Both the position numbers and the translations under genes were made by a program. Source: an uncultured Pseudomonadales bacterium (GTDB lineage: Bacteria > Pseudomonadota > Gammaproteobacteria > Pseudomonadales > Azotimanducaceae). From it: a stretch of 64,000 nt of DNA. Positions 1-64,000 of this stretch are shown piece by piece. How positions within the stretch are numbered: the stretch's first letter is position 1; each line of letters starts with the position of its first letter. The notes under the pieces are model-generated. The model was not told the origin of the DNA and ran no database searches. It was given only the letters and a program-made list of their open reading frames with translations. The stretch is taken from NCBI GenBank assembly GCA_937775265.1, contig CALKBV010000002.1:182538-246537 (forward strand), written 5' to 3'.

Positions 1-666
1 GAACATGAATTTAGCCACGCTCCAAAAAGGTGGCGCCTTCACTTTTGGCAGTTCTTGCCCTTTCGCTTCCGCATAACCGCGCGGCGGATCTTTTAAGGTG
101 AAGCGCACCAGAAAGGCTAAAAAGATGCCCGGCAGGCCGACGACAACAAAGGCGGTTCGCCATCCATACCATTCGTTGATCCACCCACCGACGAGAAACC
201 CGATAAGTATTCCCCAATTAATACCGGTACCAAAAATGGCCATGGCGGTTGCGCGCTGCTCTTTTGGGTAAAGATCGGCGATGATTGAATGCGACGGGGG
301 GTTCGACCCTGCTTCACCCACGCCCACGCCAATGCGAAGTAATAAAAGCTGGCTGAAAGATGCTGCCGCGCCGCAGAGCGCCGTCATACCACTCCATAAG
401 AAGACTGAAAAAGAGATGAGATTGCGTCGGTTTCGACGGTCTGCCCACATGGCCATCGGCATACCCAAGGTTGCATAGAAAACGGCAAACATAATGCCCG
501 TCAACAAACCCAATTGGGTGTCACTAATCTGCAATGACTCTTTGATGGGTTGCCCGAGGATACCCATAATTTGTCGATCCACATGACTTGAGGTAAAAAC
601 AAGCACGAGTACAAACAGCGTGTAGTTTTTTTGCCGGGTGGAGATGATTTCAGTCTTGTCTGTCAT
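1..666 (-). CDS. MFS transporter, Spinster-like (partial, runs off window start)
   Basis: Inner-membrane transporter of the major facilitator superfamily. The frame starts with ATG at 666 and stays open to base 1, so about 222 N-terminal residues are visible, roughly half of a 12-helix protein; the ORF track omits it because it has no stop in the window. Seen: a first hydrophobic helix near residues 16-35, the loop 2-3 signature 'ADRRNRR' near 75-81, a 'GVGEAG' segment near 115-120 and further hydrophobic segments. These fit the Spinster-like/organic-anion group by family knowledge; the substrate cannot be told. It stands alone, and a perfect TATAAT lies 18 nt upstream of the ATG. Confidence 0.85.
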   Translation of the reverse strand, partial: MTDKTEIISTRQKNYTLFVLVLVFTSSHVDRQIMGILGQPIKESLQISDTQLGLLTGIMFAVFYATLGMPMAMWADRRNRRNLISFSVFLWSGMTALCGAAASFSQLLLLRIGVGVGEAGSNPPSHSIIADLYPKEQRATAMAIFGTGINWGILIGFLVGGWINEWYGWRTAFVVVGLPGIFLAFLVRFTLKDPPRGYAEAKGQELPKVKAPPFWSVAKFMF

Positions 667-683
667 AGGCGCAACAATTATTG

Positions 684-689
684 ATTATA
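684..689 (-). promoter_or_regulatory. candidate -10 box for the MFS gene
   Basis: On the minus strand this reads TATAAT, 17 bases before the MFS ATG. No convincing -35 hexamer lies 16-18 bp upstream, so it is only a candidate; the leader would be very short. Confidence 0.3.
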
Positions 690-756
690 GGTAGATCAAA
701 CTACTATCCTAGCTTTGGCGCCTACTTGATTGCCAGTGTCGGGATTCTGGCCAGCG

Positions 757-848
757 TTAAACTGATGAGGACCGCGCACCAGCATCGCCAAGTATCAAAT
801 ACCCGGCTGGCACAACCAGCAACGTCACTACCGTCGCCAGCATGCCCC
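757..848 (-). pseudogene. remnant of an RND efflux pump C-terminus
   Basis: The minus strand reads 'LATVVTLLVVPAGYLIL', followed about ten residues later by a TAA at 757-759. This matches the last transmembrane helix of AcrB/HAE1-type RND pumps (consensus like FATVLTLxVVPxLYL). Only about 30 codons are left and no upstream pump sequence continues it, so it is read as a gene-decay remnant. The match is by eye. Confidence 0.5.
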
Positions 849-1057
849 CCCGGCAGCTGACCATACTCCCCTAGTCTCTATATCATACATGAGCTTGGAG
901 GTTTTGAAGGTTTTTTGATTTTGTAAAGTAGATGGGATTGCAGGTTTAGGCGGCTGAAGTTAAATTAAGTCTCTAGTTTTCAAAGCCTTCAACAATTTTT
1001 CAAGTCTTAGAATAACCGCCTATCAGTTCAAGATTCTGGCGGCCTGAACCTGCCCAC

Positions 1058-1104
1058 TAACCGAACAGTATCCTATAAGGTATATATAGGATGTTGTTCG
1101 GTTA
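1058..1104. repeat. 20-bp inverted repeat with 7-nt loop
   Basis: Left arm 1058-1077 (TAACCGAACAGTATCCTATA) pairs with right arm 1085-1104 at 18 of 20 positions, around the loop AGGTATA. There is no T-run on either side, so it is not a standard terminator. It may be a regulator operator, a transposon-end remnant or a structured RNA. Confidence 0.75.
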
Positions 1105-1401
1105 AGCATATCTGAAATGGGCTTCTTCTATATTTCCCCAGCCAGATTCAAGGAGAGCCGTCCAATCCTCCTACGCCAACAGAAAATTACGCTGGCTAAT
1201 CGGCCATCACCAGGTCAGCCAATCACCACAAACAACAAAAAACTTGGTAGCGTTTAACCACTGCAGTCATACGGCTACACTCTTCCATAAAACAAGCAGG
1301 CAACCGATCTGATTCGATACTCAGACTTTCGATCGAAAAGCCCTGTTATAATTCCTATTCTCCGTAAGTCCAAACAAGTCTCGACACGGGTCAATATGCA
1401 A

Positions 1402-1440
1402 TGCAATATATATATGTCTTTAAGTCTGTAATATATTGCA
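1402..1440. repeat. AT-rich inverted repeat upstream of tRNA-Phe
   Basis: Perfect 10-bp arms TGCAATATAT (1402-1411) and ATATATTGCA (1431-1440), separated by 19 nt. It lies about 105 bp before the tRNA-Phe gene, in a plausible promoter region. Confidence 0.6.
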
Positions 1441-1544
1441 CGGTGTTACATATATTGAATTTCTGGAGGTGAACGCATTGTATTAGTCAATTTGATCAAG
1501 CAGCGTGAGCGGAGAGACCTAGACCGCTGCATTAACCTTATTAT

Positions 1545-1620
1545 GGCCGTATAGCTCAGTCGGTAGAGCAGGGGATTGAAAATCCCCGTGTCGGTGGTTC
1601 GATTCCACCTTTGGCCACCA
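1545..1620 (+). tRNA. tRNA-Phe (GAA)
   Basis: A 76-nt cloverleaf with encoded CCA. The D-arm region is TAGCTCAGTCGGTAGAGCA, the anticodon stem-loop is GGGGA-TTGAAAA-TCCCC (anticodon GAA), and the T arm is GGTGG-TTCGATT-CCACC. The acceptor stem GGCCGTA/TTTGGCC has a T-T mismatch at pair 6-67 and a G-T wobble at 5-68, weaker than usual. It lies 18 nt upstream of the HTH-NGN gene on the same strand, so the two may share a transcript. The minus ORF 1446-1763 is its shadow. Confidence 0.93.
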
Positions 1621-1638
1621 TTCAAAGGGTGGTAAAGC

Positions 1639-2124
1639 ATGAAAAACAAGCAATTGAAGATGGCTCGTATGGAAGTTGATATGACACAGGAAGGTTTAGC
1701 CCAAGTAGTAGGCGTAACTCGCCAGACCATCGGGCTGATCGAATCCGGTACATATAATCCCACGCTAAATGTTTGCGTGTCGATCTGCTACGCGCTCGAG
1801 AAGACTCTAGATGAGTTGTTCTGGGTTAACTCCGAAACAGAGCTCATGTCACAGCTACCGACAAGATGGTACGCCATTGAGGTCAATCCGGGGCATGAAG
1901 ATGCTGTCAAGAGCCGTATCGAGACCGCAGTGATGGCCCGGAACTACCAACACATGATTAAGAAAGTAGAAATCCCTGAAAGGATAAACGACGAAGCCTT
2001 TAGCAATTGTGTGATGGTGAAGATGGTAATGGCAAATAAGAGCTGGGTCATCATTAGGGGCATTGAAGGCGTGAAGCAACGCGGACAGGTTCTTGAGAAG
2101 GGCAAATACTATCGAAGCAGTTAG
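1639..2124 (+). CDS. XRE-family HTH protein fused to a NusG N-terminal (NGN)-like domain
   Basis: 161 residues in two parts. Residues 1-66 are a complete XRE-type helix-turn-helix of the small stand-alone class ('DMTQEGLAQVVGVTRQTIG', ending 'LDELFW'), a sequence-specific DNA-binding module. Residues 75-150 resemble the NusG NGN domain: 'RWY' at 76-78, 'PGHEDAV' near 84-90, 'VEIPE' at 110-114 and 'VKMVMANKSWVIIR' at 127-140, which parallel RWYVV, SGFEGRV, VMVPTE and VQMVMNDASWHLVR of E. coli NusG. The loop holding NusG's FFPGY motif is reduced to about seven residues, and there is no KOW domain. GGTGG precedes the ATG. The HTH call is firm; the NGN call rests on alignment by eye. Inference: a promoter-targeted factor touching RNA polymerase. 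I know of no named family with this architecture. Confidence 0.85.
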   Translation: MKNKQLKMARMEVDMTQEGLAQVVGVTRQTIGLIESGTYNPTLNVCVSICYALEKTLDELFWVNSETELMSQLPTRWYAIEVNPGHEDAVKSRIETAVMARNYQHMIKKVEIPERINDEAFSNCVMVKMVMANKSWVIIRGIEGVKQRGQVLEKGKYYRSS

Positions 2125-2199
2125 TTCGCAGCGGTGCAGTATGTGTCACTTTTCCCCTATGTAACTGCGAGCACTGGTGGCGATGCTTCGCGCGAAGAA

Positions 2200-2386
2200 C
2201 GGCCGAAAACCGGTCTAGTACCAAACAGTGGTGATGCCAGGGGCCTGCACATTTCCGCGCAGAATACTTAAAAGTGATCGCGTACCCGTCGATGTGATCG
2301 CTGGCACCAGCCTCAGCTCTTTCGTCGATGGCCTTTGCGCCAGCGGCATGTCAGTAACCGAAATTGAAAACCGCCGATCACCATGA
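2200..2386 (+). pseudogene. patatin-like phospholipase remnant, frameshifted
   Basis: One frame reads 'RPKTGLVPNSGDARGLHI' (2200-2253), matching the oxyanion-hole start of patatin/RssA proteins (RPKIGLVLSGGGARGLAHI). The next frame then reads 'VPVDVIAGTSLSSFVDGL' and 'CASGMSVTEIEN' (2282-2371), matching the GxSxG-type nucleophile block (VDVIAGTSMGAxVGGLYASGM). The two are joined only by a frameshift, the nucleophile motif reads GTS as in intact enzymes, and the frame ends at TGA 2384-2386 after some 60 codons. A decayed gene fragment; the ORF track shows only a minus-strand shadow here. Confidence 0.75.
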
Positions 2387-2399
2387 AATCCTTGGCTAT

Positions 2400-3173
2400 T
2401 CATACTTCTGACTCAGTACGATTACCCCTAAAATTGGTGCATGCTTCACAATCCGGATTCTGCGGCAGCTTGAGTTTTCGCCAATCCATGTAGCGCGCAT
2501 CGAACGTTAAAAGGTATCCTGCGAGCGACTCGCCGATTCCAACGATCAACTTCAGCGTCTCCAGCGCCTGCAAGGTGCCAATAGCACCGACAACTGGAGC
2601 GGCGATGCCGGTTTCAGAGCAGTTCAACGCACCCTCAGAAGCGCTTTGGTAGAGGCAGCGATAGCAAGGCATATCCTTGCTAACGGCATCGACCACCATT
2701 AACTGTCCCTCCAGTCGAACAGCTGCTCCAGATACCAGGGTTGTCTGCTGCCTAAGGCAGGCGTCGTTGATCGCGAAGCGGACCTCAAAGTTGTCGGTAC
2801 AGTCGACGACAATGTCCGCTAGAGCAACTTCATCTTCAAGGGTCGCCAGGCTCATTCTTTGCTGAACAAGTCGAATCTCTATATCCGGGTTTACCTCATG
2901 GAGTTGGCGTTTCGCCGACACGGTCTTGGGTTCCCCAATACTCGACGTCGTGTGAATAATCTGTCGCTGCAGGTTGGAAAGGTCAACCAAATCGAAGTCT
3001 GCCAGAGTTAGTGACCCTACGCCTGAAGCCGCCAGGTAAAGAGCTACGGGACTGCCAAGGCCGCCAAGACCAACAATGAGAACCCGCGCGGCGAGTAACT
3101 TTTCCTGACCTTCGATGTCGATGTCTGGAAGCATGATATGCCTGGCATACCTTAGTAACTGATCATCGTTCAA
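2400..3173 (-). CDS. moeB: MoeB/ThiF/HesA-family adenylyltransferase
   Basis: 257 residues, full length for the family. It adenylates the C-terminal Gly-Gly of a ubiquitin-like sulfur carrier (MoaD or ThiS) in the cytoplasm. Seen: nucleotide-binding 'GLGGLGS' at 35-41, 'CTDNFEVRF' after the Rossmann core, zinc ligands 'CYRC' and the C-terminal 'CEAC'. The 'NCSETGIAAPVVG' block resembles ThiF, whose cysteine there makes the acyl-persulfide, as much as MoeB, so the carrier is not certain. The start overlaps the end of prmC by 11 nt, as in the Pseudomonas moeB-prmC-prfA-hemA order. Confidence 0.88.
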   Translation of the reverse strand: MNDDQLLRYARHIMLPDIDIEGQEKLLAARVLIVGLGGLGSPVALYLAASGVGSLTLADFDLVDLSNLQRQIIHTTSSIGEPKTVSAKRQLHEVNPDIEIRLVQQRMSLATLEDEVALADIVVDCTDNFEVRFAINDACLRQQTTLVSGAAVRLEGQLMVVDAVSKDMPCYRCLYQSASEGALNCSETGIAAPVVGAIGTLQALETLKLIVGIGESLAGYLLTFDARYMDWRKLKLPQNPDCEACTNFRGNRTESEV

Positions 3174-3999
3174 GGTCGTGGCTCCTTGCTATTACGGCGC
3201 GTGGCTGTCCCTGGAGATCCCTGAACCCTTGCACCTCGGTTAAACCAGCATTTACCAGCAGCTGAATGACCGGTTCCTGTTGATCATAACCGTGTTCAAG
3301 CAGAATGTGTCCCCCTGGAACCAGATGCTCATGGCAGTTGTTGATAATTTGCCTGATGCAATCAAGCCCGTCATCCCCGGCATTAAGTGCTCCCGCAGGT
3401 TCAAACTTTAATGCCTGAAGGTGTGGATCTGTATTCCTGATATAAGGTGGGTTACTGATAATAAGGTCGAACCGACCTTCAATATTAGTGAACCAGGAGC
3501 CCGCAAGAAAATTGACGTTCGCGAGTGTCCCTGCATTTTTTTGTGCGATAGCCAGGGTACTTTTACTGATGTCAGTGCCGAGTATCTGCCAGCCCGGTCT
3601 TTCCGCAGCAAGGCTCACAGCCAGGGCGCCCGTGCCCGTTCCTAAATCCACTACTTTGATTGATTGCTGATCAAACCGAGCCAGGGTAATTTCCATCAGA
3701 AGTTCTGTGTCTGGTCGTGGGATGAGCGTATCACGGGTCACGCAAAAATCCCGCTGCCAAAAAGATTGAAACCCCCTGATGTAGGCCACGGGTTCACCGA
3801 TATGCCTTCGCGCGAATAGCGCTTGAATCCGTATCTGATCAACACTGCAAACGGCTTCTTCAGCGTGTGCGATCAGCCATTCTCGCGGCCTGGCCAGAAC
3901 TTCTCCAATCAACAGATAACTATCTAGTAGGGGGGTGTCGGATATATCGCCCAGCTGCTCTTTGCCCTGGCTGGCGAGCCCTCCGATCGTCTCAGTCAT
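3163..3999 (-). CDS. prmC: peptide chain release factor N5-glutamine methyltransferase
   Basis: Methylates the glutamine of the GGQ motif in RF1 and RF2 using S-adenosylmethionine. The SAM-binding motif '[14 protein letters not shown]' and catalytic 'SNPPY' are present, with 'IPRPDTE' before them as in all PrmC. The ORF track starts at 4041, but the ATG at 3999 gives 278 residues, matches the family N-terminus and overlaps the prfA stop by 8 nt, so translation is probably coupled to prfA, whose product is its substrate. Confidence 0.95.
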
Positions 4000-5083
4000 C
4001 TTCCTGGCCAAGGGAACGAAGTTGGTCTGCCTGATGCTCAATAATCAGCTGATCAACGATGGGATCCAATTCACCCGTCATTACCTGGGGTAAACGGTGA
4101 ATGGTCAGGTTGATTCGATGATCGGTGACTCTGCCGTCAGGAAAATTGTAAGTGCGGATCTTTTCTGATCGATCCCCGCTTCCCACCAGGCTACGTCTTG
4201 TTTCCGCTTGCTCGTCGGACTGCTCGGTTTGCGCCTTGTCCATCAGCTTGGCCTGAAGCAGACTCATCGCCCGCGCCTTATTCTTGTGCTGAGAACGTTC
4301 GTCCTGACATTCGACCACGATACCCGTAGGTAAATGGGTCAGCCTGACGGCAGAATCAGTTTTGTTGACGTGCTGCCCGCCCGCTCCCGACGCGCGATAA
4401 GTATCGACTCTTAAATCGTTCTTCGCGATTTCAATCACTTCAATATCATCGAGCTCAGGCAGGACCGCAACTGTACAAGCTGATGTGTGCACACGGCCCT
4501 GGGATTCGGTCTGCGGGACTCGCTGTACCCGGTGCGCACCGGATTCGAATTTCATCTTGCCGAAAGCATTTTTGCCATCGACCCTGGCGATGACTTCCTT
4601 GTAGCCGCCATGATCACCATGGCGTTCGTTTAGTATTTCCATCTTCCAGTTTTGTGTTTCTGCAAAACGGGTGTACATGCGAAACAAATCACCGGCAAAT
4701 ATCGCAGCTTCATCGCCACCAGTTCCTGCCCGTATCTCAAGGAAGACGTTGTTCGCATCGTGCGGGTCTTTTGGAAGAAGGAGTTTCTGTAGTCTGCTGT
4801 TGAGAATCTCGAGAGAGTCCTCCAGCTCACCAATCTCCATTTCTGCCATTTCCCGGATATCATTGTCGGGATCTTTTGACATCACCTGTGCGTCTTCGAG
4901 TTCTGAAGACTGTGATTCAAACTGCCTGAAACAAATGACCACAGGTTCGATATCCGCATACTCTTTCGAATAACTTCGAAACCGGTTTTGATCGGTGATC
5001 ACATCGGCGTCACTAAGCAGCGCTCCCAACTCTTCGTATCGGTCGAGTAGCATATCCAGTTTAAACTTCAGGGACTTATTCAA
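3992..5083 (-). CDS. prfA: peptide chain release factor 1
   Basis: Reads UAA and UAG stops in the ribosomal A site. The start is placed at TTG 5083: '[12 protein letters not shown]' aligns with E. coli MKPSIVAKLEAL, giving 363 residues (E. coli 360); the longer ORF-track start has no family support. '[15 protein letters not shown]' carries the GGQ catalytic motif. The stop-recognition tripeptide reads PQT ('[10 protein letters not shown]'), where E. coli has PAT; the threonine is kept. The TTG lies inside the end of hemA (8-nt overlap), so expression is tied to hemA. No strong ribosome-binding site is seen. Confidence 0.96.
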
Positions 5084-6339
5084 CGTTGTCGTCCAGGTTG
5101 TACAGGGTAGAAATGATGGCCACGAGGTCTTCCGCGTCGTCATCGATGGCAGCTTTAAGCTGCACGCTCGGGATGTGTATTATCTTGTTGGTCAGCTGAT
5201 TAGCAAGCTGTGTGAGCACTTCGGTTGGGTCAGCACCTTTCTGAAGCCTTGCGACGGCTCGCTCGAGCTCCTCGGTCTTGATGTTGTTGTGGTGGTCGCG
5301 AAACCTGACCAGCTTTTCTTCTGCCCCTTTCGTTTGGTGCCGGGTGCGATAACTGGAAATTTCTTCGGTCAGAATAGTTTCTGCATCCCTCGCCGCTTCC
5401 TGACGACTATTAATGTTGGTATCCACGATCTGTTGCAGGTCATCGACGCTATAAAGGTAGATGTCACGCAACTCACTGACTTCCGGTTCTATGTCCCTCG
5501 GTACCGCCAAATCAACCATCAGGATGGGCCGATGCTTTCTGGATTTAAGGGCACGCTCTACGGTTCCTTTGCCCAGGATTGGCAACGGCGCGGCCGTTGA
5601 GGCGATGACGATGTCCGTCTCAGGTAGTTTTGTAGGAATGCTTTGAAGGTCGATTGCTGAGCCGCCAAGTTCATGCGCCAGTCGCCGGGCATTCTTAAGT
5701 GTGCGATTGGCCACCGTAATGTGTTTAACGCCGGCACTGACGAGATGCCGGCCTACCAGCCCAGAGGTTTCCCCGGCGCCAATAATAAGAATGTTGCAGT
5801 CCGACAGATCTGAGAACAATTGTTGCGCCAGCGTGACCGACGTAGAAGCAACAGAAACAGAGCTCTCGCCAATAGCAGTTTCCGTGCGCACTTTTTTGGC
5901 CACTCGAAAGCTGGTCTGTGACAGATGATCAAGTTCACCACCTAGCGTGCCGAGCTGGCGGGCCTGGTCGAAACAGTCTTTAAATTGGCCTAGAATCTGT
6001 GGTTCACCGACGACCATGGAATCCAGCCCACTGGCAACGCGCATGGCATGAAGAGCCGCTTCGTTGTCAGTTAGAATATAGATGCTGTGCTCTCAGGTCT
6101 GCAGGATCAATTTGGTGATAATCAGCCAGCCAGCGGGTGATTCTGAGAGCCTGGATGTTGTCTCCGGAAGCAATAATCTCAGTTCGGTTGCAGGTAGACA
6201 ATATCGCGACTTCCTGCAATCCAGCCTGCGTTGAGATGTCGTTAAGCGCAACTTCAAGCTGGTCTGGAGTAAATGCGACCTTTTCCCTGAGTTCTACAGG
6301 CGCGGAGGTGTGATTTATGCCGATGATGAGCAGATTCAT
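5076..6339 (-). CDS. hemA: glutamyl-tRNA reductase, split by a +1 frame change
   Basis: First enzyme of C5-pathway heme synthesis: reduces Glu-tRNA to glutamate-1-semialdehyde with NADPH. The first 90 residues (6339-6070, '[15 protein letters not shown]', catalytic-cysteine motif 'STCNRTE') end at TGA 6067-6069. The other 330 residues continue in the next frame from GAC at 6068 ('[17 protein letters not shown]', NADPH site 'IGAGETSGL'). Joined, they give 420 residues (E. coli 418) with nothing else missing, so this is one gene with one base too many or two too few. Assembly error, recent mutation and +1 recoding at TGA-C are all possible. It is divergent from the TPR gene and overlaps prfA. 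Confidence 0.9.
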
Positions 6340-6475
6340 AGGTATCCGGTGTAGTAAAATGAACCCCTTGCGTTAGCAGGTACACTAACCGTAAGTCAGG
6401 ACCCAGTCTTCGAAATTACGAGCCTCCCGGTATCCAAGGGAAGCGGCCGATTGGCCAAGGATCATTGTACGTTGC

Positions 6476-6504
6476 TTGACACGGTGAATACACTGTAAAA
6501 CTAA
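6476..6504 (+). promoter_or_regulatory. candidate promoter of the TPR-lolB genes
   Basis: A perfect -35 hexamer TTGACA at 6476-6481 lies in the 175-bp divergent gap before the TPR gene. The -10 is poor (AAACTA or AACTAA at 16-17 bp), so the call rests mostly on the -35. Confidence 0.3.
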
Positions 6505-6514
6505 GATTCACAGG

Positions 6515-8324
6515 GTGAATGTGAATGCCAGTAACAAAAAGGTGAATAACATCAGACGATCTTCATTTCTTCGGACCCTGCCTGAGCCACGCCGCTTCTG
6601 TCTGCTTTCTATCCTGGTGGCGCTGCTTGCCGGGTGTTCCACCGCGCCAGTCGAACCAGAACCGGTTAGTACACCGGAGCCAACAGTGGCAAAACCTGCG
6701 CCACCAAAACCGCGGCCAGACCCGGATGATTATCCGGTTGCTCCCTTTCCAGGCGATTCTTTGTACGAGTTACTGGTGGCGGAAGTCGCAGGGTATCGCT
6801 CCCGATACGACATTGCCCTGGATAAATACGTGGATGCGGTGGTCGAAACACGTGACCCGGGCGTCGCTGCCCGTGCAACCGGGCTTGCGTTGTATTTGAA
6901 GAAATACGCCGAGGCGCTCGAGACGGCCCTCATCTGGGCGGAGGTAGACCCTGAAAATGTTACCGCGCGCCGCCACGCCGTGGATCTACTGCTACGTGCG
7001 GGTAAACTTGAACCGGCGATTGGACATATGGAAGCGGTCAAGCAACTGGGCGGTAAGGCGAGCTTTGATGTGTTCGCCTACCGAGCTGTAGACTTGGCGC
7101 CGAAGCAACGAGCGGCCGTTCTGGCGGCGATCACAGAGATGCTGGACCGGCACCCGGGAGACGAACAGCTTTTGTTTTCAAGAGCGGTGTTACTGGAACA
7201 CAGTGGTCAATTACCTGAAGCCTTGGCCATTGCTGAAGAACTGCTAACCGTCTCTGAAAAACCGAATGTCATCGTTCTGAAGACAAGGATTCTGGGTGCA
7301 ATGCAGCGCGAGGATGATGCGATCGCCTATCTCACAGGAATAGTTACCGTTCCGCAGCCCGACCGGAGACTGCAACTTCTTCTGGCCAGGATGTTGTTCG
7401 AGGAGGGAGACCTTGAAGCAGCGAAAGTTCAGTACAACAATGCGCTTAATGTGTCACCCAATGACGGCGATGTCCTGTTTGCGCTGGCATTGATTGCTCT
7501 TGAGCAGGGAGATGATTTGCAGGCACAGGAACATTTGGAGCGGATGGTGCGATGGAACCGGCGCTCAGGTGAAGCGCATTACTATTTAGGAGGGATTGCC
7601 GAAAGGCGTTCAGACACCACGGCAGCCCTTCAGGAATACGTCCAGGCAGGGGAAGGATATGAGTTCATTCCGGCCCAGGCGAGGATTGCATCTTTACTTG
7701 CTAATGATGGCCTCTGGGAAGAGGCGAGAGCTCATCTCGACAACTTGCGTACCCAGAAGCCCGAGCACAGGCAACAGCTTATTCTCATCGAAGCGCAGCT
7801 ACTGGCTGACCGGGGCCAGGAACAGGAAGCCTCTGGACTTTCTTGGCGCAATCCTCCAACAGGAACCAGAAAACGTCGAGTTGCTCTACTACAGGGCGAT
7901 GACAGGTCAGAGATTCGGGCAGTTGGACATCCTGGAAGCGGATTTGCGCAGAGTCATTGAGCTGGACCCGGATAACGCAGATGCACTGAATGCGCTGGGT
8001 TACACATTGACCGACCAGACCAACCGGCATGAAGAAGCACTGGAATTGATTGAAAAGGCGTTAACAATCAAACCTGATGAGGCTGCTTTCATCGATAGCC
8101 TGGGTTGGGTGCAATACCGCCTCAACAATTTCGAAATGGCACTGACCTATCTTCGGCGAGCCTATGAGATGTTTCGAAACGATGAAATCGCAGCTCATCT
8201 TGGCGAAGTACTATGGGTAGCTGGCGATAAAAGCGAAGCGAATCAGATCTGGGAGGAAGCACTGGAGCTTGCTCCTGAAAGCGAGATCCTCAAGAACGTC
8301 ATTCAACGCTTTCGAGCAGAATAG
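6515..8324 (+). CDS. TPR-repeat outer-membrane lipoprotein, split by a frame change
   Basis: Start GTG at 6515; hydrophobic segment and lipobox 'LLAGC' near residues 38-42, a Pro/Glu-rich linker, then many tetratricopeptide repeats ('GDVLFALALIALEQGD', 'ADALNALGYTLTD'). The first frame continues to 7960 but makes nonsense after about 7831; true sequence resumes in the next frame at 7833 ('LDFLGAILQQEPENVE') and ends at 8324. Joined length is about 602 residues, close to P. aeruginosa PA4667, the TPR protein between hemA and lolB. The role is unknown; TPRs suggest protein binding at the envelope. The ORF 7596-8324 is its 3' part, not a separate gene. Confidence 0.85.
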
Positions 8325-8864
8325 TTGCGCAGTTACCTCCCAGCCTTAGCCCTTCTCTGTTTGTTGGCCTCGTGCGCCACTCCGCGTGACCCGACGGTCC
8401 TTGATCTTACCTATTGGCGCTTTGACGGGAAGTTATCCATCCAGGAGGGTGGGAGATCACGAGTCGTCAACATAAACTGGCAGCAACGGGGTGATTCCAG
8501 CGATATTCACCTGAATGGACCACTGGGCATCGGGGACGTCCATATCCGAGCCATCGGTAATCAACTGATCATAGACACGGGTGGTAATTCCCAGGTCTAC
8601 CCGCTAGACCAGGACCTGGTTATTGAGGGCGATTCCTTCCGGTTGCCCTGGAAGCGGCTGGCCTACTGGGTGCAAGGGCTGCAGGGTCCTGACATGGCAC
8701 CGATTGAAGGCGCATTTTTGCGGGATGATTGGTCTGTCAGCATCCTTGATTCGGATAATAACGGCCCCAAATTGATTGTTCTGAGCCATCCTGAAGTACG
8801 CCTACGACTAAAGGTTCACAGGTGGCAGCGCGGTACAGTAAAAGGAACGGCAAACCAGATTTGA
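8325..8864 (+). CDS. lolB: outer-membrane lipoprotein insertion protein LolB
   Basis: Receives lipoproteins from LolA and inserts them in the outer membrane. 179 residues with TTG start directly after the TPR stop; signal peptide and lipobox 'LLASC' (C17). The core 'YWRFDGKLSI', 'LNGPLGIGDVHI' and 'PWKRLAYWVQG' match the family's beta-barrel fold. It probably shares the TPR gene's transcript. In E. coli and Pseudomonas ispE follows; here it does not. Confidence 0.9.
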   Translation: MRSYLPALALLCLLASCATPRDPTVLDLTYWRFDGKLSIQEGGRSRVVNINWQQRGDSSDIHLNGPLGIGDVHIRAIGNQLIIDTGGNSQVYPLDQDLVIEGDSFRLPWKRLAYWVQGLQGPDMAPIEGAFLRDDWSVSILDSDNNGPKLIVLSHPEVRLRLKVHRWQRGTVKGTANQI

Positions 8865-8954
8865 CAGCGGCTGTTACGAACAGCACAATAGCGCCTTTTT
8901 TTCATGGCATCGGCTTCCGATCAGTCCCTATTTAGATGGATTTGAGGCGCTGGT

Positions 8955-8994
8955 TTGGAACGAATCCATGCCTCGTTCCAAGACTCAGGCATGG
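8955..8994 (+). other. predicted H-type RNA pseudoknot
   Basis: Stem 1: TTGGAACGA (8955-8963) pairs perfectly with TCGTTCCAA (8973-8981). Stem 2: CCATGCC (8966-8972), in the loop of stem 1, pairs perfectly with GGCATGG (8988-8994). The loops are 2, 0 and 6 nt, compatible with a classical H-type pseudoknot. The reverse strand could form the same fold. It lies between lolB and tRNA-Gln/prs in non-coding sequence; function unknown. Confidence 0.55.
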
Positions 8995-9068
8995 TGATGT
9001 AGAGTCGGCCTTGGTAGAATGGCAGCCCCGCAACGGCGGTCATACTCAGGAAAATAAATTTAAGACTT

Positions 9069-9144
9069 TGGGGTGTCGCCAAGTCGGTAAGGCACAAGGT
9101 TTTGATCCTTGCATGCGCAGGTTCGAGTCCTGCCACCCCAGCCA
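9069..9144 (+). tRNA. tRNA-Gln (TTG)
   Basis: Acceptor stem TGGGGTG/CACCCCA, discriminator G and encoded CCA. Anticodon arm CAAGG-TTTTGAT-CCTTG gives anticodon TTG. T arm GCAGG-TTCGAGT-CCTGC. It precedes prs, as in Pseudomonas. Confidence 0.95.
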
Positions 9145-9207
9145 TATTTCAAATACCTCTTTCTTGTAAAAGAAAGACCTGAAAAAAAAAGAAAGGTCTG
9201 AAAAGTA

Positions 9208-10176
9208 GTGGCTGAACTAAAGATTTTCTCTGGAAATGCGCACAAGGAGTTGGCAACACGCGTTGTTGACAGGCTCCGGATGGACCTTGGGGCGGCCCAT
9301 GTTGGGCGATTCAGCGATGGTGAAGTCGCCGTGGAGATACACGATAATGTTCGCGGTAAGGACGTGTTCGTCATACAGCCAACCTGCGCGCCGACCAACG
9401 ATAACCTGATGGAACTGATGATCATAGCGGACTGTCTGCAGCGAGCATCTGCTGCACGGATCACCGCGGTTATCCCTTACTTTGGATATGCGCGGCAGGA
9501 TCGGCGCGTGAGATCGGCAAGGGTACCCATTACTGCGAAGGTGGTGGCCGACATGTTGGGAAGTGCCGGTATAAACCGAGTCCTGACAATTGACCTGCAT
9601 GCAGACCAGATTCAAGGTTTTTTTGATATACCGGTAGATAACATTTACGCCACACCGGTACTGTTGCTAGATATTGAGCGCCAGAATTACGAGGATTTGA
9701 TGATCGTATCTCCGGATGTTGGCGGAGTCGTTCGGGCACGGGCGATGGCAAAACAGTTGAACGACACTGATCTTGCCATCATTGACAAGAGACGTCCCGA
9801 GGCCAATGAGGCTGAGGTGATGCACATCATCGGTGACGTTGATGGTCGAACCTGCGTTCTGATCGACGACATGGTTGATACAGCCGGAACACTGTGCGCG
9901 GCGGCTAAGGCGCTGAAAAACAGCGGCGCAAAAAAAGTGGTTGCCTATTGCACCCATCCGGTATTGTCAGGACCGGCAATGGAAAATATTAATAACTCGG
10001 TGCTCGATGAGGTTGTCGTGACTGACACGATTCCCCTGAAAGAGGACGCATCGGCATCACCAAGAATTCGGCAGTTAAGTGTTGCCGATGAGTTGGCTGA
10101 ATCTATCAGGCGAATCAGTAATGAAGAGTCTTTAAGCGCGCTTTTCAAGAAGCGGATCCAACCAACACTGTTTTAA
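9208..10176 (+). CDS. prs: ribose-phosphate pyrophosphokinase
   Basis: Makes PRPP from ribose 5-phosphate and ATP for nucleotide, histidine and NAD synthesis. 322 residues from GTG 9208 (E. coli 315). Seen: 'RFSDGE', the ATP flexible loop '[10 protein letters not shown]', '[14 protein letters not shown]', and the PRPP-binding loop '[11 protein letters not shown]' near residues 217-227. It follows tRNA-Gln and may be partly transcribed with it. Its stop codon lies in the first unit of a triple 12-bp repeat. Confidence 0.97.
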
Positions 10177-10202
10177 GTACTGTTTTAGGTACTGTTTTAA
10201 GC
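10167..10202 (+). repeat. 12-bp tandem repeat, three copies, on the prs stop codon
   Basis: Units ACTGTTTTAAGT, ACTGTTTTAGGT and ACTGTTTTAAGC. Because the unit is four codons long, the prs stop is repeated in frame as TAA, TAG, TAA, each after CTG TTT. Confidence 0.9.
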
Positions 10203-10272
10203 ACACTTTCGTGCATAACCCGCCAGACACATGGTCGCAGTGTGTGTGGTGCCAATCTCTAAGGAGTGACAA

Positions 10273-10941
10273 ATGGCAGATTTCGAACTGAATGCCGAAC
10301 TGCGTACAGACAAAGGGAAAGGTGCGAGCCGCCGCCTACGTCGTAATGCAGACATGATTCCAGCTATCCTCTATGGCGCAGGTAAGGACCCACAGTCCTT
10401 GACCCTTGCGCACAAAGATATACACAAAGCCTGTGAGAACGAGGCTTTCTTTTCTCACATTATTACGATCAACGCCGACGGGGACAGCCAGCAGGCCATC
10501 ATTAAAGACCTACAGCGTCATCCAGCAAAAGACCGCATCATGCATGCTGACTTTCTGCGTATTCAGATGGACCAGGCTATTACCGTAGAGGTTCCGCTAC
10601 ACTTCCTGAACGAAGACAGTTGTTTGGGTGTCCGCCAGGGAGGCGGAAACGTTTCACACAATATGACTTCTATCGAGATCAGCTGTCTGCCAGGTGATCT
10701 GCCTGAGTATATTGAAGTAGACATCGAGGACCTGGATCTGGGTGATGCTATCCATATGAGCGGCCTCAAACTGGCTGAAGAGCTATCTATACCGTCTTTG
10801 CAGCAGGGTCCAGATCACGACCATGTAGTGGTTTCGGTTAACGCTCCCAAGCGGGCTGAAGAGCTCGATGAAGAAACTGCTTCTGCTGAAGACGCACCGG
10901 CTGATGAATCGGACGGCGATGACGAACCCGGGGACGAGTAA
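10273..10941 (+). CDS. rplY: 50S ribosomal protein L25, long Ctc type
   Basis: Binds 5S rRNA in the large subunit. 222 residues, the two-domain Ctc/TL5 form rather than the 94-residue E. coli form. The N-terminal domain shows 'GKGASRRLRRNADMIPAILYG'; the C-terminal TL5-type beta domain includes 'VEVPLHFLNEDSC'. The tail is very acidic (about 40 residues rich in Glu/Asp). A ribosome-binding site AAGGAG precedes the ATG. Located between prs and pth, the usual place in this group. Confidence 0.95.
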   Translation: MADFELNAELRTDKGKGASRRLRRNADMIPAILYGAGKDPQSLTLAHKDIHKACENEAFFSHIITINADGDSQQAIIKDLQRHPAKDRIMHADFLRIQMDQAITVEVPLHFLNEDSCLGVRQGGGNVSHNMTSIEISCLPGDLPEYIEVDIEDLDLGDAIHMSGLKLAEELSIPSLQQGPDHDHVVVSVNAPKRAEELDEETASAEDAPADESDGDDEPGDE

Positions 10942-10977
10942 CCTCGTCACCTTGTGTGACTATGCCAGGGTGTGACG

Positions 10978-11583
10978 ATGTCAGGTTTAACCCAAACAGG
11001 TTCACCCCTGCCGCTTAAGCTGATCGCCGGGATAGGTAATCCTGGTGCTCAATATGCCAATACCCGCCATAACGCGGGTGTCTGGTTTATTGAAAGGCTG
11101 GCAGAAAAATTTGGCGCGTCCTTCAAACCTGAAAAAAAATTCTTTGGTCGTACGTCTTTGATTAACGTCGATGGCGTTGAAGTTCGATTGCTCGTACCCG
11201 ATACCTACATGAATGAGTCGGGTAAAAGCATCGGTGTACTGGCAAATTTTTTCAAAATCGAACCCCCGGAAATGCTCGTTGCCCATGATGAAATCGATTT
11301 CCCCTCTGGCAAAATTAGATTCAAGCAGGAAGGCGGGCTGGCAGGCCACAATGGTCTACGAGATATTTCCAACCGGCTCGCCGGTGCCACCGACTTTAAC
11401 CGATTGAGGATTGGCGTTGGTCACCCTGGGGACAGGACCGACGTGACCGGTCATGTGCTAGGAAAGGTCTCGGCAAAGGACCGCGAGCTGATTGAAAATT
11501 GTATTGAAGATGCCATCGCTACCATACCGTGTGCTGTAAACGGCGACTGGCAGTTAGCCATGCAACAACTGCACAACGTGTAA
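10978..11583 (+). CDS. pth: peptidyl-tRNA hydrolase
   Basis: Releases tRNA from peptidyl-tRNA that has dropped off ribosomes. The family signature is present: 'GIGNPG' with the substrate-binding Asn, catalytic His in 'TRHNAG', Asp in 'VAHDEID' and 'GGLAGHNGLRDI'. Start chosen at ATG 10978, with an AGGG about 8 nt upstream; the track's GTG at 10972 adds two residues and cannot be excluded. About 201 residues; it has roughly 10 more N-terminal residues than E. coli Pth. Confidence 0.96.
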   Translation: MSGLTQTGSPLPLKLIAGIGNPGAQYANTRHNAGVWFIERLAEKFGASFKPEKKFFGRTSLINVDGVEVRLLVPDTYMNESGKSIGVLANFFKIEPPEMLVAHDEIDFPSGKIRFKQEGGLAGHNGLRDISNRLAGATDFNRLRIGVGHPGDRTDVTGHVLGKVSAKDRELIENCIEDAIATIPCAVNGDWQLAMQQLHNV

Positions 11584-11616
11584 TCCACCGGCTGGTTGCC
11601 ATCAAGAGAGAGAATC

Positions 11617-12708
11617 ATGGGATTTAATTGTGGGATTGTAGGCTTGCCCAATGTCGGTAAATCGACGCTGTTCAATGCGTTGACACGAGCGGGCGTAGGT
11701 GCTGAAAACTTTCCGTTCTGCACGATCGAACCGAACTCTGGCATCGTTCCGATGCCGGATCCAAGACTGGACAAGCTCGCAAGCATTGTTTCTCCGGAAA
11801 AGGTGATTCCCACGACGATGGAGTTCGTCGACATTGCGGGTCTGGTCGCCGGCGCCTCAAAAGGTGAGGGGCTTGGTAACCAGTTCCTCGCAAATATCCG
11901 CCAAACCGATGCCATTGCTCATGTTGTTCGCTGTTTTGAAGATGAAAATGTCACTCATGTTTCGAACAAGGTGAATCCGGTAGAAGACATCGAAGTGATA
12001 AACACCGAGCTGCAATTGGCAGATCTCCAAACCCTGGAGAATGGAATCAATCGGGTCTCAAGATTAGCCAAGAGCGGCGACAAGGAGGAAATTGCCAGGG
12101 TGGAATACCTGGAGGGTCTGCAGGCTCATATTGATGAGGGTCAGCCAGCCAGGACTTTTGCAACACCGGACGATTACGCGGACACCCTTCGGGACCTGCA
12201 TCTGTTAACCATGAAACCTGTGTTGTATATCGCGAACGTTGATGAAGAAGGTTTTGAAGGTAATCCTCACCTGGATGCAGTTCGCAGAATTGCAGAGACA
12301 GAAAGCGCAGAGCTCGTCGCCATCTGCAATAAACTGGAAGCAGAAATAGCGGAACTGGACGATGAAGAAAGGGCCGAGTTCCTGGGTGATTTGGGTATGG
12401 AAGCACCAGGTCTGGATCGAGTGATCCGGGCCGGCTACAGACTGCTTGGCTTGCAGACTTATTTTACTGCAGGACCCAAGGAAGCGCGGGCCTGGACAGT
12501 CAGAAACGGCGTAAGTGCACCGCAGGCGGCTGGCGTTATCCATACTGACTTCGAGAAAGGCTTCATTAAAGCCGAAGTGATCGGGTACGAAGACTACATT
12601 CAGTATGACGGGGAAGGCGGCGCCAAGGGCGCCGGTCGTTTACGCCTTGAGGGCAAGGAATATATTGTTCAGGATGGGGACGTCATCCACTTTCGGTTTA
12701 ACGTCTGA
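11617..12708 (+). CDS. ychF: ribosome-binding ATPase/GTPase YchF (OLA1 family)
   Basis: Obg-family P-loop protein that prefers ATP and binds ribosomes; in E. coli it is linked to oxidative-stress control. 363 residues from ATG 11617, which opens the family start '[19 protein letters not shown]'; the track's earlier start adds seven unsupported residues. Walker A 'GLPNVGKST' at 8-16, switch 'DIAGLV', then coiled-coil and C-terminal TGS domain ('[15 protein letters not shown]'). It follows pth by 33 nt, the pth-ychF pairing seen across gammaproteobacteria. Confidence 0.97.
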
Positions 12709-12882
12709 TCTTGACAAAAAAGCCAGCCACTCGGTTTGTTTTAAAAGAGACGCGCTAACACCATGACAAACTATGTCGTTGCAACCTCGACTCTGTTGCT
12801 CAATACGACAAAACTTCCGCTTTCAGTTAACCATCCGTGGTTACCGCGACCCTGAAGAATCGTCTTAGCGCGATCTAGCTTA

Positions 12883-14958
12883 TCAGGCAGCGTTTGCCTT
12901 CTTGATAACCTCTTCAGCGACACTGTTCGGACATCCCGCATAGTGGCTAAATTCCATAGAGAACTGGCCACGACCTGAAGTCATGGTTCGCAGGTCGCCA
13001 ATGTAACCAAACATCTCGGCCAAAGGAGCAGTTGCCTTAACCCTGACGCCGGTGGACGCTGCGTCCTGGCCCTGGATCATCCCGCGCCGACGGTTCAGGT
13101 CACCAATAACGTCACCGACATGCTCTTCCGGGGTAAACACATCGATCTTCATGATCGGTTCCATCAACTGAGGACCGGCCTTCGGCATGCTCTGACGATA
13201 AGCTGCCCTGGAAGCCAGTTCGTAGGCAATGGCAGAAGAATCAACCGCGTGGAAACCACCATCAACCAACGTTACTTTCACGTCAAGCAGTGGGTAACCG
13301 GCCAGTGGACCAGCGTCCATACTCATCTTGAAACCCTTTTCTACCGCCGGCCAGAATTCACGAGGGACGTTTCCGCCAGTCACCTTCGACTCAAATTCAA
13401 ATCCGGTACCTGCTTCCGCGGGCTCAACGATGTAATCGATCTTCGCAAACTGTCCAGCACCACCCGTTTGCTTCTTGTGGGTGTAGCTATCTTCCAGTTT
13501 TTGAGTGATAGATTCCCGATAAGCCACCTGTGGCGCGCCTACGTCAACTTCTACGCCGTGGGTCCGCTTGAGGATATCGACCTTGATATCCAGGTGCAGT
13601 TCACCCATGCCTTTCATGATGGTTTCACCGGATTCTTCATCTGTCTCAACTCTGAATGAAGGATCCTCTTGAATCATCTTGCCAAGCGCAACGCCCATTT
13701 TCTCTGATGCGGCCTTGTCCTTCGGGTGGATCGCGATTGAGATAACGGGATCCGGGAACACCATAGGTTCCAGTGTGGCGGGGAGCTTGGGGTCACATAG
13801 CGTGTGGCCGGTTCGGGTATTTTTCATACCGATCAATGCCACGATATCCCCAGCCTGTGCGGAATCCCTTTCAATGCGCTCATCCGCGTGCATTTCGACG
13901 ATACGACCAATTCGTTCGGTTTTCCCAGTAAAGGTATTAAGTGCGCTATCACCCTTTTTAATGCTGCCGGCGTAAATGCGAGTGAACGTGAGTGCGCCGA
14001 ACCGATCATCCATAATCTTGAAAGCAAGGGCGCGAAGCGGCCCTTCTGGGTCGACAATAGCGAATTCACCGGTTTCGTTACCCTCCAGGTCAACCTCTGG
14101 CTGAGGATTTACCTCAGTCGGGTTTGGCAGATAATCGACAACAGCATTCAGTACTAACTGAATCCCTTTGTTCTTGAATGCAGAACCACAGTAAGTCGGG
14201 AAAAAATCGAGATTAATCGTTCCTTTTTTGATACATGCCTTGATCGTATCCATCTCTGGCTCTTCACCTTCTTCCAGATACATCATCATGGCTTCGTCAT
14301 CATGCTCGAGTGCGCTTTCGATCAGAATCTCACGATATTCTTCAACTTTGTCAACCATGTCGGCCGGCACGTCTTCCTGATGATAACTTTGGGGGTCGCC
14401 AGAGTCGTCCCAGATCCAGGCTTTCCTGGAGAGCAAGTCAACGACGCCGACAAAATCATCTTCCTCGCCAATAGGCAGTGTCATGATCAGCGGGTGCGCG
14501 CCCAGAACCTTTTCAATTTGATCCGTGACACGATAAAAGTCAGCACCGAGGCGATCCATCTTGTTGACGAAGATAATTCGTGCAACCTTCGAGTCGTTCG
14601 CATAACGCCAGTTGGTTTCAGACTGGGGCTCAACGCCTCCGGAGCCACAAAAAACACCAACTCCACCATCAAGCACCTTTAATGATCGATAGACTTCGAT
14701 CGTAAAGTCGACGTGGCCAGGCGTATCGATAATGTTGAGTCGGTGATCATCCCAGAATGCTGTGGTTGCAGCGGATTGGATCGTGATGCCACGCTCCTGT
14801 TCCTGTTCCATGAAATCAGTTGTTGCCGCGCCATCGTGAACTTCACCCAACTTGTGGATCTTTCCCGTCAATTTCAGGATCCGCTCTGTCGTGGTGGTCT
14901 TGCCAGCATCTACGTGGGCGAAAATGCCGATATTTCGATATTTCGTTAAGTCAGTCAT
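12883..14958 (-). CDS. fusA2: elongation factor G, second paralogue (FusA2 type)
   Basis: Translational GTPase of the EF-G family, 691 residues. G1 '[15 protein letters not shown]', G3 '[11 protein letters not shown]', G4 'NKMD'. It differs from the str-operon EF-G in this window: '[30 protein letters not shown]' and '[11 protein letters not shown]' mark the second EF-G class found in Pseudomonas and relatives. The track's GTG at 14961 precedes an ATG at 14958, used here. It is monocistronic, with about 170 nt to ychF (convergent) and 460 nt to lipA. Whether it performs translocation, ribosome recycling or a stress role cannot be told from sequence. Confidence 0.93.
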
Positions 14959-14961
14959 CAC

Positions 14962-15422
14962 AATGGCTCGTGTTCAATTCAGTCAATTTGGAGTGTCCAG
15001 GGGCAACCTTGAGTGGGTGCAAATTCTAGCAAACCCTGGAGAGGGGGCGCTTTCACGCGGGCGCATCATATATCAAGAACAAGTTGTGTTCTATAGGTGT
15101 CAGGCAAAAACTCTGCGGCAAAATAGTCGAATCTAACTTATTTAAATCTATAGACTTAACTAGAGAAGGCCGGCAAGCCGGGCAACCCTGGCTTATTGGA
15201 GCCAGGCCGGTGGCCTATCGAACCAGCGAAACACGCTAAACACCCCGTCCGCCGTTGGTGAGACTTTTAAATCGACACCTCGCCAGCAACAACCGAAGCT
15301 TCCAGCGGTAACACCTTGAGTTGTGCCCCCGCCAGACCCGCTCGAGGCCATAAAAACCCAGATAAGCGGACGTACAGAGTGAATTGATAAAATAGATACA
15401 GAACTGACTTTGTAGGTCGAAG
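14962..15422. other. intergenic stretch, no clear gene
   Basis: 460 bases upstream of fusA2 and downstream of lipA. It holds a hairpin CCTGGCT-TATTGG-AGCCAGG at 15187-15206 in GC-rich sequence without a T-run. A minus frame of 52 codons (15193-15351) is open but matches nothing I recognise. Any fusA2 promoter should lie here; no strong hexamers are seen. Confidence 0.5.
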
Positions 15423-16385
15423 CTACTTCTGAGCGACGAATTCTCCGGTAGCTTGCAGGTCCGCATGGTAAGAAGACCTTACAAGGGGGCCACTTGCCAC
15501 ATGATGGAAGCCCAATTCATTCCCAACTCGCGCAAGTTCGTCAAACTCATCAGGATGGGCAAATCGTTCAACAGCAAGATGGTCACGACTGGGCTGCAGG
15601 TACTGCCCCAGCGTCAGCATCTCTACATTGTGGGCACGCAGATCCTTCATGACCTCAATGACTTCTTCATTGGTTTCCCCCAGACCGAGCATTAAACCTG
15701 ACTTGGTGGGGACATCTGGGTTCTGCGATTTGAAAGCCTGGAGCAACTCCAAAGACCATTTGTAATCAGCCCCCGGCCGCGCCTTTTTATACAATCGCGG
15801 CACCGTCTCAAGATTGTGATTGAACACATCTGGTGGCGTGGCTGACAGTATTTCGACCGCAATATCCATGCGTCCCCTGAAATCCGGTACCAGCACTTCA
15901 ATCGTCGTATCCGGATTGAGCGACCTGACACTCGAGATACATTCCGCGAAATGAGTGGCGCCGCTGTCCTTCAGGTCGTCACGGTCCACTGATGTCACAA
16001 CAACATATTTGAGGCCCATTTCCTGCACGGCTTCTGCGAGTTGTCCAGGTTCATCCTGGTCCAGCTCTTTGGGGCTGCCATGTGCAACATCGCAGAATGG
16101 ACAACGCCGGGTACAGATTTCACCCATGATCATAAACGTCGCTGTTCCGTGCGAGAAACACTCAGGTAAGTTGGGGCAACTGGCTTCCTCGCAGACTGAC
16201 GCCAGCTTTCTCCGCCTGAGAATATCCTTGATCCGCGTGATCTCCGGATTGGTTCGAATACGGACCCGAATCCAGTCAGGTTTTCGCAGCAAGGCGGTCG
16301 TGGGAATGACTTTGACAGGAATTCGGCGAACCTTGTCCGCTCCTCTCAGTTTCTCTCCCGGGACCATCCGATTCTTGTCGACCAT
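15423..16385 (-). CDS. lipA: lipoyl synthase
   Basis: Radical-SAM enzyme that inserts two sulfurs into the protein-bound octanoyl chain. 320 residues (E. coli 321). The radical-SAM cluster motif is 'CTRRCPFC'; the sacrificial auxiliary-cluster motif '[12 protein letters not shown]' precedes it; the terminal 'RSSYHA' carries the conserved serine ligand. ATG overlaps the lipB stop by one base (TAATG), so the two lipoate steps are translationally coupled. Confidence 0.97.
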
Positions 16386-17026
16386 TAGAGCGTTCTCAAT
16401 CTGGGATCGCCATCATACCCGATTTGTTGGACCAGAATATCGGTCAGTTCTTCGATTATCTTTACCATCGGACGGTCAATACCAAGGCGCTTCATGTCGA
16501 CTACCTCGAGGCCCTCAATGCCGCAAGGATTAATGTTCGAGAAGGGGCCAAGGTCCATATCGACATTCAGGCTAAATCCGTGATAGCTGCGGCCTTTCCG
16601 AATACGCAGGCCAAGCGCCGCGAGTTTTCTGCCATCAACATAAACCCCCGGCGCCTCAGGCTTTGCTTCAGCGGCAACCCCGTAAGATTTAATCAGCTGA
16701 ACAATCGATTGTTCGATAGCAGTCACCAGGTCGCGGACCCCCAGTTGCAGCCGCCGGATATCCAGCAGTAAATAGCACACCAGTTGCCCAGGACCATGGT
16801 ATGTCACCTGCCCCCCCCGGTCGGAATGGACAATAGGAATATCACCTGGCGTCAGCAGATGTTGGACTTTCCCTGCCTGGCCAAGGGTATAGACGCGTGG
16901 ATGCTGCACGAACCAGAATTCATCGGCCGCGCACTCGTCCCGGCTATAGGTGAAGCTTTTCATTGCTTGCCAGGTCTCGGTGTAAGGTTTTTCACCGAGG
17001 TTTTTAACAACAAGCGACTGGCCCAT
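16385..17026 (-). CDS. lipB: octanoyl-[acyl carrier protein]:protein N-octanoyltransferase
   Basis: Moves octanoyl from ACP to lipoyl domains, supplying LipA's substrate. 213 residues. '[15 protein letters not shown]' is the family signature; the catalytic Lys lies in 'GRKLAALG' and the catalytic Cys in 'NPCGIEGL'. It lies 1 nt after ybeD, in the usual dacA-ybeD-lipB-lipA order. Confidence 0.96.
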
Positions 17027-17027
17027 G

Positions 17028-17288
17028 CTACAGAACCAGCCTTACGGCTTCGATTTCCTTTAGATCAGCAAACAACGCATCCAGATGTTCCTTGCTCTGG
17101 GCAACCAACATAAATGATATCGAAACGAAGTTGCCTTTCCTGCTGGTCTTCTGGGAGATTTTGTCAGTCGTCATTGCCGGATCGTGCTTTGCCACCACAT
17201 CGCAAACCTGGCTGTGAAACTCCGGCGTCACATCGCCTACTACCTTGATGGGATAGTCGCAGGGAAATATTATTTTAGGATCTGTCAC
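17028..17288 (-). CDS. ybeD: YbeD-family (DUF493/UPF0250) protein
   Basis: 86 residues with the family's ACT-like fold; 'FPCDYPIKVVG' and 'SRKGNFVSIS' are typical. Biochemical role unknown; almost always between dacA and lipB. Start GTG at 17288. No ribosome-binding site precedes it: the upstream sequence is a tandem repeat that copies the start region several times. Confidence 0.92.
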   Translation of the reverse strand: MTDPKIIFPCDYPIKVVGDVTPEFHSQVCDVVAKHDPAMTTDKISQKTSRKGNFVSISFMLVAQSKEHLDALFADLKEIEAVRLVL

Positions 17289-17333
17289 GTTTTTAAGGTC
17301 ACGTTTTTAAGTCACGTTTTTAAGCACGTTTTT
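17284..17333. repeat. 13-14-bp tandem repeat on the ybeD start codon
   Basis: Plus-strand units GTCACGTTTTTAAG, GTCACGTTTTTAA, GTCACGTTTTTAAG and a partial CACGTTTTT. Each carries one copy of the ybeD GTG start on the minus strand; the upstream copies open only very short frames. Confidence 0.9.
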
Positions 17334-17343
17334 CGACTCAGGG

Positions 17344-18516
17344 TTAGTACTCAAGGGGGTTGCCACCCGAAGTGTTGACGAAGAACAGGAGAATAGAATC
17401 CCATATCCCGGCAAAAAACCCTGCTTGCTGAACGCCGTTTAAAGCGGTCAACGGCACAGAGATATCCTCTTTATCTGGCACACTGATAGTAAGGGACCCT
17501 AGCTCATCACCTTTTTCGATAGGCGCGTGAATTTCATTTTGAATCTGAATCTCCGCCTGAAGTTCATCCCGGATACCTTTTGGGAGAGTCATCACAACAT
17601 CAGCGGCAAGACCAAGGTTTACAGTCTGATGCTTCCCGCCCCAAACTCTGGCCTGCCTTAAGGCTTCGTCAGCACCATACAGGTGAGCAGTTTCGAAATA
17701 CCTGAATCCGTAGGTGAGCAACTTCTGGCTTTCCGCCGCTCTGCTTTCCTCGGAAGCCGCACCCATCACCACTGAAAGCAATCTCATCTCACCGCGAACT
17801 GCTGATGCGACAAGACAATAACCGGCGGCATCAGTGTGGCCTGTTTTCACACCATCAACTGAACTATCACGCATTAACAATCGGTTTCTGTTCGGTTGCC
17901 TGATCTCACTATAAGTAAAGTACTTTTCCGCATAGATTTTGTAGTGTTCCGGGAACTGATTGATCAATGCAACCGTAAGCTTGGCGAGATCGTTCGCTGT
18001 GGTGTAATGGTTTTCATCAGGCAGGCCTGTTGCGTTGACAAAATTTGTATTTTTCATTCCAAGTTGCTGGGCATACTGATTCATGACGTCAGCAAACCCT
18101 TCTTCGCTTCCAGCCACATGTTCAGCTAACGCCACACTGGCATCATTTCCGGATTGAACAATAATGCCTCGCAGGATGTCCTCCAGACGGACTTTTGTCC
18201 CCTCCTGGATGAACATTCGTGAGCCTTCCATCCGCCAGGCCTTGATGCTCACTTCGACCTCGTCATCCAGGGTAATGATGCCTCGTTCGATTTCCTTCGC
18301 TGCTACATAGCTCGTCATTATCTTGGTTAAACTGGCCGGTGGCAGTCGCTGGCCTGCATTGAATTCAACCAGGGGAGTCCCTGTGGCGGCATCTATCAGC
18401 AAGTATCCTTCCGCTGCAAGTTGCGGCGAGGCAGGAATGATCGCGGGGGCGGCCTGAACTCCGAGCGCCATAACAAACAACACACCGGCTATGAAAATTT
18501 TTATCCCTTTGGACAC
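17344..18516 (-). CDS. dacA: D-alanyl-D-alanine carboxypeptidase (PBP5/6 family)
   Basis: Trims the terminal D-Ala from peptidoglycan pentapeptides in the periplasm. 390 residues. Signal peptide cleaved near residue 22 ('GVQAAPA'). Active-site SxxK 'SLTK' at 62-65, SxN in 'QSGND', and 'KTGHT'. The C-terminal beta domain ends in a hydrophobic segment ('FAGIWDSILLFFV') that fits the usual amphipathic membrane anchor. The GTG start is backed by GGAGG 5 nt upstream. Confidence 0.96.
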   Translation of the reverse strand: MSKGIKIFIAGVLFVMALGVQAAPAIIPASPQLAAEGYLLIDAATGTPLVEFNAGQRLPPASLTKIMTSYVAAKEIERGIITLDDEVEVSIKAWRMEGSRMFIQEGTKVRLEDILRGIIVQSGNDASVALAEHVAGSEEGFADVMNQYAQQLGMKNTNFVNATGLPDENHYTTANDLAKLTVALINQFPEHYKIYAEKYFTYSEIRQPNRNRLLMRDSSVDGVKTGHTDAAGYCLVASAVRGEMRLLSVVMGAASEESRAAESQKLLTYGFRYFETAHLYGADEALRQARVWGGKHQTVNLGLAADVVMTLPKGIRDELQAEIQIQNEIHAPIEKGDELGSLTISVPDKEDISVPLTALNGVQQAGFFAGIWDSILLFFVNTSGGNPLEY

Positions 18517-18540
18517 CTTTGCCTCCTTCCCATTACCTTT

Positions 18541-19272
18541 TTATTCAACGGTTACTCTCACGGCCTTGCCCAGATTTCGATCGCGAATCCGGAGCGCCAC
18601 CACGCTTTCTTCTTCCGGATCACCCAGCGGGCCAATCCAGACCTTATATAACATACCTGTTTTTATCTCACTCGTGAGAATACGCACGGGTACTCCTTCT
18701 GGCACGGCAAGCTTAACGTCTTTCAGTTGCTTCTCCGCACCGGCTAGGGCTATAAATGCGCCGACCTGCAAATAGTAAGACTCCCGATGCTTTAACGCCC
18801 CAAGCTCAGGGTGGTTCACCTCATCCATCGCTTCAACCACAACCGGTGCTGTTCCCTGGTTTTCGAAACCAAGCGCCTTGGCAGCACCCCAGGACAAATC
18901 AATGAGCCTATCATCATGGAAAGGCCCCCGGTCATTGACTCGAAGGACTATGCTCTGGCCATTTTCAAGATTAGTGACTTTGACAACAGTCGGCAATGGA
19001 AGTGCCTTGTGTGCAGCCGTTAGCCCAAACATATCGTAGGTCTCGCCCATCGCGGTCAGGCGACCATGGAACTTCTTCCCGTACCAAGAGGCTACCCCGA
19101 TTTCGAGATATCCCACATTCTCCTGCATGATTTCGTAGACCTGACCAAATACTTCATACTGATTGGGACCAAGTTTGGGTTTAACGGCCGGCGGCTTGAT
19201 AATTAGCGGCATAGTGCAGCCCAAAAGCAGGCTGCATTGAAGGGCGGCAACAATAAAAAATCTTAGCGACAC
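18541..19272 (-). CDS. rlpA: RlpA family septal lipoprotein/lytic transglycosylase
   Basis: 243 residues: lipobox 'LLLGC' near residue 19; double-psi beta-barrel domain with 'GVASWYGKKFHGRLTAMGE' and 'RVNDRGPFHDDRLIDLS' (catalytic Asp and His region); C-terminal SPOR domain from about residue 160 ('YYLQVGAF') for binding denuded septal glycan. P. aeruginosa RlpA has these domains and cleaves naked glycans; the same is inferred here. GTG start. It follows mltB by 10 nt in the wall operon. Confidence 0.94.
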   Translation of the reverse strand: MSLRFFIVAALQCSLLLGCTMPLIIKPPAVKPKLGPNQYEVFGQVYEIMQENVGYLEIGVASWYGKKFHGRLTAMGETYDMFGLTAAHKALPLPTVVKVTNLENGQSIVLRVNDRGPFHDDRLIDLSWGAAKALGFENQGTAPVVVEAMDEVNHPELGALKHRESYYLQVGAFIALAGAEKQLKDVKLAVPEGVPVRILTSEIKTGMLYKVWIGPLGDPEEESVVALRIRDRNLGKAVRVTVE

Positions 19273-19282
19273 CCTTGAATGA

Positions 19283-20272
19283 TTAACGAGCAGCGACAGC
19301 TCTAGAACCTTGGCGGAGGCGCTCTGCTAGCTGAAACACAGCCATTGCGTAGAGCTTGCTGTGATTATATCGAGTGATGACATAAAAGTTTTTCAGCCCA
19401 ATCCAGAACTCCTCGCCATCTTTCCCATTTAAGCGCATTGGGGAAACATCCTGTTCTGGATCAAGATCGGTTAAGTCATCGGCCATTCCAAGCGTTCGTA
19501 GCTCTGCGATTGATTTAGACGGTTTTAACGATACATTGAATACATCAGCCTGTACTTTCGCTGCACCGACCTTAAAAGCGACCGGCTTATCACGCTGCCA
19601 CCCGTGCTTGGCCAGGTAATTACCGACGCTACCGATTGCATCGGTGGGGTTATTCCATATATCGCGAAATCCATCTCCATCAAAATCAACCGCATAAGCA
19701 CGATAACTGCTGGGAATAAACTGGCCCATGCCCATAGCACCCGCATATGAACCTTTAAACTCTGTAATCATCTTTTTTTCTTCTCGCGCCAACAGGATGA
19801 ACTCCCCTAACTCGCGCATAAAAAATTTGGACCTCGCTGGGTAGTCAAAAGACAACGTAGAGAGTGCATCTAAAACACGATAGTTGCCGGAGATGCTTCC
19901 ATACATGGTTTCAACACCGATGATGGCTGTAATGATAACCGGCGACACACCATAGGTTTCATAAGCAGCCTGAAGCGCGACCCGGTTCTTTTCCATAAAT
20001 TTAATACCGGATACGGTTCTTCGTTCTGTAAGAAATATGTCCTGGTACTTCGCCCAGGTTAGCGTTTTCTCTGCAGGGCGCGTTATCGCATCGATAATGC
20101 TCTGCTTGTATTCCGCATGCCTGAAAACTGTCAGTAACTCACGCTCATTAAAGGATTCCCGAGCAGCCAGCTCCTTCACAAAAGCCTGAACTTCCTCTCT
20201 ATCTGCGTAATCCACTGCGTAAGTCGAAACTGGAACCGACAACAGTGCTAAAAATATTATTCGGAAAATCAC
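19283..20272 (-). CDS. mltB: lytic murein transglycosylase B
   Basis: Cleaves the MurNAc-GlcNAc bond to form anhydro-muropeptides. 329 residues. A signal sequence at the N-terminus ('FLALLSVPVSTYA') ends without a clear lipobox, so this is a soluble periplasmic form. The catalytic Glu is in 'GVETMYGSISGNY'; 'GAMGMGQFIPSSYRAYAVDFDGDG' is the family block. GTG start overlaps the mrdB stop by 4 nt (GTGA). Confidence 0.95.
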   Translation of the reverse strand: MIFRIIFLALLSVPVSTYAVDYADREEVQAFVKELAARESFNERELLTVFRHAEYKQSIIDAITRPAEKTLTWAKYQDIFLTERRTVSGIKFMEKNRVALQAAYETYGVSPVIITAIIGVETMYGSISGNYRVLDALSTLSFDYPARSKFFMRELGEFILLAREEKKMITEFKGSYAGAMGMGQFIPSSYRAYAVDFDGDGFRDIWNNPTDAIGSVGNYLAKHGWQRDKPVAFKVGAAKVQADVFNVSLKPSKSIAELRTLGMADDLTDLDPEQDVSPMRLNGKDGEEFWIGLKNFYVITRYNHSKLYAMAVFQLAERLRQGSRAVAAR

Positions 20273-21408
20273 AACGTTATCCTTCGGTGAGTATGCACCG
20301 ACATCAAAATACCAAAGCCTGCGAACAAGGTGAGAATCGAAGTCCCACCATAGCTAACGAAAGGTAGAGGCACCCCTACTACAGGAAGGACGCCGCTCAC
20401 CATGCCTATATTAACAAACACGTACACAAAAAAAGTGAAGGTTATACTGCCTGATAATAAACGACCAAATGTGTCCTGAGCCTGAACGGAGAGAATGACG
20501 CCCCTGCCAATCAACAGCAAATACAATATTAACAAAACAACAACACCCACGAAACCAAGCTCTTCCCCCAGTACCGCAATAATAAAGTCTGTCTGACTTT
20601 CGGGAAGAAAGTGCAGATGTGACTGCGTTCCTTCAAACAAACCTTTACCAAACAATCCGCCAGAGCCGATGGCAGTTTTCGACTGGATGATATTCCACCC
20701 GGCTCCCAAAGGATCTCTTTCTGGATCGAGCAGAGTCAGAATCCTGGCCCGTTGATAGTCCCTCAACACAAACCATAGCGCAGGCATGGTTACGACACCG
20801 AGACCAATAGCCGAAAACACCAGGCGCCACGAGACACCAGCGAGAAGTAAAACGAATAAGCCAGAGGCTGCAATGATAAGCGATGTCCCAAGATCTGGCT
20901 GAAAAGCAATCAGCATCACCGGAATGATAATGATCACCAAGGACCAGAATACGTGCCTCGCCTTCGGTGGCAGATGCCTGTCCTGGAAATACCAGGCTAG
21001 CATCAGAGGCAATATCAGCTTCATGATTTCCGAAGGTTGGAAGTTAGTAACACCAGGAATTCTAAGCCATCGACGCGATCCTTTGACTTCAATCCCGAAG
21101 AAATAGATCAATACCAACGTAATCAACCCAATCAGGAAGATCCAGGGTGCAAGCCGCATGTATACGATAGGTGATATCTGTGCGATCACCAGCATAACAC
21201 CAAGCCCCACCAGCATCTTGATGCTCTGGGAAATAACCGGCTCAATCTGTTGACCCACTGCACTGTATAGAATCAGCAGCCCGTAGGCAGAAATAATAAG
21301 CAATAGCAGCAGCATAGGGACATCGAGGTGGATAGCATCGCCAATACCTGTTTTGCGTTGTGTTAACAATCCGGAACCTGGCAACTGTCGAACAAAATCC
21401 TGACTCAC
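20269..21408 (-). CDS. mrdB: rod-shape peptidoglycan glycosyltransferase RodA
   Basis: SEDS-family glycan polymerase of the elongasome, partner of PBP2. 379 residues with about ten hydrophobic helices. Signature parts include 'GSRRWLRIPGVTNFQPSEIMKL', with the 'FQPSE' motif, 'FQPDLGTSLI' (putative catalytic Asp) and 'PFVSYGGTS'. GTG start overlaps mrdA by 4 nt. Confidence 0.97.
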   Translation of the reverse strand: MSQDFVRQLPGSGLLTQRKTGIGDAIHLDVPMLLLLLIISAYGLLILYSAVGQQIEPVISQSIKMLVGLGVMLVIAQISPIVYMRLAPWIFLIGLITLVLIYFFGIEVKGSRRWLRIPGVTNFQPSEIMKLILPLMLAWYFQDRHLPPKARHVFWSLVIIIIPVMLIAFQPDLGTSLIIAASGLFVLLLAGVSWRLVFSAIGLGVVTMPALWFVLRDYQRARILTLLDPERDPLGAGWNIIQSKTAIGSGGLFGKGLFEGTQSHLHFLPESQTDFIIAVLGEELGFVGVVVLLILYLLLIGRGVILSVQAQDTFGRLLSGSITFTFFVYVFVNIGMVSGVLPVVGVPLPFVSYGGTSILTLFAGFGILMSVHTHRRITL

Positions 21409-23321
21409 AATTCTTCTCCTGCAGTGGCCACGACCTGTCCAGAATTTGTAGTACTTTTAAGCAGGTGGTGGTCAAGGACTGCTCGAGCAACAGGCGCCGC
21501 GAATTCGCTTCCGCCGCCGCCATTTTCTACCAGTACCGCTAGTGCAATCGTTGGATTATCAACCGGAGCAAACGCCACAAACCATGCGTGCTTTCGCTGA
21601 CGCTCTTCTAGTTCTTCCGCGTCGTATTCCTCACCCTGCTTGATCCCGACCACCTGGGCCGTACCGGATTTACCCGCCATCCGGTACTCAATATCTTGAC
21701 CGATATAGGCCCACGCTGTGCCGTTTTCACCATAGACCTGATTACCTCGGTGTACTACCTTTTCCATGGCCCCGATCACAAGATCCCATATCGGATCAGG
21801 TATCAGCTCTATGCTATCCATCCTTGGCACGGTGGAGCGCTCGATCAAATCACTCCCTGACTTCAGCATCCTGGGGGAAACCCACTTCCCTCGATTGGCG
21901 ATAACGGTCACCGCTGTCGCAAGCTGAAGTGGAGTCACCAGCATATCGCCCTGGCCAATGCCAATATTCACTGTGTCCCCGGGGTACCAGGGTAATCCCC
22001 GGGTATCTTCCTTCCATTCCCTGGTAGGAAGCAGGCCGCTTCTTGCTTCTGGCAGGTCCAGGGTTGTATTGACACCAAAACCAAAAAGGGAGAGGTAATC
22101 ATCAAGCCGATCAATACCCATCTTTACCGCTAAGCCATAGAAATAAATATTGCAGGATCGGTAAATAGCTTTCTCAAGATTGACCTTACCGTGGCCACCC
22201 GCTCCTGAGGCACGCCAGTTCCAGTCCCTGTACAAACGCTCGCTATTCGACAGCCTGAACCATCCCGGGTCGTCGATAGTGTAGTCAGGATTTGTCATTC
22301 CGGTAACCAGACCGGCGAGTCCGATAATAGGCTTAAGCGTAGAACCTGGCTCATATTGACCCTGCACCGCGCGATTAAAGAGCGGTACATCTCTGGAATC
22401 ACGCAACGCCGCATAGGTTTTGTGATCGATACCGGTAACGAAAAGATTAGGATCGTACCCAGGCTTACTGACCAGCGCCAGTATCCCGCCAGTTTTAGGC
22501 TCGATAGCAACGACGGTACCACGCCTATCTCCGAGCGCTGCACTTGCAGCGGCCTGCAATGAACTATCGACATGCAAAATCAGGTCCTTACCTCGCGAAG
22601 GTAGGTTGGATTCCAGAATCTTCATTACTTTGCCACGGGCATCGATCTCAACCTGCTGGTATCCAACGCTCCCAAGCAGGTCTTCTTCGTAGAACTTTTC
22701 TACTCCAATCTTGCCTACGTGGTCGGTGCCGGAATAGGCAACCGCATCAAGACGCCTGGCATCTGATTCATTGATGCGTCTCACCGACCCCACTGCATGA
22801 ACCATCATCTCACCGCGAGGATAATGTCGAACAAGTTTTGCGTTTACTTCCACACCAGGTAACGCATGTCTATCGACACTGAATTGCGCGATCTCCTCTT
22901 GAGTGAGCTTGAATAGCAAGGGCACAGGTTGAAAGGGTCGTTGACGGCGTCCAACCCGACTTCTAAAGCCTTTAATGTCTTCATCGGTCAGCCTTAGAGC
23001 CGAACCAAGATGCGCCAGTGTTTGATCGAGATCATCCACGCGTTCCGGCGTAATCGTGAGGTTAAATGACGGTGAATTGTCTGCCAGTAGCTCACCGTTG
23101 CGATCATAAATAAGCCCCCTGACCGGTGGCAACGGTTGAATCTGAATCCGGTTTTTATCAGATAAAGTTGCATAAACATCGTACTGGACAATCTGCAAAT
23201 AGAAAAAACGCGCAACAAGAAACAACGTTAGGATGACTAGCACACCAAAGCAAACAACAATCCGCTCAAAGAAGATTCTGCTTTCCCAGCTATGATCTTT
23301 TAGTGCAAGAGGTTCAACCAT
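21405..23321 (-). CDS. mrdA: penicillin-binding protein 2
   Basis: Monofunctional class B transpeptidase for cell elongation. About 638 residues: one N-terminal membrane helix, the pedestal region 'PPVRGLIYDRNGELLADN', then the transpeptidase domain with SxxK in 'GSTLKPI', SxN in 'SCN', and 'KSGTAQ'. The ORF track begins at TTG 23327; ATG 23321 is preferred. It follows rlmH by a few bases and heads the mrdA-mrdB-mltB coupled set. Confidence 0.96.
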   Translation of the reverse strand: MVEPLALKDHSWESRIFFERIVVCFGVLVILTLFLVARFFYLQIVQYDVYATLSDKNRIQIQPLPPVRGLIYDRNGELLADNSPSFNLTITPERVDDLDQTLAHLGSALRLTDEDIKGFRSRVGRRQRPFQPVPLLFKLTQEEIAQFSVDRHALPGVEVNAKLVRHYPRGEMMVHAVGSVRRINESDARRLDAVAYSGTDHVGKIGVEKFYEEDLLGSVGYQQVEIDARGKVMKILESNLPSRGKDLILHVDSSLQAAASAALGDRRGTVVAIEPKTGGILALVSKPGYDPNLFVTGIDHKTYAALRDSRDVPLFNRAVQGQYEPGSTLKPIIGLAGLVTGMTNPDYTIDDPGWFRLSNSERLYRDWNWRASGAGGHGKVNLEKAIYRSCNIYFYGLAVKMGIDRLDDYLSLFGFGVNTTLDLPEARSGLLPTREWKEDTRGLPWYPGDTVNIGIGQGDMLVTPLQLATAVTVIANRGKWVSPRMLKSGSDLIERSTVPRMDSIELIPDPIWDLVIGAMEKVVHRGNQVYGENGTAWAYIGQDIEYRMAGKSGTAQVVGIKQGEEYDAEELEERQRKHAWFVAFAPVDNPTIALAVLVENGGGGSEFAAPVARAVLDHHLLKSTTNSGQVVATAGEEL

Positions 23322-23327
23322 AACCAA

Positions 23328-23798
23328 TCATTTGTGATAAGGGTGATTCGCATTCAACATGAGCGCTCGATAAATCTGTTCTGCAAGAAGCACTCTAACC
23401 AGAAAATGCGGGAAGGTTAAGTTCGATAGTGACCAGATTTCATCGGCCCTGTTAATAATGACATCCGACAGCCCATCAGGACCCCCAATCACAAACTGGA
23501 AGTGATTGGTTTGCTGGCTCCAGGCCTCTACTTTTTCCGCGAGTTGTTCCGTACTCCAATTCTTGCCACGGTTATCCATCGCAATGACTCGCGCGCCGGA
23601 ATTAAAGTGACTGCCAATGAGCTTGGCCTCCTCTTCCTGGCGGATAGCGACAGATTGTTTTTTCTTTCTATCGGATGTCTTGATTTCCAGAATTTGGAAG
23701 CGACAATCGCGTTTCATCCGCAAACTGTATTGTTCAATACCCTGCACCACCCACGGAGGTGGCCGCGTACCAACGGCAACTAAATCGATTTTTAACAA
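23328..23798 (-). CDS. rlmH: 23S rRNA (pseudouridine1915-N3)-methyltransferase
   Basis: SPOUT-fold methyltransferase acting on pseudouridine 1915 in helix 69. 156 residues (E. coli 155). 'FVIGGPDGL' is the SAM-binding knot loop; the C-terminal 'LLAEQIYRALMLNANHPYHK' is the family's conserved tail. Located between rsfS and mrdA as in E. coli (ybeA). Confidence 0.97.
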   Translation of the reverse strand: MLKIDLVAVGTRPPPWVVQGIEQYSLRMKRDCRFQILEIKTSDRKKKQSVAIRQEEEAKLIGSHFNSGARVIAMDNRGKNWSTEQLAEKVEAWSQQTNHFQFVIGGPDGLSDVIINRADEIWSLSNLTFPHFLVRVLLAEQIYRALMLNANHPYHK

Positions 23799-23828
23799 GA
23801 TAAAACCCGGATTCGGAACAGAGATTCC

Positions 23829-24179
23829 CTAGTCAACCGATTCGCCTTCTTTTTTCGGCCCCATACTCCACAAGCGCTCAAGATCGTAAAATTCCCTGAC
23901 AGCTGGCTGCATCACATGAACAATCACATCTGTCAAGTCGAGCAATACCCATTCGCCCGTATCCAGACCTTCCATGCCCACAACGTTAGCACCCTGTGCC
24001 TTCGCTTTCACGAGCACACTATTAATGAGCGCCTTTACCTGCCTGCCGGTTCCACCACTGGCGACCACCATGTAATCAGCAATGTCCGTCTGGCTCCTGA
24101 CATCCATGGTGACAATCTCGTGGCCTTTGATGTCTTCGAGGGCCTCTACAACGAGGTCCTTTAGTGCTTCGCTATTCAT
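23829..24179 (-). CDS. rsfS: ribosomal silencing factor RsfS
   Basis: Binds uL14 and blocks 30S-50S joining when nutrients fall. 116 residues. Family block 'DYMVVASGGTGRQVKAL' and 'GEWVLLDLTDVIVHVMQPAVREFYDLERLW'-type C-terminus are present. ATG overlaps the nadD stop by one base (TAATG). Confidence 0.96.
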   Translation of the reverse strand: MNSEALKDLVVEALEDIKGHEIVTMDVRSQTDIADYMVVASGGTGRQVKALINSVLVKAKAQGANVVGMEGLDTGEWVLLDLTDVIVHVMQPAVREFYDLERLWSMGPKKEGESVD

Positions 24180-24859
24180 TAGTGCTCCATTCGTTTGCCG
24201 CGCACCTTGTTTTCTAAAGATGCACCGATATATAAATTGTGTTGCCTTATGTAGTTCATGACGAGCGGATTCAAATTCCCTTCAATCGATCTACCCTTTG
24301 CTATTGCCTCCCTCAGCCCACTCGCAGAGACATCTATCTGGTCGAGTGACAGAAAGCAGACTTTGCCGGAGGAACTATTCATCATTTCTTCCGGGTCCTG
24401 GACTTGCCTGGTTTTAAGCCACTTGCGTAAAACATCCGGAGAGCCCTGATCCGTTCCCGGTCGCTCAAGTATCAACAGATGAGCCAGGTCGGTTAACGCC
24501 TCCCACCGGTGCCAGCTAGGTAAAGTCAACCAGGAGTCACGACCCATCAGGAACAGCAATGGTCCTGATTCACCTACTCTCTCACGATAGCCAAGCAGTG
24601 TATCAACGGTAAAAGAGGTGCCTTCTCGTCTCAGCTCGCAATCGTCAACAAAAAATCGATCCCGGCTAGCCACCGCCAGCTGAAGCATCTTTAACCTGGC
24701 TTCAGGTGATGCGGCGGGCGTTGGCCGATGCGCCGGGATCTGACAAGGCACCAGATACACATCCACATCGCCCAGCAGGCGCGCGACAGCGCAGACGGAC
24801 TCAATGTGTCCCCTGTGGACCGGATCAAAGGTACCTCCAAAAACAAGGGTGCTATTCAT
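24179..24859 (-). CDS. nadD: nicotinate-nucleotide adenylyltransferase
   Basis: Converts nicotinate mononucleotide and ATP to deamido-NAD. 226 residues. The nucleotidyltransferase motif 'GGTFDPVHRGHI' is at 8-19. The expected ISxTxIR-like block near the C-terminus reads 'VSASGLREAI', an acceptable variant. Lies 21 nt after proA. Confidence 0.95.
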   Translation of the reverse strand: MNSTLVFGGTFDPVHRGHIESVCAVARLLGDVDVYLVPCQIPAHRPTPAASPEARLKMLQLAVASRDRFFVDDCELRREGTSFTVDTLLGYRERVGESGPLLFLMGRDSWLTLPSWHRWEALTDLAHLLILERPGTDQGSPDVLRKWLKTRQVQDPEEMMNSSSGKVCFLSLDQIDVSASGLREAIAKGRSIEGNLNPLVMNYIRQHNLYIGASLENKVRGKRMEH

Positions 24860-24880
24860 ACCTGGATTTCAAATCTAGGT

Positions 24881-26146
24881 TCATTGACGTACTTGGCCAT
24901 CGCCGAAAACGACATACTTTTGAGAGGTAAGCCCTTCAAGCCCCACTGGTCCCCGCGCATGAAGCTTGTCCGTGGATATTCCAACTTCTGCACCGAGGCC
25001 ATACTCAAAACCATCAGAGAAGCGTGTCGATGCATTCACCATCACCGAGCTGGAATCTACTTCCTGAAGGAACTGCCGGGCGGTCGTATAGTTTTCAGTC
25101 ACGATGGAATCAGTATGTTTGGATCCATAGTGATTAATATGCGATACCGCGTCTTCGACGCTATCCAGCGTGCGAATGGATAAAATGGGTGCCAGGTATT
25201 CTTCATGCCAGTCAGACTCCTTGGCAGGACTAATCTGCACCTCTGCGCCTAAAATGCTGACTGTTTTCTCACAACCGCGCAGTTCCACACCATGTTCCAG
25301 GAAGCCAGCCACAAGCCTTGGCAGAATGTCACCTGCCACATCAGCAGATACCAGTAGCGTTTCCATCGCATTGCAGACGGCGTACCTTTGGGTCTTGGCA
25401 TTGATCGCGATGGCGTAGGCTTTTTCCATGTCTGCATCCTTGTCGATATAAACATGACAAATACCATCCAAGTGCTTTATCACCGGTATCGTCGCCTCAC
25501 TGGTAATTCGCCCGACGAGGCTATTGCCACCCCTGGGAACAATGACATCAACAAACTCATTCATCGTGATGAGTTCGCCTACGTATTTTCGATCCGTATC
25601 TTTAACCACTTGCACAACCGCCGCAGGCAGGCCAACTTTTTCCAGCCCAAGCTCAATACATCCTGCAAGGCCAAGGTTGGAGTAGATGGACTCTGAGCCT
25701 CCTCGCAAAATCGCAGCATTACCAGATTTAAGGCACAAGCTTGCCGCATCAATTGTCACATTAGGTCTCGACTCAAAAATGATGCCAATGACTCCAAGGG
25801 GAGTTCGCATCTTGCCGATTTGAAGTCCATTTGGCTGGTAGGACATATCCGTGATTTCACCGACCGGGTCATTCAACGCCGCAACTTGCCTGAGGCCTTC
25901 AACCATTATTTCAAAACGTTCGTCCGTAAAAGTCAGCCGATCCAGCATAGGATCACTGAGGCCATTCTTTCGACCTGATTCAAGATCCTGCTCATTGGCA
26001 GACATGAGCGCACTGCGCTTGGCCAGGATAGCTTCCCCGATCGACAGCAGCGCCTCGTTTTTTGTTTCTGTAGATGCACGACAGATTTGCACAGATGCTT
26101 TCCGCGCCTCAACACCTACAGTGCGCATGTACTCTGACTGACCCAT
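24881..26146 (-). CDS. proA: gamma-glutamyl phosphate reductase
   Basis: Second step of proline synthesis: NADPH reduction of glutamyl 5-phosphate. About 421 residues. '[33 protein letters not shown]' type core, catalytic Cys in '[11 protein letters not shown]' and C-terminal '[26 protein letters not shown]' are all there. ATG 26146 used; the track's GTG is one codon earlier. It is divergent from mpg with a 45-bp gap, so the promoters must be compact or overlapping. Confidence 0.97.
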
Positions 26147-26191
26147 CACTTAAAATTCTCGAGAAAACTCGGATTATACCCTGCTTCTCTC

Positions 26192-26845
26192 ATGATAGTG
26201 TTACCCACTTTTTTTGACCGTGAACCGCTGGAACTGGCCCAGTCATTGATTGGAAAGGTCCTTCGGCATCGAATTAACGACCCGGCCCACGGGAATATCT
26301 GGCTGTCCGCTAAAATCATTGAAACCGAGGCCTACTACCAGACAGAAAGAGGAAGTCATTCATCCCTTGGGTTTACGGAGAAGCGTAAGGCCATGTTCAT
26401 GGAGCCCGGCACTATCTACATGTACTACGCGAGAGGCGGCGATTCCCTCAACTTTTCCGCCAGAGGGGATGGCAACGGAGTACTCATAAAATCAGGGCTT
26501 GCCTTCATGGATCAACATTCTTCGGAAATTAGCCTGAGTGTGATGCAGCAACTAAACCCCATCAACGGGCGAATGCGGTCTCCTGAAAGGCTCTGTAGCG
26601 GTCAGACTTTGCTGTGCCGCTCACTTGGCCTAAAGGTGCCGGACTGGAACCAGGGTTCACTAAAACGAAACAAACTACTTCTCGAGGATGTCGGATATTG
26701 TCCGGACAGGCTCGTGCAATGCAAAAGGCTGGGTATACCGGAAGGACGCGACGAGCATCTACCTTATCGATTTGTAGACTATGAATACACCCGGTCGGCA
26801 ACCAGCAACCCTACGGCGCGTGAGCACACGGTCATTAAATACTAG
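26192..26845 (+). CDS. mpg: 3-methyladenine DNA glycosylase (AAG/MPG family)
   Basis: Removes alkylated purines by flipping the base and cutting the N-glycosidic bond. 217 residues. 'IETEAYYQTERGSHSSLGFTEK' with the conserved catalytic Glu and 'GTIYMYYARGG' follow the family pattern; the C-terminal region around 'PYRFVDYEYTR' is typical. Convergent with the LON-domain gene, with a 9-bp gap. Confidence 0.92.
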   Translation: MIVLPTFFDREPLELAQSLIGKVLRHRINDPAHGNIWLSAKIIETEAYYQTERGSHSSLGFTEKRKAMFMEPGTIYMYYARGGDSLNFSARGDGNGVLIKSGLAFMDQHSSEISLSVMQQLNPINGRMRSPERLCSGQTLLCRSLGLKVPDWNQGSLKRNKLLLEDVGYCPDRLVQCKRLGIPEGRDEHLPYRFVDYEYTRSATSNPTAREHTVIKY

Positions 26846-26854
26846 CGACGTATT

Positions 26855-27475
26855 TCACGAAGACTTGCCTAGGGGTTCGCTGGATTTCTGCATTCGTTCG
26901 ACCAATTTGTCGAGTTCACCAAGACGCACCAGTGGGTCTTTCATTTCAAGCATTCGCTGCTTGAAATGGTTAGGACAAGGTAAAAGTTCCGTGAGTCTTG
27001 CGCCGACTTCAACCGCTTTACCAAGATCACAATCCAGACCTAGTCTTTGCACCGCTTCATGGGCCATCAACGACTCGAGCAGCCCAGAAAGGTGTTGCCT
27101 TTCTTCCGGAACGGCAACTTCGGGTTCAATGGCCAGAAGCTCAACATTTGCCATCATCAGCCTGTCAGGTTGTTCGTACTGATCACGAATAACGAACTTT
27201 CGATCACCTTTAACAACAATTTTCAGCATCCCGTTTGAAGACTGATCGAAATCCACAATCTTACAGTAAGTGCCACAATGGGATATTTCCGGAAGCTGCT
27301 CATCCGGGCTAGCCAGGATCCGGTCACCATCGGTAATCATGACAATGCCGAAACCCGCCTGTTCGCGAAGGGCCCTCTTAACCATATCAAGATAGCGAGC
27401 TTCAAAGATCTGCAACGACAGTTTACCACCGGGAAACAACACCAGCGGCAGGGGAAATAAAGGGACTTCTTTCAT
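26855..27475 (-). CDS. LON N-terminal substrate-binding-domain protein
   Basis: 206 residues consisting only of the LON/PUA-like substrate-binding domain: 'PLFPLPLVLFPGGKLSLQIFEARYLDMV', 'GFGIVMI' and a helical C-terminus. There is no AAA+ or protease domain, so it is not Lon. Such stand-alone proteins are common in proteobacteria; a peptide-binding role is assumed but not proven. Divergent from uppP (78-bp gap). Confidence 0.9.
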   Translation of the reverse strand: MKEVPLFPLPLVLFPGGKLSLQIFEARYLDMVKRALREQAGFGIVMITDGDRILASPDEQLPEISHCGTYCKIVDFDQSSNGMLKIVVKGDRKFVIRDQYEQPDRLMMANVELLAIEPEVAVPEERQHLSGLLESLMAHEAVQRLGLDCDLGKAVEVGARLTELLPCPNHFKQRMLEMKDPLVRLGELDKLVERMQKSSEPLGKSS

Positions 27476-27553
27476 CGCCGTATTCTACCCGATTAGCACT
27501 TTATCAATAGTGTCTTTAAACTGCCTGCCTCGAATAATCCCACAGGTTTCACA

Positions 27554-28345
27554 TTGGACCCAGTACATGCCCTAGCGCTAGCGCTGATACAGGGGATAAC
27601 CGAGTTTTTGCCCATTTCAAGCTCCGCTCACTTGATCCTTCCAGGAAAATTGGTAGGTTGGCCGGACCAGGGGCTTGCTTTTGATACCGCGGTTCACCTG
27701 GGATCACTGGCAGCCGTCGTTGTTTATTTCCGCCACGAACTCCATCGCCTGACCCGAGCGGTCCTATTGCATATTCAAAGTCGCCAGCCTAGCACTGATA
27801 GTCACTTTGCCTTCAATCTTATGCTCGCCAGCCTACCGATCATCCCCGTGGGGTATTTCACTAGATTTATGGTCGAAGCGGAACTTCGAGGGATAGAGGT
27901 GATAGCTTTTACCACGATCGTTTTTGGTATCGCTCTGTGGCTCGCGGATTATATGAGGGGCGATACAGCAAAACCCTTAACGCCTGCTCGATCAATCGCC
28001 ATTGGGTTGGCGCAGTGCCTTGCCCTGATTCCTGGCACCTCACGCAGTGGAGTCACTATTACGATGGCGCTATTACTGGGGCAATCCCGTGAGCACGCTG
28101 CCAGGATTTCATTCTTGATCGCCATTCCGGCCATCGCCGGAGCCGCTGCAATAAAATTCTGGGACCTCCTGCACACACCAATCACACCAGACTGGTTTAC
28201 GCTTGGTATCGCCACTCTTGTTGCAGGGCTCTCTGCTTACTTTTGTATCGTGATCCTGTTGAAAATCGTAAACAAAATGGGCTACCTACCATTCGTTATC
28301 TACAGGCTTGGCCTGGGCGGCCTACTGCTCTGGATGATTTACTAG
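27554..28345 (+). CDS. uppP: undecaprenyl-diphosphate phosphatase
   Basis: Inner-membrane enzyme that recycles undecaprenyl pyrophosphate to the phosphate carrier for wall synthesis; excess gives bacitracin tolerance. 263 residues, mostly hydrophobic. 'QGITEFLPISSSAHL' (catalytic Glu region) and 'PGTSRSGVTITMALLLG' (second catalytic block) are clear. TTG start at 27554, with AGG seven bases upstream. Confidence 0.95.
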   Translation: MDPVHALALALIQGITEFLPISSSAHLILPGKLVGWPDQGLAFDTAVHLGSLAAVVVYFRHELHRLTRAVLLHIQSRQPSTDSHFAFNLMLASLPIIPVGYFTRFMVEAELRGIEVIAFTTIVFGIALWLADYMRGDTAKPLTPARSIAIGLAQCLALIPGTSRSGVTITMALLLGQSREHAARISFLIAIPAIAGAAAIKFWDLLHTPITPDWFTLGIATLVAGLSAYFCIVILLKIVNKMGYLPFVIYRLGLGGLLLWMIY

Positions 28346-28395
28346 GGAGCCCGCTTAAAGAAGCTCTTTGTATGGACAGAGCGAACTCGCCTGCA

Positions 28396-28485
28396 GAAGA
28401 ATCACCAATAGACTTTAACTTCGTGATTCTTCCGCAAAGGTCCAAGGTCGGCCGCGTCGACAAACTGACGTGACATTCCGACCTT
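28396..28485. terminator. two hairpins between convergent uppP and ssb
   Basis: GAAGAATCAC (28396-28405) pairs perfectly with GTGATTCTTC (28423-28432). AAGGTCGG (28444-28451) pairs perfectly with CCGACCTT (28478-28485) around an inner CGTC/GACG stem. No long T-run follows on either strand, so termination is likely but not certain. Confidence 0.45.
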
Positions 28486-28498
28486 TATCAGGGATTAC

Positions 28499-29008
28499 CT
28501 AGAACGGAATATCATCGTCGAAATCATCAGATGGTGGTGGTCCGAAGTCATCTCCAGCCGGCGAACTTCCGCCGCCACCCTGGCTGCCACCAGATCCACC
28601 AGAAAAAGATCCGCCACCACCGACTTGGCTGCCACCAGATCCACCGGAAGAAGATCCGCCACCGCCCATTTCGCCACGACTATCCAGCATCTGCATCTCG
28701 TTGGCAACGACCTCTGTGGTGTAATGTTTCTGGCCGTCCTTCTCCCAGTCCCGGGTTCGAAGTTCGCCTTCAATGTAAACTTTAGAACCTCGCTTCAGGT
28801 ATTCCCCTGCGATTTCCGCCAGCTTGTTAAAAAAGACGATACGATGCCATTCGGTTCGCTCCTTTTGCTCACCGGAATCCCTGTCTTTCCATCCCTTTGA
28901 TGTCGCAATAGATACATTCGTGACCGCCCCGCCACTTGGCATATACCGCGTTTCTGGATCCCTTCCCAGATTACCGACCAGGATTACCTTATTTATTCCG
29001 CGAGCCAT
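28499..29008 (-). CDS. ssb: single-stranded DNA-binding protein
   Basis: Homotetrameric ssDNA-coating protein of replication and repair. 169 residues: OB fold at 1-110 ('[18 protein letters not shown]', '[14 protein letters not shown]', '[13 protein letters not shown]'), a Gly/Ser linker at 115-149 containing two copies of a 15-residue repeat, and the acidic partner-binding tip 'DDDIPF'. Divergent from uvrA, as is usual in gammaproteobacteria. Confidence 0.97.
28577..28666 (-). repeat. ssb: 45-bp in-frame tandem repeat in the ssb linker
   Basis: Encodes residues 115-129 ([15 protein letters not shown]) and 130-144 ([15 protein letters not shown]), with a partial third unit after it. A length-variable disordered linker. 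Confidence 0.85.
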
Positions 29009-29396
29009 CTTCTTCTCCTATTCCTCTCAGGTTGTCACCAACCATCTGTATTTAATATGCCACCAGGGAATAATAACTCTTCTACAGCCCTTTGGCACAA
29101 TTCTGGAACAGATAAGTCGATTCAATCAGTAAAAAACCGATGGGCAGAGCTCAGAAATTGACGAACTTTTTTGCTTGATGTGCCGCAAACTTATAACATC
29201 ACTGCCCGGCCCGATACCGGCTGGCTTTCAGACTGAGTGGCAACGTTCGTCCAAACTTTCGACCCGGAATCAATGGAGCGGATCACCGAGTGACGCATCC
29301 CACTGATAGCAGAATTCACTGAAATCGCACGTAGATTTCATCGATTACCAACACCGAGGTTAGCTCTTTGATCACCTTACAAGGTACCCGTTCCTG
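29009..29396. other. divergent ssb/uvrA control region
   Basis: 388 bases without a gene. It must contain both promoters, but no strong sigma-70 pair stands out, and I find no CTGT-N8-ACAG LexA box, the element that controls this pair in E. coli. Confidence 0.5.
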
Positions 29397-32219
29397 ATGG
29401 ATACAATTTCAATCCACGGTGCCAAGACACATAATCTAAAAAATATCAGTCTCGACATACCAAGGGACAAGCTGGTTATTGTCACTGGACTCTCCGGTTC
29501 CGGTAAATCCTCCCTGGCTTTCGATACGCTCTACGCTGAAGGCCAAAGGCGATATGTCGAATCCCTGTCGGCTTACGCCAGGCAATTTCTATCCCTGATG
29601 GAAAAACCTGATATCGAGCACATTGAGGGTTTGTCACCTGCCATCTCCATTGAGCAGAAGTCAACGAGTCACAATCCGCGCTCAACTGTGGGCACGATCA
29701 CTGAAATCTACGACTACCTCAGATTGCTATTCGCTAGAGTAGGCGAACCACACTGTCCTACTCATGGCATAAAATTACAATCGCAGTCGATCAGTCAGAT
29801 GGTCGATCAGGTAATGGGTTTACCTGAAGACACTCGAGTCAATCTGCTTGCACCGGTCATTCGGGAACGCAAGGGCGAGCACCTGCATCTATTCAAACAA
29901 CTAGCTTCACAGGGTTTCGTGCGGGCTCGCATCGACGGCATCATTACTGATCTTGATACCACACCCGACCTCGACAAAAACAAAAAACACACCATCGAGG
30001 TTGTCATCGACAGGTTCCGAATTCGCCCGGACCTGATGACTCGTCTCGCGGACTCTTTTGAAACAGCAGTACAAGTCGCAGATGGTATCGCCGCGATCAG
30101 TTTCCCAGACGATAAAACAGAAGACCTGTTGTTCTCATCGCGGTTTGCATGCCCTCAATGTGGCCACTCGATTCAGGAACTTGAGCCACGGTTCTTCTCC
30201 TTTAACAATCCTGCTGGCGCCTGCCAGGATTGTGATGGGCTGGGCTTGCGCGAGTATTTTGATCAGGACTCAGTGGTACAGGACCGGGAGCTGTCTCTGG
30301 CAGAAGGCGCAATCCACGGCTGGGACAGGAGGAATATCTATTATTTCCAAATGCTTGGATCAATTTCAGAACACTATGGTTTCAAGCTTGCGACACCATT
30401 CAAGGAGCTTTCGAACAAGCACCAAGAAATCGTTCTTCGCGGAAGTGGTACCGAAGAGATTCAGTTTCGGTACGTCAACGATCGCGGAGATGAATATACC
30501 CGAGGCCACGCCTTCGAAGGGATCATCCCCAATATGGAGCGCCGTTATCGTGAAACCGATTCCCAGATGGTCAGGGAAAATCTTTCTAAGTTTCTTAGTA
30601 CGCAAAACTGTCCTGAATGTCACGGCGCACGTTTAAATGCAGACGCCCGCTCGGTAACGATCAACGAGAAGTCACTCACTGACATTACTTCACAATCAAT
30701 TAATGCCGCTTTTGATTACCTCTCTGACCTGGAACTCACAGGACAGCGTGCCCAGATCGCAGAAAAGATCCTGAAAGAGGTTCAGGCAAGGCTCGGCTTT
30801 CTGATCGATGTTGGTCTCGACTACCTGACGCTATCGCGCAGCGCAGATACTCTGTCCGGCGGTGAAGCGCAAAGAATCAGGCTTGCAAGCCAGATCGGTG
30901 CGGGACTCGTTGGGGTCATGTACATCCTGGATGAACCTTCAATCGGGTTGCACCAGAGAGATAACCAAAGACTTCTCGGTACACTGACTCGCCTGCGAGA
31001 CCTGGGCAATACTGTCATTATTGTTGAACATGACGAAGAAGCCATCCGTCACGCAGATTTTGTGATCGACATTGGCCCTGGCGCAGGGGTCCATGGCGGC
31101 GAGGTTGTTGCGAGCGGCACCCTGGACGATATCCTGAAAGAAGAAAGATCGATTACAGGGCAGTTCCTTAGTGGCAAGCGAAAGATCGAGGTGCCAAAAG
31201 AGCGTCACATCTATAACCCGGATGCTGTGCTAACGCTTCGTTCGGCATCGGGTAACAACCTGAAGGACGTTGACCTAAATATTCCCATCGGCCTGATGAC
31301 CTGTGTCACAGGAGTGTCAGGTTCAGGAAAGTCCACCTTGATTAATCAGACTCTGTACCCGATTGCAGCAAAAGAACTCAATGGCGCCACCAACCCACAG
31401 GTTGCACCCTATGATGAAATAATCGGCATGGATCAGCTAGACAAGGTCGTGGACATCGACCAAAGCCCTATCGGCCGTACTCCTCGATCCAATCCTGCGA
31501 CTTACACACAGATTTTTACGCCCATCAGGGAACTCTTTGCCGCGACACAAGAGGCTCGCTCAAGGGGGTACAAACCCGGCAGATTCAGCTTCAACGTGAA
31601 AGGTGGCAGATGCGAGGCATGCCAGGGTGATGGACTGATTAAAGTTGAAATGCATTTTCTGCCCGATGTCTATGTCACCTGCGATGAATGCAAGGCTAAA
31701 CGATATAACCGCGAGACTCTGGAGATCCTCTACAAAGGCAAGAATATTCACCAGGTCCTTGAGTTAACGGTTGAAGACGCGCATACGTTCCTGGGTGCAG
31801 TCCCGATGATCGAACGACGCCTGCAGACCCTACTCGACGTAGGTCTCGGTTACATCAAGCTTGGACAAAGTGCGACAACTCTTTCCGGAGGTGAAGCACA
31901 GAGAGTGAAGCTTGCCCGTGAACTCTCCAAAAGAGATACCGGCAAAACCCTGTATATTCTGGATGAGCCAACAACAGGATTACACTTCCATGATATCGAG
32001 CAATTGCTCGAAGTCATTCACCGACTTAGGGATCATGGAAATACTATCGTTGTGATCGAACACAATCTGGACGTTATCAAAACTGCAGACTGGATTGTTG
32101 ACCTTGGACCCGAAGGCGGCTCGGGTGGTGGAGAGATTATTGCAACCGGTACGCCGGAAGAAATAGCCCGGATGGAACATTCGTTTACCGGGCAGTTCCT
32201 GAGGCATTCCCTGAAATAA
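29397..32219 (+). CDS. uvrA: excinuclease ABC subunit A
   Basis: Damage-sensing ABC ATPase of nucleotide excision repair; dimer that loads UvrB. 940 residues (E. coli 940). Two ATPase cores: Walker A '[10 protein letters not shown]' near 31 and '[10 protein letters not shown]' near 640; signatures 'LSGGEAQRI' and 'LSGGEAQRV'; zinc modules 'CPQCGH'/'CQDC' and 'CEACQGDG'/'[10 protein letters not shown]'. Complete, with no odd residues. Convergent with the aminotransferase (15-bp gap). Confidence 0.98.
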
Positions 32220-32234
32220 TCAAGCAATCTTTGA

Positions 32235-33422
32235 TTAAGAGCTTCCCTGACTATAAGCCTTTTGTACGGCTTCTGTCGCCACACCCTTGTTAACGTGGGC
32301 GTTACAGCCAGACAATACACTTTCAAGCGCGTTGACACAGAAAAGGACATTCCTGGGATTACTCGCGTAACCCATCAGACCAATACGCCATACTTTTCCA
32401 GCAAGCACGCCCAGACCAGAACCTATCTCGAGGTTATAGTGGTTCAACAGCTGTTTACGAACTGAAGCTTCATCCACCCCATCTGGAATAGTAACTGTAT
32501 TCAATTGTGGCAGCCTGTAATCCTCTGCCACAATAAACTCTAGACCCAGCGCTTCAAGCCCCGCCCTTAGCGCCAGGTGATTATTTTGATGTCGTTTCCA
32601 GGATCCTTCAAGACCTTCTTCTTCCAGAATCACCAAAGACTCGTGCAACCCGTAAAGTGCATTGACCGGCGCAGTATGGTGATAGGCGCGGGTCTGGCCT
32701 TCACCCCAGTACCCCATCACCAGATTGAGATCCAGGAACCAGGAGCTGACTGGCGACTTACGGGACTGAACCCTGGCGACTGCTGCTTCGCTCAGACTGA
32801 TCGGAGACAGGCCGGGTACACAGGAAAGACACTTCTGCGTACCGCTATATGCAGCGTCAACTCCCCAATCATCAAGATTCACTTCAATGCCACCCAGCGA
32901 AGTTACACAGTCGACAATAGACAGGCAATCGAACTCCCTGGCGATCGCACAAAGTGTCTTGGCATCAGACCTAACCCCAGTGGACGTTTCTGCATGCACA
33001 AATGCGACGAGCCCGGCGTCTGTATTTTCCTCGAGCGTTGCCCTCAGTTTTTCAGGTGAGACCGGCGTTCCCCATTCATCCTCAACCAGAATAACTTGAC
33101 CACCGAGCCGTCTAACGTTATCTGCCATTCGGGTACCGAACACCCCGTTAACGCAAACAACAACCTTGTCACCCGGCGACATCAGGTTTACAAAACAGGT
33201 TTCCATCCCGGCCGAGCCAGGCGCTGAGACTGGAATGGTCAACTCATTTTTTGTCTGAAAAGCAAACTGCAACAACGACTTGATCTCATCCATTAGACGG
33301 ATGAACTCAGGATCCAGGTGACCCACGGTAGGTCTTGCTAACGCACTTAGGATTCTTGGATTTACATCCGAGGGACCAGGTCCCATCAGGGTACGGGGTG
33401 TTGGATTGAATGAACTAACCAC
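32235..33422 (-). CDS. class V aminotransferase, alanine/serine-glyoxylate type
   Basis: PLP enzyme of 395 residues. 'GPGPSDVNPRILSAL' at the N-terminus, 'SAPGSAGMET' phosphate-binding region, 'VDCVTSLGG' with the PLP-ring Asp, and Schiff-base Lys in 'SGTQKCLSCVPGL'. These match the AGXT1 / serine-pyruvate aminotransferase group. The true donor and acceptor cannot be told; alanine-glyoxylate is the likeliest. It stands between uvrA and the rplQ terminator; a short duplication lies just upstream of its start. Confidence 0.9.
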   Translation of the reverse strand: MVSSFNPTPRTLMGPGPSDVNPRILSALARPTVGHLDPEFIRLMDEIKSLLQFAFQTKNELTIPVSAPGSAGMETCFVNLMSPGDKVVVCVNGVFGTRMADNVRRLGGQVILVEDEWGTPVSPEKLRATLEENTDAGLVAFVHAETSTGVRSDAKTLCAIAREFDCLSIVDCVTSLGGIEVNLDDWGVDAAYSGTQKCLSCVPGLSPISLSEAAVARVQSRKSPVSSWFLDLNLVMGYWGEGQTRAYHHTAPVNALYGLHESLVILEEEGLEGSWKRHQNNHLALRAGLEALGLEFIVAEDYRLPQLNTVTIPDGVDEASVRKQLLNHYNLEIGSGLGVLAGKVWRIGLMGYASNPRNVLFCVNALESVLSGCNAHVNKGVATEAVQKAYSQGSS

Positions 33423-33449
33423 TGTAATAATTCCTTATAAAGTCTTGGG

Positions 33450-33477
33450 GTCTACAAACTACCTGGAGTCTACAAAC
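33450..33477. repeat. short direct repeat upstream of the aminotransferase
   Basis: GTCTACAAAC occurs at 33450-33459 and again at 33468-33477 (period 18) with similar flanks (GGGGTCTAC, GGAGTCTAC). Confidence 0.7.
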
Positions 33478-33480
33478 GAC

Positions 33481-33503
33481 AAAGCCGGGCATAGCCCGGC
33501 TTT
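33481..33503. terminator. terminator hairpin after the alpha operon
   Basis: Perfect 10-bp stem AAAGCCGGGC-ATA-GCCCGGCTTT, about 60 nt after rplQ. A-rich and T-rich flanks on both sides suit a bidirectional terminator ending the ribosomal run. Confidence 0.75.
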
Positions 33504-33530
33504 GAGATTTCTGCACTTCGGTCGAAATGA
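33504..33530. repeat. dispersed TTCGGTCG-type repeat, copy 1
   Basis: GAGATTTCTGCACTTCGGTCGAAATGA; resembles the element at 52131-52175 and, more loosely, 47933-48002. Confidence 0.5.
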
Positions 33531-33563
33531 CTCGACGAGGTACTGGCTATAGGCAAATGCGAT

Positions 33564-33986
33564 TTAGTCTTCGTTACTCGCTTCAACATTATCATCGAAA
33601 TCTTCAAAATCGTCGTCATTATCTGGAAGCGGTCGATCAACGAGCTCCACAAACGCCATTGGCGCCGCATCACCTGCCCTAAAACCGCACTTGAGAATCC
33701 TGGTGTAACCGCCCGGTCGCTCCTGGTATCTGGGTCCGATTTCAGAGAACAGCTTGCCTACAGCGGCTTTGCTTCTCATTCGCGAGAAAGCCAGGCGCCT
33801 GTTGGCAACTGAGTCACTTTTCGCCAATGTAATCAGCGGCTCTGCTACGCGCCTAAGTTCTTTCGCCTTGGGCACGGTGGTTCTAATGACTTCATGCTCA
33901 ATCAAAGAGCAAGCCATATTGCGAAACATCGCTTTTCGATGAGAGCTGTTCCTATTTAACTGTCTACCACTTTTTCTATGGCGCAT
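33564..33986 (-). CDS. rplQ: 50S ribosomal protein L17
   Basis: Large-subunit protein near the tunnel exit. 140 residues: '[24 protein letters not shown]' family start and '[25 protein letters not shown]' core. It ends in an acidic tail (about 20 residues rich in Asp/Glu), longer than E. coli's. Last gene of the alpha operon; separated from rpoA by an inserted 114-bp repeat element instead of the usual short gap. Confidence 0.98.
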
Positions 33987-34006
33987 CTTCTTGTTCCTTT
34001 ACGACT

Positions 34007-34120
34007 GGGGTCGGAGTGAAAATTCGACCACTAAACTCATTTATAACTGTGTTTGTATCGGAGATACAATATCAACCTCATTGACGACTAGTGAGGTGAA
34101 CGACTTTTTACTCCGACCCC
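34007..34120. mobile_element. 114-bp MITE-like element with terminal inverted repeats
   Basis: Left end 34007-34026 (GGGGTCGGAGTGAAAATTCG) and right end 34101-34120 are inverted copies, 18 of 20 matching. Inside are TTGTATC-GGA-GATACAA (perfect 7-bp stem) and CCTCA/TGAGG. No coding frame and no clear target duplication. GGGGTCGGAGT-type ends resemble REP-like sequences moved by Y1 (IS200-like/RAYT) transposases; that link is an inference. Inserted between rpoA and rplQ. Confidence 0.65.
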
Positions 34121-34126
34121 GGCTCT

Positions 34127-35128
34127 TTAGCCTAAAACTCGATCGTCACCCCGAAGGCTTGATGGCGGCCAGTTCTCTAAGCGCATACCCAGAGACAAGC
34201 CACGTGAAGCCAGAACATCCTTGATCTCTGTCAGGGATTTCTTTCCGAGGTTAGGTGTTTTCAGCAGCTCAACTTCTGTTCTGCGGATAAGGTCACCAAT
34301 GTAATAAATATTTTCCGCTTTCAGGCAGTTAGCTGAACGAACTGTCAACTCCAAGTCATCGACCGGCCGGAGTAAAATTGGATCAATCTCGTCTTCCTCT
34401 ACAACCGCTTCTGGCTCGTTTTCACTCTCGAGGTCAACAAACACCGAAACCTGCTGCTGCAGAATTGTCGCCGCTCTTCGAATAGCTTCTTCCGGATCAA
34501 TCGTTCCGTTGGTTTCCAGGTCAATGACCAACTTATCCAAATCAGTTCGCTGCTCAACACGAGCGCTGTCGACTTTATAAGAGACTCGCTGAACCGGGCT
34601 GTAAGATGCATCCAGCAACAATGAACCAATAATGCGACTTTCTTCTTCGTCAGCAATTCGTATGTCTGCTGGCTCGTAACCCCGTCCTCGACCTACCTGC
34701 GCGCGAAGCTTCAAGTGACCGTTTTCGTTCAGGTTAGCGATGACGTGCTCAGGATTTGCGATCTCAATGTCGTGCCCGATTTCAAAATCACCGGCGGTAA
34801 CAACGCCAGGGCCTTTTCGATCCAGGGAGATTTCAGCTTCGTCGTTGGAGTTCAATTTAACTGCAACGCCTTTAAGGTTCAGCAGGATCTCAATAACATC
34901 TTCCTGGACACCTTCCAGAGTGCTGTATTCATGCAGCACTCCGTCTATTTCTGTTTCGACAATCGCACAGCCGGGCATGGAAGAAAGCAGAATGCGTCGT
35001 AGTGCATTACCTAATGTATGGCCAAACCCACGCTCAAGTGGCTCAAGTACAACACTGGCGCGCGTAATTGATTGCTGCTCGACCTGTATGTGCTTCGGTG
35101 TCAAAAACTCTAATGAAGAATGTGGCAT
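34127..35128 (-). CDS. rpoA: DNA-directed RNA polymerase subunit alpha
   Basis: 333 residues (E. coli 329). N-terminal domain for dimerisation ('[25 protein letters not shown]'), flexible acidic linker around 235-248, and C-terminal domain with the UP-element/CRP-contact block ('[20 protein letters not shown]', '[19 protein letters not shown]'). Between rpsD and rplQ as in all gammaproteobacteria. Confidence 0.99.
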
Positions 35129-35171
35129 ATTCTCACCTATAAGATGAATAACTGTTCAAAACGTGTCGGGT

Positions 35172-35792
35172 TTACTTAGAGTAAAGCTCAACAATAAGGT
35201 TTTCGTTAATTTCCTGCGGCAACTCATCGCGCTCTGGAGCAGCTTTAAACACGCCTTCCATTTTCTCTGGATTAACTTCTACCCAGGGAACAGGGGAGCG
35301 GTTCGCAGAAAGTGTCAACGCCCCCTGAATTCGAAGTTGGTTGCGTGATTTTTCACGAATCGCAACAACGTCACCGGCTTCTACCTGGTATGAAGGGATA
35401 TTAACAACGGTCCCGTTAACCACGATGGATTTGTGCGATACAAGCTGACGTGACTCTGCTCGGGTAGAACCGAATCCCATTCGATATACGACATTATCAA
35501 GCCGACGCTCAAGGATTCTTAGCAGGTTCATACCTGTTGCGCCCTTCTGACGATCCGCCTTCTTGTAATAGTTACGAAACTGCTTTTCCAGCACGCCGTA
35601 GATACGACGAACCTTTTGCTTTTCACGCAACTGTACAGCGTAGTCAGAAAGTCTTGTTCTACGCTGACCATGCTGGCCAGGAACACTGTCCGCACGGCAT
35701 TTAGATTCAAGAGGACGAACACCACTTTTAAGAAAAAGGTCGGTTCCTTCTCGTCTTGATAATTTTAATTTGGGTCCGAGATATCGGGCCAT
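35172..35792 (-). CDS. rpsD: 30S ribosomal protein S4
   Basis: Primary 16S-binding assembly protein and, in E. coli, the translational repressor of the alpha operon. 206 residues (E. coli 206). '[24 protein letters not shown]' start; S4 RNA-binding domain '[31 protein letters not shown]'. Four-cysteine zinc motif is absent, as in E. coli. Confidence 0.99.
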
Positions 35793-35807
35793 TGTTACTC
35801 TCCTCGG

Positions 35808-36248
35808 TTAAACCCTTCGCTTCTTGGGGGGTCTGCACCCATTATGTGGAATCGGGGTAACATCAGTGATGTTAGTGATTCTGAAACCCGCACCACTCAG
35901 AGCCCTGACGGCTGCTTCACGACCAGGACCAGGTCCTTTGACAAATACTTCCAGGTTCTGCAGTCCATATTCCAGCGCTGCAGTACCAGCTCGTTCTGCC
36001 GCAACCTGCGCAGCAAAGGGCGTGCTCTTTCGAGCGCCACGGAATCCTGAACCACCAGCAGTTGCCCACGACAGAGCGCCGCCCTGGCGATCAGTGATCA
36101 TGATGATGGTGTTGTTAAAGGACGCATGAATGTGCGCTAACCCATCAACTACCTGGCGTTTGCCTTTCCGACGCGTTGGTGCCGCCGGCGCAGCAGGTGC
36201 CTCTGGAGCTTGAGTTTCCTCTGGCGTAGTTGTTTCTACTTCAGACAT
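35808..36248 (-). CDS. rpsK: 30S ribosomal protein S11
   Basis: Platform protein next to S18 and the mRNA exit. 146 residues, longer than the usual 129: the first 25 or so are a Glu/Thr/Ala/Pro-rich extension ('[10 protein letters not shown]') before the conserved '[16 protein letters not shown]'. The C-terminal '[18 protein letters not shown]' is canonical. An extended N-terminus is the only oddity. Confidence 0.98.
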
Positions 36249-36270
36249 ATTCTAATTCCCGATTTATCGC

Positions 36271-36627
36271 TTATTTGCGAATAGGCCGCTTAGGCCCTTT
36301 TCTGGTTCGTGCGTTTGTCTTGGTTCGCTGACCTCTCAGCGGCAAGCCTCGACGATGACGAATACCTCGATAGCACCCAAGGTCAAGCAAGCGCTTAACA
36401 TTCAGCTGAACTGATCGACGCAGGTCACCTTCTACTGGAAGCTTGGTTATTTCAGAGCGGAGTTTGTCCAACTCGTCCTCTGTTAAATCCTGAACTTTTA
36501 CGGTCGGGCTTACACCTGTCGCATCGCAAAGATGCTTAGCTGTGGAGCGCCCAATCCCAAAAATATAGGTCAGGGAAATTACTGCATGTTTGTTGTCGGG
36601 GATGTTGATCCCGGCTAATCGAGCCAT
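36271..36627 (-). CDS. rpsM: 30S ribosomal protein S13
   Basis: Head protein making bridges to the 50S subunit and touching P-site tRNA. 118 residues (E. coli 118). '[22 protein letters not shown]' and C-terminal '[20 protein letters not shown]' are standard. Lies 15 nt downstream of rpmJ. Confidence 0.99.
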
Positions 36628-36642
36628 TCGACTTGCTCTCCT

Positions 36643-36756
36643 TTATCCTTGTCGCTGCTTATGACGTGGTTCCGCACAAATAATTCGCACTACACCCTTA
36701 CGCCGGATAACGCGACAGTTCCTGCACATCTTTTTTACTGAAGCTCTGACTTTCAT
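36643..36756 (-). CDS. rpmJ: 50S ribosomal protein L36
   Basis: 37 residues, too short for the ORF track. Reads '[19 protein letters not shown]' then '[18 protein letters not shown]'. The zinc-binding set is C-x2-C ... C-x4-H, so this is the zinc-containing type. Placed between secY and rpsM, the standard boundary of the spc and alpha operons. Confidence 0.98.
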
Positions 36757-36783
36757 GTTCGTTTCCTAGGCTCCTGCTAAAAG

Positions 36784-38115
36784 TTAGCGTCTGCCAAAAT
36801 TTTGCAAATTTGATTTCTTCATCAGAGATTCATACTGATGTGACATCAAGTGCGTCTGCACCTGTGACATGAAATCCATTGCTACTACCACCACGATCAA
36901 CAAGGCTGTTCCACCCAGTTGAAAAGTGATGTTGAACTGCAAGATCAATGCCTGTGGTAACAGACAAACTGCAGTCATATAAAACGCCCCAACAAGAGTG
37001 AGACGCGTCAATATCGTATCTATATGCATTGCCGTCTGGTCACCAGGCCTGAACCCCGGGATGAACGCACCAGATTTTTTCAAATTGTCCGCCACTTCCT
37101 TCGGATTAAACATAATTGCCGTGTACCAGAAGCAGAAGAAAATGATTCCTAACGAGAACAAAATAATATTCAGAGGCTGACCCGGAGCGATTAGCAAACT
37201 CATATCCTGCAACCATTCCATACCAGGCGACTGACCAAACCATTGACCAATCGAGGCAGGAAAGAGCAGTAGACTACTGGCAAAAATGGCTGGAATAACC
37301 CCCGCCATATTTACTTTCAGCGGCAGGTGGCTGCTCTGGGCAGCAAATTGCTGTCGGCCCTGTTGACGTCTTGCATAGTTGACTGTGATACGTCGCTGGC
37401 CACGCTCCACAAAAACCACACCAGCTACAATCATCATGGCCAGGGTAGCAATACCCAGTAAGGCGATGATTGAAATTTCGCCTTGGCGAGCCTGCTCAAA
37501 AGACTGGCCAATTGCACTTGGAAATCCTGACACGATACCTGCGAAGATAAGTATGGAAATTCCATTCCCTATGCCGCGTTCTGTCACCTGTTCACCTAAC
37601 CACATCATGAACATGGCACCTGTTACCAGCGTGGTTATCGCCACAAAGTGGAAAGCAAAACCAGGTGCATAAGCCAAACCTTGTGACGCCAGACCGTTGC
37701 TCATCGCAAAACCCTGAACCGTCGCCAAAAGTAGTGTGCCGTAACGTGTGTACTGGGCAATTTTGCGTCGACCTGCTTCACCTTCCTTGCGGAGCTGCTG
37801 CAACGATGGCGTGGTTGCAACAACCAGGTTTGAAATAATAGACGCTGAGATGTAGGGCATGATCCCCAACGCCAGGATGCTCATACGCTCAATGGCACCA
37901 CCGGAAAACATGTTCACAAGATCCAGGATACCGCCCTGGTTTGAGTTGAATAGTGATGCCAACCTGTCTGGGTTAATGCCGGGCAGCGGAATATGGCTGC
38001 CGACTCGATACACAATAATCGCGAGCAGCACAAAACGCAGACGGGCCCATAATTCGGACAATCCTCCGCCTGACACCATGGCCCTTGCTTTATCTTGTGC
38101 TACTGAACTATTCAT
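36784..38115 (-). CDS. secY: protein translocase subunit SecY
   Basis: Channel subunit of the SecYEG translocon. 443 residues (E. coli 443) with ten hydrophobic helices; '[12 protein letters not shown]' after helix 1, '[17 protein letters not shown]' and '[23 protein letters not shown]' (cytoplasmic loop) match the family. Distal in the spc operon after rplO, 13 nt gap. Confidence 0.99.
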
Positions 38116-38128
38116 CGGTTATTTACAA

Positions 38129-38563
38129 TTACTCTTCTATGGAACCGCCAGCAGCTTCGATTGCCGCCCTGGCTCCCTTTGTCGCCCTGATACCTTTCAG
38201 GTTGACTGCTTTTTCGATCTTTCCTGACAAGATCACCTTCGCGCGCTTCATCGTACCCTTAAGCAGATCGGCATCAATCAACGCCTGCACGTCGACAATC
38301 TCTGCTTCAACCGATGCGACTTCCGACAGCGTCACTTCAGCAGTAATCCGCGCCTTTGCTGAATTAAAACCAAACTTCGGCAACCGCATCTGCAGAGGCT
38401 GCTGTCCGCCTTCGAACCCAGGCCTGACACGGCCACCGGACCGAGACTTCTGACCTTTGTGTCCACGACCACAGGTCTTACCCGTGCCACTACCCATCCC
38501 ACGACCAACTCGCTTACTTGGCGAACGGCTGCCGGCTCCCGGCTTTAAAGTGTTTAGTTGCAT
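38129..38563 (-). CDS. rplO: 50S ribosomal protein L15
   Basis: Late-assembly large-subunit protein. 144 residues (E. coli 144). Gly/Arg-rich N-terminus '[27 protein letters not shown]' type block and '[20 protein letters not shown]' are diagnostic. Between rpmD and secY. Confidence 0.99.
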
Positions 38564-38577
38564 GTCTTAAGCTCCTG

Positions 38578-38760
38578 CTACTCTTCTACACGCAGCATGT
38601 AGGACACTTTATTGATCATGCCCCTTACTGCCGGTGTATCTTCAACTTCGACGGTATGTCTGATTCTTCGTAATCCCAAGCCAGCCACACAGGCTTTGTG
38701 AGATTTCAATCTGCTAATCGTGCTTTTGGTCAAGGTGACCTTAATTGTCTTATCAGTCAT
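38578..38760 (-). CDS. rpmD: 50S ribosomal protein L30
   Basis: 60 residues (E. coli 59), the short bacterial form. '[27 protein letters not shown]' with '[20 protein letters not shown]' is typical. Between rpsE and rplO. Confidence 0.98.
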
Positions 38761-38780
38761 TATTCTTAACTCGTCTTCTT

Positions 38781-39284
38781 TTAACTTGTAATGTCTTCTA
38801 CGGATTTGCCGCGTTTCTCGGCAATGCTTTCCGGAGAGCGCATTTCCTGCAGGCCTTTGAAGGTCGCCTGCAGAACATTTACTGGGTTAGTGGAACCATA
38901 GGACTTGGCCAGAACGTTATGAACGCCCGCCACTTCCAATACAGCTCGCATAGTCTTACCTGCAATAATGCCTGTACCATCAGAAGCTGGCTGCATGAAT
39001 ATCTTGGATGCACCGTGCCTAGCAGTAATCGGGTACTGGATAGTTGAGCCCTTAAGGTCAACTTGAATCATATTACGACGAGCTGCTTCCATAGCCTTTT
39101 GGATCGCAAGGGGAACTTCTCGAGCCTTGCCACGGCCATAGCCAACACGGCCATTACCATCACCCACGACAGTCAACGCGGTAAAACCAAAAATTCGTCC
39201 GCCTTTAACCACCTTGGCAACCCGGTTCACCTGAACCAGCTTTTCCTGGATGCCTTCTTCGTTATCCTGATCGTTGTAAGCCAT
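38781..39284 (-). CDS. rpsE: 30S ribosomal protein S5
   Basis: Decoding-fidelity protein at the mRNA entry. 167 residues (E. coli 167). S5 dsRNA-binding fold: '[21 protein letters not shown]' and '[16 protein letters not shown]'. The loop altered in spectinomycin-resistant mutants ('VKGGRIF') is wild type. Confidence 0.99.
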
Positions 39285-39317
39285 TTCCTATCCTTTATTG
39301 ATTTCTGCTAAGCGTGA

Positions 39318-39668
39318 TTAGAACTGCAAACCACCTTCGCGCGCCGCATCAGCCAAAGCCTTAATTCTGCCGTGATACTGGTACCCGGATCGGTCGAAAG
39401 CGACTTTTGCTACACCTAGCTCTTTCGCTTTTTCTGCTATCAGCTTGCCGACTTTCGCAGCATCTTCTGAGTTACCCTTGTTTTCCAGACGAACAGACGC
39501 GTCAAGAGACGACGCGGAAGCCTGAACCATATCTCCTGCAGCAGAAATGATCTGCGCATAGATGTGTCGAGGTGTTCGAAATACACTCAACCGAGGTACT
39601 TCCAACTCCCTGATATGCATACGGGCTCTCTTTGCTCGCCTCAATCTAGATACTTTTTTCTTGCTCAT
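39318..39668 (-). CDS. rplR: 50S ribosomal protein L18
   Basis: 5S rRNA-binding protein of the central protuberance. 116 residues (E. coli 117). '[26 protein letters not shown]' and C-terminal '[24 protein letters not shown]' are canonical. Confidence 0.99.
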
Positions 39669-39736
39669 CTCACTTAATCTCTTAATCTTTCGTCTGAAGA
39701 TCCCTCGGCTACCCTTGGGATAAACGGCTCTGCCGT

Positions 39737-40270
39737 TTACTTCTTCTTGGCTTCCTTACGCTTCACATACTCATCTAAGTACCGGACGCCTTTGCCTTTG
39801 TAAGGCTCTGGCGGCCTATATGCTCTAATATCTGCTGACACCTGCCCAACCAACTGCTTATCGATACCCTTTACAATTACCTGGGTCTGGGTTGGTGTCT
39901 CAATATCGATCCCTTCAGGCACCTCATAGACAACCGGGTGTGAAAAACCTAATGACAGGTTCAGCTTCTTACCTTGCGCCTGGGCACGATAACCAACCCC
40001 CTGGAGTTGAAGTTCTTTTTGAAAACCGCTGCTCACGCCCACTACCATATTGTTAACGAGCGACCGAAAGGTACCCGCCAGCGCTACTGACTTCTTGGAA
40101 ACCTCAACTGCTTTAAGTTGTAATCGGTCTTCTTCCTGGCTAATCCCAACCAGGTCATGCAGGGTCATGGCAAGGTTTCCCTTTGAACCCTTGACGGTGA
40201 CTTCCTGACCGTTCAGTGTGATTTCAACACCCTTCGGAATGGATACCGGATTGTTAGCAATTCGTGACAT
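39737..40270 (-). CDS. rplF: 50S ribosomal protein L6
   Basis: Binds 23S rRNA near the sarcin-ricin loop and factor-binding site. 177 residues (E. coli 177). Two similar domains; '[25 protein letters not shown]' and '[16 protein letters not shown]' mark it. Confidence 0.99.
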
Positions 40271-40297
40271 ACGTAATACCTTCTTTTCAGCTCCGCG

Positions 40298-40696
40298 TTA
40301 GAACACAGAACAAATAAGTTCTCCACCAAGACCCTGCAAACGTGCTGTCCGGTCTGTCATCACACCTTTGTTAGTGGACAAGATGACAACCCCAAGACCA
40401 CCATTGACCACTGGGATTTCGTCTTTCCCCTTGTACTGGCGGAGCCCTGGGCGGCTAATCGTTTTGATTTGCTCAATAACGGGCTTACCTTCGTAATATC
40501 GAAGCACTATGTTCAGGTTCGACTTGCCACCATCAACAGCAGTTACGTTACATTCCTCAATAAAACCTTCTTCTTTCAATACCGCTGCAACTGCTACCTT
40601 CAACGTGGATGAAGGCATAGATACATCCTGAATCTTTGCACGCTGTGCATTTCGGATTCGGGTTAACATGTCGGCCATTGGGTCTTGCATTGTCAT
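40298..40696 (-). CDS. rpsH: 30S ribosomal protein S8
   Basis: Central-domain assembly protein and, in E. coli, repressor of the spc operon through the rplE region. 132 residues; E. coli starts MSMQDPIADML, matching '[11 protein letters not shown]' here, so the longer start is kept. Ends with '[26 protein letters not shown]'-type block. Confidence 0.99.
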
Positions 40697-40708
40697 TATG
40701 TGTTCTCC

Positions 40709-41014
40709 TTACCAGCTCGACTTAACCAAACCAGGTACGTCGCCACGCATTGTGGCTTCTCGTAGTTGTGTTCGTGACAAACCAAACCTTCTATAGACTC
40801 CGTGTGGACGGCCCGTCAATACACAACGCCTAACCTGTCTACTCGGACTGGCATCACGAGGCAACTTTTGCAATTTCAACTGGGCTTCCCACTTCTCATC
40901 GTCTGTTGCTTCGACGCTAGAAATTGTTGCCTTCAGGGACGCTCTCTTGGCCGCATACTTCTTGGCGGTCTTCTGCCTTTTCAGTTCGCGGTTGATCATG
41001 GATGTCTTAGCCAT
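40709..41014 (-). CDS. rpsN: 30S ribosomal protein S14
   Basis: Head protein. 101 residues, the long zinc-free form (no CxxC pairs) as in E. coli. '[25 protein letters not shown]' and '[25 protein letters not shown]' are standard. Confidence 0.99.
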
Positions 41015-41029
41015 AAACTTATCTGTCCT

Positions 41030-41596
41030 TTATGCGTTGGTACTTTCTGTGCTTGCGTCTTCCCGCAGAGGGAAGTTGAAAGCTCGAAGTAACGCTCTAC
41101 TTTGGTCATCTGTTTTCGCGGTGGTCGTTATTGCAATATCCATCCCGCGAATCTTGTCGATCTTGTCGTAATCAATTTCCGGAAAGTCGATCTGTTCAGT
41201 GATACCCATCGAAAAATTGCCACGACCGTCAAAAGACTTGGTATTTAGACCTCGAAAATCCCTTTGCCTTGGAATCACGATATTGATCAGGCGATCCAAA
41301 AACTCATACATCCGAGATTTTCTTAATGTCACTTTGCACCCAATTGGATACTCTTCACGAACCTTGAACCCGGCGATAGACTTGCGCGCCTTGGTCATAA
41401 CGGGCTTTTGTCCCGCAATCTGTTCCATATCAGCCAGCGCAGCATCAAGCTGCTTGCGATCAGCAATCGCTTCACCTACACCCATGTTCAGCGTGACTTT
41501 GGTAATGCGCGGCACTTCCATAATATTGGTAAGCCCAAGCTCTTCTTTGAGCTTCGGCCGAATGTCTTGTTCATAAACTGCTTTAAGGTCTGTCAT
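41030..41596 (-). CDS. rplE: 50S ribosomal protein L5
   Basis: 5S rRNA-binding protein contacting P-site tRNA. 188 residues, about nine longer than E. coli because of a C-terminal extension ('[10 protein letters not shown]'). Core '[16 protein letters not shown]' and '[21 protein letters not shown]' are canonical. Confidence 0.99.
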
Positions 41597-41601
41597 ATCG
41601 G

Positions 41602-41919
41602 TTAACCGTCTATTTGTTCGCCAGTAGACTTAAAGACCCGGACCTTCTTGCCATCATCCAGCTCTTTTATACCTACCCTGTCGGCCTTGTTAGTACTACC
41701 GTTGTAGATCGCTATATTCGAAGCCTGTATAGGCGCTTCTTTTTCGATAATGCCACCAGGCTGATTCATCTGGGGATTACCTTTAGTGTGTCGTTTGACC
41801 ATGTTGATGCCGGAAACATACAACCGTCCACCATCCATAATGCGAGTTACTGCACCTGTCTTACCTTTGTCTTTACCGGCAATCACAATGACCCGGTCGT
41901 CTTTTTTTAGCTTTTGCAT
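41602..41919 (-). CDS. rplX: 50S ribosomal protein L24
   Basis: Assembly-initiator protein with a KOW fold ('[22 protein letters not shown]'). 105 residues (E. coli 104). '[28 protein letters not shown]' is diagnostic. Five bases before rplE. Confidence 0.99.
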
Positions 41920-41927
41920 GTTTTCCT

Positions 41928-42296
41928 CTACAACACTTCAGGTGCCAGAGACACAATCTTCATGAAATTATCGTTACGCAGTTCACGAGTCACCGGGCCA
42001 AAAATACGAGTCCCAATCGGCTGCTTCTGCGGATTCAACAACACTGCGGCATTACCATCGAATTTAATCAGCGAACCATCTGCCCTTCGAACACCTTTTC
42101 GCGTTCGAACAACCACTGCATCCAACACCTGACCCTTCTTTACCCTGCCACGAGGAATCGCTTCCTTTACGGTGACTTTAATAACGTCACCTATGTTCGC
42201 ATAGCGACGCTTGGAGCCACCCAGGACCTTAATGCACATAACACGGCGAGCACCGCTGTTATCCGCAATATCTAGATATGTTTGAACCTGAATCAT
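41928..42296 (-). CDS. rplN: 50S ribosomal protein L14
   Basis: Intersubunit-bridge protein and the docking site of RsfS, whose gene is also in this window. 122 residues (E. coli 123). '[28 protein letters not shown]' start is canonical. First gene of the spc operon. Confidence 0.99.
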
Positions 42297-42356
42297 CTCG
42301 CTACTCCAAAGCCTCTGACGGCAACATGTGACGTCCGACTGCTACAAACCTGCTTC

Positions 42357-42626
42357 TTAATCAATAATCGTTGCTTTACGATCAATTGAACTTAACTTCC
42401 ACGCCTTACTCTTGGAGATCGGTCTTGTTTCTTCAATCGTGACCTTGTCCCCTTCCTGACACTGGTTATCAGCATCATGGGCATGTATTTTTTTAGATCG
42501 CTTAATGTACTTGCCATAGAGCGGATGCTTGATGCGTCGCTCGACAAGAACAGTAATTGTCTTATTCATCTTGTTACTGACTACGGTGCCGCTTGCGGTT
42601 CGAGCCAGGTTTTTTTCTTCGCTCAT
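42357..42626 (-). CDS. rpsQ: 30S ribosomal protein S17
   Basis: Primary 16S-binding protein, OB fold. 89 residues. '[28 protein letters not shown]' and '[16 protein letters not shown]' are typical. ATG overlaps the rpmC stop by 4 nt (ATGA). Confidence 0.99.
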
Positions 42627-42817
42627 GCTTGTTCCTGCTTCTCGTTCAACACGGTTTTAATACGCGCGATGTCTCTCTTAATCTGCCCAAGCAGATGAGT
42701 CTGACCTAACTGGCCAGTCGACTTCTGCATGCGGTAGTTAAACTGGTCTTTAGCCAGATTATCGATGTCCTGTTGCAGTTCTTCGACTGACTTTTCTTTT
42801 AATTCCGATGCTTTCAT
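42623..42817 (-). CDS. rpmC: 50S ribosomal protein L29
   Basis: Tunnel-exit protein near the SRP and trigger-factor dock. 64 residues, two-helix hairpin: '[31 protein letters not shown]' type start. Coupled to rpsQ. Confidence 0.98.
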
Positions 42818-42832
42818 CTTCTTAACTCACCC

Positions 42833-43246
42833 TTACATGACAACGCGTTTTACGAACGACGTCGCGAACGGTAGTTTTGACGCCGCCAGACGGAACGCTT
42901 CACGTGCTATTTCTTCTGTAACACCTTCCATTTCATAGAGCATTTTGCCGGGCTTAATCTGCGCGACCCAATACTCTACATTACCCTTGCCCTTACCCTG
43001 CCTAACTTCGAGAGGCTTATTGGTAATAGGCTTGTCCGGGAAAACCCGAATCCAAATCTGCCCGCCACGTTTTACGTGCCTGGTCATCGCACGACGTCCG
43101 GCTTCGATCTGGCGAGCGGTCATGCGGCCACGTCCAGTTGCCTTCAGGCCGAACTCTCCGAAAGAGACTGTGCTCCCTCTTTGCGCAAGGCCACGGTTAC
43201 GGCCTTTATGCATCTTTCTAAACTTGGTTCTTTTTGGTTGTAGCAT
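42833..43246 (-). CDS. rplP: 50S ribosomal protein L16
   Basis: Peptidyl-transferase-centre assembly protein. 137 residues (E. coli 136). '[24 protein letters not shown]' and '[23 protein letters not shown]' are canonical. The arginine that YcfD hydroxylates in E. coli falls in a conserved region here. Confidence 0.99.
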
Positions 43247-43265
43247 GACTTTTTACCCGAAACCC

Positions 43266-43940
43266 TTAACCGAAACTCTGCACGTTGGCAGCACCTTGTG
43301 CCTCTTCCCGCGCACCGATGACTTCACCTTTGAAGATCCATACTTTTACGCCAAGGATTCCGTATGTTGTTAGCGCCTCTGCAGTGGCGTAATCAACGTC
43401 TGCCCTGATTGTATGAAGCGGCACACGACCTTCGTGATAAACTTCTGACCGGGCAATTTCTGCACCACCCAATCGTCCAGCAACCCGCACCTTGATACCC
43501 AGAGCACCAAGCCGCATTGCATTCTGCATTACTCGCTTCATCGCCCGTCTGAACTGAACTCGTCGCTCTAGCTGTTGCGCGACGTTATGCGCTACAAGCT
43601 GCGCATCGAGCTCAGGCTTGCGAATCTCTTCTATATTGATATGCACCGGCACTTGCATTATCTTGCCAACTGCTTGGCGAAGGCGTTCTACGTCTTCACC
43701 TTTTTTACCAATCACGATACCAGGACGAGCTGTGTGAATCGTGATGCGTGCCGTCTGCGCAGGACGCTGAATCTCGATGCGGCTAACAGATGCCTGCGCC
43801 AGCTTCTTCCTGATGTACTCCCGAACTCGCAGGTCTTCATGAAGTTTTGCCACATAGGCGGGGCCAGCCGCATACCAGATAGAGGTATGGTCCTTGACGA
43901 CGCCTAGTCGAAATCCTGTGGGATGTACTTTTTGACCCAT
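43266..43940 (-). CDS. rpsC: 30S ribosomal protein S3
   Basis: mRNA-entry protein with helicase activity at the ribosome. 224 residues (E. coli 233). KH domain around '[18 protein letters not shown]' (GxxG loop GKKG) and C-terminal '[16 protein letters not shown]'. Slightly short at the C-terminus. Confidence 0.99.
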
Positions 43941-43973
43941 TGTGGTCTCCTGCTAATCCTGTTTTTTTTGCGA

Positions 43974-44309
43974 CTACTGGTCAGCTACCGCAAGGGTAAT
44001 GTGACAAGTTCGCTTTAGTATTCTGTCCGCTCGACCTTTCGCGCGAGGTTTAATGCGCTTCATGGTCAGCCCTTCATCAACCATGATGGTAGAAATCTTC
44101 AGCTCATCAACATCTGCACCTTCGTTATGCTCGGCATTGGCAATCGCTGACTCCAGCAGTTTGCGTACCAGATGCGCACCTTTTTTAGTGCTGAAGTTCA
44201 GTATGTCTAGCGCTTCGCCAACCTCTTTGCCGCGGATTTGATCCGCAACCAGGCGAGCCTTCTGCGCTGACATCTTGGCTCCTTTTAGCTTCGCTGCTAC
44301 TTCCATCAT
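43974..44309 (-). CDS. rplV: 50S ribosomal protein L22
   Basis: Lines the exit tunnel; its loop is a macrolide-resistance site. 110-111 residues. Two ATGs in a row (44309, 44306); the second fits E. coli's length best and either suits the GAGG upstream. '[17 protein letters not shown]' and '[22 protein letters not shown]' are canonical, with no deletion in the tunnel loop. Confidence 0.98.
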
Positions 44310-44333
44310 CTAATTCCTCTTTTCTCTCCGAAA

Positions 44334-44609
44334 CTACCGCTTAACTTTCTTATCGGCAGCATGTCCCCGGAACGTTCGAGTTAATGCAAACTCACCCAAC
44401 TTGTGACCTACCATGTCTTCGCTAATAAACACGGGTACATGCTGGCGACCGTTGTGAACCTGAATGGTCAACCCTACAAAGTCAGGGGTAATCATCGATC
44501 GGCGAGACCAGGTCTTAATCGGTCGCTTGTCGTTACTTTCCAACACTTTCCGGACCTTGTTCGACAAATGCAGGTCTACAAATGGTCCTTTTTTCAAACT
44601 ACGAGGCAC
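44334..44609 (-). CDS. rpsS: 30S ribosomal protein S19
   Basis: Head protein next to A-site tRNA. GTG at 44609 opens '[14 protein letters not shown]', as in all S19, with AGGAG seven bases upstream, giving 91 residues (E. coli 92). The ORF track's start at 44645 adds 12 residues that overlap the rplB end and have no family support. Confidence 0.98.
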
Positions 44610-44619
44610 TATTCTTCTC

Positions 44620-45447
44620 CTATCGCTTAGAACGGCGACGGACAATCATCTTGTCAGTTCGCTTGTTCTTACGCGTCTTGTAACCTTTAGTTGGCACACC
44701 CCATGGAGATACGGGATGACGACCGCCTGATGTCTTACCTTCACCACCGCCATGCGGGTGATCTACCGGGTTCATAACAACACCACGCACAGTAGGCCTT
44801 ACACCTCTCCAACGTTTCGCACCTGCTTTACCAAGTGAACGCAGGTTGTGTTCGGAGTTCGATACTTCACCCACAACTGCCCGACATTCGGCCAGCACCT
44901 TTCTCATTTCCCCAGATCGAAGCCTAAGCGTGACGTAGCGTCCCTCTTTGGCGACGAGCTGCGCTGAAGTTCCAGCGCTACGCGCTATCTGCGCGCCCTT
45001 TCCACACTTCAATTCAACGCAGTGAATAACACTACCCATTGGAATATTTCGCATCGGCAGACAATTGCCCACCTTGACCGGCGACTGCTCACCCGACTGA
45101 ACGATGTCGCCTGCAGCAAGGCCTTTGGGCGCGATGATGTAGCGTCTTTCACCATCTTCGTATTTTAGGAGCGCAATATTTGCGGTTCTGTTTGGATCGT
45201 ACTCTAGCCTTTCTACCTGGGCGGTAATGCCATCTTTGTTTCGTTTGAAATCTACAACCCGATACTTCTGCTTGTGACCACCACCGATATGCCGAGTCGT
45301 AATCCGGCCACGGTTGTTACGCCCGCCAGTTTTGGACTTTTTCTCCAATAGCGGCTTGTACGGTTCACCCTTATGCAAGTCAGGATTAACAATCTTGACG
45401 ACGAATCTACGTCCTGGCGAAGTTGGTTTTGCTTTAACGACTGGCAT
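44620..45447 (-). CDS. rplB: 50S ribosomal protein L2
   Basis: Essential for subunit joining and the peptidyl-transferase centre. 275 residues (E. coli 273). '[20 protein letters not shown]' and '[29 protein letters not shown]' (with the conserved His near 230) are canonical. Confidence 0.99.
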
Positions 45448-45494
45448 GATCTTGTCTCTTATTCTTTAGACGCTATTAACTAACTAAAATCGAT

Positions 45495-45782
45495 CTAACT
45501 AAAATCAATGTCGTGGCCGGCTTCCAGGCTTACATAAGCCTTCTTCCAGCTAGGGCGCTTACTTAAGCCACGAGCGTTTCTCTTAACTTTCCCTTTCACA
45601 TTCATCACGGTGACTTTTTTGACCGGCACTTCGTAAATCTTTTCGACGGCCTCTTTGATCTCTGGCGCCGTTGCATCTTTGGCGACTTTAAACGCGAACT
45701 GGTTCGCTGTATCGGCAATAAGTGATGTCTTTTCTGATATATGTGCACCTAGAATGATGTTGTATAGACGCTCTTGTTTCAT
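45495..45782 (-). CDS. rplW: 50S ribosomal protein L23
   Basis: Tunnel-exit protein, docking site for trigger factor and SRP. 95 residues; E. coli 100. '[37 protein letters not shown]' type core with the trigger-factor Glu near residue 18. ATG overlaps the rplD stop (ATGA). Confidence 0.98.
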
Positions 45783-46384
45783 GCGAACAACTCCTCTGCT
45801 TTCTTCAAGGCACCAACGGTAAAGAGCACTTTCTTAAAACCAATCAGGTTCACCGGGTTTACACCCTGAACGTCAATAACATCAACGTTGTGAATATTTC
45901 TGCAGCCAAGGTAAAGGTTGTCATCAACCTCTTCGACCACAATCAACACGTTAGTCAGCTCAAGCTCTTTTAGTTTTGCGGAAAAAACCTTTGTTTTCGG
46001 CGCATCGATCGTGAAGTCTTCGACTACAACGAGTCGTTCCTGACGTACCAACTCGGAAAGAATTGCCTGCATGGCACCGTGGTACATCTTTTTGTTAACT
46101 TTTTTGGAATGGTCCATTGGCTTAGCCGCGAAGGTAACCCCGCCTCCACGCCAGATCGGGCTTCGAATCGTTCCCGCTCGAGCACGACCCGTTCCCTTTT
46201 GACGAAACGGCTTTCGGCCGCCACCCTTCACTTCGGATCTGGTCTTCTGGGCTTTTGTACCTTGTCTGGCACCCGCCATATAAGAAACGACCACCTGATG
46301 AACCAGCGCCTCGTTAAATTCCCGTCCAAATGCAGTGTCAGAAACGTCGACGCCGTTTTGGGCACCTATAATATCGAGGTTCAA
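45779..46384 (-). CDS. rplD: 50S ribosomal protein L4
   Basis: Tunnel-wall protein; in E. coli also the autogenous regulator of the S10 operon by attenuation and translation. 201 residues (E. coli 201). The long loop '[32 protein letters not shown]' type sequence is intact. An attenuator-like hairpin ahead of rpsJ would be its target, by inference. Confidence 0.99.
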
Positions 46385-46396
46385 GACTCACCTCCG

Positions 46397-47029
46397 CTAG
46401 CGAGCTTTAACTGCTGGAGTCACAATGACATCACCACCCTTTGCTCCGGGTACCGCGCCTTTAATCAGCAGCAAATTGTTTTCCTGATCTATTTTGACAA
46501 CTTCCAGCGTCTGGGCTGTCACTCTTGCGGCGCCCATGTGGCCCGCCATCTTCTTACCTTTGTAGACCCGGCCAGGTGTCTGGCACTGACCAATCGAGCC
46601 AGGCGCCCGGTGAGATACAGAGTTACCGTGTGTTGCATCCTGCATTTGGAAGTTGTAACGCTTAATAACACCCGCAAAGCCCTTACCTTTCGACTTGCCA
46701 CACACATCAACCTTCTGGCCTTCTGTGAATGCTTCGACTGTCAGAGAATCACCAACGCTCAGCGCTGCATCGTCTGTTCGAAATTCCCAGAGGCTTCTGC
46801 CAGCTTCAACCGAAGCCTTGGCGAATTGGCCAGCGGCTGGTTTCTTCACTCGTGATGCCTTTACTGTGCCGGCAGTCACCTGGATCGCCGTATAACCATC
46901 GGTGTCGACTGACTTGACCTGGGTAATTCTATTGGGAGTCGCTTCAATAACAGTTACAGGAATCGATACGCCATCTTCAGTGAAGACACGTGTCATTCCT
47001 CTTTTTATTCCAACTATGCCAATGGTCAT
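46397..47029 (-). CDS. rplC: 50S ribosomal protein L3
   Basis: Early-assembly large-subunit protein. 210 residues (E. coli 209). '[23 protein letters not shown]' and '[34 protein letters not shown]' type block with the Gln methylated by PrmB in E. coli. Confidence 0.99.
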
Positions 47030-47085
47030 CTTGTTATTCCCTTCCTTCTACCTTTACCTACTGCGTATTACTTCCGTTACTGTAC

Positions 47086-47397
47086 TTAGGCCAGATTGAT
47101 CTGGACTTCTACACCTGCGGCCAAATCCAGTTTGGTTAACGCATCAACGGTCTTTTCAGTAGGCTCTACAATATCGAGCAGACGCTTGTGAGTCCGGATC
47201 TCGAATTGGTCTCTAGCATCTTTATAGACGTGGGGCGAAGTCAGCACAGTGAATTTTTCTATTCGAGTAGGCAAAGGGATTGGGCCTTTTACCTGCGCGC
47301 CGGTTCGCTTGGCTGTATTGACAATTTCCTGCGTCGAAATATCGATGAGCCGATGGTCAAAGGCTTTCAATCGAATTCTAATTCTCTGGTTTTGCAT
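47086..47397 (-). CDS. rpsJ: 30S ribosomal protein S10
   Basis: Head protein and, as NusE, part of antitermination complexes with NusB and NusG. 103 residues (E. coli 103). '[15 protein letters not shown]' and '[33 protein letters not shown]' are canonical. First gene of the S10 operon; 55 nt after an attenuator-like hairpin. Confidence 0.99.
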
Positions 47398-47452
47398 TCA
47401 AACCGTCTCCGTTCACAACAGCGCACCATTGTAATTTACTGATTTATAAAGC

Positions 47453-47479
47453 AAAAAAGGCCCTCCCTAACAAGGGAAG
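47453..47479 (-). terminator. intrinsic terminator/attenuator before rpsJ
   Basis: On the minus strand: CTTCCCT-TGTT-AGGGAGG followed by GCC and TTTTTT, a 7-bp stem with a U-run. It ends tuf transcripts or acts as the S10-leader attenuator that L4 uses in E. coli; the position about 55 nt before rpsJ fits the latter. Confidence 0.8.
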
Positions 47480-48014
47480 ACGCATTCAATGCTTGTTGCT
47501 CGCGATCGAGCTGCCCATGGTTCCAAATCGGAACCTTGTCTATATCCATGAATAGGCTAGCTATTCATCTCATCCTCCGCAAACCGCCATGTAGCAGCCT
47601 CCGAGGAAATTACGTGAGTTACCCCCACGTCGAGGGCGCGAATATTACGCAACCTTTCCATGAAATGCTACTGTTTTTGCAGCTAGCGGTAGAAAAGAAG
47701 CCAGCGGCTCCCACCTACCTCAAGTATTTTAGTCGTTTCATGCCTAATTAGCGGGATTTTACCAGTATTCCACGGGAATATAGTAAGCGCTCACTTACTA
47801 CCAGAAGGCTTATGATCAGGGTTAGGGAGCGATTCCAGCCAGATCCGCCGCTTTATTTGCGATAGCACGCCTATTAGGTCAACCGGAGATCGCTTCCGAC
47901 AGCAAAAATCGGGATAACAGGCGACCTACCGAGTGACTCTTCAGCTTCGGTCAAGTGCGGTGACTATCCACCGCAAGATCCCTCTGCTTCGGTCGCGATA
48001 TCTGAATAGCTATG
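47480..48014. other. tuf-rpsJ intergenic region
   Basis: 535 bases without a gene. It should hold the S10 promoter and leader. Seen: palindrome TGAATAG-GCTAG-CTATTCA (47549-47567), hairpin TAGTAAG-CGCTCA-CTTACTA (47781-47800) and two loose copies of the TTCGGTC repeat (47933-48002). No clear promoter hexamers. Confidence 0.5.
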
Positions 48015-48021
48015 CTATTCA
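48003..48021 (-). terminator. palindrome over the tuf stop codon
   Basis: TGAATAG-CTATG-CTATTCA; the tuf TAG lies in one arm. The same arms with a different 5-nt centre occur at 47549-47567. No U-run follows, so a terminator role is doubtful. Confidence 0.35.
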
Positions 48022-49205
48022 CTAATCTTCGTTACAACACCTGCACCAACTGTCCGACCACCTTCTCGAATAGCAAAACGCTGGCCTTCTTCCATCGCGA
48101 TCGGGGCAATCAGCTCAACTGCCATCGTCACGTTATCACCAGGCATCACCATCTCGGTACCTTCAGGTAACTCACAAGACCCTGTGACATCTGTCGTCTC
48201 AAAGAAGAACTGTGGCTTGTAGCCTTTGAAGAATGGCGTATGACGACCACCTTCATCTTTCGACAAGACGTAAACCTCACCTTCAAAATGCGTATGCGGC
48301 GTGATTGACCCCGGCGCCGCCAGTACCTGGCCGCGCTCTACTTCTTCTCGCTTGGTACCGCGAAGCAGAACACCAACGTTCTCGCCTGCACGACCTTCGT
48401 CAAGCAGCTTGCGGAACATCTCTACACCCGTACAAGTCGTCTTCTGCGTATCCTGGATACCAACGATCTCAAGCTCCGCGCCCACCTTTACAATGCCGCG
48501 ACCAATTCGACCCGTGACAACGGTGCCACGACCTGAGATCGAAAATACATCTTCAATCGGCATCAAAAATGGTCGGTCAACATCTCGCGTAGGCTCCGGA
48601 ATATAAGAATCCAAAGTCTCTACCAGCTTAACAATCGCCGGCGCACCAATCTCTGAATCATCACCTTCCAGCGCTTTCAGCGCACTACCGATAACGATCG
48701 GCGTGTCGTCGCCCGGAAAATCGTACTGGTCAAGTAGCTCTCGTACTTCCATTTCAACCAGCTCTACCAGCTCTTCGTCATCAACCATGTCCGCTTTGTT
48801 CAGGAACACAATGATGTAAGGAACACCCACCTGCTTCGACAGCAGAATGTGCTCTCGTGTCTGGGGCATCGGACCATCAGCTGCTGAACAGACCAGAATC
48901 GCGCCGTCCATCTGCGCCGCACCCGTGATCATGTTCTTCACATAATCAGCGTGACCAGGACAGTCTACATGTGCGTAGTGCCGGTTCGGCGAATCATACT
49001 CAACGTGTGAAGTCGAAATCGTGATACCACGCTCTCTTTCTTCCGGCGCATTATCAATTGCGTCAAACGCCTGGAACTCGCCTCCCCATGTCTCTGCACA
49101 GACCTTGGTAATCGCCGCTGTCAGCGTCGTCTTACCATGGTCAACGTGACCAATGGTTCCTACATTTACGTGCGGCTTTGTCCGCTCAAATTTTTCCTTA
49201 GACAT
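48015..49205 (-). CDS. tuf: elongation factor Tu
   Basis: Brings aminoacyl-tRNA to the ribosome as a GTP complex. 396 residues. G1 'GHVDHGKT', G3 'DCPGHADYV', G4 'NKAD'; domain 2-3 residues '[12 protein letters not shown]' and C-terminal '[15 protein letters not shown]' are canonical. Kirromycin-site region looks wild type. Located after fusA as tufA; a second tuf, if any, is outside the window. Confidence 0.99.
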
Positions 49206-49363
49206 TTTTACCTCTATCTCACTTGGAAAAGCAGCCTGTACGAATGTCGCTATGACCGCAAACCTTAAACATGAAGTTAGCGCTGGCTAACCCCTCCTAC
49301 CTTTAAACTTCAGCCTGGTAATACGCCAATCATGAAGTTTGGTATCTCTTTCATCACCGCCAG

Positions 49364-51457
49364 TTAGCCATTTCGGCTGATCAACGATTCTGCAATACTG
49401 TCGGGGACTTCACTGTACTTTGAAAATTCCATAGAAAAATTCGCTCTACCCTGGGTTGCAGATCTCATGTCTGTCGCATAACCAAACATTTCCGCTAGCG
49501 GTACTTCAGCCCTCACAGCCTTACCCGCAGGTACATCTTCCATGCCCTGCACAATGCCGCGGCGACGGTTCAGGTCACCAACAACATCGCCGTAGTACTC
49601 TTCCGGCGTGACCACTTCAACATTCATTACCGGCTCAAGCAGAACAGGTCTCGCATCCAGTCCACCAGCTCGCATGGCCATGGAACCGGCAACTTTAAAA
49701 GCAACCTCGCTGGAATCAACGTCATGATAAGAACCGTCGTACAAAGTCGCTCTTATTCCCTGAAGCGGATAACCAGCCAATACTCCATTCGACAACTGAT
49801 CATGAATCCCTTTATCCACCGCGTTAATGTATTCCCGCGGCACGACACCGCCAACAATCGCATCAACAAACTCATAGCCATCACCTTCGATCGGTTCGAT
49901 CTTGATCCAGACATGGCCGTACTGTCCCCGCCCCCCGGTTTGCCGAACAAACTTGCCTTCTGAGTTAACGGTTTCGCGAATTGTTTCCCGATAGGCGACC
50001 TGCGGCTTGCCAATGTTTGCCTCAACACCGAACTCGCGTTTCATTCGATCAACAATAATATCCAGGTGCAGCTCACCCATGCCGCCAATAATAGTCTGGC
50101 CACTTTCCTGGTCGGTGTGAACCCTGAAGGATGGGTCTTCGGCCGCGAGCTTACCCAGTGCGACGCCCATTTTTTCCTGGTCCGCCTGTGTCCTGGGCTC
50201 TACTGCTACATGAATGACCGGGTCAGGAAACTCCATCCGTTCCAGAGTAATCGCCTTACCCTCATCACAAAGGGTGTCGCCCGTAGTCGCTAGTTTAAGG
50301 CCGATTGCTGCAGCGATATCTCCAGCCCGGACTTCCTTTATCTCTTTCCTGTCATTTGAATGCATCTGGACCATTCGCCCGATACGCTCCTTCTTACCCT
50401 TGATCGGATTCCATACGGAATCCCCTGATTGCAGCACTCCTGAATAGACCCGAAAAAAGGTCAGCGCACCAACGAAGGGATCCGTGGCAATCTTGAAAGC
50501 CAATGCTGCAAATGGCTGATCGTCATCCGCATGTCTTTCTGCCTCTTCTTCGGTATCTCCAAGAAAGCCTTTGATGGCCTTCACTTCATCCGGCGCTGGC
50601 AAATATTCAACGACTGCGTCCAGCATTGTCTGGACACCTTTGTTCTTAAAGGCTGAACCACAAAGTGCGGGGACAATATCGTTATCAATGGTACGTTGTC
50701 GGATACCCTGCTTGATTTCCTCATTAGTGAGCTCGCCACCTTCAAGGTATTTTTCCGTCAACTCGTCACTGGATTCGGCGGCGGCCTCGATTAGTTTTTC
50801 ACGATACTCTTCGGCCTGTGCGACCAGGTCTTCCGGAATATCTGCCTCTTCAAATGTCAGCCCCAGATCATCTTCATTCCAGTAGATGGCTTTCATTTTT
50901 ACGAGATCGATGACCCCTTTAAAATGTTCTTCGGCACCGATGGCAAGCTGCAGACATACTGGCGTGGAACCCAGCCGCTGTTCAATCTGGTCTACAACCC
51001 GCAGGAAATCCGCTCCAGCACGATCCATTTTATTGACGAATACAAGCCGCGGCACTTCATATTTGTTAGCCTGACGCCAGACCGTTTCCGATTGAGGCTC
51101 TACCCCTGAGGTGCCGCAAAACACAACGACCGCGCCATCAAGCACCCGCAATGATCGCTCCACCTCAATCGTGAAATCGACGTGGCCCGGCGTGTCGATG
51201 ATGTTAATTCTGTGCTGATCGAACTGACCTTTTGTTCCCTGCCAGAATGTCGTGGTTGCAGCAGACGTGATCGTAATGCCACGCTCCTGCTCCTGCTCCA
51301 TCCAGTCCATCGTTGCTGCGCCGTCGTGGACTTCCCCTATTTTGTGGGAAAGCCCGGTATAGAACAGTACGCGTTCTGTTGTCGTTGTTTTACCAGCGTC
51401 AACGTGCGCAACAATGCCGATATTGCGATATCGGTTGATGGGTGTTTCTCTAGGCAC
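49364..51457 (-). CDS. fusA: elongation factor G (canonical, str operon)
   Basis: Drives translocation and, with RRF, ribosome recycling. 697 residues. G1 '[15 protein letters not shown]', G3 '[11 protein letters not shown]', G4 'NKMD', and the domain IV block '[14 protein letters not shown]'. Located rpsG-fusA-tuf as usual. It differs clearly in sequence from the FusA2 at 12883-14958, so the two are old paralogues, not a recent duplication. Confidence 0.99.
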
Positions 51458-51481
51458 GGTAACTCCGCTAAGAGGTAGTCG

Positions 51482-51952
51482 CTAGAATCGATAGTGAGCG
51501 AAAGCCCTGTTCGCTTCTGCCATTCTATGCGTATCTTCACGCTTTCGAACAGCGGAGCCACGGCCTTCAGCAGCTTCCATCAGTTCACCAGCCAGGCGCT
51601 GAGACATGGATTTTTCGCCACGCTTTCGGGCTGAATCAACAAGCCATCTCATGGCAAGCGCATTGCGACGGGAAGGTCTTACTTCAACGGGAACCTGGTA
51701 GGTTGCACCACCAACTCGTCGAGATTTCACCTCAACAGATGGAGCGATCGCCTCCAATGCTGCGTCAAAAACCTCAATAGGGTCTCCTGCTCCACGCTCT
51801 TTAACGCGATCCAGCGCACCATAAACAATTTTTTCTGCAACAGATTTCTTGCCACTAACCATTACATGGTTCATAAATTTAGCAAGGGTAACGTTTCCGT
51901 ACTTCGGATCAGGGAGAATGTCCCTTTTAGGCGTGACTCTTCTTCTAGGCAT
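51482..51952 (-). CDS. rpsG: 30S ribosomal protein S7
   Basis: Head assembly initiator and, in E. coli, str-operon repressor. 156 residues. '[28 protein letters not shown]' start and C-terminal '[16 protein letters not shown]' are canonical. Separated from rpsL by 261 nt, wider than the roughly 100 nt of E. coli, because of repeat elements. Confidence 0.99.
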
Positions 51953-51998
51953 GGTTACTTCCTCTTCAGGTTAATCGGACACAACGTCCGGCCTTACT

Positions 51999-52071
51999 CT
52001 TAGAAGTTTCTTGGAATTTGCAGCGCAAATTACGTAAAACTTCTTAGACCCCGAGCGTTAGCCGAGGGGTC
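51999..52071 (-). repeat. 73-nt two-hairpin element, copy A (rpsL-rpsG gap)
   Basis: Read in plus: an imperfect inverted repeat (AGAAGTTTCTTGG... ...GTAAAACTTCT), then GACCCCGAGCG and GCCGAGGGGTC. The same 73-nt arrangement in the same orientation is at 62342-62414. Confidence 0.85.
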
Positions 52072-52130
52072 TCTGTTTGTTGAACCACCAACATCAGCTG
52101 GAGGGTCCGTATTTTCTATCTACCAAAATC

Positions 52131-52175
52131 GAGATCTCTCCACTCCAGCGCTTCGCGCTTCCGGTCGAGATGACG
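52131..52175. repeat. dispersed TTCGGTCG-type repeat, copy 2
   Basis: GAGATCTCTCCACTCC, GCGCTTCGCGC and TTCCGGTCGAGATGACG in a row; similar to 33504-33530. Non-coding, in the rpsL-rpsG gap. Confidence 0.5.
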
Positions 52176-52213
52176 ATTGTTTGCGAACGCCTCCAGTCAA
52201 GGTGACGCTAGGT

Positions 52214-52588
52214 CTAGCTTTTAGGCTTCTTAGTGCCGTACTTGGACCGGCCTTGCATTCGGTCGCTTACGCCCGTGGTATCCAGCGTTCCACGAACCGT
52301 GTGATATCGAACACCCGGCAGGTCTTTGACCCGACCACCCCTGATCAGAACAACTGAATGTTCCTGCAGGTTGTGGCCTTCACCACCGATATACGAGGTC
52401 ACCTCAAAACCATTGGTCAACCTGACGCGGCAGACTTTACGCAGCGCCGAGTTCGGTTTTTTCGGTGTGGTCGTGTAAACACGGGTACAAACTCCCCTTT
52501 TTTGGGGGCTAGCTTGCAGCGCGGGTACGTCGCTCTTGGCGATCTTGCGCTTTCTTGGCTTTCGAACCAATTGGTTGATTCTGGCCAT
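52214..52588 (-). CDS. rpsL: 30S ribosomal protein S12
   Basis: Decoding-centre protein. 124 residues (E. coli 124). '[12 protein letters not shown]' and '[13 protein letters not shown]' carry the lysines (43 and 88 in E. coli numbering) whose mutation gives streptomycin resistance; both are wild type. First gene of the str operon, after rpoC. Confidence 0.99.
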
Positions 52589-52666
52589 AACTCTGTATTC
52601 TCCTGTAAATTTTCCGAAAACCAGCGATTGGGCTGATTCCGCGAGGGGCGCATTCTAGGCGTAACG

Positions 52667-52696
52667 GGAGTCGGAGTAAAGTGTTACTCCGACCCC
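52667..52696 (-). terminator. hairpin after rpoC, same arm sequence as the rpoA-rplQ element
   Basis: GGAGTCGGAGTAA (52667-52679), loop AGTG, TTACTCCGACCCC (52684-52696); 12 of 13 pairs. It lies 10 nt past the rpoC stop, between rpoC and rpsL. It may terminate rpoBC transcripts but is made of the same GGGGTCGGAGTAA unit as the MITE-like ends at 34007-34120. Confidence 0.6.
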
Positions 52697-52705
52697 GAAC
52701 CTGGC

Positions 52706-55700
52706 TTAGCTAACCTCACTGGAGTTCAATGCTTCTGCAAGCGCCTGTTCTACTTCACTGGCACTAACTGTGCCGCCATCGTCACCGGATTCACGCTTCT
52801 TCTTGCGATCCGCATGGTATTTCAGACCCGTACCAGCCGGTATCAAACGTCCAACAATCACGTTTTCCTTCAATCCACGCAGATGGTCACGCTTGCCAGT
52901 AACGGCTGCTTCCGTGAGTACCCTTGTGGTTTCCTGGAACGAAGCTGCTGAGATAAAGGATTCTGTTGCCAGAGCCGCCTTGGTGATACCAAGCAGCACT
53001 CGCTGACCCTTAACCTCTACCTTACCGTCCGCCCGAAGGCCATCGTTCGCTTCAAGGAAGCGGTTATATTCAACCTGCTCACCCTTGATCATGACCGAAT
53101 CACCAGGCATCGAGATCTCTACCTTCCTGAGCATCTGGCAAACAATCACTTCAATATGCTTGTCGTTGATACCTACACCCTGCAGACGGTAAACGTCCTG
53201 GATTTCCTTAACGATGTAGTTAGCAAGCGCCGCAACACCCTTGAGCCTGAGAATGTCGTGTGGATTCTCGGGTCCGTCAGATACAACTTCACCTTTCTCT
53301 ACATGCTCACCCTCAAATACCGTCATGTGACGCCACTTGGGAATCAACACCTCGTAGTGATCTGAACCTTCCGGCAATTCACTCGTGTCTTGCGGTGTAA
53401 TCACTAGCCTGCGCTTACCTTTGGTTTCCTTACCGAAGCTAACCGTACCGGTGATTTCTGCAAGTACCGCAGCCTCTTTCGGCTTTCGTGCCTCGAAGAG
53501 ATCGGCAACCCGAGGTAAACCACCCGTGATATCACGAGTTTTTGAGCTTTCCTGAGGAATACGGGCAATAACGTCACCCGCCTCGATATGCGCCCCATCT
53601 TCCAGGCTAAGGATAGCGTTTGCTTCCATAAAGTAATGAGCCGGCACATCTGTGCCTGCGAGGTTCAATGCTTCACCCTTGTCGTCCACCAAGCGAACTG
53701 CTGGCCTGATATCCTTACCTGCACTCGGTCGATCTTTGGGATCGATAGTCGAGATGCTGGTCAGTCCAGTCAATTCATCGGCCTGTCTTCGAATCGTGAT
53801 GCCTTCTTCCATACCCTCAAACACGACATTACCCTGAACTTCAGAGACAATCGGGTGAGTGTGCGGATCCCAGTTTGCAATGATTTCGCCTGATTCAACG
53901 TGCTCACCTTCGCCTTTCTTCAAAACAGCACCGTAAGGCAGCTTGTATCTTTCTCGCTCCCTACCGCTTTCGTCATCAGCTACTGCAATCTCACCAGAAC
54001 GGGATACCGCAACCAACTCACCGTTAGTCTTGGTGATCGTCTTAAGGTTATGAAGGCGGACGCTACCGGCGTGTTTCACCTGAACGTTGTCGATCGCCGT
54101 TGCCCTGGACGCCGCACCACCAATGTGGAACGTACGCATAGTGAGCTGTGTTCCTGGCTCACCAATTGACTGGGCAGCGATAACACCAATGGCCTCACCG
54201 ATGTTAATAATGTGCCCACGACCCAGATCACGTCCATAGCAATTACTGCATATGCCGTATCGTGTTTCACAGGTGATCGGACTACGCACGATCATTTCAT
54301 CGATACCGGAGTCCTCGATGACGTCTGCAAGTTTCTCATCTATAAATGAGCCTCTAGGTAACAGCACGTCTTTGCCGTCGGAGGTCATGACATCTTCTGC
54401 CACAACACGGCCGAGAACCCTGTGACCGAGCGCCACGACCACGTCACCGCCCTCAATCACAGCACTTATCAGCATGCCTCTGTCGGTACCACAATCAACT
54501 TCTGTGACAACCAAATCCTGAGCAACGTCAACAAGTCGGCGAGTCAGGTATCCGGAGTTAGCGGTTTTAAGCGCTGTATCCGCTAGACCTTTTCGAGCGC
54601 CGTGGGTGGAGATGAAGTACTGCATTACATTCAACCCCTCACGGAAATTTGCAGTAATAGGCGTCTCAATAATCGAACCGTCCGGCTTCGTCATGAGGCC
54701 TCGCATACCAGAAAGTTGCCTGATCTGTGCGGGGCTGCCCCGTGCACCGGAGTCAGCGTACATCCATACGCTGTTGAAAGAATTCTGTTCTTCTTCTTCG
54801 CCTTCGCGGTTTTTAACGGTTTCTTTGGACAGGTTATCCATCATAGCCGCACCAACCATGTCGTTAGCACGCGTCCAGATATCAATTACCTTGTTGTACT
54901 TTTCACCCTGGGTCACAAGACCTGAAGCAAACTGGGACTCAATTTCCCGGATTTCTGCCTCAGCTTCTGCAATGATTTCGGCTTTTTCATCAGGAATAAC
55001 AAAATCATCTACACCGATGGACGCACCGGAACGAGTTGAATACTCGTACCCGAGGTACATTAGCTGGTCAGCAAAAATAACGGTCTCTTTCAAACCAACA
55101 GATCGGTAACAAAGGTTAATGAGGCGAGAAATATCCTTGTTGCTCATAGTGTTATTTACGTGGCTATACGGCATCCCGTCAGGCACGATTTCATAAACTA
55201 ACGTTCGACCAACTGTTGTATCAATAATTTCAGTAGACTCAATCAGTTCGCGATTTTCGTTAAACAGCTTCTGCGTAACTCGCACCTTGACCCGAGCCTG
55301 CAAACCGACCTGACCAGATCGATAGGCTCGTGAAACTTCCTGAATATCCGCAAAGACCATGCCTTCGCCTTTGTCGTTAACGCGTTCCCGGGTCATCCAG
55401 TAGACACCAAGGACGACGTCCTGGGACGGAACAATAATTGGCTCGCCGTCTGCAGGTAGCAACACATTATTCGTAGACATCATGAGCGCGCGCGCTTCCA
55501 GCTGCGCTTCGATCGTCAGCGGGACGTGAACGGCCATTTGGTCGCCATCAAAGTCAGCGTTGTAGGCAGTACAGACCAAAGGATGAAGTTGGATCGCTTT
55601 ACCTTCAATCAACACAGGCTCAAACGCCTGAATACCTAAACGGTGAAGTGTCGGTGCACGGTTCAGAAGTACCGGGTGCTCACGAATAACATCAGCGAGA

Positions 55701-56932
55701 ATATCCCAGACTTCAGCCGTTTCCCGCTCGACCATTTTCTTGGCCGCCTTAATCGTTGTAGCAAGCCCTCTTGCCTCAAGCTTGCCAAAAATGAACGGCT
55801 TGAACAGCTCAAGTGCCATTTTCTTGGGCAGACCACACTGGTGGAGTCGTAGCGTTGGCCCAACAACAATGACCGAACGACCAGAATAGTCCACTCGCTT
55901 ACCGAGCAGATTCTGACGGAATCGACCTTGCTTACCCTTTATCATGTCTGCCAGCGACTTAAGTGGGCGCTTGTTAGTACCCGTAATGGCCCGACCACGT
56001 CGTCCATTATCCAGCAGCGCATCTACAGCTTCCTGCAGCATTCTCTTCTCATTACGCACGATAATGTCAGGCGCGGAAAGGTCCAGCAGCCGCTTCAGTC
56101 GGTTGTTCCTGTTGATAACCCGGCGGTACAGGTCGTTCAGGTCGGAAGTCGCAAAGCGTCCACCTTCAAGTGGCACCAAAGGGCGGAGATCAGGCGGAAG
56201 AACCGGCAGAACAGTGAGGATCATCCATTCAGGTTCGTTACCCGATTTATCAAACGCTTCCATCAACTTCAGGCGTTTGGTCAGCTTCTTGATTTTGGTT
56301 TCAGAGTTTGTCTGTGGAAGCTCTTCTCGAATCGTCTGGACCTCTTCGTTCAGGTCCATATCTTCCATCAGCCCCTGGATCGCTTCTGCGCCCATCTTGG
56401 CGTCAAACTCATCACCGAATTCTTCAAGCGCTTCGTAGTACTGCTCATCCGTCAGTAGCTGGCGTTTTTCCAGTGTTGTCAGACCCGGGTCAATCACAAC
56501 GAATGATTCGAAATACAACACTCGCTCGATATCGCGCAGCGTCATATCCATCAGCAGTCCAATTCTGGACGGCAGTGACTTCAGGAACCAGATATGCGCG
56601 ACAGGACTTGCGAGCTCAATGTGGCCCATACGCTCACGACGTACTTTCGCGAGCGCCACTTCGACGCCACATTTTTCGCAGATAACACCACGATGCTTGA
56701 GTCGCTTGTACTTACCGCAAAGACATTCATAGTCCTTGTTCGGGCCAAAAATCTTGGCGCAGAAAAGACCATCACGTTCCGGCTTGAACGTACGATAGTT
56801 GATCGTTTCAGGCTTTTTAACTTCGCCGTAAGACCAGCTCCTGATCAAATCAGGCGAAGCGAGTCCGATTCGAAGCGAATCAAACTCTTCTGACTGTCCT
56901 TGTGCTTTCAGTATGTTCAGCAAATCTTTCAA
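52706..56932 (-). CDS. rpoC: DNA-directed RNA polymerase subunit beta'
   Basis: 1408 residues (E. coli 1407). Catalytic Mg-binding '[14 protein letters not shown]', N-terminal zinc finger '[23 protein letters not shown]', second zinc site '[15 protein letters not shown]', clamp helices near 260-310, trigger-loop region intact. The clamp helices are the NGN-binding site of NusG, relevant to the fusion at 1639-2124. TTG start at 56932, matching E. coli's MKDLLKFLKAQ. Confidence 0.99.
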
Positions 56933-57010
56933 GGCTTTTCTCCACGTCAGGTCGAAACCTGACCTTTATTTCAATTCTATATCGTCAGTCAATATTGGGT
57001 GAGAACGACG

Positions 57011-60000
57011 CTAATCGTTCTCTAGCTCAATATCGATGCCCAGTGAACGGATCTCTTTCACCAACACATTGAATGATTCAGGCATACCCGGCTCCATTCT
57101 ATGATCACCGTCCACAATGTTTTTATACATCCTGGTTCGACCATGAACGTCATCCGACTTAACCGTCAGCATTTCCTGAAGCGTATAAGCCGCTCCATAG
57201 GCTTCAAGTGCCCATACTTCCATTTCCCCGAATCGCTGACCGCCAAACTGCGCTTTACCACCTAGCGGTTGTTGCGTTACGAGGCTATAGGAACCTGTCG
57301 ATCGCGCGTGCATTTTGTCGTCAACAAGGTGGTTCAACTTCAGCATGTACATGTAACCAACCGTGACTGGCCGATCAAACTGCTCACCAGTACAGCCGTC
57401 ATACAACACGCACTGGCCGTCGGCTGGCAAGTCAGCAAGCTCAAGCATCGTCTTGATCTCGGCCTCGTTGGCGCCATCAAAGACACCCGTCGCCATCGGC
57501 ACACCGCTACGCAGGTTACCTGCCATTTCAAGGATCTCATCATCTGAAAACTCGTCAAGATTCTCGATCCGGCCGCTCTGGTTGTAGATCTTTTCCAGGA
57601 AGTCCTTGATGTCGGCAGCTTGACGCTGGGCGTCCAGCATTTCACCGATCTTGATACCAAGACCGTGGGCAGCCCACCCTAGATGGGTCTCAAGAATCTG
57701 TCCAACGTTCATCCGCTTCGGTACACCAAGCGGATTCAACACGATATCAACCGGCTCTCCGTTCTCGTCGTACGGCATATCTTCAACAGGCTTAATAACT
57801 GAGATCACGCCCTTGTTTCCGTGACGCCCTGCCATCTTATCGCCAGGCTGAATTCGCCTCTTGATCGCAAGGTAGACCTTGGTGATTTTCAGTACACCGG
57901 GCGCGAGGTCGTCACCTGATTCAAGTTTGCCTTTGCTTTCTTCAAAACTTTCATCCAGATTATTGCGACGCTCCTTGAGCCTTAAGTCTGCCTGCTCAAG
58001 CAGATCGTTAAGGCTGTCCTTCTCCATGCGCAGCTTGAAGAAACTCTCTGATTCAAGATTTGCCAGGTAGTCCCGGGTTATTTTGTCGCCTTTCTTCAAC
58101 TCAGGACCGGCAATAACTTTCTGGTTCGCCAATGACTCGGTCAATCGTTCAAAAGTTGCGGTCTGGACAATCCGGAATTCTTCGTCGATGTTCTTGCGAA
58201 CTTCGTCGAGTGCAGCGCGCTCGATATCAAGGGCACGCTTATCCTTGGGAAGACCGTCACGAGTGAACACCTGCACATCAATCACTGTGCCGGTGTAGCT
58301 GCTGGGTACTCGCAGCGAAGTATCTTTCACATCCGACGCTTTTTCACCAAAAATCGCTCTTAAGAGCTTTTCTTCTGGCGTCAGCTGGGTTTCGCCTTTC
58401 GGCGTTACCTTACCAACCAGAATGTCGCCCGGATCTACTTCTGCACCGATGTAAACAATACCGGACTCATCGAGCTTGGACAGTGCACCTTCACCAACAT
58501 TCGGGATGTCACAGGTTATTTCCTCGGATCCCAACTTGGTATCACGAGCTATACAGGTCAGCTCCTGAATGTGAATCGTAGTGAACCGATCTTCTTTCAC
58601 GACCTTTTCAGAGATCAGGATCGAGTCCTCGAAGTTGTAGCCATTCCAGGTCATAAACGCGATGCGGATATTCTGACCAAGAGCCAACTCACCGATATCA
58701 ATGGAAGGGCCGTCCGCAAGGATATCCTTTTTAGCGACTACGTCGCCTTCCTTGACCAGCGGTTTCTGGTTAATACAGGTGTTCTGGTTAGAGCGCTGGT
58801 ACTTCGTGAGGTTATAAATATCAACGCCAGCCTCACCACTTTCGGTTTCAGCGTTGTTGACTCGAATGACAATCCTGCCGGCATCGACGGTTTCGATAAC
58901 ACCACCACGCCTGGCAACAACACAAACACCGGAATCCCTTGCAACCGTTCGCTCCATACCTGTTCCAACCAGCGGCTTTTCGCTACGCAGTGTTGGTACA
59001 GCCTGGCGCTGCATGTTGGAACCCATCAGTGCCCGGTTCGCGTCGTCGTGCTCCAGAAACGGAATCAAGGACGCTGCAACTGATACAACCTGCTGCGGCG
59101 ATACATCCATAAAGTTGACAGATTCACGAGGCATCTTGGTAAATTCACCAAGGTGACGAACCTCTACCATATCTTCCCTCAATCGACTCTTCTCATCCAT
59201 GGTCGCGCTCGCCTGCGCGATAACGTAATCACTCTCGACAATGGCTGACAGGTACTCGATCTCATCAGTTACGTTTCCGTTGGCAACCTTTCTATACGGG
59301 CTTTCGAGGAATCCATACTCATTGGTACGCGCATAAGTCGCCAGTGAATTGATCAGGCCAATGTTCGGGCCTTCAGGTGTCTCGATCGGACACACCCGTC
59401 CGTAGTGAGTTGGATGAACATCACGAACCTCAAACCCTGCACGTTCCCGCGTCAAGCCACCTGGGCCGAGCGCTGAGACACGACGTTTATGCGTCACCTC
59501 AGATAGAGGATTGTTCTGATCCATAAACTGCGACAACTGCGCAGAACCAAAATATTCTTTCACTGCTGCTGCAACGGGTTTCGCATTAATCAGGTCCTGC
59601 GGCATCAGACCTTCGCTTTCTGCCAGTGATAATCGCTCTTTCACGGCACGCTCTACCCTTATCAAACCAAGGCGGAAGGCATTTTCTGCCATTTCCCCAA
59701 CAGAACGAACCCGCCTGTTACCCAGGTGATCAATATCATCCACAGTATCTTTACCGTTTCTGATGTCAATCAGGCACTTCATCACATCAATAATGTCATT
59801 GTTTGACAGCGTACCTTCGCCGACTTCTTCTTCGCGGCCAAGACGTCGATTGAACTTCATTCGACCAACAGCAGTCAGGTCATAACGTTCAGAAGAGAAA
59901 AACAAGTTAGTGAACAGGTTCTCAGCGGCTTCTTTAGTTGGCGGCTCGCCAGGACGCATCATCCTGTAGATCTCAACCAGCGCTTCAAGTCGATTGGTTG

Positions 60001-61081
60001 TACTGTCGACATTCAGCGTGTCTGAGACAAATGGACCACAATCCAGGTCGTTTGTATAAATGGTATTGAATGCTGTAATACCAGCCTCAGCCAGTTGATC
60101 CAGAACTTCTTCGGTGATCGCCGTATTACACGGAATAACAACTTCACCGGTTTCAGTATCCACGATGTCTTTTGCAAGCACATGACCACAGACATAGTCG
60201 GATGGGCAGTTCAGCCTTTTAAGACCTGCTGCTTCCATCTCTCTAATATGCCGGGCAGTGATCCTGCTGCTTTCTTCGACAATGACGTTGCCTTTCTTAT
60301 CAACGATGTCGAATTTAGCTGTCTCACCGCGGAGACGGCCCGCAATCAGCTCTAGCGTATAGGTTTCTTCTGTTACCTCAAAGCTGTCCGTTTCAAAGAA
60401 CATGTCGAGAATCTGTTCTGACGTGAAATCCAGCGCGCGCAGTAATATCGACGCGGGCAGCTTTCTTCGTCTGTCGATTCGCACGAATACGCAGTCTTTA
60501 GGGTCAAACTCGAAATCCAGCCATGATCCCCGCATTGGGATTACCCGCGCGGAATACAGCAACTTACCTGACGAGTGAGTCTTGCCTTTGTCGTGATCGA
60601 AAAACACGCCCGGTGATCGGTGTAGCTGGGAAACGACAACTCGCTCGATACCATTGATCACGAAGGTACCATTATCGGTCATGAGCGGAATCTCGCCCAT
60701 GTACACTTCCTGTTCCTTGATGTCCTTGATAGCTTTGTTCGATGAATCTTTATCGTAGATCACCAATCGAACTTTTACTCGGAGCGGAACCGCGTAGGTC
60801 ACACTGCGAAGTTGGCATTCCTTGACGTTAAACGACGGCTTTCCGAGCCGGTAGCTAACGTACTCAAGTGACGCGTTACCCGAATAACTTGTGATCGGGA
60901 AAACTGACTGGAACGCGGTATGCAGACCCTTATTAATTCGTTCAGCAGGATCAACTTTGTCTTGCATAAACTTCTTGTAGGACTCCACCTGGGTTGCAAG
61001 CAGGTAGGGTATATCCATCACACGGTGCAACTTGCCAAAGTCTTTCCGGATACGTTTCTTCTCAGTGTACGAATAGGCCAT
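57011..61081 (-). CDS. rpoB: DNA-directed RNA polymerase subunit beta
   Basis: 1356 residues (E. coli 1342). The rifampicin region '[18 protein letters not shown]' then 'VSALGPGGL' is wild type at the usual resistance positions. '[13 protein letters not shown]' and the C-terminal clamp-contact block '[24 protein letters not shown]' type sequence are canonical. 114 nt after rplL, with an attenuator-like hairpin in the gap. Confidence 0.99.
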
Positions 61082-61126
61082 TCATGCCTCCCAGCGGGTC
61101 ATAGGGTCACAATATATTTTTAGGCA

Positions 61127-61162
61127 CAAAAAGGCCGGGCAACATCACTGTTGCCAGCCTTC
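61127..61162 (-). terminator. rplL-rpoB attenuator
   Basis: On the minus strand: AAGGCTGGCAAC-AGTGAT-GTTGCCCGGCCTT followed by TTTG. A strong stem with one mismatch and one bulge, in the place where E. coli has the partial terminator that sets the ribosomal-protein to RNA-polymerase ratio. Confidence 0.75.
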
Positions 61163-61195
61163 TTGAACCTAATTCCAGGATATACAATCCCTGGG

Positions 61196-61573
<378 letters not shown>

Positions 61574-61604
61574 TAGTCCTATCTCCAATTAGTAGTAATA
61601 AAAT

Positions 61605-62138
61605 TCAAGCAGCTGCTTCTTGTTTCTGATCTCGTACTGCCGCAACACCGCGTGTTACCTTTGCCGGCACGTCGTTAAACGTTCTTACCAGCTTGGTAAT
61701 CGGCGCCTGCATAACACCCATCAACATTGCGAGCGCTTGATCACGTGTAGGTAGCTTGGCCAGGGCATCAATCTGATCAGCAGGAAGTAACTTCCCACCC
61801 ACAGAAAGGGCTTTGATTTCAAAGTCCCCGTTTTCCTTGGCAAAGTCCTTGAAAACCCTGGCGCCAGCACCTGGATCCTCCAGTGAAAAAGCAACAATGT
61901 TTGGACCAAGTAGCGCTTCTTTCATGCACTCAAAATCAGTACCCTCAAAAGCTCTCTTTGCCAGCGTGTTACGAATAACGCGCACTTGTACGCCAACGTC
62001 GCGCGCCTTCTTTCTTAAGCTAGTCATGTTGTCTACCGAAACTCCTCGGTAGTCAGCTATAACAGCAGAAAGGGCTTTGCTCGCTGTATCGTTCACCTCA
62101 GCAACAATCGCCTGCTTTTCTTTAAGTCCTATTGGCAC
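61605..62138 (-). CDS. rplJ: 50S ribosomal protein L10
   Basis: Stalk base protein; with L7/L12 represses its own mRNA by binding the leader. 177 residues (E. coli 165). GTG start at 62138. '[23 protein letters not shown]' and '[17 protein letters not shown]' are typical; the helical C-terminus that holds L7/L12 dimers ends 'KQEAAA'. Confidence 0.98.
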
Positions 62139-62194
62139 AGTTACGTACTCCCGACTTGTTTAAAATTGCTACAACCCGTCTGTCACACAGCTTG

Positions 62195-62320
62195 CAACGC
62201 TACTCACGGCGATGGATTCAATTCCTGAATCGGGCTCACCGTCTGCGCAGGCTTTTCGTTTTAACCATCAACTCATTCGAGCATCCGGGCCTGCGGTCTT
62301 TGACGAGTCAAGTGACCAAA
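62195..62320 (-). promoter_or_regulatory. L10 ribosomal leader
   Basis: The minus strand shows the conserved L10-leader halves AGACCGCAGG (62299-62290) and CCTGCGCAGACGGTGA (62251-62236), which pair to form the L10-binding kink-turn region, plus the hairpin AGTGAC/GTCACT before them. E. coli's leader has almost the same sequence (AGACCGCAGG ... CCTGCGTAGACGGTGA). L10-L7/L12 binding here should repress rplJL translation. Boundaries are approximate. Confidence 0.85.
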
Positions 62321-62341
62321 GTCACTCGAACCCTTCAAAAG

Positions 62342-62414
62342 CTTAGAATTTCTTGAATTTTTCATCGAAAAAATTCCTAGAAATTCTTTGCCCCCGAGCG
62401 TTAGCCGAGGGGTC
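62342..62414 (-). repeat. 73-nt two-hairpin element, copy B (rplA-rplJ gap)
   Basis: Imperfect inverted repeat AGAATTTCTTGAATTTTTC / GAAAAAATTCCTAGAAATTCT, then CCCCGAGCG and GCCGAGGGGTC. Same length, order and orientation as copy A at 51999-52071. It lies just upstream of the L10 leader. Confidence 0.85.
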
Positions 62415-62453
62415 CTTATTCTTTTCGAAGCGGGCCTTTCGGCTTCGCTTCGC

Positions 62454-63149
62454 TTACATTTCCAGTGAAGCCTGATCAATAGGGATACCAGCACCCATCG
62501 TCGTCGACAGCACGACTTTCTTAACATAAGTACCTTTAGCGCTGGTTGGCTTCGCCTTTTTCAGGTCGGCAATCAACGCCTCTATGTTTTCCTTGATGGC
62601 AGCAGGTTCAAATCCAACTTTCCCTATACCACCGTGAACAATACCGTTCTTGTCCGTTCTGTAGCGCACCTGGCCTGCCTTCGCATTCCTGACCGCTTCG
62701 CCTACATCCATGGTGACCGTCCCAAGTCTTGGGTTTGGCATTAAACCACGCGGGCCAAGGACCTGACCCAATTGGCCAACGACTCTCATGCTATCTGGGG
62801 TGGCAATTGCCACGTCAAAATTGAGTTCACCGCCTTTTACCGCCTCGGCAAGGTCATCCATACCAACAATGTCAGCACCAGCCGCACTTGCTTCATCGGC
62901 TTTCTCACCCTGCGCAAAAACAGCTACGCGTACATCTTTGCCGGTTCCATTAGGAAGGACAGTTGCGCCTCGCACAACCTGGTCAGATTTCTTTGGGTCA
63001 ACCCCAAGGTTAATACTGATGTCGATTGATTCCTTGAACTTCACCGTTGACAGCTCAGTCAACAGGGTAACCGCCTCATCAATCGCGTAAAACCTGCCTT
63101 CCTCAACCTTTTCCTTGAAAGCCTTTGCTCTTTTCGTCAGCTTAGCCAT
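62454..63149 (-). CDS. rplA: 50S ribosomal protein L1
   Basis: L1-stalk protein that moves E-site tRNA; in E. coli represses rplKA translation. 231 residues (E. coli 234). '[25 protein letters not shown]' and '[15 protein letters not shown]' are canonical. ATG overlaps the rplK stop by one base (TAATG). Confidence 0.99.
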
Positions 63150-63583
63150 TACACAACTCCCTCGGTCTCAATACCTGATGCGCGAGCGGTACCGGCAATC
63201 GTCCTGACCGCAGCATCCATATCTTTAGCCGTAAGGTCCGGCTGCTTGGTGGTCGCGATCTCCTCGAGTTGCGCCCGGGTAACCTTGCCAACCTTATTTA
63301 CATGAGGCTCTGGACTACCCTTAAGAATACCAGCGGCCTTCTTCAGCAGGACAGATGCCGGCGGCGTTTTCTTAATGAAAGTAAAACTCTTGTCGGCATA
63401 GACCGTAATCACGACGGGAACAGGCATACCTTGTTCCAGTGATTGAGTCTCGGCATTGAATGCCTTACAGAATTCCATGATGTTCACACCATGCTGTCCC
63501 AGCGCCGGGCCAACGGGTGGGCTTGGATTTGCCTGCCCTGCAGGAACCTGCAGTTTTATATAGGCGCTAACCTTCTTAGCCAT
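63149..63583 (-). CDS. rplK: 50S ribosomal protein L11
   Basis: GTPase-centre protein, needed for RelA activation and target site for thiostrepton. ATG 63583 opens '[21 protein letters not shown]' with GGAG upstream, giving 144 residues; E. coli 142. The track's 63610 start adds nine unsupported residues. Proline-rich '[20 protein letters not shown]' is canonical. Confidence 0.98.
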
Positions 63584-63683
63584 TAGTTTTCTCCTCGGGT
63601 GCTGACGCATGACTCATTTCATGCTCCCCATAAATGACAGTTCCCGACTAAAGTCCCTGCCAGATTAAAATTCAGTTATAAAT

Positions 63684-64000
63684 CTAGCCTTTCTCTACCT
63701 GCCCGAAATCAAGCTCGACAGGCGTGGATCGACCGAAAATAGTTACCGCAACGTGCAGGCGGTTCTTCTCGTAATTAACCTCTTCAACCACTCCGCTAAA
63801 GTCGTTGAATGGGCCATCTACCACTCGAACCAGTTCGCCCGGTTCAAATACTGTCTTCGGCGTGGCATGCTCAGTACCGGCCTGCACTCGCTGAAGAATT
63901 GCAGCAGCTTCTGCGTCGCTAATCGGTGCGGGTTTATCCGTTTTTCCACCAATGAAACCCATTACACGCGGTGTTTCTTTCACCAGGTGCCATGTGTCGT
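63684..64000 (-). CDS. nusG: transcription termination/antitermination factor NusG (partial)
   Basis: About 105 C-terminal residues; the gene continues past the window edge. Visible: the end of the NGN domain '[20 protein letters not shown]', linker, and KOW domain '[24 protein letters not shown]', ending '[11 protein letters not shown]'. The NGN clamps RNA polymerase and KOW binds Rho or S10. The ORF track starts too late (63983) because the true start is outside. The local NGN differs strongly from that of the HTH fusion at 1639-2124. Confidence 0.98.

Follow-up and report, generated by a model that had tools for sequence, protein, structure and literature searches.

The stretch of DNA analyzed here, a window of 64 kb, encodes on its plus strand (1639–2124) a protein of 161 residues that a preliminary description had read as an XRE-type helix-turn-helix (HTH) domain followed in the same frame by the NGN domain of NusG. 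This raises the question of whether such a fusion is a genuine and maintained gene and, if so, what a regulator of this kind would do with an NGN domain. The frame is open from ATG to TAG over 161 codons, and profile searches recovered both domains within it. The Pfam HTH_3 model matches residues 6–60 (1654–1818, plus strand; 45 bits against a cut-off of 23, E=1.1e-11), and this half also matches the structure of CylR2 (PDB 1utx; 5.4e-7), marking it as a CylR2-like XRE domain. Residues 76–146 (1864–2076, plus strand) score 36.6 bits with the NusG model PF02357, whose cut-off is 22.2 (E=6.5e-9), a margin of 14 bits; this supplies the significant match to NusG families that had been set as a test of the reading. 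Scanned by itself, the C-terminal half reaches 38.1 bits. The NCBIfam nusG equivalog model TIGR00922 recognizes the same stretch at 6e-8, its 32.7 bits lying far below the cut-off of 135.7. With the C-terminal half as query, phmmer recovered NusG chains almost exclusively from the PDB (best 1.1e-5); tblastn matched many NusGs (down to 1e-8). The concurrence of Pfam, NCBIfam and PDB matches shows that the likeness to NusG is due to homology rather than chance.

Structure prediction agrees with this. A full-length AlphaFold2 model computed from two sequences was uninformative (pLDDT 38); a model of the NGN half by itself, based on an alignment of 13 sequences that included phage NusG-like NGN domains from IMG/VR, was of moderate confidence (pLDDT 66, pTM 0.53) and displays the strand-helix-strand-strand-helix-strand order expected for an NGN domain. 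In Foldseek searches of the PDB with this model, the 20 best matches were all NusG structures (E from 2.2e-4, probability 0.99–1.00, TM 0.50–0.59), with Spt5 appearing lower down, and nothing significant was retrieved from the viral library. The NGN α/β fold anticipated in the preliminary description is thus predicted, at an E of 2.2e-4 and a probability of 1.00 but a TM of only 0.56 for a model with pLDDT 66; since NusG relatives entered the alignment, the model supports the sequence result without being independent of it. One could argue from the moderate quality of the model, and from the bias towards NGN that the phage NusG-like sequences bring to it, that the C-terminal half is some other ferredoxin-like domain or resembles NGN by chance. 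Such an interpretation is largely refuted, and in our view extremely improbable, given the profile match from sequence only and the tblastn and phmmer matches to NusGs cited above.

Alignment with NusGs revealed which parts of the domain are kept and which are lost. Among the invariant NusG columns, RWY, G85, E87, V90, P113, F121, M129, W136 and V145 are retained, and the VMVKMVMxNKSW block is very NusG-like. The FFPGY motif is replaced by AFSNC (AFGNC in the orthologue described below), the 12-residue hairpin stretch after the second strand is absent, the GFIGG strand, the last NGN helix, the linker and the KOW domain are likewise missing, and less of the hydrophobic patch is left. The Pfam scan of the protein detected no KOW domain and no remnant of one is discernible downstream in any frame; the earlier claim that both KOW and the FFPGY loop are missing is therefore upheld. 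Where NusG has its last NGN helix, linker and KOW, the protein ends in a C-terminal tail specific to the fusion (QRGQVLEKGKYYRSS, residues 147–161; 2077–2121, plus strand), 14 of whose 15 residues are the same in the orthologue. The hydrophobic residue M126 is probably the counterpart of RfaH F56 and of the corresponding leucine of NusG, provided that F56 is correctly placed in the alignment.

Searches with exact peptide patterns over about 85,000 species genomes, a procedure that reaches close relatives only, recovered a single orthologue with 86% amino-acid identity over its full length, encoded at 3441–3926 of a contig from another genus of the family (JABIZD010000188.1, hereinafter L002; taken as identical to G051:C43). 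As the same fusion is encoded in this independent assembly, it is not an assembly artefact. Profile searches found the fusion in 2 of the 207 genomes of the family, namely the present one and L002. No others turned up in samples of the order (392 genomes), the class (369) and the phylum (299), or in phages, plasmids or viral contigs. The search for XRE-NGN proteins in other genomes proposed in the preliminary description thus yielded one orthologue and nothing in the remainder of the family or the wider samples; more distant fusions may exist, since the pattern scan covers close relatives, the profile, built from two sequences, is narrow, and the profile searches stayed within the phylum. A third match in the family (G017) was discarded as an ordinary NusG without an HTH: it is CPR-like by eye and lies at the end of a probably chimeric contig (G017:C208), near a tRNA-Arg and other genes. 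Consistent with the preliminary description, we found no named family with the XRE-NGN architecture, nor any account of such a fusion in the open-access literature.

Both halves of the protein look foreign to the genome, the HTH being nearer to Firmicutes sequences and the NGN half having just 22% identity to the housekeeping NusG of this genome. Specifically, the HTH half is 57–65% identical to stand-alone Firmicutes regulators over 62–66 residues, including their LDELFW end, and at most 51% identical, among the matches listed, to regulators of its own family. With an HTH half of Firmicutes type, the donor may belong outside the Pseudomonadota. The housekeeping NusG is present in its usual place in a secE-nusG-rplK-rplA cluster; an origin of the NGN half from this gene was considered and is unsupported, given that low identity and the higher scores of cyanobacterial and Bacillus NusGs compared to the E. 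coli NusG.

Comparison of the two copies indicates that the gene has been under purifying selection. They differ at 48 of 483 coding bases (9.9%), with 12, 12 and 24 differences at codon positions 1, 2 and 3 (dN 0.070; dS 0.26). When 48 changes were placed at random in the coding sequence as a neutral expectation, 34.1 ± 2.8 amino-acid changes resulted, as against the 22 observed (P=5e-5), and the deficit is seen in each half (HTH: P=0.0012; NGN: P=0.0066); 85% of the sequences simulated with as many random changes gained a stop. The non-coding DNA shared by the two loci is more divergent than the coding sequence, at 14 of 61 positions (23%) in the 3′ flank and about 22% in the upstream block described below. 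As judged from these substitution patterns, the fusion is maintained as a whole, with both halves intact.

The shared DNA forms a compact unit. By blastn, the window matches L002 over an upstream block (1363–1464, plus strand, 78% identity; L002 3316–3412) and again over 1621–2185 (88%), giving a unit of about 0.7 kb that comprises a dyad-bearing block, the ORF and the 61 bp that follow it (2125–2185, plus strand). The neighboring genes of the two copies are unrelated. The 3′ boundary can be placed at 2186–2193, because the match to L002 stops at 2185 and homology of the native moeB flank to a related genome, G170, restarts at 2193 (96%). From 2193 to 4200 the window is 96–97% identical to G170 and G179 (L122 and L123), which have nothing corresponding to the left of 2193 and 2316, respectively; this marks the region downstream of moeB as a variable site in the genus. 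Elsewhere in the window, hemA (glutamyl-tRNA reductase; 5076–6339, minus strand) is split over two frames near 6045–6067, probably through an indel introduced in assembly; the assembly is made up of few contigs but is only 77% complete. A gene for a TPR-type protein (6515–8324, plus strand) likewise consists of two overlapping frames (6515–7960 and 7596–8324), which suggests a frameshift, real or from assembly.

The two parts of the unit are separated here by 1468–1620 (plus strand), a duplicated portion of the native tRNA-Phe locus that includes the leader and the tRNA and lacks the promoter. It is 93% identical to the native region (G000:C9:1-145, on contig C9), with similar sequences in G179 and G170. 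The tRNA-Phe copy predicted by ARAGORN at 1545–1620 (plus strand) has a damaged acceptor stem: the native GGCCGGA/TCCGGCC has become GGCCGTA/TTTGGCC, with a G5-U68 pair and a U6-U67 mismatch. A promoter-like TTGACT-17-TTTAAT lies further upstream of the native gene, outside the duplicated part. In L002, 10 bp separate the upstream block from the ORF block, with no tRNA between them; an insertion here, as opposed to a loss from L002, is inferred because the present genome has another copy of the tRNA. Thus, the fusion does lie next to a tRNA-Phe, as originally described, but the adjacency is incidental, and we rejected the tRNA as an integration site or functional part of the unit, since it is absent from L002 and is here a damaged, promoterless duplicate. 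Additional 3′ parts of tRNA-Phe (about positions 30–76), as expected of att sites, occur in several related genomes (G179, G170, G155, G160 and G136); elements integrating at tRNA-Phe seem to be common in the group.

Despite differences in the intervening DNA, both genomes have kept the upstream block in front of the ORF. This block contains the best candidate for an operator, a 41-bp dyad at 1401–1441 (centered on base 1421) with two 20-bp half-sites of the form AAGwCTnnAATATATTGCAc. Within it lies an exact 10-bp inverted repeat (1402–1411/1431–1440), and a search of the 64 kb with the right half-site, allowing up to 3 mismatches, found only the two arms of the dyad (0.08 expected). The dyad score of the block is 9, compared to 4.95 ± 1.2 in shuffled sequences, and is reached by 1% of the shuffles; that of the L002 counterpart is reached by 6%. 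In the present genome, the tRNA insertion separates dyad and ORF by about 200 bp. Of the two palindromes put forward earlier as operators, the one at 1402–1440 thereby gains support, lying in the conserved block with its half-site nowhere else in the window, and the one at 1058–1104 loses it, being outside that block and present in a single copy in the window. The latter is an inverted repeat of 20 bp (TAACCGAACAGTATCCTATA), nearly perfect, whose arms are separated by 7 bases. The conserved block has no conspicuous promoter, a sigma-70 scan giving no more sites there than in shuffles, and no targets beyond the fusion's own gene are visible.

What would such a protein do? The reading we favor, tentatively and with somewhat less than even confidence, is that of a horizontally acquired one-gene autoregulator with its HTH on the dyad and its tethered NGN domain touching RNA polymerase. 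An HTH dimer would bind the dyad and regulate the gene's own promoter, and the NGN domain would reach the polymerase at or near that promoter via the β′ clamp helices. Different NGN domains resemble one another in how they contact the clamp helices and the gate loop, and the site they occupy is analogous to the one used by initiation factors (PMC7819879). The fusion might then act at initiation or early elongation, competing for the site used by initiation factors and NusG. Competition with sigma or NusG is one way in which a tethered NGN could work; another is to retain the polymerase close to the operator. The KOW domain of NusG recruits Rho or the ribosome, and, having none, the fusion would not be expected to travel along genes as NusG does. 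RfaH depends on F56 (leucine in NusG) to bind RNA polymerase (PMC7593976), and the fusion has a hydrophobic residue, probably M126, at that position. With FFPGY, the GFIGG strand and the last helix gone and the hydrophobic patch reduced, however, contact with the polymerase is doubtful and may have been lost. The proposal that a repressor sitting on its operator employs a domain derived from NusG to retain or obstruct RNA polymerase at one particular promoter is accordingly one that we advance with a little more hesitation; no description of a comparable DNA-tethered mode was found for any NusG-family protein.

Indeed, because FFPGY is lost, a polymerase-independent use of the fold is almost as likely: an XRE repressor would have co-opted NGN simply as a domain for protein interaction or dimerization, an explanation that we consider possible, if with slightly greater reserve than either of the foregoing proposals. 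It would account for the disappearance of the FFPGY loop and GFIGG residues from a domain whose core (RWY, G, E, V, P, F, M, W, V) stays, and CylR2-like regulators are not known to work through any RNA polymerase-binding domain. It is less easily reconciled with the purifying selection on the NGN half itself and with the strongly NusG-like VMVKMVMxNKSW block. The very patchy distribution, in 2 of 207 family genomes, and the damaged tRNA copy between dyad and ORF would also suit a selfish or stray cargo gene that represses only its own promoter and is heading for loss; this we deem unlikely, as the frame and both domains have survived a synonymous divergence of about 0.25. If the favored autoregulator reading is true, the polymerase-binding NGN module is detachable and can be aimed at a chosen DNA site. 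The locus offers a natural NGN domain without KOW on a predicted sequence-specific DNA-binding domain, kept by selection and small enough for direct testing.

In comparison to known systems, the fusion shares with NusG (TIGR00922; PF02357 plus KOW) the NGN fold, the RWY start and the IPE and VxMVMxxxSW blocks; unlike NusG, it lacks KOW, FFPGY, the 12-residue hairpin and the last helix, adds an XRE HTH in front and lies outside the secE-nusG-rplK operon. Like RfaH, LoaP and UpxY, it is an NGN protein encoded in addition to the housekeeping NusG, patchy in its distribution and horizontally moved; however, RfaH and other specialized NusG paralogues keep both NGN and KOW. Moreover, whereas RfaH is recruited by ops DNA exposed on the elongating polymerase (PMC7593976), the fusion carries a separate domain for binding double-stranded DNA in front of its NGN. 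That HTH half resembles the CylR2-like XRE regulators (PDB 1utx and the stand-alone Firmicutes HTH proteins), which end at about 66–70 residues and whose genes may neighbor a partner gene; in the fusion, the NGN domain follows directly. By the features that define those proteins, then, the fusion is neither a NusG nor an RfaH but an XRE regulator with a truncated NGN domain.
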